Positions 1 through 64,000 of a DNA stretch of 64,000 nt are shown in pieces; position 1 is the first letter of the stretch, and every line of letters starts with the position of its first letter. The DNA comes from Argopecten irradians (taxonomy: Eukaryota > Mollusca > Bivalvia > Pectinida > Pectinidae). The notes beneath the pieces are model-generated. The model had not been told where the DNA came from, did no database searches, and saw only the letters and a list, made by a program, of their open reading frames with translations. A program made the translations under genes and the position numbers. The stretch is from contig NC_091142.1 in the NCBI RefSeq assembly GCF_041381155.1, forward strand, positions 21,662,362 to 21,726,361, read 5' to 3'.

Positions 1-679
1 GGGGTCACTATCTGTAATGTATCAGAAACACTAGAAGTATTTCATAAAACCATAAGATTTCAAATACTGTATCAAGAGGATCAATATTTAGAACACACTT
101 GTACCTCTTAGCTCTCATGGCATTTGATTTTATAAATAAGAGGTTTAAAATTGCAGAGTTAAGAATCAGACACCAGACAAGTTAAACCTCCAGATATGAT
201 ATTTTTACGCCTCATGATTAAAACGGGTAGTATTGGACACAACATTTTGTGGCATTTCGCAGTGGATCAGAGAAAAATTTTCACCAAAATATTTTACAAT
301 GCACATGCAGATAAAATGATATCTTACAATTTCTTTTAAGGTTTGAGTGCATGATTACTGAGAAATACCTTGTTGATTTAAGTTTTTTTTACCAGAGATG
401 TACAATGAGGCAAGAATTTAATGTAATTTTTATGACTTTGTTTAAGTTATTTTTTTAAATTGTTAGAAGCAGTTGCAGTAAAAAGTGGAAGTTTTTTTTA
501 AACATTGAAGCGGTATGTTGGTATTAAAAGTGGTAGACTTCTGTGTAAACTGATAGAGTTAACATGTACAGTATGCTGCACCTTCACCACTTATTTTTTA
601 ATTAGTGAATGTATAGATATAGATATATATTTATAGATGTATTGTACATTACAATTTTGATAATTCTATGGAGTGTTAC
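1..679. other. AT-rich intron or downstream DNA of the TMCO6-like gene
   Basis: No exon with usable splice sites was seen here. The gene must continue further left, because the last visible exon (776-680) ends in a GTAACA donor and not in a stop. Confidence 0.5.
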
Positions 680-3600
680 CTGAAACATGTGAGGATTAGT
701 GGACACAAGTTGGACAAGGATGTCGACAATCTGTGTGAGGATGCCCAATCTCACTATCTCTTCTGTAAATTTGCCACTGTCAAAAAAATCAAACATGTAC
801 ACACCTTTGTCACTAAACATGATAACAATTTATACATAACAATGATATGATTTTACAATGTAAGAGGAGACCTACAGAGTAATTATAACACATTTGGTTT
901 AGTTTATTAAGTTAAATGTCCTGTTAACAGTCAGGGTCATTTAGGACCGCCTCTTACGCATGTGTGCAAATTGCAGTTATAGATGTGAATGACTATCTTT
1001 TGGGAGGCTGTGGTATATCAATGTTGTGTCTCCTTTTAATAGTGGAACTCTTGCCCTTTTCATAGTGCTATCATGAAACATGCAGTCAAATGCAGCGAAC
1101 AAGCAGTGCATTGTACTACAGACAACGGGCGAACCAGTCGTCCCACTGTCTTTTTGCTGAGCGCTAAGCAGAAACTACCAATTTTATAACAGTATGTACT
1201 ATGATAATAATAAGAACAAGTAGGCTATTTGTAGGAGAAGATGAAATCAGCACTAATTTAAAAAGATATAAATGCAATCTTGATGCATATAAATTATGCC
1301 TAATTTCCATGTATCGTTGGTGAAATTGAAGCATGAAGATGCCTATTGATAATAGCAGATATTTTTTTTTATTCTTTCAATAGAAGGCATTAAAGTTAGT
1401 GTATAATTCACAATACAGCCTTACCTTGCAGCTAGATAAGTAAGGACCCACGAGACTTCAGTCAGGATGCCTTCATTCTCCGCTGTGTTCCTAAGGTGTG
1501 TTTGCAGTAAGGGCAACGCCTTTGCCTCTACTATCTCACTACAAATAACATAGGTGTTGACTAAGTGAAACTAGAAATACAGTCTAACCTGTCTATACCA
1601 CTCATGGGCCAGAGGGAAAGTGGTCTTTATAGTCAGGTGGTCTTTATACACAGGTTGGATTGTGTTGAAAGATGTCATTTGAGATCCTGAGAAACTGGTC
1701 ATATTAAGCAGGTGGTCTTTATACAGAGGTGGTCACAAAGGCAGGTTTTAATGTGCTAGTAAATCAAGTATCCTATATGTTTGAAAGCAACAACAATGGG
1801 GTCAAAAAATGTCTAATGTGATATCCGATAATATTTGTGCATGACTGTTGGGACGTAACTCTCTAATTCTGATGCTGAAATGACGTTAGTCCGGGATATT
1901 ACCTTTTAGCATCATTCCATCACCAATATAAATAATAGTCCCGTACAAACTTTATCAGGTATATACATGGTATGCGAATGAGTCACATTCAAATTCCTTC
2001 TTAATTCAAACACTTAATTTGGCATATGGATGAGGTTTAAATTGATAAATGTTTGTAAACAATTAAGCAAAAGAAAGGCCTTATTAAATTGTGATACTTA
2101 AAGTTTAATGTGGAATTTTTTTTTTTTTATTTCTGCACATAGATATTTATAAGACTATAACCTGATCTATATAGTTAATACTTGTGATTTCATTTTTATG
2201 TATTATTAGTTATCTCCCTTATAATTACCTGGCTATGTCTTGGCATTCCTTCACCAAATTAGACAAGGCAAATGAAGCAGACTGAACAACTGATGGATGG
2301 GGTGACTAAACAAACAAAAAATTTAATTTTCAACATTAGAATATGACATCATTTCAATAGCAAAACTTAATATTTCTTTTTTAGGAAACCAAGAATCACA
2401 AGATATCATTTGTCAGGCCTATTCTGATTTTCATATTACGTAATTTAAGTCCATTTGGAAACAGAATTTTATTTAGAATTGAACTCATTCACCTCTGATA
2501 ATTCATAATGAACTGTTCCAGGTTTTGAATCAGAAGAGCTCAAATGTGTCTTCAGGGGTGAACATGTCAAAGGATAGCTTTACCTGCAGTAGTTGAACCA
2601 AGGGGAGGACAACTCCCTGGGCATGGATAAGTGTTCGACTTTCCTTACTGTCTCCAGCTAAGTTTCCTAAAGCCCAAGCACTCTGGTCCTGAAAAAAAGT
2701 TCAGATCAAAGTACTGAAAGTACTGCAGACGAAAACAATTAATTTGCAAATAATGGTGATCACTAAAAGAGGCATACCTGTGTAAAATTTGGTCATATAT
2801 CATCTATTTTTTTTCTTTACATTTTTTTTTGGTGGTGGTGGGGGGGTGTTGGATGGGGGGGGGGGGGGTGTGTGTCCTGCAGTTAATTTCTAATTTAAGA
2901 TTGAGTAATATATCAATATAATCAGTATATAAGTTTTTAATTATTTGTTGTCTTTTTATATAATTAAAAATAAATAAATCATAATTTAATCTCACCTGTA
3001 TAACAGGTATTACACTGCTAAGGTAAGTAACCAGGTAAGGTGCCACATGTTTAGCGATGGCGATGGCATGTTCATGTGTCCCCGCGGATATGTTAGTGAT
3101 ACACCAGGCTGCCTCCTGTTGGAGTTCAACATCCTGGCCAGTATACACACCTACCAGCCAGCTCAGAGAGTTGTCTATGCTGCAATCATACAATCAGAAA
3201 TTTAAACATCTGTGATACGTTTATAAGGCCACCCTAAATTTGATACATGAATTGAATATACAGTAAAACCTGCCTTAGCGACCACCTCTGACCAAATGGT
3301 CAATTTTAACACAATTCAACCTGTGTTTCAATACCACCTGACTATAAAATCTATTTTTCCTTTGTCTCTTGAGTGATCTTTATAGACAGGTTTGACTGTA
3401 TATGTATACTTATTTTTTATCACTTATTAATCAAATTGAAACTCAAAACCACATTTTGAGGATGTCAGATCAATGCTCATTTTATGCAATCTGAACATAA
3501 TATAATTTCTGCATTGATGGCATGAACAACATGCAGTATTAAAAAATGATATATTAGAGCAATTTTTTTCGGCGAATTTCGCTAAAACTATTCGATTTTA

Positions 3601-6600
3601 TTTTTTAGAATTTCCCAAATATTTTATTCAAATAACCGGAGGTCATGTAAAAGTCTATTCAAATACACAGAGTTGAAAAACAAAGATAAAGAAGGAAAAA
3701 ATCGGCACCGCAGAATTTTATGCAAATAACCGAAATATTCAAATAATCGTTATTCGATTATGTGGAGTCCTCTGTATAGCTACCACTGTACCAGACGACA
3801 GGCCTTTTATTTAAAATTGATGATCTTATGATCATGCTAGAAAAACAAAGGGAGCTAACTCTGTAATATGCAACCACTTATTACATCTAATCACTTGGTT
3901 TCTTAACTTACTTATTTGTGCTGCTACAATTTTACTTCAGGACATCTGTTGTTTATTTATTATAGATTGTCTCCAAGTTGATCATTCAGGAATATATATG
4001 ATATTAGATATGAAATGGTATATAACAACTACTGAAATTTGAGGAAATTACCTGAAGAAGACATCAATGTACACTGTCCCCTGAGAGAAAGCTTGCTTTA
4101 ATAGCTTTAGGTTTTCCAGACGATGATTTCCTGGTTTCTGGAGGCCAGTGGTGGCTTGTCTTACCTGAAATAGTATAACAGATGTAAGCATGATTGTATC
4201 TCCAGGTAACTATTAATAATGAATTAATAAGTAATTTTTTGTTTTAACTTAACTTAATGGTAACAATAAATATTTTGCATCATAGTTAATGATAGCAAAC
4301 ATGAGTAGTTAAAGCCATTTTACAGACACTTGAGGTATTACACTCACATACAAATATACACTCCCTTAGGGTATCTATTATCTGAGGATGAGTTAAATCA
4401 CATATTATATACGTTACTTGTACATTAATTTAATAAATGATTTTTAAACATATTCATAGAAGATCTTACAGAAGATGTATTTATTTAAAAAGTTTAATGA
4501 TTTAACAAGTTCGCATGATCAATTTAAAATTACATAGTTACGAATGTAAAAATCTATTTTTTTACATAACTACATTATATTAATTATGGATATATACTAG
4601 ACAAAAGTTTCAATCTCCCTTCCATATAAAAGTGGCGAAATCTAGCTCGGATATGTGACATCTCCATTTAACAATCAAGTGTTGCCCTATTTTAACTATG
4701 AGTGACACCATAATTACCTGTGATGTCACAAGTGTTATTATACATGTCTTATGATATTTAGGAGGCGACATGTGGCCGCATAAGACATGGCTGAATGGGC
4801 CAGTTAATGATGCTATCTGATAAACATGGATCTATAATATACCTAATTCAACAAAAATAACTCTACGGAAGATTTTTGCAAACTAAAATTTCCTGTTGAT
4901 CAGAGATTGGATACATAACTGCAATTTTAAAGTTATGTGGTGTAATTACCTATAACTATATATACTATTATACCAACCTCATCTTGAGAAACTTCAGCGC
5001 CAGCCTCTGTCTCTGTGATAAAGCGAAACCTCTTGGCACTGAGAACCTTATCCTTCTTCTCCTTTCTTAAGGCTTTTAACAAGAAGAAATTTCATAAACA
5101 CCATGTTTATATACATGAAGGAATTAAGAAAATGATTCCTCTGTTCCTATTGAAGCCAATACAAATATGGTTGAATCCTTATAAATTTGAGTAAACTCAG
5201 TGTACCATTGTTCAGTCACAATAACAATCTTTTTCGATTTCAGAGACTATAGATTGATGGTTTGAAAACAGTTTGTTGTTGAAATCAGGACTGGGTAGGA
5301 ATGATTATTGCCAGTGAAAAATAGGTCAACATCAAAGCATGCTACATAACGGTACCCAATAAGTTGTAAACCAACTTTCTTTTGCTGAGCTATTAATTTT
5401 CGCGATTTCCATTTCATTACAAGTTTGAGAAGATTAATATTCCTGGTTTTAACAATTAAATGATCAATCCTATTGATTTATAGATGGTACATATTTGTAT
5501 TAATTTGCATAATTAAATTTTTGCAAATCGTAAATCGAATGAGAATGATAGTTGGTTTACAGTATATAGATGCGGATGTACCCTATAGGTATCTTATTTA
5601 GTAAGTATTTGTGGGTTTTTTTAATCTCAGTTCATAGGCGTCTTGCCTGGTGTACATATACCCAGCACTCACATCAACGTTTAATAAACGTGCCTACTGG
5701 CTTATTTTGCTTGCAAGTGCAAGGCTTATTTTTTATCGTATAATTTCTGAAGTAGGCCTTCGACCATTACATGATTGAAATTGTAATTTTTAATGAAAAT
5801 TTACGACAGTTCTTCTTAATCTTCCATCCTTAAGAGCAAGGATTAGACATTCTGAAATTTATTAAGCATTACATTGATATTTCATTTGACTCATTAAGAC
5901 AAGTATTTGTGGGTTTTTTAATCTCAGTTCATAGGCGTCTTGCGTGGTGTTTTAATAGTAGTGTAATTATAATGAGACAGTGATGAGACCCCTCACGGTA
6001 CCGACACACAACTGTGAGCAATACACATAGTACAGGAATTCCTTCTTTGTGCGTACAGTCATTGACTGGAACCACTTAGAGGATAAGGTAGTATGTGCCC
6101 CAACAATGGAGGCTTTTAAACATGCCTGTAAGATCCTCTCTCTACCGTTGTGTTAAAACCGGAAACGGGTTCTACAACGTATCAAATATAGATAGATGAA
6201 TCCTTATCACTAATTAATCCTTGTCTGAAATACATATAAAATGTGCATGCCAGCTTACTTAACAGGTGACTGAGCATTGGTAGGATATTTTCTTTACATG
6301 ATTCAACTGCAAGTGTTCTCTATACAAGCATTTTACTGAGTACATACACCCAATGTGTCTTTGAAGTTTGTTTAAAAACGGAAATGACTTATAAAATGGT
6401 GACCTTTAAAATGACGTTATTAGATATTTTTTCCGAGTGTGTACAATAAACGGCGCCAATATAACGGGTTGTGGTAATGACCGAAATGTGCCGAAATGGA
6501 GTCGGAAATACCGAAATGTATATTTCGATCATTACCACAAGCGCAATAAAACAGCGACAAACAACATACGCAGCTTAAAAGTTGTTTTTTTATGAATAAA

Positions 6601-6700
6601 AACCAATTCTACATATCTTACCAATATCCTCATTTCTAGTCCGCTCTCTGATCGTCTTGACATCGTCTGCTTTGTGCTTGTATTGTGCCTTCCTATCCAT
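680..6700 (-). CDS. TMCO6: TMCO6-like armadillo-repeat protein, 5' eight exons (partial)
   Basis: Eight exons join in phase with GT/AG borders: 6700-6622 (ATG), 5072-4978, 4164-4052, 3179-2996, 2688-2584, 2305-2229, 1538-1425, 776-680. They give about 287 residues with no stop; the C-terminal part lies left of the window. Residues 1-50 are charged and basic (LRKEKKDKVLSAKR), matching the N-terminus of vertebrate TMCO6 (LRKARREQQLVSKR) and resembling an importin-beta-binding helix. From about residue 95 come armadillo helices (LQQEAAWCITNISAGTHEHA, DQSAWALGNLAGDSKESR, SASFALSNLVKECQD, SWVLTYLAASGKFTEEIVRL). The segment APYLVTYLSS matches ATSYLLTYLSS recalled from human TMCO6, favouring TMCO6 over a true importin alpha, although both share the fold. 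The exon 2 donor (GTTGGT) is weak but the phase fits. TMCO6 function is poorly known; a nuclear-transport-related scaffold is inference. Confidence 0.85.
898..1190 (-). repeat. SINE-like repeat, tail module plus body type B
   Basis: The left end (TGTCCTGTTAACAGTCAGGG) is the module shared by all SINE-like copies in this window. The body (CCTTTTCATAGTGCTAT, GGGCGAACCAGTCGTCC, GAGCGCTAAGCAG) is the same as at 62437-62765 and differs from the tRNA-headed body at 59862-60058. It lies in an intron of the TMCO6-like gene. Confidence 0.6.
1580..1756 (+). mobile_element. Short TIR element (MITE), TA-flanked, copy 1
   Basis: It starts CAGTCTAACCTGTCTATA after TA and ends near GGCAGGTTTTAATG. Inside are repeats of GGTGGTCTTTATA. 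It is an inverted relative of the copy at 3261-3398. TA flanks and CAGT termini suggest a Tc1/mariner or pogo-derived non-autonomous element. Confidence 0.5.
2829..2873. repeat. G-rich simple repeat
   Basis: GGT repeats pass into long G runs and then TG repeats. It sits in the intron just beyond the exon ending at 2996 and creates a long false open frame on the minus strand. Confidence 0.8.
3261..3398 (+). mobile_element. Short TIR element (MITE), TA target duplication, copy 2
   Basis: The left end CAGTAAAACCTGCCT and right end ACAGGTTTGACTG are inverted repeats directly flanked by TA on both sides, as expected for a mariner/pogo-type MITE. Same family as 1580-1756. It lies in an intron of the TMCO6-like gene. 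Confidence 0.6.
5590..5965 (+). repeat. Interspersed repeat, two partial copies
   Basis: A block reading AGTATTTGTGGG, AATCTCAGTTCATAGGCG, TCTTGC(C/G)TGGTGT occurs at about 5605-5655 and again at 5900-5952. The stretch 5800-5895 (TTCTTCTTAATCTTCC, CATTTGACTCATTAAGACAA) matches the reverse complement of the insertion at 16949-17361, so these belong to one family. Confidence 0.55.
5975..6195 (+). mobile_element. LINE 3' fragment (end of reverse-transcriptase ORF)
   Basis: Frame +1 from 6030 reads YRNSFFVRTVIDWNHLEDKV, then VCAPTMEAFKHACKILSLPL and a TAA. This 'NSFF-R-I-W-L' block is the usual C-terminal end of jockey/CR1-type LINE ORF2 proteins. The related LTVPTHNCEQYT text precedes it with one stop, so it is a 5'-truncated, decayed copy in intron 1 of the TMCO6-like gene. 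Confidence 0.65.
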
Positions 6701-7155
6701 AATATAATAAAAACAATCAAAATCTTGCACGATTCTCACCCTAGCCTTCTCCCATGTTTATTTTCTTCTTTGAAAAGATTATTTTGAGAGTGATCTCCCG
6801 TAAGCGTTATCTGTTTCCTGTATGCGGATGCTTGATTCACGGACTCTTTATACGAAATGATATTAGACTGTTGCATATTGTTTATATTGTTATTTTCTTT
6901 AAAACGAAACCAAATTTTAAAAACTTTATTTTCTGACTCACTGTCGAAAATATTGAGACGAAGATAGCGTATCTCTTATATTCATTTTCATAAATCATAC
7001 CTTGAGATCCTGAAACGAACGGTCCCGGAAGTTACAAAGCGCGCCATATTTGATAAATAGACTGTCAACATGTAAATCCAGTTCAACTCTAGACATCATG
7101 GCAACACATAAGAAGATATTTTCTAGATCTGTTTGATGTTATAGTGTATAGATAT
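6701..7155. promoter_or_regulatory. Putative divergent promoter between TMCO6-like gene and MND1
   Basis: The TMCO6-like start codon is at 6700 (minus) and the best candidate for the MND1 ATG-only exon is at 7156 (plus). The spacer holds the locally CpG-richer stretch AACGGTCCCGGAAGTTAC at about 7018, containing an ETS-type CCGGAAGT core, a common element of TATA-less housekeeping promoters. Transcription starts are not visible directly. Confidence 0.4.
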
Positions 7156-7158
7156 CAT
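7156..7158 (+). other. MND1: Candidate first coding exon of MND1 (ATG only)
   Basis: The next MND1 exon starts at 11283 in phase 0 with SKKKGL, exactly residue 2 onward of MND1 proteins, so exon 1 must end right after its ATG. At 7156 the sequence is ATG followed by GTAATG, an acceptable donor, next to the divergent promoter. ATG followed by GTAAAT at 7783-7785 is an alternative. Confidence 0.35.
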
Positions 7159-7241
7159 GGTAATGAATTTTTGAAAATGATTATATATAGGTCTGTCTTC
7201 TAAAAAAGTTGCATTTTGAATGTTTAAAAAAAAATAATTAA

Positions 7242-7362
7242 ATAGGCGTCTGCGTCTGGTTTGATGAAAATATAACAGTTAGGCCTAATAACCTACCCCT
7301 ACTATATGTTCATATAGTAGGGGTAGGATATTTTATTTTTCCAAAACCAGATGCAGCAGCCT
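7242..7362. mobile_element. Palindromic MITE, GGCGTCTGC family, copy 1
   Basis: The termini GGCGTCTGCGTCTGGTTT and CCAGATGCAGCAGCC are inverted, and the centre CCTACCCCTACTATA / TATAGTAGGGGTAGG is a second, tighter palindrome. The same element is at 21130-21228. The whole unit can fold on itself; it carries no coding sequence. Confidence 0.7.
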
Positions 7363-8924
7363 GTGGTTAGACTAGTTACAGTTGTAGAAGTCTGTTGAAT
7401 GAAAAAAGTTCAGTAAAGTATTTAATTCTTGAAATCTGAATACTGGCCAGTGGGCTAAGATTTTGTAACATAATCAAACCTTGGTGAAAAAATCTTAGTA
7501 AAAGTCTGTCAGAAAGTGATTCCTTTTCAGTAGCTAACAGATACACTGTACCAGATCTTAAAGGTAATAGATTTTTTTCTTGCACCTCTAAGATATAACA
7601 AAAGCCATCTATATTCTTGTTCAGAATGTGAAATCATCCCGTCTGTGGTATCCTGGTTCAAAGCCAATTAACCATTTCATCTTCGAATTCAGTCATTTCA
7701 CATAAAACTATAGATCCGTTATATCAAAGAAAAACGATGATCAATCGATACATTAATAATTAAAAACAACAAACAAATGTTGCATGGTAAATGACTAAAT
7801 GCACATATTTTCTATTGATTATCCGAAGCGTAAGAATTTGAGATCTAGAGTACGACATTCCATGGCATCCATGCACAGACTGTTGCATGAATGGTGTACA
7901 ATTCCACCAAAAATCACGTTAAGGTACCAGAGTTCGGACGAGATAGAAAAATCTAGCACAATATATCATGTGAGATTTCCCAGTCGGAGGTGCGAAAATA
8001 TGATATATAGATAGAAATGTTTTTGCATGGTCCCAATAACACATGCTTTAATTTTAAAAGAGAACGGCCAGCTTCTACATGTAAATGGATGAGACTGAAT
8101 ACACATACATAACTACAATGTACATCTGTCATTAAGCTAACAGGATGAGATGAGAAAATGTAAGAATTGGACAGAGGCTCAAAACCAGAACCTCCAAATG
8201 CTAGTACTAAGTATCCAGCTCAGATGAGCTACCCTCATCAGTCATGGTCACCAATGAGTGGCCAAGCCCAATTCTGCTATACATGGGCATCTACAGTTTT
8301 TGGTGATAAGTCTCCCTACATTGTGAGTCAATTTCTTGATATTGTTCTATATAGGTATAAAGATTCCTCCCTCTAGATCTAGTACATTGATAATCAACTA
8401 ATGTGCGGTAATTTAAAGATGATGGTGGGAAAGAAACATAAATAAACCCACAATATGAAAATTAACATTGGATTTATTTTATTCAAATTGTTCAGAAGAT
8501 GCTGATAAGTGAACAGCAGTTGTGATTTAGGGAAAATTCATTTGTTTGCATCTCCAGAAATACATTACTTCCTCATAAACAAAACAACATGAAGTTTTCG
8601 TCACTAGCGCCAGACATTTGGAAATCTGGACACACATGCAGTAGAATATGCACACAATCACAACTACTGTTCCAACTTCCGTCACTACTAGTACTACTGG
8701 TTAGGTCCCAGTAGTATTAACATTAATTAAGCTAATAAAATTTGGGAATATACAAAAAATTATCAATGTCATTTTACATTGAATTTCCCATTTTTTAAAA
8801 TCAAAGGTCGTTTTGGAAAGGCCTTTGAATTACTGGTCTGTCGCTCTGCATGTACCTAAAAGGAAATTGCCTTTAGTGCATCGCAAAGAAAGTTAAACAT
8901 ATCGCTATATATGTACATGTACAT

Positions 8925-9151
8925 GCAATTAAAACCTACTACACTCCCCCACCTTTCAAATGTGTTCACCCTCACACATAAACTAACCCAGGCTCTGTCT
9001 CCAAGAAAGCCTTTAATACTTCTTGAATCTACTTGGAGTAGTCTTATGCACCAAATAAATTAGGGCGAGAGTATAATACTTAATGCTGCCAGCCAGCTCA
9101 AACCCCAAACCCCTGACTTACTGCTCCGCCGCTCTATCGACGGAGCTAATA
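8925..9151 (-). mobile_element. tRNA-derived SINE
   Basis: On the minus strand the head reads TTAGCTCCGTCGATAGAGCG (A-box type, as in tRNA TAGCTCAGTNGGTAGAGCG), followed about 30 bases later by GGGTTTGAGCT (B-box type). The body continues through GGTGCATAAGACTACTCC and AAGTAGATTCAAGAAG. Internal polymerase III promoter plus non-coding body is the SINE structure. It lies in MND1 intron 1. Confidence 0.65.
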
Positions 9152-9654
9152 GAAAATTCCGTCTAGCATGAAGATTTACTATACTATGTACAGTTAAAAC
9201 CTACATTATCTGGGATTCTTTTTTCACACACATCAATGATCATTAACTTTGGTTTCAACTTTCAAGGTACATGTATGTAATTTGCACTGAACAAGCTTCC
9301 GATCAAGTGTTATTATTTTTCGGGATGATCTGAAATACTAGATGACTGCCATATTGAAAACACTACTTCTCAAGTTCCACCAGTGTGATTTAGCCTTGTC
9401 TGGAATTATCCTGACCATTAACTGTTATTTTTTATATCAATCTGAATTAAGATGATCACCACAACGGTCATAATGAAAAATTTATTTTAAAGTTCTTCTT
9501 CACCTTCAGTGCTGAAAATTTCTTTACAGAGCAAAAACATATTGCACTGTCTTTCCAAAGTGCAAGAGAGATTTCAGAGTCACAACCTTGGATCATACAT
9601 AATCTTTTCCTATTCAAATGGTGCCAAGGTGGCGGGAGATGAAATCATGGGGGA

Positions 9655-9990
9655 AGTCTCATATTTGAACCCCCCCCCCCCCCCCACCTACAGAGATTAT
9701 GCTTATGTACATTTTCTATCACAATTTACTGTACAATTTAGACAGTGGGTGCTAGAAATAACATACGCAAATGGCAAATTGAAGGCGCGATTTGTGTTTA
9801 TTAGGGTTGAGGTGACCCGATGGTTTGTATTTGTGATTTGCGATCGCCGAAGCAAAATTGTGTTTGGGGGTGCGGTCCCCCGAAATAAATATGATGCTTA
9901 TGAGTTTTCGATGCTTTGATGATTGCAAATGCCAGGCGCGAGATTCGTGTTGGGGGTCGGGGTCCCCGGAAAAAATTACGATAAAATAGA
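9655..9990. repeat. C-run plus imperfect tandem repeat
   Basis: A poly-C run at about 9668-9684 is followed by two diverged units containing GCGCGATTTGTGTTT / GGCGCGAGATTCGTGTT and GGGGTGCGGTCCCCCGAAA / GGGGTCGGGGTCCCCGGAAA. Similar text occurs at 37030-37075. The open frames over it are repeat artefacts. Confidence 0.5.
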
Positions 9991-10264
9991 TGAGTTTCGA
10001 TAAGTTATAATAAAGCATCTAACATGGAATTTTCGATTAAGTACTGCATTTAAGATAATTGTGTCGTCATAACTATGACCTACGAATTACGCTCACACAT
10101 CGGTACATTGTGTGTACAGAAAAAAATGAATTAATTGTCTCGCTAAGACATATAAACAAATTGATCTTTTAAGAGACATTTTTTAAATAGTACATAGAAT
10201 CCCTTGATGGACATTTTTAGTCTAGTTTGTGTGTATTGAATTTTTACTATTTAAGGTTTGACAT

Positions 10265-10525
10265 TATGTGCTTGAACCTTTTAGGAAATGCGCCGCGCAG
10301 CGGAAAATTTTCTAGAAATGAAGTACGAAAAATGTGCAGGAGGACCTTTTTTTCTTTCAAATAAGCTTTTTTAGAAAATTTCAGTCGGCGAAAATGGGGG
10401 GGCAAAAAGACATGTTTGCCCCCCGTCCTGCGGAACGGGGGGGGCAGTTGCCCCCCCTGCCCCCCGCTTCCTACGCCCCTGAATTATCAGATGACCGTTT
10501 AGGCCCTTGGGCCTCTTGTTTTTAT
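10265..10525. repeat. GC-rich interspersed repeat with GGGGGGC/GCCCCCC hairpin
   Basis: A strongly GC-rich island (10395-10475) of alternating runs such as TTTGCCCCCCGTCC and GGAACGGGGGGGGC can form hairpins. It ends TTTAGGCCCTTGGGCCTCTT, a terminus also seen near the end of the insertion at 29937-30869 (CTCTGGGCCTCTT). No protein is recognised. Confidence 0.45.
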
Positions 10526-10832
10526 AGAATTTAATTTCATCTGATCATGAATTAACCCCATGGCCATGCAGTGTCTCATAATTATTGGCTGAACATATGC
10601 TGAACCAGTGATGCTATTGGTGTATAAGTACATTTTGAATGGTTATGCCCAGGTATTTTGCCATAACAATATGTTCTTAGCAATGGCCATGATGAAAATG
10701 ATAATTGTACTTAACTTACTGCAGAGTTGTGTGATAATACATTACATTTTTTGGAATAGAATTCATTTTCCACCTTTTTTTCCAGTCAGCTAGTTTGTTC
10801 AGATCAGTATGTAGGGTTTTAGAATCTGTTTT

Positions 10833-10974
10833 GAATAAAGATGAAAATTCATCCATGACAAGCTCGGGACCTGAAGAAGCCCAATGTTTGGGGAAAACCG
10901 GCTGATGGAAGTATAACCATCATATCCTTTAAAGCTTGTTGTGATTGAATTTTCATCTTTATTCTACTCGCCCA
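10833..10974. mobile_element. Fold-back element, about 140 bp
   Basis: The termini GAATAAAGATGAAAATTCA and TGAATTTTCATCTTTATTC are perfect 19-bp inverted repeats. The interior has a GACCTGAAGAAGCCC / GGGGAAAACCGG motif often seen in repeat stem-loops. It lies just upstream of MND1 exon 2. Confidence 0.65.
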
Positions 10975-11282
10975 CTCAAATGCCTGGCATTACCTTGAGG
11001 TACATGTATCCAAGCTAAGATACCAGAACCAAGTATACCTCTTTGAGAAGTAAGAGTGTTGGATCAATATTTATTGATTTGTATTAATTGATGCAAGAAA
11101 TGTCCATTTTGAATTCACTGACCATATTTAAAATGATATGTTTCATTATGTTATGAATTTGAATGTTAAAATAATGGCAATAAATCATTGCGACAACAAT
11201 ATACTTCTCAGTTTCACAATCCAGGTTACAGTATCACGAGTCTATATTGGAATGAATCAATTTCTTTGATTTTTTATTTCAG

Positions 11283-14200
11283 TCTAAAAAGAAAGGTTTG
11301 AGCGTTGAAGAGAAAAGATCTCGAATGATGGATTTTTTCTTTGAAAAAGTAAGTACTGTTATATTAAATGAATAATGTTTTTGTTTGTTGATTTTTTTAC
11401 ACATTGAATGTAAACAAAGCAATAAATTTTGTGTGGTTGTTATGGTTTTACTCATTCTGTACCTTTGTCATATTGTCAACTGTAGTGAACAAGAGCTGGA
11501 TTTTTCCATTGTCAACTAAAGTCGACAGAATGTACATGTAGTGGACAGAATTTTACCCTCCCTCTTCCCCATGTCGACTAAAGTCGACACTCAAAATATT
11601 TTCATTACATTTGCATATTGTTTGTTATAGCAGTGGAAGTAGGTCCATCAAACGGATGTTATTATCAGAAACAAAATGTCAGTTTGTTGCACCTTCGCTT
11701 CAGATTGCAATATCAATAAAATCTTGATGTATGTTTTAGATAATTCATTAAACTATTTCTATGTAATTTCAAATAATTGCACTGACTTTAGCATGTTTAA
11801 ATTAAATTGATTAGCCCACAACAAATGGGCATTTTGTCCAGCATATTTGCTAAAACTTCCGGAGGCATGACTAATAACTCCTTCTGGAACGGAACCCAAA
11901 AAGAATACAGAGTACAAAAAGAGTTAACTGTTGAAGTTTTATGATTATATTGGTTTTGTCTACAGAAAGACTTCTTCACCCTAAAGGAGTTAGAGAGGAT
12001 GTGTCAGAAAGAGAAAGGCATCACCTCCATGTCTGTGAAGGACATCCTTACCAGTCTTGTTGATGACGCTATGGTCGATACAGATAAGATTGGGACGTCC
12101 GTCTACTTCTGGGCATTCCCCAGTAAGGCTAGTCAAAATGTGAGTACACTCCTCATTAAGATTAATCAATCATATTTTTTATAACTTGGTTTGTTCAGTT
12201 TTCACGTTTTAACAGCCAGGGTCATTTGAGGATGTGCCAGGTTTGGTGGTGAAGGAAAGCCGTAGAGCCCGGAGAAAAACCACCAACCAGCAGTCAAACA
12301 TTACCTGTCAACTGGCCACGTACATGGTAGCAAACTCGCGACCCAGAAGTGGAGGGCTTGTGGTTTATATTTTTGCTATTTTTATATACCATGAAGTATA
12401 CATAACAGTTTTAAAATCAGCGAAAAATTCACGTGTACACACTGTATATTATTTTAGTAACAATGAAGTAATAAGATTGGAATAGGTTTACCACTTTAAT
12501 CTTTTCATTTTGAAAACACTCTTGGTGAACATAATTAAAACTATACAAGATAAGTAAGGAAAGTTAATGGTATCTGAAGGTAAATGTAATGAAATAAGTT
12601 TTTCTTGTATAATACTCTGTAGTTGCATATGACTGAGTTATCTGCCCTTCTAGATAGGTATTGATTGTGGTTTCATGTTTGTGAATGGTGTGTAACATCA
12701 TGTTTCAAAGAAAATTATGTGAATATTGCTCACAAAATTATAATATATATCTACATGTATGGATACTAATCTGCAAGGGAGGTAACTCTGTAATTATTAA
12801 TATATAAAGACAGAATTTGTCTGCTGCAGATTAATATTAAGCAAATATTTATGTTATTCAAAGAGAAAAAGAAAAATCAGTGACCTAAATAATCAACTGG
12901 AGGACTTGGAGAATAGGAAGGTAGCTCTAACAACATCAGTGTCAAAGGCCAAGGTCGGCAAAGAGGATAATGTAAGTACATCTCTGTTCATTTTGTTGTA
13001 TCAAAGACATTATTTAATTTGGATTATGTCGGAAATATAGTTGGTATCGCTGTCACTAGCAATGGGTTTTATTAGTTTAACGTGCATTTAACAGCCAGGT
13101 TTATGCAAGGACATGTCAGGTTTGTTTGAGGAAAGCAGGAGTACCTGGAGTAAAAGCCATCGACCAGCATTCAGTACCTGGCAGCTGCCCCACATGGGAT
13201 TCAAACTTGCGACCAAGATGTGGAGGGCTTGTGGTAATATGTCGAGACAACTTAACCACTCGGCCCATTGTCATTAACAAATGGAATGCCTTCCAAAATG
13301 TTTGTCTCACTTTAAAACTGGAATAGTTTTTTATGACTTCTAGCTCTCATCACAACACCAAGTGAGCACCCCTACCCTCTTCTGGGTATAAAAACGCCCC
13401 TCTCCCATCCCATGGATTAATCTTTGATTCAATGTTTAACGACTGTTTGATGCTTTTTTATTATAACTTTAATTATGACATGCTTCACAAAGGAAAGAAT
13501 GCAAGATGGCGACCTACTAAATCAATGTTGTCAGGTTGGTTTTCTGCAAAGAAGCCCCCCCCCTCCCCTTTGATTTCTTCTCTGGGTTGGGGGGGGGTCT
13601 TATTTGTAGTGAAATATGGTAAAAGTTTTTCTTCCATAACTTGAATTTTTGTTAACTTTAGCACTCTGAGTGCTAATTACAGGGAATACAGTAGGTGGAG
13701 ATCCATGTGGAGCATTTACCAGGTACTGGTCATAGAGTACGTAGTTTTTCTCTGGGAACTGACAATACATGTACTCTGGCTTTTCTCTATCCAGTCCCTG
13801 GCTTTTAATAGGACATTAATTATAAACAGAAACAAGCACTCCTATCATGCATTAAACAGCTTTCAGTTGGCATTCATATAGCCAAAATGAATGCCAACTG
13901 GACAGAGGCACTATAGTGCTTCATGTTGAATTGAAGGAGAGCTTGTTTTTTGTTTTAAATTGACGTCATAATAAGTGGATGGCAGTTCATAGAATGATGA
14001 ATGCCAACTGTGCTTGGTAATGTTACTTGGTGGGACTGTAATGAAAATGAAAATATTTTGATTTGCTGCTCAAAAACGTATGCAACTGATAATACATGTA
14101 ACTCAAGGAATTTACATGAATAAACAGGAGGACCGATCAGAGTTATTGTCAGAGCTAGCTGAGAGGAAGGAGGAGAGATCTCAACTGATGGCTGAACTAG

Positions 14201-15309
14201 AACTATACAGAGAATGTGATCCAGACGTTCTACAGGAAGTTCAGAACCAGACGACTGTTGCTAGGGAAGCAGCCAACCGATGGACAGGTGATCAGATAAA
14301 GAGAATAATTACTGTATCAATATCTTTACTATCATGTGATTTCAGATATATTGATTCAAGCAATTTATTAATTGGTCTATTAAAGATGTTCTTACACTGT
14401 CAAAGATCAATCATTTTCATCATGTCAAAGATCAATCATTTTTCATCATTTCAAAGATCAATCATTTTCGTCATGATTGATGACCTTGTTAAATTGAAAG
14501 TATTGAGTTGGTCCCAACTACATGTAGTTTATATACTCTTTTTAGTACAATAAATTGAATACCTTATTCCGTCCAATAAGCAACTCTCTCCCTGTAATTG
14601 ACCTGCTCTCTTTTTAAGACCTCAATACCACATACGGTATTACCCCTTTAACTTGAACCCGCATTCCTCAAATAGCTCACATTTGTCAAAATGATTGCAT
14701 GGTCATTATCAAAACTGTGTAGGTTTCTCTATTTGATTTCTTTCGCAAATTGATTAATGACTTGGTACTCGGTGCAATAATTTTGTGAAAAATGAGCCCA
14801 AATTTGGTCCCTTTAAGTGCCCCTTCAATTTGTCAAATTTTAAGTGCCATTTGTGCTAATGGGGCCGAAAAGGTACATACAAAATGTATGTTGTATGTAT
14901 TGTATCGTGGGTTAGGTGTATTGCTGTATACCCTTATAGCAATCTGATTAAAATACAGATCCTTATTATCACTACGTTGGATAAGAGGATCTGAGAACAT
15001 CCCTTTAGGGGTCACGTCAAGATGACCTTTTGAAATATATATTAAAAAATAGCTCCAAAACGGCCTATATTTAATACTTTTCTTAAATTATCAAAAAAGG
15101 CAATTAGAATTTGCAATCAAATTAGTAAAAATAATTATGAATTGGAATGAATGTCATGATGCTTTTGTAAATTTTTTTTTTTTTTATTATTTTCTTTGAC
15201 AGATAATGTGTTCTCTATCAAGTCTTGGATTAAAAGGAAGTTTTCGTTTGAAGACAGTGTGATTGACAAACAGTTTGATATCCCTGAAGATTTTGATTAC
15301 ATTGAATGA
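11283..15309 (+). CDS. MND1: MND1, meiotic nuclear division protein 1
   Basis: Five exons join in phase with good GT/AG sites: 11283-11348, 11966-12139, 12864-12971, 14128-14287, 15203-15309 (TGA). They encode 204 residues; with an initiator Met from an upstream ATG-only exon the protein is 205 aa, the length I recall for human MND1. The N-terminus [20 protein letters not shown] and the following [33 protein letters not shown] form the winged-helix part. The middle ([30 protein letters not shown]) is the leucine-zipper coiled coil. [10 protein letters not shown] and the C-terminal [29 protein letters not shown] are diagnostic. Known role: with HOP2 (PSMC3IP) it stimulates DMC1/RAD51 strand exchange in meiosis. 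It appears intact and is flanked by unrelated genes. Confidence 0.95.
12205..12372 (-). mobile_element. SINE, tRNA-headed family, copy in MND1 intron
   Basis: It starts with the shared tail module (TTTTAACAGCCAGGGTCATT), then the type A body: GAGAAAAACCACCAACCAGC and CAAACTCGCGACCCAGA, which is the reverse of a tRNA-type B box. It is truncated in the head. Confidence 0.65.
13073..13275 (-). mobile_element. SINE, tRNA-headed family, copy in MND1 intron
   Basis: Tail module GTTTAACGTGCATTTAACAG, body GAGGAAAGCAGGAGTACCTG, and head TGGGATTCAAACTTGCGACC ... CTTAACCACTCGGCC. Read on the minus strand the head has A- and B-box motifs of a Leu/Ser-type tRNA. More diverged than the copy at 59862-60058. 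Confidence 0.7.
13864..13900. repeat. Short perfect hairpin
   Basis: CAGTTGGCATTCAT and ATGAATGCCAACTG form a 14-bp perfect stem with a 9-base loop. A third copy of the arm (ATGAATGCCAACTG) lies near 13997. It could be part of a repeat or a small RNA hairpin; nothing decides between these. Confidence 0.5.
14395..14478. repeat. Three tandem units of about 27 bp
   Basis: CAAAGATCAATCATTTT is repeated three times, separated by CATCATGT-like spacers, in the intron after MND1 exon 5. Confidence 0.75.
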
Positions 15310-15372
15310 GAGTTTTAGTTTTGTTAATAGTAAACCATTTACACCCTAATAACACGTTTTTCCTCTGTTCAT

Positions 15373-15724
15373 TTAAAGTGAATAGTCGGGCAAAGAAAAC
15401 CCGTCTAAATGCGGTCATTGGCCTTCCAAAAGTTCTCACATATTAATACGACGGTCAAGTTCTGCTTAGTTTCCCAGTTCTGACCATTAAAGTAAAGAAA
15501 AGTTGAAAGCATTGAAAGCGAGGCTGCGTGGAAATGTAACCACGGACATACATGTAGTGAGCCGGGAGGACGTTTTAGAATTCACAAACTTTAAATCAAT
15601 TTCTTCGTACGCAGACAGATTTTGACACGAGATTCTATTTTTCCATTTCATAAGAAATTACACTGGATACATTCACACCACTTTTACCGACTTTAGCCAT
15701 CCTTGCCCGACTGTTCACGTTAAA
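15373..15724. mobile_element. TIR element (MITE), AGTCGGGCA family
   Basis: Left end TTTAAAGTGAATAGTCGGGC and right end reverse complement TTTAACGTGAACAGTCGGGC are about 20-bp inverted repeats with two or three mismatches; the interior (about 350 bp) is non-coding. It sits in or just after the MND1 3' UTR. Confidence 0.65.
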
Positions 15725-16019
15725 ATTTACTGAAAACCAACTTTAATTCGCTTGCAATTTACTTTACCGAATTTTGCAATCCAAGTAAATTCGTAAAAAG
15801 GTTATCTCCATGAATTATTATCTACATCATCTATATTGATAGGAATAATCAATCAATTGTTAAAGTGAACAGTGTCGGTACCTATATTGTGGGTTTTTCT
15901 CTGGATAATCTGGCTTCCCACTTCCTGCAAACTATGGAATGAATGACTTTGAATGACCTAAAATGGCACTGGCAAATAATATCACAAACTGTTATTTACA
16001 GTTGAAAATATTGTTAACA

Positions 16020-16400
16020 ATTAGATGAAGTTATCAAGTCCCGTAACTCTTGCAAATATTGATGGATTTTGACCAGTATATCATCCATCTAAGATCTCAT
16101 GGATATAAAGCAATACATCAAATTTGGTTGAAATCAGACAATGAATACTAAAGTTATCGAGCGAAAACCATGTTTTGATGATTTTAAAGTTGTAACTCTT
16201 GCAAATATTGACGGATATTTACCATTATCGAACTCATCCGAGATCTCATTGATATAAGCAATATACCAATAGTTGAAATCGGACAATATATATACATGTA
16301 CTTAAGTTATGGCACGGACTAGTTTCTCGGACGCCAAAGATACCGACGTCAACATAGTGATACCTAAGTGTTGCCGTTGCGTTGTGGGCGACACAAAAAT
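16020..16400. repeat. Two-unit imperfect tandem repeat
   Basis: Two units share AACTCTTGCAAATATTGA(T/C), AGATCTCATGGATATAA, GTTGAAATCAGACAAT and AAGTTAT, ending in GCGTTGTGGGCGACAC. This is a known style of bivalve interspersed repeat; the minus-strand frames over it are not genes. Confidence 0.55.
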
Positions 16401-16559
16401 GATATGTAGGTACTTTGAAATTCTTTGTTTTTGGAAATAGTCCAGAGGATAAGCTATTGATAAATAATACCAACTAAATAAAGTCAAATTTTATTTACAA
16501 ATTTAAATTCAAAGTTACATATGTGAACCAAAATAGCTTTTAATTTTACAAAAGATCAC

Positions 16560-17425
16560 AGGGGGATTTTGGAGCCCCCCAAAAAATTATCTATGTTCGA
16601 CAATGGAAAGAGGGATCTTTTCTCTGCTTTTTAAACTTCAACTTTCCAAATCCAACATGGCTGCTTGTCCATCTTGTTGACCGATTGGATGCAAATGCAC
16701 AACTATATGGTCTTGGAGAAACCTACAAATTAAATTTGAGACAGATCCCATCAGTCCTTGCTGAGAAAAAGTGGTAAGAAGCATCAAAATGTAAGATACA
16801 TGTAACTGCCAATCGGCCATTTAGACTTGACCTGTTGGTCCCAAAATACAATATGCACAACTAGCTAAAGAGTCCTAGGGAAACCTACATATGATATTTG
16901 AAAAAGTTCCCTTCAGTACTTCATAATAGCGGTAACAAGAATTGTTAAGTGAGAAGGATTCGTGTCTGTCTCTTTACACTACTAAACACCACGCGAGACG
17001 CTTATGAACCGGGAATAAAAACCGTTTTTCTCAACAAATACTTGTCTTATCGAGTCAAACGAAACACCAATGTAAAGTAAATTAAATTTCACAACGTTTA
17101 TAACTTGCTTTAAAGACGGAAGATTTAGAAGAAATGTCTTAAACTATCGTTAAAAAAATACGACCGCTCATGAAATGGCAGCACGCTTCAGAAAGTAAGA
17201 CGGTAACCCTCGCACCCCCATGCTACATCAAAGGCTGCGGCGGCGGATATCAAAGGAAATCAGTCGTCGCCCAACGTCACGGTCAGTGCACAAACACAAA
17301 AGCGCCTGCGCTGTCTTTGCCTAAAACTCAGTGTGACTTATCCTTCTCATATACGTCCTTGGCGGTAACAAGAATTGTTAACAGTGGGACCACGGACGAA
17401 AGGCGATTTCAATAGCCCACCATCA
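16560..17425. repeat. GATGGTGGGCTA-family repeat, interrupted by a 413-bp insertion
   Basis: It contains the units CAACATGGCTGCTTGTCC ... GGTCCCAAAATACAATATGC and ends CGGACGAAAGGCGATTTC ... GCCCACCATCATC, as in 28250-29735. The unit is split at 16949-17361 by foreign DNA flanked by a 20-bp direct repeat (see findings). Confidence 0.65.
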
Positions 17426-18222
17426 TCAAAACTGTACAATGTAACTATAAAACAAGATTGATAATTTTGTACAGAACTACACTTATTATCCCTCCCTGGA
17501 CAATTTTAAATACATGTAGATAAATCAGATGATAATTTAAATTGTTTCTGGCATTGCCCTAATTACCGCTCATGCAGTGATTGACCGCAGGCGTTACGCT
17601 CTATAGACATTTTTCTATACATAGGTAGTACTTTAATCCAGTATTACATTTCTATATAGAGAGAATTAATTTTATAGAGCCAAACGCCTGTTAGTTGTCT
17701 ATCACTACATGGTAAAACTGAAATTAACCTTCATTGTGAACTTAAGACTAGCATTAGTTAAATTGATGTTACAACTTCTATTAGGCCATAAGTACAGATA
17801 TTCTGACTTTACAATGGTTATAGTTTGGTTTTGTTTTGTTTTTTGGTTTTGTTTTTTTTAAACGTAGCCTTTTATGAATTTTTATATTCTCAAGTAAACC
17901 TTCAAATATCAGTAATTAATTTTTCTTTGTTTTCATACTAAATCTGGTTTTCTGATTGGTCGATTCATTTTTCATACCACAATAAGAAAAAAACCCAGGA
18001 ATGGAGCGGAAACATTGACATTGCATATTAATTTGGAAAAATAATCCCTTGGAAACCAATCAATGGAATCATACCATATGATATGTGTAAACATATTTTA
18101 TTTTATCAAGTTGTCTGGATAATTAATTATAAGCAGTGGTGTCATTATTTTTAAATTCCATCTGTATGAAAGAAATTTTGTTCGCAATCTGTGAAACCGT
18201 GTAGTATCATATATAAAAGACT

Positions 18223-18320
18223 CTTTCATATGTGGATATGAAGGATAGGTATATTCTACCCAAGGGTCACAAAATGCTGTTAAACCCGAAATCCCTATCC
18301 TTCATATCCACATATGAAAG
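18223..18320. mobile_element. Fold-back element with 27-bp perfect inverted repeats
   Basis: The arm at 18223-18249 (CTTTCATATGTGGATATGAA...) and its exact reverse complement at 18294-18320 enclose a 44-base loop containing CCAAGGGTCAC and ACCCGAAATC. Perfect arms suggest recent insertion or conversion. Confidence 0.75.
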
Positions 18321-18685
18321 ATTAATTTTCACTCATACCTTGGAATTTATTACTTTGATTTTCTGCCATTTTGAAAAAAAAAGACGAAAAAAAAATTGTT
18401 TGCAATTCAATTCTCCATAAATGAAAATTGTGTGATATTTTCAACGCATATCCAGATGTTTGTATGGTTTAAAGTAAATCCAGCCTACTTTCTGGAAAAA
18501 AATGAAATTGTACCTAGCAAATAGTAATTTTGTTGATGTGACGTCACAAAATTAGGCTTTTATTGCATGGGTAGCCATGCAATTGCAGCCTCAGGTAACA
18601 TGAGTGTATTGCCCTAGACAAGCCAGTACTACACGAGCAGGTATGAGAATATATATGGTATAATCAAGCTAATAAATAAATAGTA

Positions 18686-20505
18686 TCATTGACTGATCTT
18701 TTCTAATGCTCTCACATATTCTTCATGATGAAGATCAATCAAGTCTGAATTTTCCATAAAAATGTCCAGTAGCTTTCCAAGTGTCGCTGAACAACCTGTT
18801 CTATTTTTCCACTTTATGATTAGTTGCTGTATGAGAGTGGAGCTTGCATACTTTCGATAGTCTGCTTCGATGTGAGACATTTCTACTTCATTAAAGTCCA
18901 GACAAGTGCCAAATGCATGTAGATGTCTTGGTGAAAACGTTTTTGAAAGGAACATGGCCTGTTTTTCTGTGACGGGCCGACTTCTTAATTTTTCTGGAAT
19001 CTCTGGATATCCAGAGTCATCTGTGCAAATAAAATAACAGAAACAGTTTAGACAAATAAACAGTTATCAATAGGCAGACTTTTTGGTTAAAACCTTCCAA
19101 TGTATTTGAATCTAATGCAATCAAAGTGATACACACCCTAAACAGAAACATCTTTTAAATGTAAAACGAGTTTGATAATTTTATAGAGTAGAAAAAAGTT
19201 ATATATGCTTTACTTAAATACATGTACTACTCATCATCATTTTCATAAACAAATTAAATGAATGTTAATTTTCAAAACATAGGTCGTTTTATGTTTCCTG
19301 CTGTCGTCCTAATTACTTTACAGGACTATAACTGTGTCAGATGGCAAAACTTTATTCTTAATTTAACATAGAATACACTGAATCTTACATTTGTTTGATG
19401 TTGTAACCTCATATTAGGCCACTGTAGACATATAGTTTATTAATACATGTGTAATGTTATTGTTTTAGGAAACTTCCTTTTTTTCAGAAACGTAGTGCCT
19501 GGCCATTGACCTATTCCTGTACAATGAAAATTAAAAGTACACACAAATTGAACCCCTTCCATATCCTCTCCGAACAGAAGTTAGTAAATTAATAACCAGG
19601 AAGTGAGAAAATAAATTTCTACTCTAACATTTTGTTCCATTCCCCAGGAGACTCATCCTCGATATTCCAGGGCTTCCGATCACTTACGATCTCTACACCC
19701 CTGGACTATCTCATAGTAAAACTGGAGGCAACAGAATAGAACAGGTAATTTAGTAGTAGTCATTTGATGTACATCAAAAGAGCGTATAACGGTACACTGT
19801 GGTCGACTGTGTGGCTTTGATATTAGTCATCGCTCTCTCTGTAGTCTCCAAAGGAAATCTTTGCTGGCCTGTGATTGGTCAAATGTTTTCGGCTGAACTG
19901 CCTTCAATTTCACTATGAAATAGTCCAGGGGTGTAGAGATCGCTAGTGATCGGAAGCCCTGGAGTATCGAGGATGCAGGAGACTGAAGGTTGGATATACA
20001 TGTACATGTAACAGAAAACAACAAAGGAATTTTGAATTGTTATAAATTAAATGTTTTCCACATCAATTATAACTATAGCAGTACTCAAATTATAGTTAAA
20101 ATATGATAGTAGTCAATCGCTGCTTATCCTTGAGTTACAGTGTATAGCTATATATATATATATATAGTATGTACCTGTTCCTGCTTCCGACACTTGGATT
20201 GGCTTCTTCTCAGTTTCTCTGATTTTCCTTTCTAAAGCATGATAGGCATCGTTACGATTTTCTGCCAACTGTTTTAAAAAGAAATTAAATATTCCTGGTT
20301 TTTTTTCAATTCTTTCATTGAGGAGTTGTATAAGAGTTTTCATTTGTTCCTGTTTTGTTTTCCCATTCATGATTTTCTCGACTACATCATGAATGGTAAG
20401 ATAATCTTCGTCCACAAATCTATCCATTATATCCTCTGCTAGGACTGTTGCAACTATGTCTGAATAATTTTTTTCAATATTCATCTTGAGCTGCTCGTTC
20501 TCCAT
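18686..20505 (-). CDS. CARD + death-domain adaptor (CRADD/RAIDD architecture), copy 1
   Basis: Two coding exons, 20505-20175 and 19020-18686 (TGA), joined by GTACAT/GCACAG, give about 221 residues. Residues 10-95 form a CARD: IVATVLAEDIMDRFVDEDYL, KTKQEQMKTLIQLLNERI, IFNFFLKQLAENRNDAYHAL. The second exon encodes a death domain: LHAFGTCLDFNEVEMSHIEA, LIQQLIIKWKNRTGC, ATLGKLLDIFMENSDLIDL. CARD followed by death domain is the layout of CRADD/RAIDD (199 aa in human), the adaptor linking PIDD1 to caspase-2; mollusc proteins of this shape may also act in innate signalling. The ATG follows an in-exon acceptor (CTTTATAG), 18 bases upstream, so a non-coding first exon is expected near 21404. Orthology to CRADD is not proven; domain assignment is firm. 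Confidence 0.85.
19654..19975. mobile_element. Fold-back transposon (Mutator-like MITE), 9-bp TSD, in intron of copy 1
   Basis: About 77-bp inverted termini (CATCCTCGATA(T/C)TCCAGGGC ... ATAGT(A/G)AAA(C/T)TG(G/A)AGGCA) bound a 322-bp element. The 9-mer CAGGAGACT occurs directly on both sides (19645-19653 and 19976-19984). The homologous intron of copy 2 (31540-31560) lacks the element and has a single site. Long TIRs with 9-bp duplications are the Mutator superfamily hallmark. Confidence 0.75.
20150..20168. repeat. (TA)n microsatellite
   Basis: A short TA run right after the CARD exon donor of copy 1. Confidence 0.8.
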
Positions 20506-21129
20506 AGTCTTTTTGAGATGTTCCTATAAAGAAAATAATTGCATCATTTAATAATTCTTCACAACTACTAAATTGTAAAAAGTTCAAAACAATTGATATT
20601 TGAATAAAAGTGGTACACGAATTTATGTGTAATATATATATAGAAAAAAAACAGTTATTTTTAACAATTTCAATATTAAATTTTGTAAAATGTATATACA
20701 TATGTGTACAAATGTACAGGTATATATGTATTACAAATGTATGTATTCTGTATTTGAATGTTACAGAGTTATCTGGCCTATGTTACATACAATGTAACAT
20801 GTGCAAGTGATTGGATTGGAATACATGGCAGGTCATTTTCGTGCTGCAATGTACATGTACTTAGGCACCTAACAATATTAAAATCAGACAATGGCACAAC
20901 ATTCTCGGAAAAAGAGTGGGCCTTTAAGGCCAAGTGTAACGTCTGTAATGATTATAGGAAAGATGTTATATTAAGCCCTGTGCTATGATACACGTAGTGA
21001 TCATAAATTTCAAATACTACTTTGGGATATGAAATCCATTATACAACAAGTTTCTACGCCTCTTGGGTATTACAAGAAGAAGAATTTTATGTATACAGTA
21101 ACGTTACAAGCACTGTACATGTACACAGG

Positions 21130-21228
21130 CGTCTGCTTCTGGTTTGATAAAATTTAATAACCTACACCCTACTATAGTATAGTAGGGGTAGGATATTTTA
21201 TTTTTCCAAAATTAGATGCAGACGCCTG
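21130..21228. mobile_element. Palindromic MITE, GGCGTCTGC family, copy 2
   Basis: CACAGGCGTCTGCTTCTGG at the left and GATGCAGACGCCTGTG at the right are inverted; flanks carry a direct ACATGTA, a possible 7-bp target duplication. Same family as 7242-7362. It is absent from the homologous promoter region at 46.6 kb, so it inserted after the gene duplication. Confidence 0.7.
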
Positions 21229-21403
21229 TGACATGTACAAGTATATACTTCCTGTTTAAATTGCATATATATCACCACAAAATAAAGACTGTGTACAGTG
21301 TATAAACGGTGTTGTAAATTATCAATTCATTTGCGTGTCAGGTAATTTACATAGAACTGACATCGAAAATCAAGAATAAAAGTCAAAAAAGAAGTAAACA
21401 AAC

Positions 21404-21560
21404 CTCGAACGTCTGGACTCTACTTTCGTTTTGAATTTTCAAGCGTATCAGAGACCGCGATCTTTTAAGATCTTTCGAAGGACAATGCACAGGATCGGGC
21501 AGGATCGGACAGGATTTGACCAGAGAAGCAATGTCGGCTATATCAAGTTATCATTATCAA
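21404..21560 (-). promoter_or_regulatory. Putative promoter and non-coding exon 1 of CARD-death-domain copy 1
   Basis: The stretch 21404-21560 is conserved at 46829-46990 (CTCGAACGTCTGGACTCTAC / CTCGAGCGCCTGGACTCTAC and CGAAGGACAATGCACA in both). Conservation between duplicated loci, a shared GAG|GTTTGT donor-like site and position upstream of the CARD exon suggest a 5' UTR exon plus core promoter. Confidence 0.45.
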
Positions 21561-21785
21561 CATCATATTTAGGCCTACCAGTCGTGGTCGTGTAATGCAG
21601 CGTATTTCTAGAAGGAAGAATACACTGTACGTACCGAAAGAAAAGAAAAACAATTACCTGCGGTCAAAACTTCATATATATGACTTTGCTGGTGGTGTAT
21701 CAATATCGTGCGCGTCAACCTTGATCAAAGAGTTTTTATGATAGTGGTTGTAATGAAAAAAATGGCAAAATGGGTTTTTGTAGAT

Positions 21786-24353
21786 GTTTACCGTTCATTC
21801 TCCACTAAATGTACAAATTCCATTATTAAGTGTCCTCTATCAATATCGGGACTTAAAAACCATGTTTGTATATCATGTTTGTTTCACACGTAAAATATAT
21901 TGATTGATCTTCGAAAATAATCAAGTGTTGTTCCTCTGACCAATTAAGATTTTTCTCATCATCACATTAAATATGGCTCTCGTGACGAATTTCGACTGTC
22001 CTCTTAAGCTATAATGTATTTCATAAATCAACTGTGACTAAGGAAATGGGTAAATGTTACATTTTTTTCTATCATATCATAGATATTAGCATACGCAATG
22101 AGAATAGACAAGTATTGGCACACAAAATGCTTAGATATTTTTGATGTAACTCATTTTATCATTGTCACAAACTATGCTGGCAGATACGTTACAAACAAAT
22201 AAAATCATGTACACAATTAATGTATTATCAAATGTCCACGTTTTCTCCGTGATAATGAACTTTAATCTGTATACTAACTTTTACCTTTATGACAAGGACA
22301 CATCCATTAACAATTAAATGGACAGGTGCGATCTAATCTTGAAAATATACATGTTACGCAACGACATCAACAGATACGTTACTACTATGTACTTGATTAC
22401 CTAAGATGCCACTTTCCCACAGAGATAAAGTCACATCGCAGTTTGAAAAGTTTGTGGTTTGGTCGACAAGTCACACGGTGTCATTTAAATGATGAGAGGG
22501 GTTAGTGTCGGTCAGTACGTACGTTACCGACAGATACGTTATGGAAAAATACCCATATCGACAGAAATTCTCACGCTTGTCATAAAACATTCGAAATTAG
22601 CTTAACCACGTGGCAAGTGTCCGAGAGTTTGTCAATAGTTTACAGGCGGGAAGATTCGTTATGTTGCCAGTGTTGGAAAACTCGAAATAAGAAAAACCTT
22701 TACTTTCCTTTAGTATATACCTGTACATAGTAACATATATATACATTTCTGATAATAATCACGTGATTTCTAACACTAGTAAGCTGTATTGATTAAGCTA
22801 TTAGGTATATAATTAATTTTTAAATGTACAAATCACATATCAAAATAGTAACGTATCTGGTATAAAAGATCACGTATCTGTTTGATGAAAGATGTACCGT
22901 TAACTCTAATATTTAGTGTAAAACTAATAAAAATACTGTTACATCGACTAATTCAAATACATTTTATAGCCAGATATTGTTAGAATGTTTGTTATACTAA
23001 TGATACGGTAATGTGATATATAAACATGAAATAACGTATCTGTTTATTTGGTAACGTACCTGTCATATTTGGTAACGGATCTGTACTTTTGTACGTAAAC
23101 CTAATTTGAGTGAACTTTGCTTCATTTGTAGCAATTTGTTTCAGACTAGATATGGTCAGAAAATGTAAGTTTAGGGTTGTTTGTGGCAATCAAGTATGAC
23201 GGAGACTGATACGTTTCGGTGAAGGAAGGCGAGGACAATGAGAATGAATTATTCCTTTGCTTCATGTCAAAAAAACATCAACAAAGGAAAAATGAGGTTT
23301 CGTTGGCCAATAATATCAGAAGAACTGTTTATCATGAGTTATCGCATCTACCTGTCAGCCGTGCGGGTCGTTTTTTTTCCCAATTAAATGACAAGAACGC
23401 TGAAACCATCCGCAGTCAATGAGAATCGGTGTAGACAGATACGTTACCAATATGGTAGAAACATAATCATCTCTTCATCGACGCCGCTTTCAATAGTTTT
23501 GATTTATCGTTTGATAATTTGATGTTGTAGTTTTGACTACAAGTTTTGAAGCAGATTCGTGTTATTGAATTCGTTTATTTTCTAATACTTCATAAAGACA
23601 TATACCAAGAGAACAGATACGTTATCGCTGCTAATTTAGGCAAAAATCATCTAAAGTATTGCAGAGAAGTGAAACCGCTGAAAAGTACGTTTTCTTTAAT
23701 GCATTTTGACGAATTTATGAAACAGAAAAACATAATAGTCCTGTCAGATTTCTTCAGTCATATATTAAGTATGTTGTAACATATACGTTACTGTTTAAAG
23801 CAGGATTTTAATGTCCTATACAGTAATTTGTGATTTATACGAATACAAAATTACTGACATGTACTGATGCAGATAAAGGTACAGTTTGATAATAAGGAAA
23901 AATATAGAAACAAAATACTTTGGTACTATTTTTATATGAAACTATTCGAACACACTTATGAATCATACAAACCAATATTCACAAATGAACTTTTCATAAC
24001 TGCAATTGATAAAGACAAGTTGCTTTCGAGACGGACAAATGGCTTTGAATGGAAAGAAAAGTCCAAAACCAAAGCAAAAATTCAGTTAAAGTGTATATTT
24101 TGTGGCATTTCTAATGACAAATCTCAATTTAGTTCATTTAAACAAAGTCACGTATCTGTTCTTTACCAAAATATGATGGTTGACTGTAACAATTATAACT
24201 TTTCTTTGAGTAAAGATAGGAGCCAGCCCTTTTGGATTTAAAAAGTAGAGATATTTGCCAAACAAATGACAATACATAAGAACTTTGTTTTCAATTTTCA
24301 TATTTTATGTTTTCATTTCTGAAAACATGCAAATTAGTGGAGAATGAACGTTA
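21786..24353. mobile_element. Unclassified DNA-transposon-like segment with dispersed CAGATACGTTAC sites
   Basis: CGTTCATTCTCCACTAA at 21792-21808 recurs as its exact reverse complement at 24334-24350, giving a 2.56-kb segment with 17-bp inverted ends. Within it CAGATACGTTAC or a one/two-base variant occurs at 22181, 22371, 22531, 23435 and 23613 (plus) and at 22848, 22869, 23031, 23051, 23072 and 24147 (minus), with weaker matches at 23206 and 23779. Flanks of the motif are not conserved, so it is a site array and not a tandem repeat. Open frames of 67, 77 and 124 aa at 23219-24241 match nothing I recognise. A clear target duplication was not found. Superfamily unknown. Confidence 0.5.
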
Positions 24354-24942
24354 TACTAGCATTGTGTAAACAGTATGTACTATAATTTCCATACTCGCGA
24401 ATCAAGAAGAGCTTTTATGTTATTGCCAACATTTTGAGAATCACAAGACTTACATGTACAATGGATAGATTTTAATTTTACAAGTACAAATAAGAGTTGA
24501 AAATGATTTTTGGCAGTACTTCCAAAAATCATTACATCTACTCTACAGTGCAGTGAAATGAGTATATGCTGTCAGACCATGAATCCGAGTTTTTTAATTT
24601 TTAATTAACATTTCTACAGTGTATAGAATTTTATTATGCGAGTAAATGTATGCAAAAACACAGAATTTTAAATGCATAGATTCCATGTTGCAATTAGTAA
24701 TTGTAAAGCATTATACATGTTTTTCTGTCCATTTGAATAATTTTCACAGATCGATTCATCAAACCTTATGCTTTTCAATTTACTGAAGGAAAAAGAACAT
24801 TTAAAATTTTTACTGCTTATGCTTTGTAGAGAGGCGAAATATCATTTTTATATCATTATATTTTTATGCTTCAAAATTTTCACTTAGGTCGAAAATGCTA
24901 TTGCGATTACATTTTTAGCTATACATGTATAAGAATCATTTT

Positions 24943-25065
24943 TAGCCCTCTATCATTAGATGGTGGGCTATTCAAATCGCCCTTTGTCTGTGGTCCGTTG
25001 TCCGTCCGAAACAATGCTTGTTACCGCCATATCATGAGAAGTACTCCACAGATATTTTTCAAATT
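24943..25065. repeat. End of GATGGTGGGCTA-family repeat, split by a LINE
   Basis: TTAGCCCTCTATCATTAGAT, GGTGGGCTATTCAAATCGCC and TTACCGCCATATCATGAGAA form the terminus of the family also seen at 29640-29735 in the opposite orientation. The continuation (ATATGGCAGACGTCTTGG) lies on the far side of the LINE at about 26330-26440. Confidence 0.5.
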
Positions 25066-26346
25066 TACAATTCAATTACAATTCAATTCTTTTATTACAT
25101 TAGGCCATTTGGCCTATCGTCTACAAACAAGCATATACATTTACACAATAACACAAATTCTAAAGAATACATTTGACAAAATACTAAAGCGGTGCGTATT
25201 TTCCCAAAAAGTAATCATATGAATTAAATACATACAATGTAAACAGAATAACCAATATATAATACTTTGAATTAGATATTGCACCTAGAGTTTCAATATC
25301 GAGTTATATGTACTAAAATTACACCTGTACAAATGACAAAAAAGGAACATGCGGACGAACGGACTAATTGAAGAACACGAAAATATCGGATAGAGAGAAG
25401 CACTTAGAAGACAAAAACATTTCAGTAATAATGTAATTACATAATTCTACGTTTATGGGCTTCTACTATAAATCTTCCCAGCAAATTTAATTCTTTCAGA
25501 CTCTTTGAGTTTAATAATTCGATAACTTTATGAACTGATGGCTTGTGCCAATAATATTTTTTTTATATATATTTCATCCTAATATCAGAATAAAAGTGAC
25601 AGGCAAGAAGAAAATGATATTCATCTTCAACATCTAATGAATTACAATATTGACAATATCTGTAACACCTTTCTACATTCCTGTATCTCCCGGATTCTAC
25701 AGCTAAATTATGCGCAGAAAGACGAAATTTCGTAATCATTATTCTTCGTTGATTTGGTAATGATTTAGTCAAATAGAATTGCAAAGTCACTTTATCAACC
25801 ATATGCCTATAAAGATCACATTTACTTGAGACTTGTATCAAATTAAATACATTTTGATTGGCCTGATCTTCAATTCTCTGTTTAATTAGAGGTAAAAGAT
25901 AGATATCGCTGGAAGTCTGTCTCGTCCAAACATAACCAAAACCTAGCTCAAATAATTTACGCTTTAGAAATACTAACCAATTTTGCATAGGATGTTCCTT
26001 CTCCGTTTCCATGTAAAGAAAGTTATATACCTCAGATAAGATGCAATTGTCTGATTTTGATAATTTAAACCAATATTTTAACATTCTATACAGTTGTGCA
26101 TTAGCCAGTGGCTGACGACCAAGTTCAATGTATACCATAGCGTTACATGTGGATTTCTTTACACCAAGTAAATTTTTGCAAAATTCCAAATGAATTTTTT
26201 TCTACCTCAACCGATTTATTAATTCCCCATATTTCACAGCCATAGAAAAAAACACTACAAACATATGAATCGAAAAGGTGCAACATAGTTTTGATATTCA
26301 AACTCATATTATTACATTTAGAGCGAAGTGCATGGTCCCCTTGCAA
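25065..26346 (-). mobile_element. LINE fragment, C-terminal part of ORF2 and 3' UTR
   Basis: Minus-strand frames encode a reverse-transcriptase C-terminus: SVFFYGCEIWGINKSVEVEK (26.2-26.3 kb), then after one frame change ELGRQPLANAQLYRMLKYWF, ITKFRLSAHNLAVESGRYRN and the Cys/His motif CYRYCQYCNSLDVEDEYHFL, ending at about 25563. The 3' UTR runs to a tail of AATTGAATTGTAATTG-like repeats near 25070. The copy is 5'-truncated and has at least one frameshift. The clade is not decided; CR1/L2-like invertebrate LINEs have such a C-terminus. Confidence 0.75.
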
Positions 26347-27683
26347 TTGGGCCCTAGGAGTGTCATGCTGATTTTGAGACTGATCGGAAAAACAATATGG
26401 CAGACGTCTTGGATTTTGGCAGTTGATGTTTAAATTTGTTTAAATATTTCTCAAATTTTACATGCATGGTTCTTTCTAACGTGCCACGCAAGGGAAGGAT
26501 GAAGATATCATAGCTAGCGGCTGTTAGAGGACATCGTTTAAAAGGCATACCAGACACACCCTTTCTCCGCCACGGAGCAGAACAATATGTTAAGGGAGGT
26601 TTTCTGGAGTGGCCTCACGTGGAAGTTGAAGAATACCACTAGCTATATTAGCAAGGCCATAATGGAATTTGATAGATGCACAGAGTGGAGAAAGACCAAG
26701 AGAAGAGTCGCCATTTTAACTGAAACTATATTTCTCTAGGTACAGTTGTGTGGATGACTAAAATTTTAGATACATTATTAATTTCTGATTAAACATGCTA
26801 TATAATTTTTTTAAACATTGCAGATGCCAGGCCGGGATGTCAACCTTAAGTAGTGGGAAATATAATAGGGTAAAATATGAAATTAATTATGTAGTCAGAG
26901 TTAAGGAATTAGAATTACTGTATGGTAATTTTTGTTGTCCCAGTACTGTCTATATGTCGCTCTCTTGTTTACCTGTATACTTATATATTACTTAAAATGA
27001 GTGAGTGCATGGATGTATGAGTGCATTTTTTGGTTACAAGTAAGGTTAGGTACCAGTCAGGTGATTTAGCAGACTGGTGAGCGGTGTGGTTTTATTTGTT
27101 ATAGGTATCATATAATAATGTGTATTTTTCCTCCAAATTTCCTTTTTTGGGAAGATTTCCTTTGTCCGTGAGGCAGTTCACAAAGAGAGTCCAAAGAGGG
27201 CAGTTGTCTCTTTGACCTTTTGCCATTTTTTGGATCTGGTTCTTATAAGGAACTTATTCTATTTCTTCTTTAACTAATATTGTATATTCTGTGTATTTTC
27301 CATAAAGTAAACTACATAAGTAGAATGATCGCGAGAAGCTGTGTTTTTGAACAAGTTGAATATACATGTGTATGTGAGTAATTTGAATTTAATGTATACT
27401 GGCCTTTTTATCAAGACAATTTGATATAAAGCAGTTTATTCAGGACAAGCTTGTAAGAACAAGAAAGACATACAACTTGAGTTGAAAGTATTTTTTTATT
27501 ATATTACGGGTGTAACAAAATATAATACTTAATATTTCTTTCCCAGAAAGTCTTAGATGAGAGTCAAACCCGCCACACAAGGTATACAATGCATAGCATA
27601 GAATGAACATGTACAAAGGAAAGAGGCTGTAAGGGTTAGGTGATGGGCAATGCTTACAATTGTTAATTATCTAAAATAATTGA
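26347..27683. other. Gene-free interval
   Basis: Residual GATGGTGGGCTA-family repeat to about 26440, then AT-rich DNA with no recognised coding sequence. Confidence 0.45.
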
Positions 27684-27803
27684 TGTAAAAGCACAATTAA
27701 AACAATTGACAATAAATCGGGTCCTACATATGTTGTTTGAGTGTACATGAGGGTGTGATGGTGTGTGGGTGGGTGTGAGATGGTATGTGAGTGATGGTGT
27801 GTA

Positions 27804-27823
27804 TGTATGTATGTATGTATGAA
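27804..27823. repeat. (GTAT)n microsatellite
   Basis: Five GTAT units; the counterpart in copy B (36319-36366) is expanded to about twelve. Confidence 0.8.
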
Positions 27824-28249
27824 AGCATGAGTCAAGTTAATTAATAGATAGTATTATGGACTGATCTTTCCTAAGGCTTTCACATAGTCTTCATAGCCAA
27901 GATTAATAATGTTCCTGTTTTTCTCAAAAATGTCCAGTAGCTTTCCAAGTGTCGCTGAAGCCATTTTATTGTTCTACTTTATTATCAGTTGCTTTATGAC
28001 TTCAGAGATTCCAAACTTTAGATAGTCAGCTTCGATGTGAGAAATGTCTACTTCAGTGAAGTCCAGACAAAAGCCAAATACGAGTAGATGTTTTGATGAA
28101 ACCGTTCGTGAAAGGAACATGGCATGTTTAGTCGTGACTCGCTGAACTCTTAATTCTTCTGGAATCTTTGGATATCCAGGGTCATCTATGCAAATAAAAT
28201 AACATAGACAGAGATTCTCATGATTTGAACAATAATAAATAAACTCATG

Positions 28250-29735
28250 ACAAGAGATTCCAGAGGGATCTTGGCACCCACCATAACTGATCTACATCTA
28301 ACAACGGAAAGAGGGATCTTTTTCTCTGCTTTTCAAACTTTTACTACATACTACATATGAAATTTGAGAAAGATCCTTTTAGTATTTTCTAGTACTTTCT
28401 GAAATATATAGCGGTAACAAACTTTAACTATCAAAATTCAAGATGGTGGCCTGTCGGTCATAAAATGCAATATGCACAACTAGATCCCTAGGGGAACCTG
28501 TGCATGAAATTAGAGACAAATCCCTTCAGGACTCTCTGGGAAATATCGGTAACAGACTTCAATTGTCAAAATCCCAGATGGCGGCCTGTCGGCCAGCTTG
28601 TTCACCGATCGGTCCCTAAATACAATATGCACAACTAGACTCCTAGTGGAACATGCACATGAAATTTAAGACAAATCCCTTGACTACTTTCTGAGAACTA
28701 GCGGCAACAAACTTCAATTGTCAAAATCCAAGATGGCGTCCTGTCGGCCATCTTGTTCACCGATCGGTCCCAAAATGCAATATTCACAATTAGACCCCTA
28801 GGGGAACCTGCACATGAAATTTGATACAAATCCCTTTAGTACTCTCTGGGAAATAACAGTAACAAACTTCAATTTTCAGAATCCAAGATGGTGCCCTGTC
28901 GGCCATCTTGTTCACCGATCGGTCCCAAAATGTAATATGCACAACTAGGGACCTAGGAAAACCTGCACATGAAATTAGAGACAAATCCCTGGACTACTCT
29001 GAGAAATAGCGGCAACAACTTCAATTGTCAAAATCCCAGATGGCGCCCTGTCGGCCATCTTGGACACCGATCGGTCTCAAAATGCAATATGCACAACTAG
29101 ACTCCTAGTGGAACATGCACATGAAATTTAAGACAAATCCCTTGACTACTTTCTGAGAAATAGCGGCAACAAACTTCAATTGTCAAAATCCAAGATGGCG
29201 TCCTGTCGGCCATCTTGTTCACCGATCGGTCCCAAAATGCAATATTCACAAATAGACCCCTAGGGGAACCTGCACATGAAATTTGATACAAATCCCTTTA
29301 GTACTCTCTGGGAAATAACAGTAACAAACTTCAATTTTCAGAATCCAAGATGGTGCCCTGTCGGCCATCTTGTTCACCGATCGGTCCCAAAATGTAATAT
29401 GCACAACTAGGGACCTAGGAAAACCTGCACATGAAATTAGAGACAAATCCCTGGACTACTTTCTGAGAAATAGCGGCAACAAACTTCAGTTGTCAAAATC
29501 CCAGATGGCGTCCTGTCGGCCATCTTGTTCACCGATCAGTCCCAAAATGCCATATGCACAACTAGAATCTAGGGGAACCTTCATGTGAAATTTGAGAAAG
29601 ATTCCTTCAGTTCTTTCTCAGAAATAGCGGTAACAAGAATTGATAACGGACGGAAGGACGGACGGATGACGGACCATGCACGGACGAAAGGCGATTTGAA
29701 TAACCTACCATCTGATGATGGTGGGCTAAAAATCT
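28250..29735. repeat. GATGGTGGGCTA-family repeat with about 150-bp internal units and a 461-bp tandem duplication
   Basis: Each unit repeats AGCGGCAACAAACTTCAATT, CAAGATGGCGTCCTGTCGG, CCATCTTGTTCACCGATCGG and CAATATGCACAACTAG. The block 28637-29097 is repeated almost exactly at 29098-29558, while copy B (37213-38395) has it once. The terminus has GGACGGAAGGACGGACGG and GATGATGGTGGGCTA. Confidence 0.8.
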
Positions 29736-31200
29736 ATGTTTAATTCACATAAAAAATAATATAAAATAACTTGTTTTGCCTTATTAGGAGTTCATTCCAC
29801 ATACATATAGGGGATAGTGCCATGGAATCTTTTCAGAACACAATTAATTATTTTTAATATTTTCATCTCGAAGTTAAATAAGAAGCTCTAACTATGAAAG
29901 TAATGAAGAAAAGTAGATTCATCCTCTCCTGTTTTTAGCTCACCTGGCCCGGTGAGCTTATGTCATGGGCGCGGCGTCCGTCGTCCGTCCGTCCGTCGTC
30001 CGTCCGTCCGTCCGTCAACATTTCCTTTAAATCGCTACTAGTCATAGAGTTCTGCATGGATTGTAACCAAATTTGGCCACAAACATCCTTGGGGGAAGGG
30101 GAACAGAACTTGTATAAATTTTGGCTCTGACCCCCCGGGGGCAGGAGGGGCGGGGCCCAATAGGGGAAATAGAGGTAATCTTATAAATTGCTACTTTTCC
30201 TAGAGTTCTGCATGGATTTTAACCAAATTTGACCAGAAACATCCTTGGGGGAAGGGGAACAGAACTTGTATGAATTTTGGCTCTGATCCCCCGGGGGCAA
30301 GAGGGTGGGGCCCAATAGGGGAAATAGAGGTAAATCCTTTAAATCGCTACTTGTCCTAGAGTTCTGCATGGATTGTAACCAAATTTGGCCAAAAACATCT
30401 TTAGCAGAAGGGGAACAGAACTTGTATAAATCTATGCTCTGACCCCCCCGGGGGCAGGGCCCAATAGGGGAAATAGAGGTAATCTTATAAATTGCTACTT
30501 GTCCTAGAGTTCTGCATGGATTGTAACCAAATTTGACCAGAAACATCCTTAGGGGAAAGAGAATTGAAAATTGTATAAATTTTGGCTCTGACCCCCTGGG
30601 GGCAGGAGGGGCGGGGTCCAATAGGGGAAATAGAGGTAAATCCTGTAAATCGCTAATAGTCATATAGTTCTGCTTGGATTTTAACCAAATTTGGCCCAGA
30701 AACATCCTTGGGGTTAACAGAATTTGTATAAATTTTGGCTTTGACCCCTGGAGCAGAAAGAGTGGGGCCTAATAGGGGAATTCAGAAAAGAAACAATGAA
30801 CTTGAATTCAGAACATTCCTAGGCATTACAAACCAGGTGAGCGATACAGGCCCTCTGGGCCTCTTCTTTATATATAAAAACACCATTCGTCAGCGATGTT
30901 GCATCTTTAATATGAAATATGAAATGTTAAAAAACAAATTTGATAATTTTGAGTCGAAAAAGCTACATATGTATAACCTTAACGTTAATACTACTCAAAA
31001 TCATTTTCAAAAACATTTTTTGTGACGAAATTAATTATTTTCAATATTTGTATCTTGAAGTAAAATAAGATGTTCAAACCTTTCAATGGTGGTAATGGTG
31101 TAAAGTAAGTAACTTTTGTAACTGAAGAAAATTACTGATTCGCCTGATCTTGTTTTTGACTAGAGAAAAATAGCATTCGTCGGCGTTGGAGCATCTTTAA
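29736..31200. mobile_element. Two adjacent MITE fragments (GGAGCATCTTTAA family), first one interrupted
   Basis: Both end in CATTCGTC(A/G)GCG...GCATCTTTAA (30910 and 31200) and share CTTGAAGT(T/A)AAATAAGA and AACTTTTGTAACTGAAGAAA with the complete copy at 48572-48967. The first is split at 29937-30869 by another repeat; in copy B the same fragment (38396-38646) is uninterrupted. Confidence 0.65.
29937..30869 (+). mobile_element. GCTCACCTGGCCC repeat insertion with five internal units
   Basis: It starts AGCTCACCTGGCCCGGTGAG, then GTCCGTCCGTCC runs, then five units of about 155 bp (CTAGAGTTCTGCATGGAT, AACCAAATTTGGCC, AACATCCTTGGGG, GGGGGCAGGAGGGGCGGGGC, AATAGGGGAAATAGAGGTAA), and ends AGGTGAGCGATACAGGCCCT, GGGCCTCTTC. 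The empty site in copy B proves it is a discrete insertion. No transposase; class unknown. Confidence 0.7.
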
Positions 31201-31611
31201 TGAATGTCCTAATTGTACCATACAAGATTATCACTGTGTCAAGCGGCAAACGCCATAGTTAACATAGAAAAGACAGAATCTTTCATTTTTTTTGATGTTA
31301 CCGTGCTCATATTTAACCATTGATACAGAGTTTCATAGTGTTATAATTTGTGTCAGGAAACTTATTTTTTTTATTTTTAGAAACGTAATGCCCCGCAATT
31401 AACCTATTTCTGTAAGATAAAAAAAATAATAAACAAATGGAACCCTTTTTCATGTCTCTCCGGACAGAGGGGTGGGCCAAGTAATTGTAGGAAACCAATA
31501 GCAAAGCAGTGGGAAAATTTCAATTTTAGGATTTTTGTTACATTCCCTGACTGAAGGTTGGATATAATAGAAAACAATTTTTTTTTTAGATATTAACATT
31601 AAATGTTTTCC

Positions 31612-33020
31612 ACATTAGTACTAAGTATAAGGTTTAAAATCTCCTCAGTTAAAAAGAAACTAAACCAATTTTGTGTAAAATGGTAGTGTCTGATCCTGCT
31701 GTGACGAATAGAATGAACAGACGTGAACGACTAGGAGAAATTTTCAAAGATCAAGAGACCTTGTTTGATTCTATCCAAGTCCTTTATCTAAAACTAAAAC
31801 AAATATTTTTATATTCATTGCATGGATTTGCTACCCTTCCAAGTTGGACTGTAGAAATGTATGAAACCGAGCAAATTAGAAATACATGTTATATGTATGT
31901 GCTACTCCCCATGAAGAATATTTTTTAATATTCCTGACAATGTGTCAAATGTTATTCCTCATCTGTCAAAGATGAGCAACATAATGTGACTTCTTATCTA
32001 TTTATTTATCAAATACTGTAACCATGAACCATGCACGACCGAGAGAAGAGGCCCATGAAGACTTAACGGTTATCAGAGTCATGATACAATACTGTAATAA
32101 AGAGTGTCAAAACATATAAAGTGCTTCGATCACAACTATAGGTTGAGAAAACTAGCTGTTCCTAGCTCTAGATCTCAGTGTATGTTACAGTGGTGATCAT
32201 GATCAGTTACTGGTAAAGATATACTGTATATTACAGTGGTTCAGTTACTGGTAAAGCTATGATGTATATTACAGTGGTTTAGTTACTGGTAAAGCTATGA
32301 TGTATATTACAGTGGTTTAGTTACTGGTAAAGCTATGATGTATATTACAGTGGTTTAGTTACTGGTAAAGCTATGATGTATATTACAGTGGTTTAGTTAC
32401 TGGTAAAGCTATGATGTATATTACAGTGGTTTAGTTACTGGTAAAGCTATGATGTATATTACAGTGGTTTAGTTACTGGTAAAGCTATGATGTATATTAC
32501 AGTGTTTTAGTTACTGGTAAAGTTATGATGTATATTACAGTGGTTCAGTTACTGGTAAATCTATACTGTATATTACAGTGGGTACTGGGGCACCTTATTT
32601 CGTCAAATAGTTTGTTTACAAATGAGCCATACGCTAAATGTTGATTTGAGTTACACTATAAAAGTACCATATTCGAAATGATTGAATTTATTAAATCAAA
32701 TCTTGGTTTATGAGTCGGGTATACTCTTCTTTTCATACAACTGGTATTTTGCTTATAATAAGTTGTTTTTCTACATTGATACCTTTGGCCATTTGCCTCC
32801 ATCACCGACTTACAATGTTTTATAACTCATTGTATAGCTAATAATTCCTAGATTCATCCAAATGCGCAAAATTTATCAAATTATAGTTATACATATCACA
32901 GCCGGTCGTATGAATGATGCTTTCAAAAGCTATACACATATTTATAAATAATCTATAGAAATAAACCTTCGCGAATAAGTTCCAAATAACATTTAACAAT
33001 CGCAAAAATCAAACTTAGAG
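31612..33020. other. About 1.4-kb segment present in copy 2 intron but not in copy 1
   Basis: Copy 1 runs straight from TTTTCCACAT to ACTCAAATTATAG (20050-20097), while here about 1.4 kb intervenes. It contains an 85-codon open frame (31671-31928), identical in copy B, that I do not recognise (it includes VTNRMNRRERLGEIFKDQET), and the 38-bp minisatellite. A diverged insertion is likely; origin unknown. Confidence 0.45.
32192..32583. repeat. 38-bp minisatellite, about 10 copies (copy A)
   Basis: Unit AGTTACTGGTAAAGCTATGA + TGTATATTACAGTGGTTT, nearly perfect in the centre, diverged at the edges. Confidence 0.9.
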
Positions 33021-33624
33021 CTATACATTACTCAAATTATAGCTAAAACGATTATTGCTTATTCTGGAATTATTATACATGTGTACCTGTTCCTGTTTCT
33101 GACACTTGGATTGGTTTATACTCGGGTTCTCTGATTTTCATTACCAAGGCATGGTAGGCATCGTTACGATTTTCTGCCAACTGTTTTAAAAAGAAATCAA
33201 ACATTCCTGGTTTGGATTTAATTCTTTCATTGAGGAGTTGTATAAGAGTTGTCATTTGTTCCTGTTTTATCTTCCCATTTATGATTTTCTCGACTACATC
33301 ATGAATGGTCAGATAATCTTCGTCCACAAATCTATCCATTATATCCTCTGCTAGCACCGTTGTAACTATGTCTGCTTGATGTTTTTCAATCTTCCACTTG
33401 AGCTCCTCAGTCTCCATGGTCCTATGAAGAGAATTAAAGAAGAGAATATAAACATTTTATCACTTAATAATTCTTTGCAATATAAAACTGTAAGAAATAT
33501 TACCATTTGTTGTATAAAATGATACATGAATTTATATGTGATATATAGAGATAAAAAAGAAACTTTTGGTAAAGAAATAACATATTTTCAAAATAATGTT
33601 TTGTAAAAATATACATGTTATACT

Positions 33625-33963
33625 CATCCTCGATATATTCCAAGGGTTACTGTCATTGTTTCATTGTCGTTATATCCATCCCCTGGTGTACTTTATATTA
33701 AAACTGAAGCTCTGTGTGCAATCACAGAAGAAAAAAGTAGCTTGGCTCTTTGATGTACATCACAAGAATTGAATAACAGTACACTGTGGTTGACTGTAGC
33801 TTTGAAGTTGGGCGTTGCTCTCTCCGTAATCTTCAAATGGATTCTCTGCAGGACTGTGATTGGCCAGTTCTTTTTTCACCTTAACTGCATTAAGTTTTGC
33901 TATGAAATATTCCAGAGCTGGATATAACAACAGTGATAACAACCACTGGAGTATCGATGATGA
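33625..33963. mobile_element. Fold-back transposon (Mutator-like MITE), diverged copy
   Basis: It starts CATCCTCGATATATTCCA and ends TGGAGTATCGATGATG, with interior matches to 19654-19975 (TTTGATGTACATCA, CACTGTGGT, GATTGGCCAGTT). It lies upstream of the CARD exon of copy 2. The 9-bp duplication is no longer clear. Confidence 0.65.
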
Positions 33964-34136
33964 TATATAAATTTTTAATGTAGATACCTCTGATATCCTA
34001 GATTTAATTAATGGTCACAAGAGTAGAAATACAGTAACTAGCACATTTACTATGTACATTTTAGCTACAATGTATAAGAAACTTACCATTTGATAACTTA
34101 CGTTAAAACATAGTTGTGATAACATCTATCATTGTC

Positions 34137-36128
34137 TCTGTACTTTATCTCCTGGATTATGGGACCATTACCTGTAACTGTCCTATATGTTACCTGTACT
34201 TTATCTCCTGGATTATCGGACCATTACCTGTAACTGTCCTATATGTTACCTGTACTTTATCTCCTGGATTATCGGACCATTACCTGTAACTGTCCTATAT
34301 GTTACCTGTACTTTATCTCCTGGATTATGGGACCATTACCTGTAACTGTCCTATATGTTACCTGTACTTTATCTCCTGGATTATCGGACCATTACCTGTA
34401 ACTGTCCTATATGTTACCTGTACTTTATCTCCTGGATTATGGGACCATTACCTGTAACTGTCCTATATGTTACCTGTACTTTATCTCCTGGATTATGGGA
34501 CCATTACCTGTAACTGTCCTATATGTTACCTGTACTTTATCTCCTGGATTATGGGACCATTACCTGTAACTGTCCTATATGTTACCTGTACTTTATCTCC
34601 TGGATTATGGGACCATTACCTGTAACTGTCCTATATGTTACCTGTACTGTTTATCTCCTGGATTATGGGACCATTACCTGTAACTGTCCTATATGTTACC
34701 TGTACTTTATCCTCCTGTATTATGATTATCGGACCATTACCTGTAACTGTCCTATATGTTACCTGTACTTTATCTCCTGGATTATTTATACTCCTGGATA
34801 TGGTACTTTATCTCCATTTACCTGTAACTGTCCTATATGTTACCTGTACTTTATCTCCTGGATTATGGGACCATTACCTGTAACTGTCCTATATGTTACC
34901 TGTACTTTATCTCCTGGATTATGGGACCATTACCTGTAACTGTCCTATATGTTACCTGTACTTTATCTCCTGGATTATGGGACCATTACCTGTAACTGTC
35001 CTATATGTTACCTGTACTTTATCTCCTGGATTATGGGACCATTACCTGTAACTGTCCTATATGTTACCTGTACTTTATCTCCTGGATTATGGGACCATTA
35101 CCTGTAACTGTCCTATATGTTACCTGTACTTTATCTCCTGGATTATGGGACCATTACCTGTAACTGTCCTATATGTTACCTGTACTTTATCTCCTGGATT
35201 ATGGGACCATTACCTGTAACTGTCCTATATGTTACCTGTACTTTATCTCCTGGATTATGGGACCATTACCTGTAACTGTCCTATATGTTACCTGTACTTT
35301 ATCTCCTGGATTATGGGACCATTACCTGTAACTGTCCTATATGTTACCTGTACTTTATCTCCTGGATTATGGGACCATTACCTGTAACTGTCCTATATGT
35401 TACCTGTACTTTATCTCCTGGATTATGGGACCATTACCTGTAACTGTCCTATATGTTACCTGTACTTTATCTCCTGGATTATGGGACCATTACCTGTAAC
35501 TGTCCTATATGTTCCTGTACTTTATCTCCTGATTATGGGACCATTACCTGTAACTGTCCTATATGTTACCTGTACTTTATCTCCTGGATTATGGGACCAT
35601 TACCTGTAACTGTCCTATATGTTACCTGTACTTTATCTCCTGGATTATGGGACCATTACCTGTAACTGTCCTATATGTTACCTGTACTTTATCTCCTGGA
35701 TTATGGGACCATTACCTGTAACTGTCCTATATGTTACCTGTACTTTATCTCCTGGATTATGGGACCATTACCTGTAACTGTCCTATATGTTACCTGTACT
35801 TTATCTCCTGGATTATGGGACCATTACCTGTAACTGTCCTATATGTTACCTGTACTTTATCTCCTGGATTATGGGACCATTACCTGTAACTGTCCTATAT
35901 GTTACCTGTACTTTATCTCCTGGATTATGGGACCATTACCTGTAACTGTCCTATATGTTACCTGTACTTTATCTCCTGGATTATGGGACCATTACCTGTA
36001 ACTGTCCTATATGTTACCTGTACTTTTATCTCCTGGATTATGGGACCATTACCTGTAACTGTCCTATATGTTACCTGTACTTTATCTCCTGGATTATGGG
36101 ACCATTACCTGTAACTGTCCTATATGTA
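34137..36128. repeat. 56-bp minisatellite, about 35 copies
   Basis: Unit TATCTCCTGGATTATGGGAC + CATTACCTGTAACTGTCCTA + TATGTTACCTGTACTT. Most units differ only by GGG/CGG and there are a few indels. Because 56 is not a multiple of 3, one strand gives repetitive frames in rotation; these are not genes. Confidence 0.95.
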
Positions 36129-36318
36129 AAACACAATTAAAACAATTTAACCGTACAAACTCTGTTCACCCATTTTTGCGTCTTTATTATATATTTGCCA
36201 TCTGATGCTGATATACTGTAGGCTATATTGGGTCATACATCTGTTGTATGTGTGTGCATGAGGGTGTGTTAGTGTGTACAGTGTGTGGGTGGGTGTGAGA
36301 TGGTATGTGAGTGATGGT

Positions 36319-36366
36319 ATGTATGTATGTATGTATGTATGTATGTATGTATGTATGTATGTATGT
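36319..36366. repeat. (TATG)n microsatellite
   Basis: About twelve TATG units, the expanded counterpart of 27804-27823. Confidence 0.85.
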
Positions 36367-36370
36367 TAAT

Positions 36371-36690
36371 GAATAGATAGTATTATGTATGATCATTTGG
36401 TTTCACATAGTTTGTTAATTTTAATGTCCTGTTGTTTCTCAAAAATTCCAGTAGCTTTCAAGTGTGCATGCAAGAAGAACGTGCCTTTATTATCAGTTGC
36501 TTTATGGTTCAGAGGAAAGCTTTAGATAGTACCTGATGTGAGAAAAACCTACTTCAGTGAAGTCACAAAAGCCAAATACAGTAGATGTTTTGAAAAACTG
36601 TGAAAGGAACATGGCATGGCAGTTACGTGACCCGCTGATTCTTAATTCTTACTGGAATCTTTGGATATCCAGGGTCATCTATGGTAAAAT
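36371..36690 (-). pseudogene. Indel-riddled copy of the death-domain exon
   Basis: Text such as TTATTATCAGTTGCTTTATG, CTACTTCAGTGAAGTC, AAAGGAACATGGCATG and GGATATCCAGGGTCATCTAT matches 27854-28185 in order, but with many short deletions and insertions, so no frame survives. There is no matching CARD exon in this copy. It is more likely unpolished sequence than a third gene. Confidence 0.65.
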
Positions 36691-37212
36691 ATATGAGATT
36701 CTCATGAACATGTTGACAATAATAAATAAACTCATGACAAGAGATTCCAGAGGGATCTTGGCACCCCCATAACTAATGATCTACATCTAAACAACGGAAA
36801 GAGGGTCATGCTTTTAAACTTTTACTACATACTATGTGTATATTAGGATGATGTAAACGATATTTGGTATCAATTTTGTAACTGGTTAAAAGGAAATTAT
36901 AGTCTATGTACATTGGCCAAATTATTAAAGCCGGTGTTAACAGTGTGTTTTTGGGGTCTGAGGGTGTGAAAAATATATTGTAATTTAGAGTAGATGAGCT
37001 TTACAATGTGTTTTGATTTTTTGCTGCCCGAAAGCGCCAGATTTTGGTGTTTGGGGGGTCCGGGGCCTCCCCCATATCAAGAAAAATATTATCCTGATTA
37101 AGAATAGCTTAAAGTTTAGTTTATGACTTCAGTGAATTGCTGAGCGCCAAAGGCTTTAGATAGTTATGGGGTTCGATTGTGAAAATGTTTTAGAAGGGCT
37201 TTTCGATGAAGA

Positions 37213-38395
37213 GATTCCAGTACAAGAGATTCCAGAGGGATCTTGGCACCCACCATAACTGATCTACATCTAACAACGGAAAGAGGGATCTTTTTCTCTG
37301 CTTTTCAAACTTTTACTACATACTACGATATGAATGAAATTTGAGAAAGATCCTTTTAGTACTTTCTAGTACTTTCTGAAATATATAGCGGTAACAAACT
37401 TTAACTATCAAAATTCAAGATGGTGGCCTGTCGGTCATAAAATGCAATATGCACAACTAGATCCCTAGGGGAACCTGTGCATGAAATAAGAGACAAATCC
37501 CTTCAGGACTCTCTGGGAAATATCGGTAACAGACTTCAATTGTCAAAATCCCAGATGGCGCCCTGTCGGCCAGCTTGTTCATCGATCGGTTCCTAAATAC
37601 AATATGCACAACTAGACTCCTAGTGGAACATGCACATGAAATTTAAGACAAATCCCTTGACTACTTTCTGAGAACTAGCGGCAACAAACTTCAATTGTCA
37701 AAATCCAAGATGGCGTCCTGTCGGCCATCTTGTTCACCGATCGGTCCCAAAATGCAATATTCACAATTAGACCCCTAGGGGAACCTGCACATGAAATTTG
37801 ATACAAATCCCTTTAGTACTCTCTGGGAAATAACAGTAACAAACTTCAATTTTCAGAATCCAAGATGGTGCCCTGTCGGCCATCTTGTTCACCGATCGGT
37901 CCCAAAATGTAATATGCACAACTAGGGACGTAGGAAAACCTGCACATGAAATTAGAGACAAATCCCTGGACTACTCTGAGAAATAGCGGCAACAACTTCA
38001 ATTGTCAAAATCCCAGATGGCGCCCTGTCGGCCATCTTGGACACCGATCGGTCTCAAAATGCAATATGCACAACTAGACTCCTAGTGGAACCTGCACATG
38101 AAATTTCAGACAAATCCCTTGACTACTTTCTGAGAAATAGCGGTAACAAACTTCAATTGTCAAAATCCCAGATGGCGTCCTGTCGGCCATCTTGTTCACC
38201 GATCAGTCCCAAAATGCCATATGCACAACTAGACTCTAGGGGAACCTTCATGTGAAATTTGAGAAAGATTCCTTCAGTTCTTTCTGAGAAATAGCGGTAA
38301 CAAGAATTGATAACGGACGGAAGGACGGACGGATGACGGACCATGCACGGACGAAAGGCGATTTGAATAACCTACCACCTGATGATGGTGGGCTA
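37213..38395. repeat. GATGGTGGGCTA-family repeat, copy B
   Basis: Near-identical to 28250-29735 but lacking the 461-bp internal tandem duplication found there. Confidence 0.8.
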
Positions 38396-38936
38396 AAAAT
38401 CTATGTTTAATTCACATAAAAAAATAATATAAAATAACTTGTTTTGCCTTATTAGGAGTTCATTCCACATACATATAGGGCATAGTGCCATGGAATCTTT
38501 TCGGAACACAATTAATTATTTTTAATATTTTCATCTCGAAGTTAAATAAGAAGCTCTAACTATGAAAGTAATGAAGAAAAGTAGATTCATCCTCTCCTGT
38601 TTTTTACATATAAAAACACCATTCGTCAGCGATGTTGCATCTTTAATATGAAATATGAAATGTTAAAAAACAAATTTGATAATTTTGAGTCGAAAAAGCT
38701 ACATATGTATAACCTTAACGTTAATACTACTCAAAATCATTTTCAAAAACATTTTTTGGGATGAAATTAATTATTTTCAATATTTGTATCTTGAAGTAAA
38801 ATAAGATGTTCAAACCTTTCAATGGTGGTAATGGTGTAAAGTAAGTAACTTTTGTAACTGAAGAAAATTACTGATTCGCCTGATCTTGTTTTTGACTAGA
38901 GAAAAATAGCATTCGTCGGCGTTGGAGCATCTTTAA
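38396..38936. mobile_element. Two adjacent MITE fragments, copy B, uninterrupted
   Basis: Equivalent of 29736-31200 without the 0.93-kb insertion; it gives the empty site CTCCTGTTTTTTACATAT. Confidence 0.7.
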
Positions 38937-39934
38937 TGAATGTCCTAATTGTACCATACAAGATTATCACTGTGTCAAGCGGCAAACGCCATAGTTAACA
39001 TAGAAAAGACAGAATCTTTCATTTTTTTGATGTTACCGTGCTCATATTGAACCATTGATACAGAGTTTCATAGTGTTATAATTTGTGTCAGGAAACTTAT
39101 TTTTTTGTTTTTAGAAACGTAATGCCCCGCAATTAACCTATTTCTGTAAGATAAAAAAAATAATAAACAAATGGAACCCTTTTTCATGTCTCTCCGGACA
39201 GAGGGGTGGGCCAAGTAATTGTAGGAAACCAATAGCAAAGCAGTGGGAAAATTTCAATTTTAGGATTTTTGTTACATTCCCTGACTGAAGGTTGGATATA
39301 ACAGAAAACAAATTTTTTTTTTAGATATTAACATTAAATGTTTTCCACATTAGTACTAAGTATAAGGTTTAAAATCTCCTCAGTTAAAAAGAAACTAAAC
39401 CAATTTTGTGTAAAATGGTAGTGTCTGATCCTGCTGTGACGAATAGAATGAACAGACGTGAACGACTAGGAGAAATTTTCAAAGATCAAGAGACCTTGTT
39501 TGATTCTATCCAAGTCCTTTATCTAAAACTAAAACAAATATTTTTATATTCATTGCATGGATTTGCTACCCTTCCAAGTTGGACTGTAGAAATGTATGAA
39601 ACCGAGCAAATTAGAAATACATGTTATATGTATGTGCTACTCCCCATGAAGAATATTTTTTAATATTCCTGTCAATGTGTCAAATGTTATTCCTCATCTG
39701 TCAAAGATGAGCAACATCATGTGACTTCTTATCTATTTATTTATCAAATACTGTAACCATGAACCATATCACGACCGAGAGAAGAGGCCCATGAAGACTT
39801 AACGGTTATCAGAGTCATGATACAATACTGTAATAAAGAGTGTCAACACATATAAAGTGCTTCCATCACAACTATGGGTTGAGAAAACTAGCTGTTCCTA
39901 GCTCTAGATCTCAGTGTATGTTACAGTGGTGATC

Positions 39935-42900
39935 ATGATCAGTTACTGGTAAAGATATACTGTATATTACAGTGGTTCAGTTACTGGTAAAGCTATGATG
40001 TATATTACAGTGGTTTAGTTACTGGTAAAGCTATAGTGTATATTGCAGTGGTTTAGTGAGTTACTGGTAAAGCTATAGTGTATATTGCAGTGGTTTAGTT
40101 ACTGGTAAAGCTATGATGTATATTACAGTAGTTTAGTTACTGGTAAAGCTATGATGTATATTACAACGGTTTAGTTACCGGTAAAGTTATACTGTATATT
40201 ACAGTGTTTCAGTTACTGGTAAAGTTATACTGTATATTACAGTGTTTTAGTTACTGGTAAAGTTATGATGTATATTACAGTGGTTCAGTTACTGGTAAAT
40301 CTATACTGTATATTACAGTGGTTGGATGATGTATATTACAGTGGTTTTTATGTGTTACAGTGGTTTAGTTATTGGGTAAAGCTATGACTGGTTTATATAT
40401 ACAGCTGTAGTCTAGTTACAGTGGGTTTAGTTATGGTTAAAAGCTATGATTTATATCATAGTGGTTGAGTTGATGGTACAGCTATGTATGTTTTATTCAT
40501 CTTTTTTAGTTATGGTAAAGCTATGATGTATATAGTACAGTGGTTTAGTTACTGGTAAAGCTATGTTGTATATTACCGTGGTTTAGTTACTGGTTGTTAA
40601 GATATGATGTATTTACAAGTTTTTGGTCAAAGCTATACTATGTATATGGTAAACAGTGTATTTAGTTACTGGTTAAAGCTATGGATGCTATATTTACAGT
40701 GGTTTAGTTACTGGTAAATACTATGATGTTTATTACAGTGATTCGTTACTGGTAAAGATAGTGTATATTTCATTGGAAAGTGATTTATGATCAGTTTACT
40801 GGGCAAGCTATGATTGCTATATTACAGTGATTTAGTTACATGGTAAAGCTATGATGTATATTACAGTGGGGTTTAGTTTCTGGTAAAGCTATGATGTATA
40901 TTACAGTGGTTTAGTTTACATGGTAAAGCTGTCTATGATGTATATTACAGTGGTTTAGTTACTGTTAAAGCTATGATGTATAGCTACTGGTAAAGGTGAT
41001 AGTTACAGGTGGTTAGTTACTGGTAAAGCTATGAAGTATATTAACACAAGTAGTTTAGTTACTGGTAAAGCTATGATGTATTATACTGTGTTTTAAGTTA
41101 CGAGTGAAGTATGATCGTATATTACAGTAGTTTACTTACTGGTAAAGCTATGATGTATACTTACAGTGGTTTAGTTACTGGTAATAACTATGATGTAATA
41201 TTTACAGTGATTTAGTTACTGGTAAAGCTATGATGTATATTGAACATGTGGTTTAGATTATTGGTATTAAAGATTTAGTTACTGGGAAGCTATGATGTAT
41301 AGTTACAGTGGTTTAGTTTACTGGTAAAGCTATTGATGTGTATATTTCTGTAGTTTTAGTTACCGGTAAAGATTTGATATATATTACAGTGGTTTAGTTA
41401 CTGGTAATGATATGTTGTATATTACAGTGTTTTTAGTTACTGGTAAAGCTATGATGTATATTACAGTGGTTTTGTTACTGGTTATGATGTATAGTTATGG
41501 GTAAAGCTATGACTGTATATTACAGTTGGTTTAGTTACTGGTAAAGCTATGAATGTATATTACAGTGTGTTTAGTTACTGGTAAAAGCTATTGATGAAAA
41601 ATAACAGTAGTTTAGTTACTGGTAAAGGTATGATTTTATATTACATGTTTAGTTTAGTTTGGGGTAACACTTAAAATCTATGTAGTTATGTAAAAGATAT
41701 ATTACAAGTGGTTTAGTTACTGGTAAAGCTATGTATATTGTATACTGGTAAACAGTGAAGTAAATTACAGTTTTAAGTTACTTGGTAAAGCTATGAAATG
41801 TATATAGTTTACTTGTAAAGGCTATGAAGTATATTACAGTATTAGTTACTGGTAAAGCTATGATGTATATTACCGTGGTATTAGTTTATTGGTAAAGCTA
41901 TGATGTATATTACAGTGGTTTAGTTACTGGTAAAGCTATGAATGTATATTACAGCTGGTTTAGTTACTGTGTAAAGCTATGTGTATATTAATTGTTTTAG
42001 TCTAATGTAAATATATGTATATACAGCAGTTGTTTAGTTACTGGTAAAGCTATGATGTATATTACAGTGTTCAGTTACTGGTAAAGCTATGGTGTATATA
42101 TTAAGTGGTTTAATTTACTGGTAAAGCTATGATGTAAAAAACACATTGGTTTAAGTTTACTGTAGCTATGATGGTATATAACAATGGTTTATTTACTGTA
42201 TATTACAAGTGGTTTAGTTACTGGTAAAGCTGATGATGGTTATATTTACAGTGGTTTAGTTACATTGATATTTAGTTACTGTAAAGCTATGATGTATATT
42301 ACAGTGTATTTAGTTACAGGTAAAGCTATGATGTATAATTACAGTGTTCAGTTACTGGTAAAAGCTATGAGTGTATAATGGTAAAGCAGTGTATTTACAG
42401 TAGTTACTGGTAAAGCTATGTTGTATATTACTTAGTGGTTTTCGTTACTGCGGTAAAGCTATGATGTTAGTTACTTATTACAGCTCATGATGCTATATTA
42501 CAGTAGTTACTGGTAAAGCTATATGTATATTACAGTGTTTTTAGTTACTGGTAAAGCTATGATGGTATATTTACAGTGTTTTAGTTACTGTAAAGCTATG
42601 ATGTATATACCAGTCAGTTTACTTACTGGGTAAAGCTTATGATGTATATTACAGTGGTTTAGTTACTGGTAATTAAAGCTATGATGTATATTACATTGAT
42701 TTAAGCTTTCCCGGTAACGCTATGATGTATATTACAGTGGTTACTCATGATCAGTTACTGGCAAAGCTCATATGATGTATATTACAAAAAAACAGTGTTT
42801 TGATTCGTTACTGGTAAAGCTATGATGTATATTACAGTGGGTTTTAGTTACTGGTAAAGCTATGATATGTATATTACAGTAGTTTAGTTACTTGCTAAAG

Positions 42901-43625
42901 CTGATGATGTATATTACAGTGTTTTTTAGGTTACTGGTAAAGCTATGATGTATATTACAGTTAGTTTATTTAGTTACTGGTAAAGCTATGATGTGGTATA
43001 TTACAGTGGTTTAGTTACTGGGTTAAAACTTTGATGTATAGTTAACTGTTATTGAGTAAGCTATGATGTATATTACAGTGGGTTTAGTTACTGGTATAAA
43101 GCTATTGTGTATATTACAGTGGTTTAGATACTGGTAAAAGCTATGATATATATTTACAGTGGTTTAGTTACTGGTAAAGCTATGATGTATATATACAGGG
43201 TTTAGTTACTGGTAAAGCTAGATTGTTTTATTACAGTGGTTTCAGTTACTGGTAAAGCTATGATGTATATATTACAGTGGTGATTTTAGTTACTGGTAAA
43301 GACTATAATTGTTATATTACAGTAGTTTAGTTACTGGTAAAGCTATGATGTATATGTACAGTGGTTTAGTTGTCTGGTAAAGCCTATGATGTTTACTACA
43401 GTGTTTTTAGTTACTGCTAAAGCAATATGTATTATTACAATGTTTATTACAGTGTGTATATCAGTTACTGGTAAAAGCATATGATGTATATTACAGTGGT
43501 TTAGTTAGCTATGATGTATAAAGTGCTATGGAGTGTATATATACAACTGGTTTAGTTACTGGTAAAGCTATGATGTATATCTACAGTGGTTTAGTTACTG
43601 GTAAAGCTATGATTTAATATTTTCT
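39935..43625. repeat. 38-bp minisatellite, about 90 copies, mostly noisy (copy B)
   Basis: The first ten or so units (to about 40330) are clean as in copy A. From there to 43625 almost every unit carries insertions, deletions or doubled bases around AGTTACTGGTAAAGCTATGA and TATATTACAGTGG. Confidence 0.85.
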
Positions 43626-43899
43626 GGGGCGAATAGAGATAAAAAAATGAAACTTTTGGTAAATGTTGATTTGAGTTAACATATAAAACTACCAAATGTA
43701 TTTGAAGTTTTAGTAATGTAAATAATCTTGGTTATGAGTGTATATACTTCTCATCAACTGGATATATTCCTAATTGATTACTGTCATTTGTTTTCACCGA
43801 AAGGTTGTCGTTATAGCCATCCCCTGGTGTACTTTATATTAAAACATGAAGCTCTGTATGTGTGCAATCACAGATGTATAAAAAAGTAGCTTGAATTAA

Positions 43900-45060
43900 C
43901 ATACATTGATGTAATCATCATGTCTCTGTACTTTATCTCCTGAAGATTGAATAACACGAGTACACTGGAATTATTATACTGTGTACCTTAGAAGTTGGGG
44001 TTTAAGTCTGTAACTGCCTCCTGTAATCTTCAAAGGGATTCTCTGCCAGGACTGACCATTACCTGTCAGTTACCTTACTTTCACCTTACCTGTAACTGTC
44101 CTATATGTTACCTGTTTTGCTCCTGGATTATCTGGAACCATTACCTGTCTGTCCTATATGTAGACCTGGATATAATCAACTTTGAACAACAAACCACCTG
44201 TACTTTAGTATGGATTGGGACCTGTAACTGATATCTTCCACTTGATATATGGGACCATTACCTGAACTGTCCTATATGTATGTTAATATTGTAACTGTCC
44301 AATATTACCTGTACATTATCTCCTGGATTTATGTAGATTATGGACCATTACCTGTAACTGTTAATAACCTGAACTTTATCTCCTGGATTATGAGTAATGA
44401 ATAAGTAAACTACTTTATCTCCTGGATTATGGGAACATTACCTGTAGAACTGTCCTCTAATATGTTACATGTACTTTATTCTGGTTTATGGGACCATTAC
44501 CTGTATTAATCTCCTTATTATGGGACCATTACCTGTAACTGTATATAAGTTACCCTTATTTATTCCTGGAGCGAAGATAAGTTATAATAAGTACGTTTAG
44601 TGTACCAAAAATGTAAACTGTCAATTTAACTGACATATCTCCTGTTATGGGGACTTTACCTGTAACTCTATATCTCCTGGACTTATTGGACCATTAACCT
44701 GTCCATATTTACCTGTAATCTCCTGGATATCCCTTAAACTTCCTGTAACTGTAATTTGATCTCCTGGATTATCATGATACCTAATTATGTCCTATATGTT
44801 ACCTGTACTTTACATCTCCTGGATTATGGGACCATTACCTGTAACTGTTTGCCTATATGTTACCTGTACTTTATCTCCTGGATTATGGGACCATTACCTT
44901 GTACCTGTACCATAAATGTCTCCTATACCTGTACTTTATCTCCTGGATTATCGTACCATTACCTGTAACTGTCCTATATGTTACCTGTACTTTATCTCCT
45001 GGATTATCGGACCATTACCTGTGTTACCTGTCCTACATGTTCCCTTTTACTGTCTTATAT
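43900..45060. repeat. 56-bp minisatellite, noisy (copy B)
   Basis: Recognisable TATCTCCTGGATTATGGGAC and CATTACCTGTAACTGTCC units separated by irregular gaps and interleaved with pieces of the fold-back element found at 33625-33963. Confidence 0.75.
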
Positions 45061-45102
45061 GTGACTCTAATATAAGACAGTCACTTATAAGACAGTAAAA
45101 GG
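45043..45102. repeat. 24-bp inverted repeat at the edge of the noisy region
   Basis: CCTTTTACTGTCTTATATGT and the arm ending ACAGTAAAAGG at 45079-45102 are reverse complements with one mismatch over 24 bases and an 11-base loop, exactly where copy B ends and clean unique sequence begins. Confidence 0.75.
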
Positions 45103-46089
45103 TTAGCATATGGAGAATTACACAATACAGGGTGAGTATATCTCCGGGCATAATCCCAAAAATAATTATATTGAACACACAACACACAACCATACCGGAA
45201 TATTCCATTATTTTTTACTCCAAATTACGAAAAAAAATCCCACACAATAATTATGATGATAATTTAATCCTCTATTGCTGCGGAATTAAACACATCCACA
45301 GAATTTTTTTGTATATATCCCAGATTGAGGTTTTCCTCCTTATTATGAATTCACGATTTAACACTTATCTACAGCATTAACATCTCCAATTTCCACTTTC
45401 TGCAACCTTGTTGTTTTTGTACACCACTTTTGATTTTAAATTTCCAAATCATCTACAATGTATTTTTACACTTATTTTGGTGTTTTTCAACAATATTTCA
45501 AAAATTCGCATTAAATCCCATTGGCTTGTTGAATGATAATTGCACATAGTATAAATAAATCCAAAATTGTCCCTAGGGAAGTCGAAATTTTTAAATCCTC
45601 TGAATTCAAAGTTCTGGGGCACCGACTGTTTCGAACTGGCCTGAAAAATCACTGCTATATGCGCTCATTTTAGCAAGACGCATTTCAATCAAACGCCTAA
45701 ATTGCAAGTCTAGTTTCATATGTCATTTCTTTTCCACATCAAACATTGGAAAGACATGTCCTTTTAGTAGTAAAAGTCATTAAAGCTACCCTAATATAAT
45801 CGATTTAATTGAGAAGTAATATCCCTCCATCACTGTTTGCGGACATGGTGAAAATGAATTTTAAGATAGTTGTCCACCCCAAAGCATGCTTTATGCATTC
45901 CGTTCATGAATTATATTCATCGCATATAACACAGGCAAAGGTAATTCTATGTTGCCATTGTCTATATCGAATTTGTCATGGTTGAATTGCACATTGGTAG
46001 AATTATCAGAGCTCATAAACAAAGGCAAACAACTGGTTTATATTAGAAATAAAAGTGTAATTTATTAGCACAAAGACTTGCTATGTTTT

Positions 46090-46212
46090 AAGTTAGAGAT
46101 AAGCCTCAGCATTTACAATATGTGGGAGAGAGAACAGATCTCAGCCTTGGTGGGCCTCGATACAGTTTTCTCTCTCCACATATCATACAGTTTTTCGGCT
46201 TATCTCCATAAC
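46090..46212. mobile_element. Fold-back element (MITE)
   Basis: GAGATAAGCC ... ATATGTGGGAGAGAGAA at the left is inverted as TTCTCTCTCCACATAT ... GGCTTATCTC at the right, around a centre reading GATCTCAGCCTTGGTGGGCC. Non-coding. Confidence 0.6.
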
Positions 46213-46828
46213 TGACATATAAATAACGAGAAGATTGCTGTATGGTTTTTTTTCTCAGTTTATTTGTTTGGTATGGTTGCTATATCTGTGCTATTTCAAT
46301 ATCATTTAGGACATTTTAGTTGATACAATGTGCATGTACAATTTATAATCATCATCATTTATATAGTATGTCGTAATGGAAAAAATATCGCTTTCCGACT
46401 GACTTTTTTGAATTGGAAAAACCAATCAAAATGATATATCTTTTCCGCTGCAAAGTAGCTACTGATCAACGTTAATGATCACTAGGTCGCGAAAAACCAT
46501 CAACTGGTCATTTATCTGAAAATATTACTTTGGGATATGAAATTCATTATATGACAAGTTTCTACGCCTCTTAAGTTTTGCAAGAAGGTCTTTAACGATT
46601 TATATTGCAGTATACAAGGTCTTGTGTACATGTAAAAATGTATGTGGTACAATTTCTTTCACTTCCTGGTTGCACATCTATCCACCAAAACTTAAAGATT
46701 TTAAAGTTATATATAAATGGTGTTGTAAATCATTGATTTATATGAGTCAGAAACATTAGTTAGATAGAAATGTCATATAAATCAGGAATAACCGTTGATA
46801 TTATGCACAAAAAGGGAGATAAACAAAC

Positions 46829-46990
46829 CTCGAGCGCCTGGACTCTACTTTCGTTTCAATTTCAAAGCGCCTCACACTCAGAGACCGTGATCATTTAAGG
46901 TTTTTTTTCCGAAGGACAATGCACATGATCGGGCCGGATTGGACAGGATTAGGCAGAATCATTGACTGTTATATAATAAATATGAGGTTT
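46829..46990 (-). promoter_or_regulatory. Putative promoter and non-coding exon 1 of CARD-death-domain copy 2
   Basis: Homologous to 21404-21560, with a conserved donor-like GAG|GTTTGT. Flanking homology extends to about 46510 (CTTTGGGATATGAAAT, CAAGTTTCTACGCCTCTT). If it serves copy 2, that gene spans about 19 kb with a 13-kb first intron. Confidence 0.45.
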
Positions 46991-46999
46991 TATCAAGTT

Positions 47000-48571
47000 A
47001 TCGTTATCAACGTCCTATTTACAATCGTGGCCATTTAATATAGAGCGTTTGGTTTTGATACAGAGGAAAACATGTGCTTAACATTTTTACATATATCAAG
47101 TTCATTTTTGCTGTAAAATCTTTTGAAGGTTCACTAATACTGTTACAAAAAATTAAAAATTGGAATTGTGACACTATCTTATACATAATAAACTTTTAAA
47201 GTGAAGTTTAGGAAGTATAGTTGCAAAATATTAGAAAAAAAAGTTAAGTCATCAAACGTTTTGTATACACGTACAGCGTTTTAATCTGTTAAAACTGTGA
47301 AAAGGGTTGTTGTGATCTTCATAAATTTATGGGTTAGGAGTAACGAATGCCGCTATTCTTATCAAATCAAATGGATGACAGTGGGCTTCGCATATACTAT
47401 TATAACCAGATATGTCCAATTATGCAAATAATAATATTTATAAGATAACTAATTTCGAAGATATTGCTTGAGTTGTTAAAGTGTCTCATGGTCAGCTCGA
47501 AACTGCCCATCGTCAATGTAAATCTCACGTAGTGACAATATCTATAATGTATTTGATTCACACATTACACACAACACACCGCATTACAGTGGAATGCGTA
47601 TCTAAGTCGTTCGGGACTGTGCCTTGGCGGATCGGTTCAAAACCACATATTCACCAGTGAATAGGTTTCAACAGTCGTAATAGCGCGTTTATTCGGCTCG
47701 GGAATAGTGTCATGTCTAATCTAGTGTGGCGGTGTTCCATTAGTATACACAAGAGATAAGTCTAACTGATCGCAAGGCGGAGTTTACCTGATTTATAACT
47801 GTTGGACATTCACTCAATTGCGTACGGCAATATTGCAATTCTGTCAAGAACATGCTAAAAACATTTGGCAATTACAAAATACCGTAAATATAAAAACAGC
47901 ATTACATGTATGTATAATTAGCCGATTGACCTACATGTACCCATAGCCATAGTCACAGGTTTTAAAGTGAGTTGAAATTGGTATCTATAACTTGATAATA
48001 CTATTTTATTTGCAAATCACTCATGGCGGCATAGCTAGAGAGTACGTTACTTTATACGCAACGCGTACAGGTATATATCCCCAAACGTCAAATTTTATGC
48101 TTTCTTGAACTACAAATAGAGTGTTTTTTAGACACAACTTATCATAGGGTTTGAATAGAAATTCTACATAAGCATACCTTTAAACATTTACAATTCAAAC
48201 AACTAACAATTAGACGTTGGGATGTCTCGCTTCCGGATGAAACATCTATCATTAGGCAAAAAATGTCTGTTTTAGGGTTACCCGACCGACCCTAATTTTT
48301 TACTCCCCCGACCCTAATTTTTTGTACCTAAAAGGATACTCCTATTAATAGTTTTACGCTAGGCCAATCTAATCTGTTTAATACCTTCTTTCTTAGTCAA
48401 ATCTCCAATTATTCATTGTTAAATAAAGAGTCAAGAGTAAAAGACACTTAATGTTTAAATCATTTTATTGATAAATAGGAGCTATATATCTGTTTAGTAA
48501 ACAGCTCGCTATTGCATCTGAACTTGACAAAAAAAAAATATAAATATTACATGTATATACAAAAAATTTTT
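47000..48571. other. Gene-free interval
   Basis: AT-rich sequence without recognised coding signal. A short repeat of CCGACCCTAATTTTT occurs twice at 48280-48325. Confidence 0.4.
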
Positions 48572-48967
48572 TTAAAGATGCTCCACCGCTGACAAATGGT
48601 ATTTTTTCACAATATCAAAAACAGTGAGCAGGACGATTTAGTATTCTTTCTTCAGTTACAAAAGTGTTACTTTAATTTTACACCGTTTACCACCATTGAA
48701 ATGTTTGAGCATTCTAATTTTAACTTCAAGTTATAAAATATAAAAATAATTAATTGCATCCCGGAAAAATTCGTGCTACTATATCCTCATATATGGAATG
48801 AAGTACTGATTGCGCATGTTACCAAAGCGAAGTAAATTAATTATTTATATCTTATGTTTTTGTGTTAATATTATACATACATACACACGAGTTTTCAAAC
48901 ACTATTTTTGATTTCATATATGATGAATTATCATTTATGCTTTGTCGGCTGGTGCGAGCATCTTTAA
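48572..48967. mobile_element. Complete TIR element (MITE), TTAAAGATGCTC family
   Basis: It starts TTAAAGATGCTCCACCGCTG and ends, in inverted form, GCTGGTGCGAGCATCTTTAA; 396 bp, non-coding. It shows the full extent of the family whose fragments lie in copies A and B. Confidence 0.7.
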
Positions 48968-49329
48968 TATCGCTACCTTCCGACCCTTTTTTATGATGCC
49001 AATGTAACACCTAAACAAACATATTTTTTTAGTTTTATATATACAGCTATAACCGTGTATGTTTCCAGGGAACGTTTTACGAAGCTATCAAGATATAGTG
49101 TTGTTGTCTCTTTTGTTGGTTATATGGTACTATTGAATTAAAAAAACATGTTTGAAACTTTTATCTCCAAGTGTATGCTAACAAATCTTTGGTACAAAAG
49201 GTGTGACCAAGTCAAATCAGTAGATTTCTTTGAAGTCAACATTGTTTGCGCTTACACCACATGGAGTCTAACCAATCGAGGCAACTTCCCAGAGATTTCA
49301 TTGGCTGTCGTAACAGAATGTTACAACAT

Positions 49330-49448
49330 TTGAGGGAGGAGTCTAATCCGGACGATTGAACGCAGTTCACTGTAACATGGGACGGCCGTCCTTACATGAC
49401 CCTGGCTGTTAATAGGACGTTAATTAATCAATCAAACAAACAAACAAA
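49330..49448 (+). mobile_element. SINE 3' end with A-rich tail
   Basis: TGACCCTGGCTGTTAATAGG ACGTTAATTAATCAAT followed by AAACAAACAAACAAAA. This is the shared tail module in the forward orientation with its terminal simple repeat, showing which end is 3'. Confidence 0.65.
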
Positions 49449-50726
49449 ACCATTAATTCGAAATCATGCAATTACACTACCACATGATATTTTTATTCAT
49501 TTTCGACTTAAGTATGAACTCATGTTTTCCAAAAATGTTCTATTTTTGATTGTAGTAAATCAGAAAAAAGTTCATAGGAAATTTGACATTTTGGCCTGAT
49601 CTTTCAGCAGTAATGTAAAGTTTCCTATAACTTAAATCCTCGGCACTGCATGTGCGTGTGTGTCTCCAACTCAAAGATGGATAAATTAAAGATATCTTTT
49701 TAGGTCATTTATTCTTTATATTGGTAATTACTCAAATTAACTTACATGCGTTTCTCTATACAAAAATAAAGATTTTCAATAGCAATTACAACTTTTGTCG
49801 AAGTTGATGAATATGCAGATCTTTATCTAAGAGTATTGAGCATATTGGCTAGGAATACGCAGATCATTGTGTAAGTCACAGCGCATTACAGTAAGCACTA
49901 ATACTTTATTTAACTGTTAGTATTGTCGAATTGACTTATGTCATATATATAGTGATAGTAGATGATTAAATAAGTACATGTACATTTGTCTTTACACCTA
50001 CAACGCCAGTGTGAAATGAGTACATATGTAGCGCTTACTTAACTAGGTTCAGACATGAAGCCTAAGTATGCTCTGCAATTTCATTTCACAATTTAAAGTG
50101 TTGTTAGTAATTGTAGAGTGACTTCTGAAGATATCATCGTACATTTGTTCATCTAAACACACATGTACGGAAGCCCTGGAAATAAGTATTAAGTGATAAC
50201 AAATAAGTATTAAGTGTTAAGAAATAAGTCAGAAACTAATAACTAAAAAGTCCCTCCAGGGCTTCCGTTTAGTACGAGGTGTTGTAATTAAATTTGAAAA
50301 ATGCATCATACATTTTTGTCTGTGCCTTTGAATGAAATTTCACAATTTAAATCATCAAATCTTCAATTTCAATAGATTACTGAAGAAATCATAACCAACG
50401 TATCAAAAAAGTAACGCTTAGTTATGGCATATATAGTTTTAAGGAAATTTGATTTAGTCGAGGCCGATCAAATACATATTTGACCAAATATATTAATGTA
50501 AATTAATTACACGAAGCATCTAAAAAGAGAACAAGCAAAGCATATGGTTCATCTACTACAAAACGATTGTAATTCTTCAGTACAAATCGAGGCAATATCA
50601 GCTTCAACAGATAAAAACTGATAGCTATCATTCGTTGGAAGACACATTTGGTAGTCATTTTTATGCTGAAATGGTATGTGTTTATCTCACTTCAAATTAG
50701 GGTATTCATCAGTTCCAATCGAAACA

Positions 50727-51478
50727 GAGTTGGTACAATTAGTTGAATCAGACTTCTCTAATCGAAACAGAAATGTTACAATTGGATGCGTCATACTTCT
50801 CTAATCGAAACAGAGATGGTACAATTGGATGCGCCAGACTTCTCTAATCGAAACAAAGAGACGGTACAATTAGTTGATCAGACTTCTCAAATCGAAACAG
50901 AAATGTTACAATTGGATGCGGTCATACTTCTCTAATCGAAACAGAGACGGTACAATTGGATGCGCCAGACTTCTCTAATCGAAACAGAGATGGTACAATT
51001 GGATGCGCCAGACTTCTCTAATCGAAACAAAGATGGTACAATTAGTTGAATCAGACTTCTCTAATCGAAACAGAATTTTCAATTAGTTGAATCAGACTTC
51101 TCTAATCGAAACAGAATTTTACAATTAGTTTGAATCAGACTTCTCTAATCGAAACAGAGATGGTACAATTGGATGCATCAGACTTCTCTAATCGAAACAG
51201 AGATGTTACAATTGGATGCGCCAGACTTCTATAAATCGAAACAGAGATGGTACAATTGGATGCGCCAGGACTTCTCTAAATCGAAACAGAGTTGTTACAA
51301 TTAGTTGAATCAGACTTCTCTAATCGAAAACAGGAGATGGTACAATTAGATGCATCAGACTTCTCTAATCGAAAACAGAGGATGGTACAATTGGATGCAA
51401 TCAGACTTCTCTATCGAAACAGAGATGGTACAATTAGTTGAATCAGACTTCTCTAATCGAAAAAGAGATGTTACAATT
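50727..51478. repeat. 43-bp minisatellite, about 17 copies
   Basis: Unit GACTTCTCTAATCGAAACAG + AGATGGTACAATTGGATGCG + CCA, alternating with an ATTAGTTGAATCA variant. Single-base indels are common. It ends six bases before the ABCG stop codon, so it lies in or replaces the 3' UTR. Confidence 0.9.
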
Positions 51479-51483
51479 CAAAG

Positions 51484-54400
51484 TTATGTCCGTTTCCATC
51501 TCAAGGCGTAGTAACCAAGGATACGTAGGATAACAATGGATATTATTGTTGTAGACAGATAGCAGTAGAGAGGTAGATCGATTCCGACTCCTGCCAAAAT
51601 GTCATGTGATGTCACGACCTCTGTCTCGTTCAAAGCACACGAGGGTAAGATGTAAAAACTGGTCTCGTTGCATCTAAAATAAAAGAGTATTCCATTGAAA
51701 CGTTATTGATACTGCTAGTATTTGATTATATGCAAAAAAAGGGAGTATAATCTTTTTTTGCGACTACTTATAACTCTTTTAAAATTACAAAAAGCAACGT
51801 TCCCATTGGGATCGCACCAGGAAATGTAAACGTGTCTTTAGATTTAGTTTGTTATGTATAAATGTCATTTTAAATTAGAAAATTGAAATAATGACGTTTT
51901 CTCTGTCATAAAGCCTAAGGCTTTATGTTCTGTTTTTTTTAATATAGATACATTGTATTCTTCATATACTTACCTGATACTGTTTCATGTCCTTCAACAG
52001 GATTATTCATGGTGGAGGCGTAAGGGTAGTGGATCAGCGAAATGTATTTAGCCCAAACTAACCAAGATGGCGGATGGATGTTGTAGAAACCACCTAGACA
52101 GAGAAACTATATTTAAATGTTCTTGGATGACACATCCCATTTCTAAATAACAGCATCTCTGCATTCCCAACATACTTGGTTTAACGGTTTTCCAATATTC
52201 AACTAAATCGATAGATATACATTAGAATCATCTTTTCGTACTTAAAAAAAGCGTAGAATTTGTGCTGTGATTGTGGGAAAGGCACATTTTCTGTAAAAAT
52301 GCCCACTGCTTACTTTATAATGTGACTTGAAGTTCGAAATGTCTATCATGTGCAAGTTATTGTAACGTTAGAAGGCGGATGAAGGTTTACTACATGGTGT
52401 GGTTGACATGTCATTATACTACATTTGCGGTATCATAAAACTGTTAATTTAAAACACGTTCATACCCAAGCTCAAGGTGAGGCCAGAGTATGGAAAAAAC
52501 AATGAACCATTAGCAACTCTGGCCCAGGATGCTAAACGGCTGCTTAGATTGGTATACGTACCCTGCAGCACCCGCTGAGGTTAGACACAGTTTAGGGTAC
52601 AGGCATTTTTCAGAACTTAGCTAAATGACCAAAACATGGAATGGACAGTATGACAAACCTAGCACTTAAGTTTGGGGCTTTCATGGTAAATCCTAATAAA
52701 GGCGTTTTGAACTCCTCAATCTCAGACAATTTACAATTGTAAATGAGGAGTAGACAACTCCTGATTAAATCTCAAGGTCCAAGAGTGAATGGAGAGCAGA
52801 TAGAGTTTACTGAGGAGAGTGGAGGATATAGAGAATAAAGCCAAAACTGAAGACAGACAAACAAGGTAAATGCGCCCACCCAGGGTGAGAGAAATTGTTT
52901 CATGTATCATATGCCTGGACATAGGACAGCAGATTGTAAAAGGGTCAGTTTTTTATAACTGCAAGAACCGTCAAGGTCAATGGACCAGACAAGGTCAAAT
53001 ACTCGATGGTCAACGATTGGACAGATGGCAGGGGGCTGAAATACATTAAACCAGTAGTGGCTGAGTCTGAGAGTCATGTCTCAGCCGGGGAGGATAGTCA
53101 GTGGACCAAACTATATTTCAGTGCATTCATGGTCTTTCCATGACGCCTGTCTATGAGGAATCTTTGGCTAACATTGACGAAATGGCCGTTATATAGATAA
53201 CAAATGACGACTCTTAAGATCTTTGGATGTAACTGTTAACCGGTTTCGACGTCGCCACAACAGCGTCATAAACTCTATAAATCATCCAATCAGAACAGAC
53301 GTTATATCAACATCACTTTAGGATGAGCCACTCTATACAAATATAACGTTCGAGTGGTTTACAGTAGTATTACTACACATAATACATTTTTTTTTTATTT
53401 ATGCATATTACTAACAATAACAGTTAATAGACCTATATTACTAACGCTTTTCGCTACACAAATCATAGCCAAAATACAGAAAACAATCACAAGACCCTAA
53501 AGAGAGAAACGTATAGCTTAGAGATAAAATTTCTATATGAATACTGTACCTAGGAGAAGACCGCCTATATTGAAGCAGTCCATTACCAGCACACTAACGG
53601 TCAGGTTGCTGATACAAACTCCTATAATGTGCGCTACACCCTAAAAGTAAGGAAAAAAAATGACGTCAGGAAAGAGCACATAACTTCTGTCAGAAAATTG
53701 CAACTGTCTTATTTTTGCACAGAAACATTTATATTAATTTCGTTGTATTTTTCCAGATCAAGTTATTATTCGAAATAGTTGTACTTATGGAAAGCGACTT
53801 GCATATATTTCAGTTATTCCAGTACCAAGTAAGCTTAATATTTAATTATCCGACAGCTTTTGTCTCAATCTTCAGGCACGTCAAGGAGATAACATTATCC
53901 AGTGTATGGATTTTCCAGCTTAATTTTGTAATCATGTGAATGACCTTGGCCACCAGTCATGGTGTTAGGAGGCAGATAGGCTACACTCTTTAGATTACTT
54001 CACTACGATACCTAGATACCTGATATTGGGTCTGCATCATGCTCAAATGAAGGGTTACCAGGTTTGTTCAAATATGCATGAGAGCGCTAGAAAAGTGAGT
54101 CCCTGTCCAAAGATACAGTCCAGGATCCCCGTTGGTTCCAAAGAAGGGTCAGAGGTCATCTACATCACGGCTTTCAGACCGGCATATACAGACCAGGATC
54201 CCCGTTAGTTCCCAAGAAGAATTATAGAGGTCATCTACATCACGGCTTTCAGACCGGCAGACACAGACCAGGATCCCCGTTGGTTCCAAAGAAGGTTTAG
54301 AGGTCGTTTACATCATGGCTTTCAGACCGGCAGACATAGACCAGGATTCCCGTTGGTTCCAAAGAAGGTTTAGAGGTAGTTTACATCATGGCTTTCAGAC

Positions 54401-57400
54401 CGGCAGACATAGACCAGGATTCCCGTTGGTTCCAAAGAAGGTTTAGAGGTCGTTTACATCATGGCTTTCAGACCGGCACTCAAGCAGTTACCACCACCTA
54501 CTGCCAGTCTATGTCAGCCTGAATCGGTTACATGATTAATGGTCAATCCCTGTGTCATGTGACTGGATTCAGTCGCATGACTTATGGTTAATATCTGGGT
54601 CACGTGACTGATCCCAGTCCAGGTTAGTCTTTAGCTCCTAACTGATTACAGTTAGATGGTTAGTAAGATGGTTTCATGTCCGGGAGCTGGTTATGGGTAG
54701 AAATTAATTATTTTTTCATGTTAATATTCATTTCATTGATTTCAATATCTGTACTCTCATATTGCTGAGGAATGATGATGAAGCCCAATTAATTAAAGAC
54801 AAAGTACTGTAATTGCACTTCGTTCGAATAGAAGAATTATTCAAAGTGTTAATGTAGTCCCGCAGAGTTCGGGGTTTAAACGGGCTATGTATGGATTCGA
54901 CCCATTTCGTCAAATCCATTAATTTTTATTTAAGTTTTAAAAGATTAAGAATTTTTATTTAAAATACAAGTTTTTCGTTATCGATGATTCAATTATAACG
55001 GAAGTTTTCTAACTGTGTACGCCTTACGTTGCTATGGTAATCATCCGAAATATACATGGTCGTTTTCCTAAGAAACAATAGAATGCAATCGTGATAAAAC
55101 TTCATATTTACTGCGAATATGTAGGCACTTAAGATAATCTTTAGGGTAAATCTCACATCAGATAACGTGGTAGGGTGTATTCTTACATCAATCTAACATC
55201 AGATAACGTGGTAGGGTGTATTCTTACATCATTCTAACATCAGATAACGTGGTAGGGTGTATTCTTACATCAATCTAACATCAGATAACGTGGTAGGGTG
55301 TATTCTTTCATCAATCTAACATCAGATAACGTGGTAGGGTGTATTCTTACATCATTCTGACATCAGATAACGTGGTAGGGTGTATTATTACATCATTTCT
55401 AACATCAGATAACGTGGTAGGGTGTATTCTTACATCATTCTAACATCAGATAACGTGGTAGGGTGTATTCTTTACATCAATCTAACATCAGATAACGTGG
55501 TAGGGTGTATTATTACATCATTCTAACATCAGATAACGTGGTAGGGTGTATTCTTACATCAATCTAACATCAGATAACGTGGTAGGGTGTATTCTTACAT
55601 CATTCTAACATCAGATAACGTGGTAGGGTGTATTCTTACATCAATCTAACATCAGATAACGTGGTAGGGTGTATTCTTTCATCAATCTAACATCAGATAA
55701 CGTGGTAGGGTGCATTCTTACATCATTCTGACATCAGATAACGTGGTAGGGTGTATTATTACATCATTCTAACATCAGATAACGTGGTAGGGTGTATTCT
55801 TACATCATTCTAACATCAGATAACGTGGTAGGGTGTATTCTTACATCAATCTAACATCAGATAACGTGGTAGGGTGTATTATTACATCATTCTAACATCA
55901 GATAACGTGGTAGGGTGTATTATTACATCATTCTAACATCAGATAACGTGGTAGGGTGTATTCTTACATCAATCTAACATCAGATAACGTGGTAGGGTGT
56001 ATTCTTACATCATTCTAACATCAGATAACGTGGTAGGGTGTATTCTTACATCAATCTAACATCAGATAACGTGGTAGGGTGTATTCTTTCATCAATCTAA
56101 CATCAGATAACGTGGTAGGGTGCATTCTTACATCATTCTGACATCAGATAACGTGGTAGGGTGTATTATTACATCATTCTAACATCAGATAACGTGGTAG
56201 GGTGTATTCTTACATCATTCTAACATCAGATAACGTGGTAGGGTGTATTCTTACATCAATCTAACATCAGATAACGTGGTAGGGTGTATTATTACATCAT
56301 TCTAACATCAGATAACGTGGTAGGGTGTATTCTTACATCATTCTAACATCAGATAACGTGGTAGGGTGTATTCTTACATCATTCTAACATCAGATAACGT
56401 GGTAGGGTATATTCTTACATCATTCTAACATCAGATAACGCGGTAGGGTATATTCTTACATCAATTCTAACATCAGATAACGTGGTAGGGTGTATTCTTA
56501 CATCATTCTGACATCAGATAACGTGGTAGGGTGTATTCTTACATCATTCTAACATCAGATAACGTGGTAGGGTGTATTCTTACATCATTCTCTAACATCA
56601 GATAACGTGGTAGGGTGTATTATTACATCATTCTAACATCAGATAACGTGGTAGGGTGTATTCTTACATCATTCTAACATCAGATAACGTGGTAGGGTGT
56701 ATTCTTACATCATTCTAAACATCAGATAACGTGGTAGGGTATATTCTTACATCGGTGAAACAGTCTCTAGATTGAAAAACAAATCTTAAAGCCGTATAAT
56801 CCTTATCTTTCAGGGTCCGAAAAACCATGAAAATGCAGTTTCAAATGATACGAAACTATCATACAAGTTAATGATTCATTAATCTACACGAATTTCACTG
56901 AATAACATATTTGAAAATTTGGCCTATTTGGGAGATTATATATATATACATACATAGTCCTATAGTCTTTTCGGTTTTAATCCCGTTTCAGTATAAGTAA
57001 ACTTGGCATTAAACATCGATCCCAAGAGAGTGCTAAAGTGTGTGAAACATTTTCATTTCATTCGGTGTCCTTCTACTTCAATGTATTAAATAATACGAAT
57101 ATTATTTACAATGTATAAGTAAAGATATACTGATTGAAAGTCCCGTTATATTTCTAACAGCAAAAATTGAAAGTTTTACAAACTAAAATAGTTCTAAAGA
57201 TTGTTATCTTCCTTCGTTTGTTTTTCAAACGTAAGTATTTTGACAAAAATATTGAAATAAATAGAAACAGAAAACATGCGAGCCTAAAATATTCTGTGAT
57301 TGTACGATCTCGCATCGTAACTAGGTAAATCTGGCCGACAGCAATGGAGAATATAGAACATAATTTTAGTTTTGCCCTCAAGACAAATATTGTGTGTATT

Positions 57401-60400
57401 CAATTGATTTTTCTTTTTACATTATGAAATCTCTTAACTCTCATTTGCAAGCATCATATAGAAAATAATAGATAAGTATAGACTTCCCCCAGGTGCTATT
57501 TCTACTACGACGTGTGTAGTGTGCACTGCTTTGTAGCTTGCAAAACTGCTTGATTTATTAATACAAAAGCATGTATACGCAATGGACTTTTCACATGTAA
57601 CATTTTCATATGACGAATCCAAATCCATAGGCAGCCATCAAACACCCACCAAAAGATGACTATGGTTTGCTGCTACCCGACAACTTTTACTTGCGTATAC
57701 ATGTATTGAAAACATATCTGAGGTCAATATTATCATCTAAATAAGATCATCAAATGTGTTTGATTTATATATACATGTATGAGATATGTGGCACACGGAA
57801 TTGATTCTTCAATAGCAGAGAGTTTCCCCTTCTTTAATTCAAGCCTGATTCCTAGTGTACTTGCTTCGAGATAATATAGTCATTATGTTGTAAATTCTAC
57901 CATTATATTATATTTGGTAATGTTTAGAAACAAAAATGTTCAAAATAATAATCGAAGAGGCGTCAAAAGGATTCTCAATTACAAACACGTTTGTCACCCG
58001 AAGTTGTTTTTTATAACTCATTAAAATGTTTTCTATGTATCAAAATACTCGTACGCCGTTGTAATAAACTGTATACAGGTAATTCGTTTTTTAGATTGTA
58101 AGGCATAATTGAAATTTAAACTGTAAACGACTTACCTGTATCAGCAGGCAGTTAAGGATTCCGAAACCACAAAATGCAAAGTAAGCTCCCACACCTCCCA
58201 GTCCAGCAGCCCAGTAAACTGCCGTGTTAAACAATGTCGGAAACAATAGAAGAAGCGGGAGTTCACTAGTAGTCTTAGACAGATAGTAGGCGGACAGGCG
58301 ATAGGCTCCTACTGATCTCTCCTTCTTTATAACGTCGGACTCCTGGTGTACTGTAGACAATGTCATGGTCACTTAAATATCAAAGCGCAATTCACACTCC
58401 ATCGGTACAGAGTGAATTAATTCAATTTAAATCAATCCTTATGATTCTATTTACTAAAGATAAACTCTGGAAAATTCCAAATTGATTTTGGGACGTTATT
58501 TTCTATGAAAATCGTTACACCGTTGTTTGAGCTAATCAGAATCAACGTAACAAACGACGTCACTATTTTCCCTTAACGGGCTGCTAAAATGTTTTTCAGT
58601 GAAAATGTTCGTTATATGCAAAAGTAAATTATATAATCTGAAGTAAGACTTGATCCCTCTCAATAGGGAAAGATCTGAGACCCCAGGGCCATAATATTTA
58701 TAATATTTGTAAAGGACCTTTAAAAGACTCTTCGAGTATTTGATTCAAGTTTGTACATATGTAGAATTGAGAAGATGTTTGAAATTTACGTGTTGTGACA
58801 ACTTTTGCCACTTCCATAGCCCTCTAAGGGGACCATATAATTAACAATCTTATTTGCCTTAGACCATAGAAGGTTTATATAATATATAATTGAAATTGCT
58901 TCAGAAGTTCTGTTTCATTCATTTTGTTTTGTAAACATCGATATAAATTTTCTTGTGTTATTGTTGTTTTTGAGATTATTTTTATTCGGATAAGTAGTGA
59001 CATTTGAATCATTTTGATTCCATTTAGCCCAAATTCTCTGGGTCACTCAGGTCCAGGGCCAAAAAAATGTATTATTTTTGCAATGTTTGGAAAGGGCCTT
59101 AAGAACTTTTGGAGAATAAGTCGAAAATGTAAATTAATTACGGCCACACAACGGATGACGCACGACGATTGGCAAAATGTGATTAAAATACGTCACTAAG
59201 ACTTTGTTTCGGCTGACCTAAAAAGCCTACTTACAATTCCAAATCGTTGCAAATCGTATGCGAAGCCCCCAATGCAGCAAGGAGAAGAATCCCTGTTTGA
59301 AAATTATATAGATATATAAAATGGAATCAATTAATTATTTATAGATTAGTGTAATGCATATACGTTGAATTATATATAATAATTGTAAATAAAAAAACCT
59401 ATGTTATGCATTTCAAAGTAGTAAGTTTTGTGCGGGGATACAGGTACAAATATATTCATAAAGAATAAGAAACATGTCAGCCAGTGATATTAGTTTTCGA
59501 AATATATGGACGATATTTCTGTTTACATTTATAACGAATCATACATGCATATTGGATGGTTAACATGATAAATGTGAAATAATCACCATTGGTATATATT
59601 GTAATCGTGAGTTGGTATAGACTCCAAACCGGAAACATAACGTTTCAATCTCTATCCTTCACTATGACGCGGTAAATATTAAGTGTAAACGACTTTTATT
59701 AAGAATCATTAGAACAGTAAAACAAACAAAAATCTGTGAAGTTTTACTTTTTCCACATCAGAGACGCATTAATTTATCAAATATGGATATCGACCCTGGG
59801 CTTTAAATTTATAAAACCAATCTTGTTCCAAATTTTGAACAAACATACACACATTTGTTTGATTAGTTTAACGTCCTATTAACAGCCAGGATCATTTAAG
59901 GACGTGCCAAGTTTGTTGGTGGAGGAAAGCCGGAGTACCCGGAGAAAAACCACCGACCAGCGCCCAACTGCCCAACATGGGATTCGAACTCGCGACCCAG
60001 AGGTGGAGGGCATGTGGTAATATGTCGGTACATCTTAACCACTCGGCCACCGCGGCCCCAAATACACACATAAAACATATTCTAGGAGGACAAAACCTTA
60101 CCAGTCCCATTTTGTCCCGCACTGTGGTTTCCTCGTTAGCTATTTGAAAATACACAGCTCCCATTAAAACGGTCAGCAGTAGCGCATGGATGATGTCATA
60201 CTTCCGAAATATTTGTCCTTTCGACTGTTTTAGTATCCGCCAGTTGAGCATCTTGAACTGGTGAAACATAGATGTGGGCCAACGAGGATCTGTGTCGTGT
60301 TGGCCTTTCTGGGTACCGACCATGGTATTACCGTATATGGAAATCTGTGAGTCTACATGTAAGCGAAAATAACACTACAAAATGTACATAACAAGTATAC

Positions 60401-63400
60401 ACGTGTTTTATATAATAAATGCATTACATGGAGTGTAAATCTCTCTTGTCGGGCAAAACTGCTCATACAAAATGTAGGTTTTTTACAAGTAGTTTCGCAT
60501 GTTTATTTGAATAAATCAACGGATTCACGATTTCTAAATCTTGCTGTTTTATTAGTGAGAATAAATATGTGATTGGTGTCAATGTATTGTTTTTAATGGT
60601 TACATTTATTTAAGCATCAAACTATCTTATGGAATTTATGATCTATAATACAGATGAATTTTGCTGACAATCAATTCACAACGTCTTAGCAATATTAAAG
60701 AAAATAATGTTCTAGTAAAATATGATCAATTTGAAAACACTAATTCGTTGTAAACCGATAACGATTATTCCCAACCACACAGCAGTGATTTGTTTGTATT
60801 TATTAACTTTAAAGCATGCGACTAGTCAGTCATTTAGATGATCCAATTAAAGAGTCAAAATAATTAAAGTTATATGTTTCGTAACTGGGCGAAAATTTTG
60901 ACATGTTATGTTTTCTTCATTAATCTATTGAAAACCATAAGTTTTGATGAATTAAGCCGTGAAAATCATTCAAATGGCTTCAGATGCTTAAGTTACAACA
61001 CAAAAGTTATGTAATGAAAAATTGTTGTTTTTTATGCTTTAGGTATGTTTAGATGGAAACAATCCTGAAAAAATCACTTAACAATTAATAATAACACTGT
61101 ATAAATGTGAAATGAAATTGTAGACACAATTTGACCCTTTGTTATTATTGCATATCACTATAGATATAATGAGTTTTGACAGTACTGCAAAAATCATTGT
61201 CTGGTCTTACTTATACTTTAATACTTTAATCTAAAATAATGCAATGAAAGTACTGTTATTCTCAAAAAGAACATGAAAAAAATACGACATATATAACTTT
61301 ACTATATATATACAAATAAAGACCAATACCGTGGCCATAAGCATATCTTTCTTTGGATATTTCTTGGGCTTCATTGTCCAAATGTAACTGTTTTAGTTCA
61401 TTTCCGTTACCTGTGTATGAATATCTTTTCCCAGACTGATTTTTCTCTGACAATGGTGTAAATATTCTGTAAATCAATATAATGAAATATTAGCTATGCT
61501 CAGATTTTTCCACCATTCTCATTGGCTAATACATAGTCACGTAAGGTATAGTATATCCACTCGATGTTTCCATTTGAAACACCGTGTCAATATCTGGTAT
61601 TCCTTTGGTTAACGTCATTGCCAAATCGTTGAGTTCTTCAAGGTGGCGTCCTATGGCCATCGCTATCTGTTCATGTAATAAATTTACACATCTGCTAATC
61701 CTTGTGACATTTTTGTTTTGACAAAACAATAAGTTTTGTCCAAATAGTGTGATACAACCCTGGCAGAATCTAAAATAATGAGTCTGGATATTATTTGATT
61801 ATGACTGGGTGGTATAACACCATAAGAACCACATTCAAGGTCCATATATGATAAATATAGTTTCAAGCAGTTTTACTTGAGCCTTGCATTCATGTAAATT
61901 GTTTTTTTAATATATATTATTTACAATTTGAATAAAAGCATGGTATACGCTATTTGCTATATTGTTATTATCATTTTTCTATCAAGAATTAACATTACGT
62001 CGCTAGATAATTAATCTTTCATTGTCATTTTTACACAAGACTCATATAGTATATTATACTTACTTGATATTTTTACCATGTTCTTTTAATATTTTCATTG
62101 CTTTCGAGTCTGAAGTCAACAATTCCACTAAAAACGAAACCCGTGAATACATTATACATATATATACATGCTGTATTCTTGGCAAATGCACTGTAAAGTT
62201 TGGAAACTGGAATATTCTTAAAATAGATATACTTAATATGTAGAAGCGTTTAAACGTCCAAATGTTTTGAAATATTTTTCGTCATTTAACAGCTCTCACG
62301 TGTCAATTACTTAATTTTCTTACAATACTATGAAATTCTTAACTATATATCCTAACTCGGTAAGTTGAATTCAATTATACGTTTACGATATGATACTATT
62401 ATTACTGAGAATTTGTAAAACACATAATTTGGTTGCGTGGTTGAATAGATTGACGTCCTATTAACAGCTAAGGTCATTTATGGTTATATGTATATAGGGT
62501 GTTTATGTGTGAAGTTAGAGCGTATTTGAATGGTTGTATTCTGACTCTTTGCAATAGTGAAACGCATGCCCTTTCATAGTGCTATATCACTCTGGCGTGC
62601 CTCAAGAGACACCGAGCAAACATGCTCCACCCGGTCACATTATACTGAAAATGGGCAAACCAGTCATCTTTCACTCTTTATGGTAAGCGCTAAACAGGAG
62701 CAGATAGTACCAGTTTCATAGACTAAGGTGTGTCTCGGCAAAGGGACAGAACCCAGAGCCGTCCTTAGCAAAAACAAGAAAGATGACAATGTACTTACAC
62801 AGAAAGTCCGCAGGATTATAATGTGGATTACAGGGCATACCGAGATCAGAGCAGCACCCTATGGCTGCATCGGCAAGGCCAAAATACGCCATCTGGAAAA
62901 CATGGTTGGTTTTATTGTTGACTTACCCGTCTTGATTGAATTTTTACGTTCGTGTTCAACTTAAAGCATTTTTTAAACAATTAAATTAAATCGACGTCAG
63001 CATTGTTTTCATGATAAAAGATAGGTCGATGGATTTAGCAAGACAGAGGCAAACTTCAAAAATCCAGTCGTTTCGAAAATGCTTTTAATGCAAAAATGTG
63101 TTTTAACTGCTAATCGCTAAACTTAGCGAAATGACAATGAAGCATGAAGAAACCCGCAAAATGAGAGCGCAGTAATGGTATTATATAATATCATAACAAA
63201 TGTCCTAAGAAAGAATGGACAAAACGTGAATACAATATATTCAGTTTTACACATTACAATTACATCTCTTGCGGATAGGTATCGATTGTGACGTCATTAC
63301 TTTGTGAGCAAAACTACGTCGTTTTGCGCCGTTGACAAACTATGACGTTACACTCACAACAAATGACATAACAATCAGTTCCTACGAAGGGCAGATAACT

Positions 63401-63592
63401 CTGTAAAATATAAATATATATAACACTTACTTGTCCCTCCATTAGCAGGAGTAAAGTGGAGAACATGTGGAAGATTTGACTGGAGGGCTGGTGGATTGTA
63501 GCCACTATCGTCTTGTTATTGTCGGTAGCGTAGTCCCTCAGTTGTATCATCAGCGTACGCGCTGTGCTGGAATCTAAACCTGAGGTGGGCTC
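51484..63592 (-). CDS. ABCG-family half-transporter, 3' eleven exons (partial)
   Basis: Exons: 63592-63431, 62892-62799, 62127-62064, about 61771-61533, 61466-61330, 60352-60102, 59292-59235, 58350-58136, 53640-53550, 52093-51974, and a last exon from about 51673 to the TAA at 51484. The first visible exon begins at the Walker B glutamate (EPTSGLDSSTARTLMIQL) and holds the D-loop and H-loop (TIVATIHQPSSQIFHMF). MAYFGLADAAIGCC, NPHYNPADFL lead into the linker. The membrane domain has YDIIHALLLTVLMGAVYFQI, KERSVGAYRLSAYYLSKTTS, ELPLLLLFPTLFNTAVYW, VLVMDCFNIGGLLLGGFYNI and the last helix ISIVILRILGYYALRW. NBD before TMD and this text are typical of ABCG proteins, which dimerise to export lipids or xenobiotics. 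The 61.5-61.8 kb exon borders are tentative. The strong GTAAGT donor at 51973 and the 51673 acceptor do not keep frame; a weaker downstream donor or a sequence error would explain it. The ATPase N-terminus lies beyond the right edge. Confidence 0.88.
52455..53110 (+). mobile_element. Fossil gag fragment, LTR-retrotransposon (Gypsy-like)
   Basis: Degenerate text resembling a gag protein, including LAQDAKRLLRLVY and a zinc-knuckle-like region further on. It is broken, old, and has no recognisable LTRs. It lies in an ABCG intron. Confidence 0.4.
53690..54090. other. ABCG intron sequence without recognised features
   Basis: AT-rich intron DNA; the short plus-strand frames here show no known domain. 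Confidence 0.4.
54103..54480. repeat. 73-bp minisatellite, about 5 copies
   Basis: Unit TTTCAGACCGGCAGACA(C/T)AG + ACCAGGAT(C/T)CCCGTTGG + TTCCAAAGAAGGTTTAGAGG + TCGTTTACATCATGGC. In the ABCG intron. Confidence 0.85.
55150..56754. repeat. 41-bp minisatellite, about 39 copies, with higher-order repeats
   Basis: Unit TAACATCAGATAACGTGGTA + GGGTGTATTCTTACATCATT + C. Variants (CTTTCATC, TATTATTAC, CTGACATC, TGCATTC) recur in the same order; for example TATTCTTTCATC at 55672 and 56082 and TGCATTCTTA at 55711 and 56121 are both exactly 410 bp apart. It lies in the 4.5-kb ABCG intron. Confidence 0.95.
56755..58135. other. ABCG intron sequence without recognised features
   Basis: AT-rich; no coding signal or clear repeat seen. 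Confidence 0.4.
59862..60058 (-). mobile_element. SINE, tRNA-headed, best-preserved copy
   Basis: On the minus strand the head reads GGCCGCGGTGGCCGAGTGGT TAAG (A box of Leu/Ser-type tRNA) and later GCGAGTTCGAATCCC (B box). The body is GGTGGTTTTTCTCCGGGTAC and the tail CTGTTAATAGGACGTTAAAC. It lies next to an ABCG exon and reads into a false frame with it. It may belong to the molluscan V-SINE group (RUDI-like); that name is from memory and unchecked. Confidence 0.8.
62437..62765 (-). repeat. SINE-like repeat, tail module plus body type B
   Basis: Tail module GACGTCCTATTAACAGCTAA, then CCCTTTCATAGTGCTATATC, CTGGCGTGCCTCAAGAGACA, ATGCTCCACCCGGTCACATT, GGGCAAACCAGTCATC and GGACAGAACCCAGAGCCGTC. 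Same family as 898-1190. In an ABCG intron. Confidence 0.65.
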
Positions 63593-64000
63593 CTGCGGAG
63601 TAATCGTAACGACAGTGGGTAAAATAACCTCATACAGTTTATGTGTGTATTATCCTTTTATTATATAATTATGTGTCCTGTTAATTTTAACACATGGTAA
63701 AGAGCGAGCGAAAGGATTGCATTTTCATCTTATATAACTTTTAAATTGGCTTAAAGTGAATGTGACGTTGCCAGTGTGACAATAGTTTGATAATAAAGGA
63801 AACAAGCCCTGAGCATCTCTTCACCTAAAGCAATAAACAACTGTGTCAAACATATGCCGACCTCCTTTTTTTTATTTTTTTTCCTAATGAAATGATAACT
63901 GCATTAAGATAACACGAGTAGTAATTTACGCAGCAACACGAATATAGAGAACAATTGCTGACGGTGGAGATTGGCTACAAAGGCAATGTAGGTTCACCTG

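Follow-up and report, generated by a model that had tools for sequence, protein, structure and literature searches.

A 2.58-kb non-autonomous DNA transposon with an array of a 12-bp word in its interior

The segment at positions 21792-24350 of the window (the whole stretch of DNA that was analysed, 64 kb long) is a copy, 2559 bp in length, of a 2.58-kb non-autonomous DNA transposon, and an array of one 12-bp word, CAGATACGTTAC, is concentrated in the family to which it belongs. The original prediction had described a bounding word and its exact reverse complement 2.5 kb apart; these are a perfect 17-bp pair of terminal inverted repeats, which begin CGTTC. No direct repeat of the 17-bp end was found 4-30 bp away from it. 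The features of the element, apart from the array, are as follows.

21788-21791, left target duplication TTAC, one mismatch relative to the right
21792-24350, whole element, a copy of a non-autonomous DNA transposon that differs from the family majority by 1.2%
21792-21808, plus strand, left terminal inverted repeat, 17 bp, perfect, CGTTCATTCTCCACTAA
23867-24241, plus strand, 124-aa open frame, the longest; open throughout in the window copy only; no Pfam match
24334-24350, minus strand, right terminal inverted repeat, 17 bp, exact reverse complement of CGTTCATTCTCCACTAA
24351-24354, right target duplication TTAT of the window copy

About 560 bp before the element, at 21124-21230, lies a hairpin with 53-nt arms that are 72% complementary and have 1 nt between them.

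By the character of its sequence the host looks like an animal, perhaps a bivalve. The genome from which the window comes (846 Mb, 1508 contigs) has 274 places within two mismatches of the 17-mer end, against 84 for the reversed control. With longer end words and up to three mismatches, the right end is found 84 times where its control gives 0, and the left end 81 times where its control gives 1. The exact 17-bp end is nowhere followed by C or G, and ends matching the first 14 bases only are found at four places. When ends within 15 kb of each other were paired, 56 pairs resulted and 25 left and 28 right ends remained unpaired, so the proposed check, whether a second copy has both ends, is answered many times over genome-wide. 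Thirty of the 56 pairs are 2530-2610 bp long, 12 are shorter and 14 longer, and the commonest length of the family is about 2.58 kb. Among the longer pairs are C374 (9.9 kb) and C9 (6.9 kb), and the longer copies that were read are ordinary copies with inserts, that of L040 holding a LINE-like frame (named by eye). A blastn search with the window copy gave at least 49 matches (40 of 145 candidates scored), the near-full-length ones being 94-97% identical.

Alignment of full-length copies had been proposed as the way to find the borders and the target duplication. A duplication of 4 bp is exact in 28 of the 40 end pairs examined and has at most one mismatch in 33. The remainder comprise five with one mismatch (including the window copy, TTAC against TTAT) and seven with three or four; an identical duplication of 5 bp or longer is seen in none of the 40. 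Two segmental duplicates are included in these pairs, L031 (of L029, both exact) and L058 (of L040, both not), and the independent count is 27 of 38. A pyrimidine (C or T) precedes 26 of the 28 exact duplications and a purine (G or A) follows 26, and among the 112 duplicated bases 105 are A or T, giving a symmetric, AT-rich YWWWWR target. Terminal inverted repeats are therefore common to many copies, and the target duplication has a fixed length of 4 bp. Together with the lack of any gene seen, the paired ends and the duplication support the original suggestion of a non-autonomous transposon, and by established knowledge such ends, duplication and copies imply cut-and-paste movement.

The word CAGATACGTTAC is matched with at most one mismatch at 11 places in the element and with at most two at 13; in the remaining 61,441 bp of the window the corresponding counts are 0 and 10. 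The 23 places within two mismatches in the 64 kb window compare with a shuffled mean of 4.49 and a largest value of 10 in 100 shuffles, and 200 Markov-simulated elements have a mean of 0.015 places (maximum 1) within one mismatch and 0.245 (maximum 2) within two; against these simulated elements the 11 sites are far beyond chance. Both the claim of at least 11 good matches and the claim that the word was not seen elsewhere in the 64 kb are thus borne out at one mismatch, although the strands, given before as five plus and six minus, are on recounting six plus (22181, 22371, 22531, 23436, 23614 and 23780) and five minus (22848, 23031, 23051, 23072 and 24147). The 13 places, with the number of aligned copies in which each is within one mismatch of the word, are listed below.

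22181-22192, plus strand, site with 0 mismatches; 29 of 33 copies
22371-22382, plus strand, site with 0 mismatches; 33 of 33 copies
22531-22542, plus strand, site with 1 mismatch; 31 of 34 copies
22848-22859, minus strand, site with 0 mismatches; 31 of 34 copies
22869-22880, minus strand, weak site with 2 mismatches, the neighbouring site being 21 bp away; 1 of 33 copies, usually 2 mismatches
23031-23042, minus strand, site with 1 mismatch; 31 of 34 copies
23051-23062, minus strand, site with 1 mismatch, in a local 20-21 bp tandem repeat at 23032-23085; 32 of 34 copies
23072-23083, minus strand, site with 1 mismatch, in the tandem repeat at 23032-23085; 33 of 34 copies
23206-23217, plus strand, weak site with 2 mismatches; 0 of 34 copies, mostly 2 mismatches
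23436-23447, plus strand, site with 0 mismatches; 31 of 33 copies
23614-23625, plus strand, site with 1 mismatch; 31 of 33 copies
23780-23791, plus strand, site with 1 mismatch; 28 of 34 copies
24147-24158, minus strand, site with 1 mismatch; 28 of 33 copies

Along the array the strands run three plus, five minus, three plus and one minus, not counting the weak site at 23206. The outer 389 bp on the left and 192 bp on the right are without sites, and the array crosses the centre, its sites extending to the element middle about 1.26 kb from either end. Preferred bases reach about two positions outwards on one side of the 12-mer; in 14 sites, including a degenerate one at 22651, R prevails at position -2 and A at position -1, and the final base is C or T, which gives the 14-mer RACAGATACGTTAY. 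Same-strand clusters fit a spacing of about 179 bp or twice that (periodogram P value 0.011, periods 120-260), a period that rests on clusters merged by hand at our own choice.

The flanks of the sites had been called unrelated, and this is correct for nine of them, whose similarity over 75 bp on each side (20.0 and 20.9) is like that of random element segments (19.8 and 19.7), with shuffled flanks at 18.1 (SD 1.1) and 19.6 (SD 1.2); the three sites at 23031-23083 lie in the tandem repeat. Since the site flanks resemble random element segments, no decayed satellite is visible, the short repeat at 23032-23085 excepted. Some pairs of sites are alike over up to about 20-24 bp (families D10 and D14).

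Across the genome, the exact 12-mer CAGATACGTTAC is present at 330 places compared with 70 for its reversed control, and the exact 14-mer RACAGATACGTTAY at 349 compared with 32. It had been asked beforehand whether the 12-mer is evenly spread, and it is not: among the 100 matches listed of the 330, 88 are no more than 3.5 kb from a family end and the 12 elsewhere are all single, and among the 100 listed of the 349 for the 14-mer, 95 are within that distance and five are isolated. The 14-mer count was made without the ends on C5, whose four ends are more than 1 Mb from its one listed 14-mer place, and beyond the 100 matches listed for each word the rest of the genome is judged from the counts alone. 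A second array of the exact word away from family ends is absent among the 100 matches listed of either word. The exact 12-mer had no match in the literature searched; Repbase and Dfam, which were outside that search, may catalogue the family.

The 124-aa open frame was considered as a gene and rejected, since an internal stop or frameshift is present in 33 of 33 other aligned copies and its openness is an accident of a lost stop. It is matched by 126 genome fragments, 10 of them stop-free, and all 124 residues are covered by the window copy only. Several of five copies examined have frames of 74-94 aa at matching positions, six read-through frame pieces (parts of six frames) have no Pfam match at E-values up to 1, and no long unspliced frame is common to the copies examined. 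No transposase was found in the family copies examined, the shared frames being at most 74-94 aa (five copies; six frame pieces scanned in part, unspliced), as is expected of a non-autonomous element. Two profiles were used in looking for a partner, DUF6589, which was a guess, and XPG_I, which was our own choice to represent the nuclease of an Academ partner. None of the 87 DUF6589 matches is inside the 56 paired elements, with one (C9:32012727) located 4.1 kb beyond a family end, and none of the eight XPG_I matches is in a paired element or within 15 kb of a family end. We note that the 87 DUF6589 places in this genome (E-value up to 0.001) are in many cases in long open frames, and that there are none in 14 control genomes.

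The alignment comprises 34 copies (L020, which has an insert, was left out), of which 32 were used for rate estimates, L031 and L032 being dropped as close relatives of L029. Of these, 24 are less than 2% from the majority and the rest are at 2-9%. A tree built from 29 copies, from which L048, L053 and L054 were also left out as partial or divergent, shows several supported clades of full-length copies. The closest pair of copies is 0.55% apart and has different flanks, which suggests fairly recent activity. All 12 pairs shorter than 2530 bp differ in length, and the only deletion junction that recurs (in L040 and L058) has identical flanks and corresponds to a segmental duplicate; thus no shortened form has been seen multiplied by transposition, as judged from paired ends, with the unpaired ends read in part. 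The keeping of full length across clades hints that the interior of the element matters, although a limited number of bursts could equally explain the lack of multiplied short forms. At L044 (501-9994; G000:C3:19681457 onward) there is a 4.6-kb tandem repeat that includes a 130-aa open frame and a truncated copy of the family; here a piece of the transposon has become tandemly arrayed.

Variants shared by at least two copies number 10 in 12 sites, against a random mean of 16, and a count at least as low arises in 8.4% of 2000 random placements; for private variants the sites show no difference (32% of random placements do as well). Among seven single-copy comparisons no test of site conservation was significant, the lowest P value being 0.14. 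In the older copy L059 (82% identity), non-CpG changes affect 23 of 120 site positions against 230 of 2071 in the rest, and CpG changes 6 of 24 against 14 of 102, with the first sites of this copy aligning poorly. Such tests are weak either way because dead copies drift freely.

We tentatively prefer, while stopping a little short of calling it probable, the explanation that this is a cut-and-paste element in which a single protein, acting in trans and likely encoded by a partner, recognises the 12-14-bp word and raises mobilisation. The CAGATACGTTAC/RACAGATACGTTAY word would be bound by this protein, many molecules of which would assemble on the element at the roughly dozen sites of the array, and the gathered protein may raise mobilisation much as TNPA does on En/Spm, yet from the interior rather than from subterminal ends; the likeliest candidate would be a transposase or helper encoded by an unseen autonomous partner. 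That one protein binds, that it comes from a partner rather than the host and that it has a role in mobilisation are all matters that we infer. The ends, the pairs and the 4-bp duplication establish the transposon, and the motif excess is centred on its family. The number of sites (11 against a simulated 0.015), the nine flanks that are no more alike than random segments, and the interior kept in full-length copies of several clades with no shortened form seen multiplied are all consistent with a bound array, as is the rarity of shared variants in the sites (10 against a mean of 16), though 8.4% of placements match it. It counts against the preferred explanation that no transposase or partner was found, and that a partner using the same protein should itself carry the array, with none seen among the matches listed. 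Moreover, the outermost 389 and 192 bp lack sites and the array extends to the middle, whereas plant CACTA arrays start near the ends, and the sites are not significantly conserved, being in L059 more changed than the rest.

The word could instead be the site of a host DNA-binding factor in the same transposon, the array acting as a spread enhancer, boundary or chromatin opener. We regard this as possible but rather unlikely: sites that fill the centre, far from the ends, would suit such a role, as would the cluster spacing of about 179 bp or double, which is close to a nucleosome repeat, but the P value of that period depends on our own choice of clusters, and host sites should occur genome-wide. 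Of the 100 matches listed for each word, five (14-mer) and 12 (12-mer, single) lie off family ends, numbers in keeping with those of the reversed controls (32 and 70 genome-wide). It is unlikelier still that the array lacks present function and is a relic left by the assembly of the interior, through local duplication, gene conversion or decay of a satellite. The three sites in the 20-21 bp tandem repeat at 23031-23083, the site pairs alike over up to about 20-24 bp, the upstream flanks (20.0 against 18.1, SD 1.1, when shuffled) and conservation tests that fall short of significance or run contrary (L059) all agree with a relic, but the nine flanks (20.0 and 20.9) are no closer than random segments (19.8 and 19.7), both strands are used and the word is found within two mismatches at 13 places. 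We give only slight credence to the idea that mobility or spread depends on the interior array at chromatin scale (clusters about 179 bp apart, both strands) instead of on subterminal sites, which would make it an internal eukaryotic transposition enhancer and the partner a member of an undescribed superfamily. Membership of the En/Spm (CACTA) group, in which repeated words of 12 bp and more recur, is very improbable given ends that are CGTTC and not CACTA, a duplication of 4 bp and not 3, and sites that are not subterminal. That the segment is an immobile segmental or satellite repeat is barely credible, for in spite of a few segmental duplicates (L029 and L031; L040 and L058) and the 4.6-kb tandem array at L044, the 4-bp duplication is exact in 28 of 40 pairs and the flanks differ, those named duplicates excepted.

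The window beyond the element contains several repeats. An apparent duplicated block of about 9 kb occupies 28250-36127 and 37222-45045, with 97.7% identity between 30860-32581 and 38596-40321 and 96.9% between 28250-29327 and 37222-38303; both copies hold 155-bp, 38-bp and 56-bp tandem repeats in unequal copy numbers. The 38-bp repeat is expanded and degenerate at 39941-43620 (mostly about 65-70% matches, many indels, GC skew 0.3-0.5), and its sister array at 32205-32581 is 96% regular. A 41-bp tandem repeat at 55151-56753 has 39 copies with 95% matches. On the minus strand, an open frame at 20113-20505 has a weak match to the CARD domain (E-value 1.1e-4, 22.6 bits; Pfam cut-off 23.9).

Non-coding transposons are usually regarded as bare ends around filler. 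Here the family branched with its interior still at full length, and that interior is densely set with a single word seldom met in the rest of the genome. Should a protein bind the word, each of some tens of copies would spread a cluster of binding sites ready for it, and the family would be a simple system in which to ask whether mobility is governed by interior sequence.

The presence of many copies of one short word in a transposon is a likeness to En/Spm (CACTA). According to PMC2613891 the short word of En-1 is 12 bp and non-autonomous En/Spm copies are moved in trans, and the repeats of soybean Tgmt are described as lying within 159 and 732 bp of the ends. The original analogy with En/Spm stands for the array of a 12-bp word and fails for membership: CGTTC replaces CACTA at the ends, the target duplication is 4 bp and not 3-bp, and the nearest sites are 389 and 192 bp in, with the word repeated through the centre rather than subterminally. 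The accompanying remark that the sites also fill the centre was well founded, since the array runs to the element middle. The parallel is one of design only, and the element is outside the En/Spm group. An internal cluster of sites also recalls the enhancer of phage Mu, a non-terminal protein-site cluster that aids transposition, although host and system are unrelated and the function here is putative. Inverted ends, a target duplication, no coding seen and tens of copies are shared with miniature and other non-autonomous TIR elements; a MITE, however, is short, under about 0.8 kb, whereas the commonest length of this family is about 2.58 kb, mostly constant full length rather than short derivatives. 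By duplication length, the Academ (AcademX), Sola1/Sola2 and Ginger superfamilies are possible sources of the partner, the duplication of Sola being 4 bp. The duplication is given as 4 bp for Ginger1 and 4-5 bp for Ginger2 (PMC10045372, PMC2836005), and Ginger ends are described as TGTNR, their inverted repeats being about 40-270 bp long and their targets different (PMC2836005). Unlike Ginger1 and Ginger2, the element has CGTTC ends and inverted repeats of 17 bp. No transposase of the Academ or Sola kind was tied to this family. Its 4-bp duplication does fit the 3-4 bp described for AcademX (PMC10045372), and Academ and Sola are both recorded in bivalves (PMC10294476).
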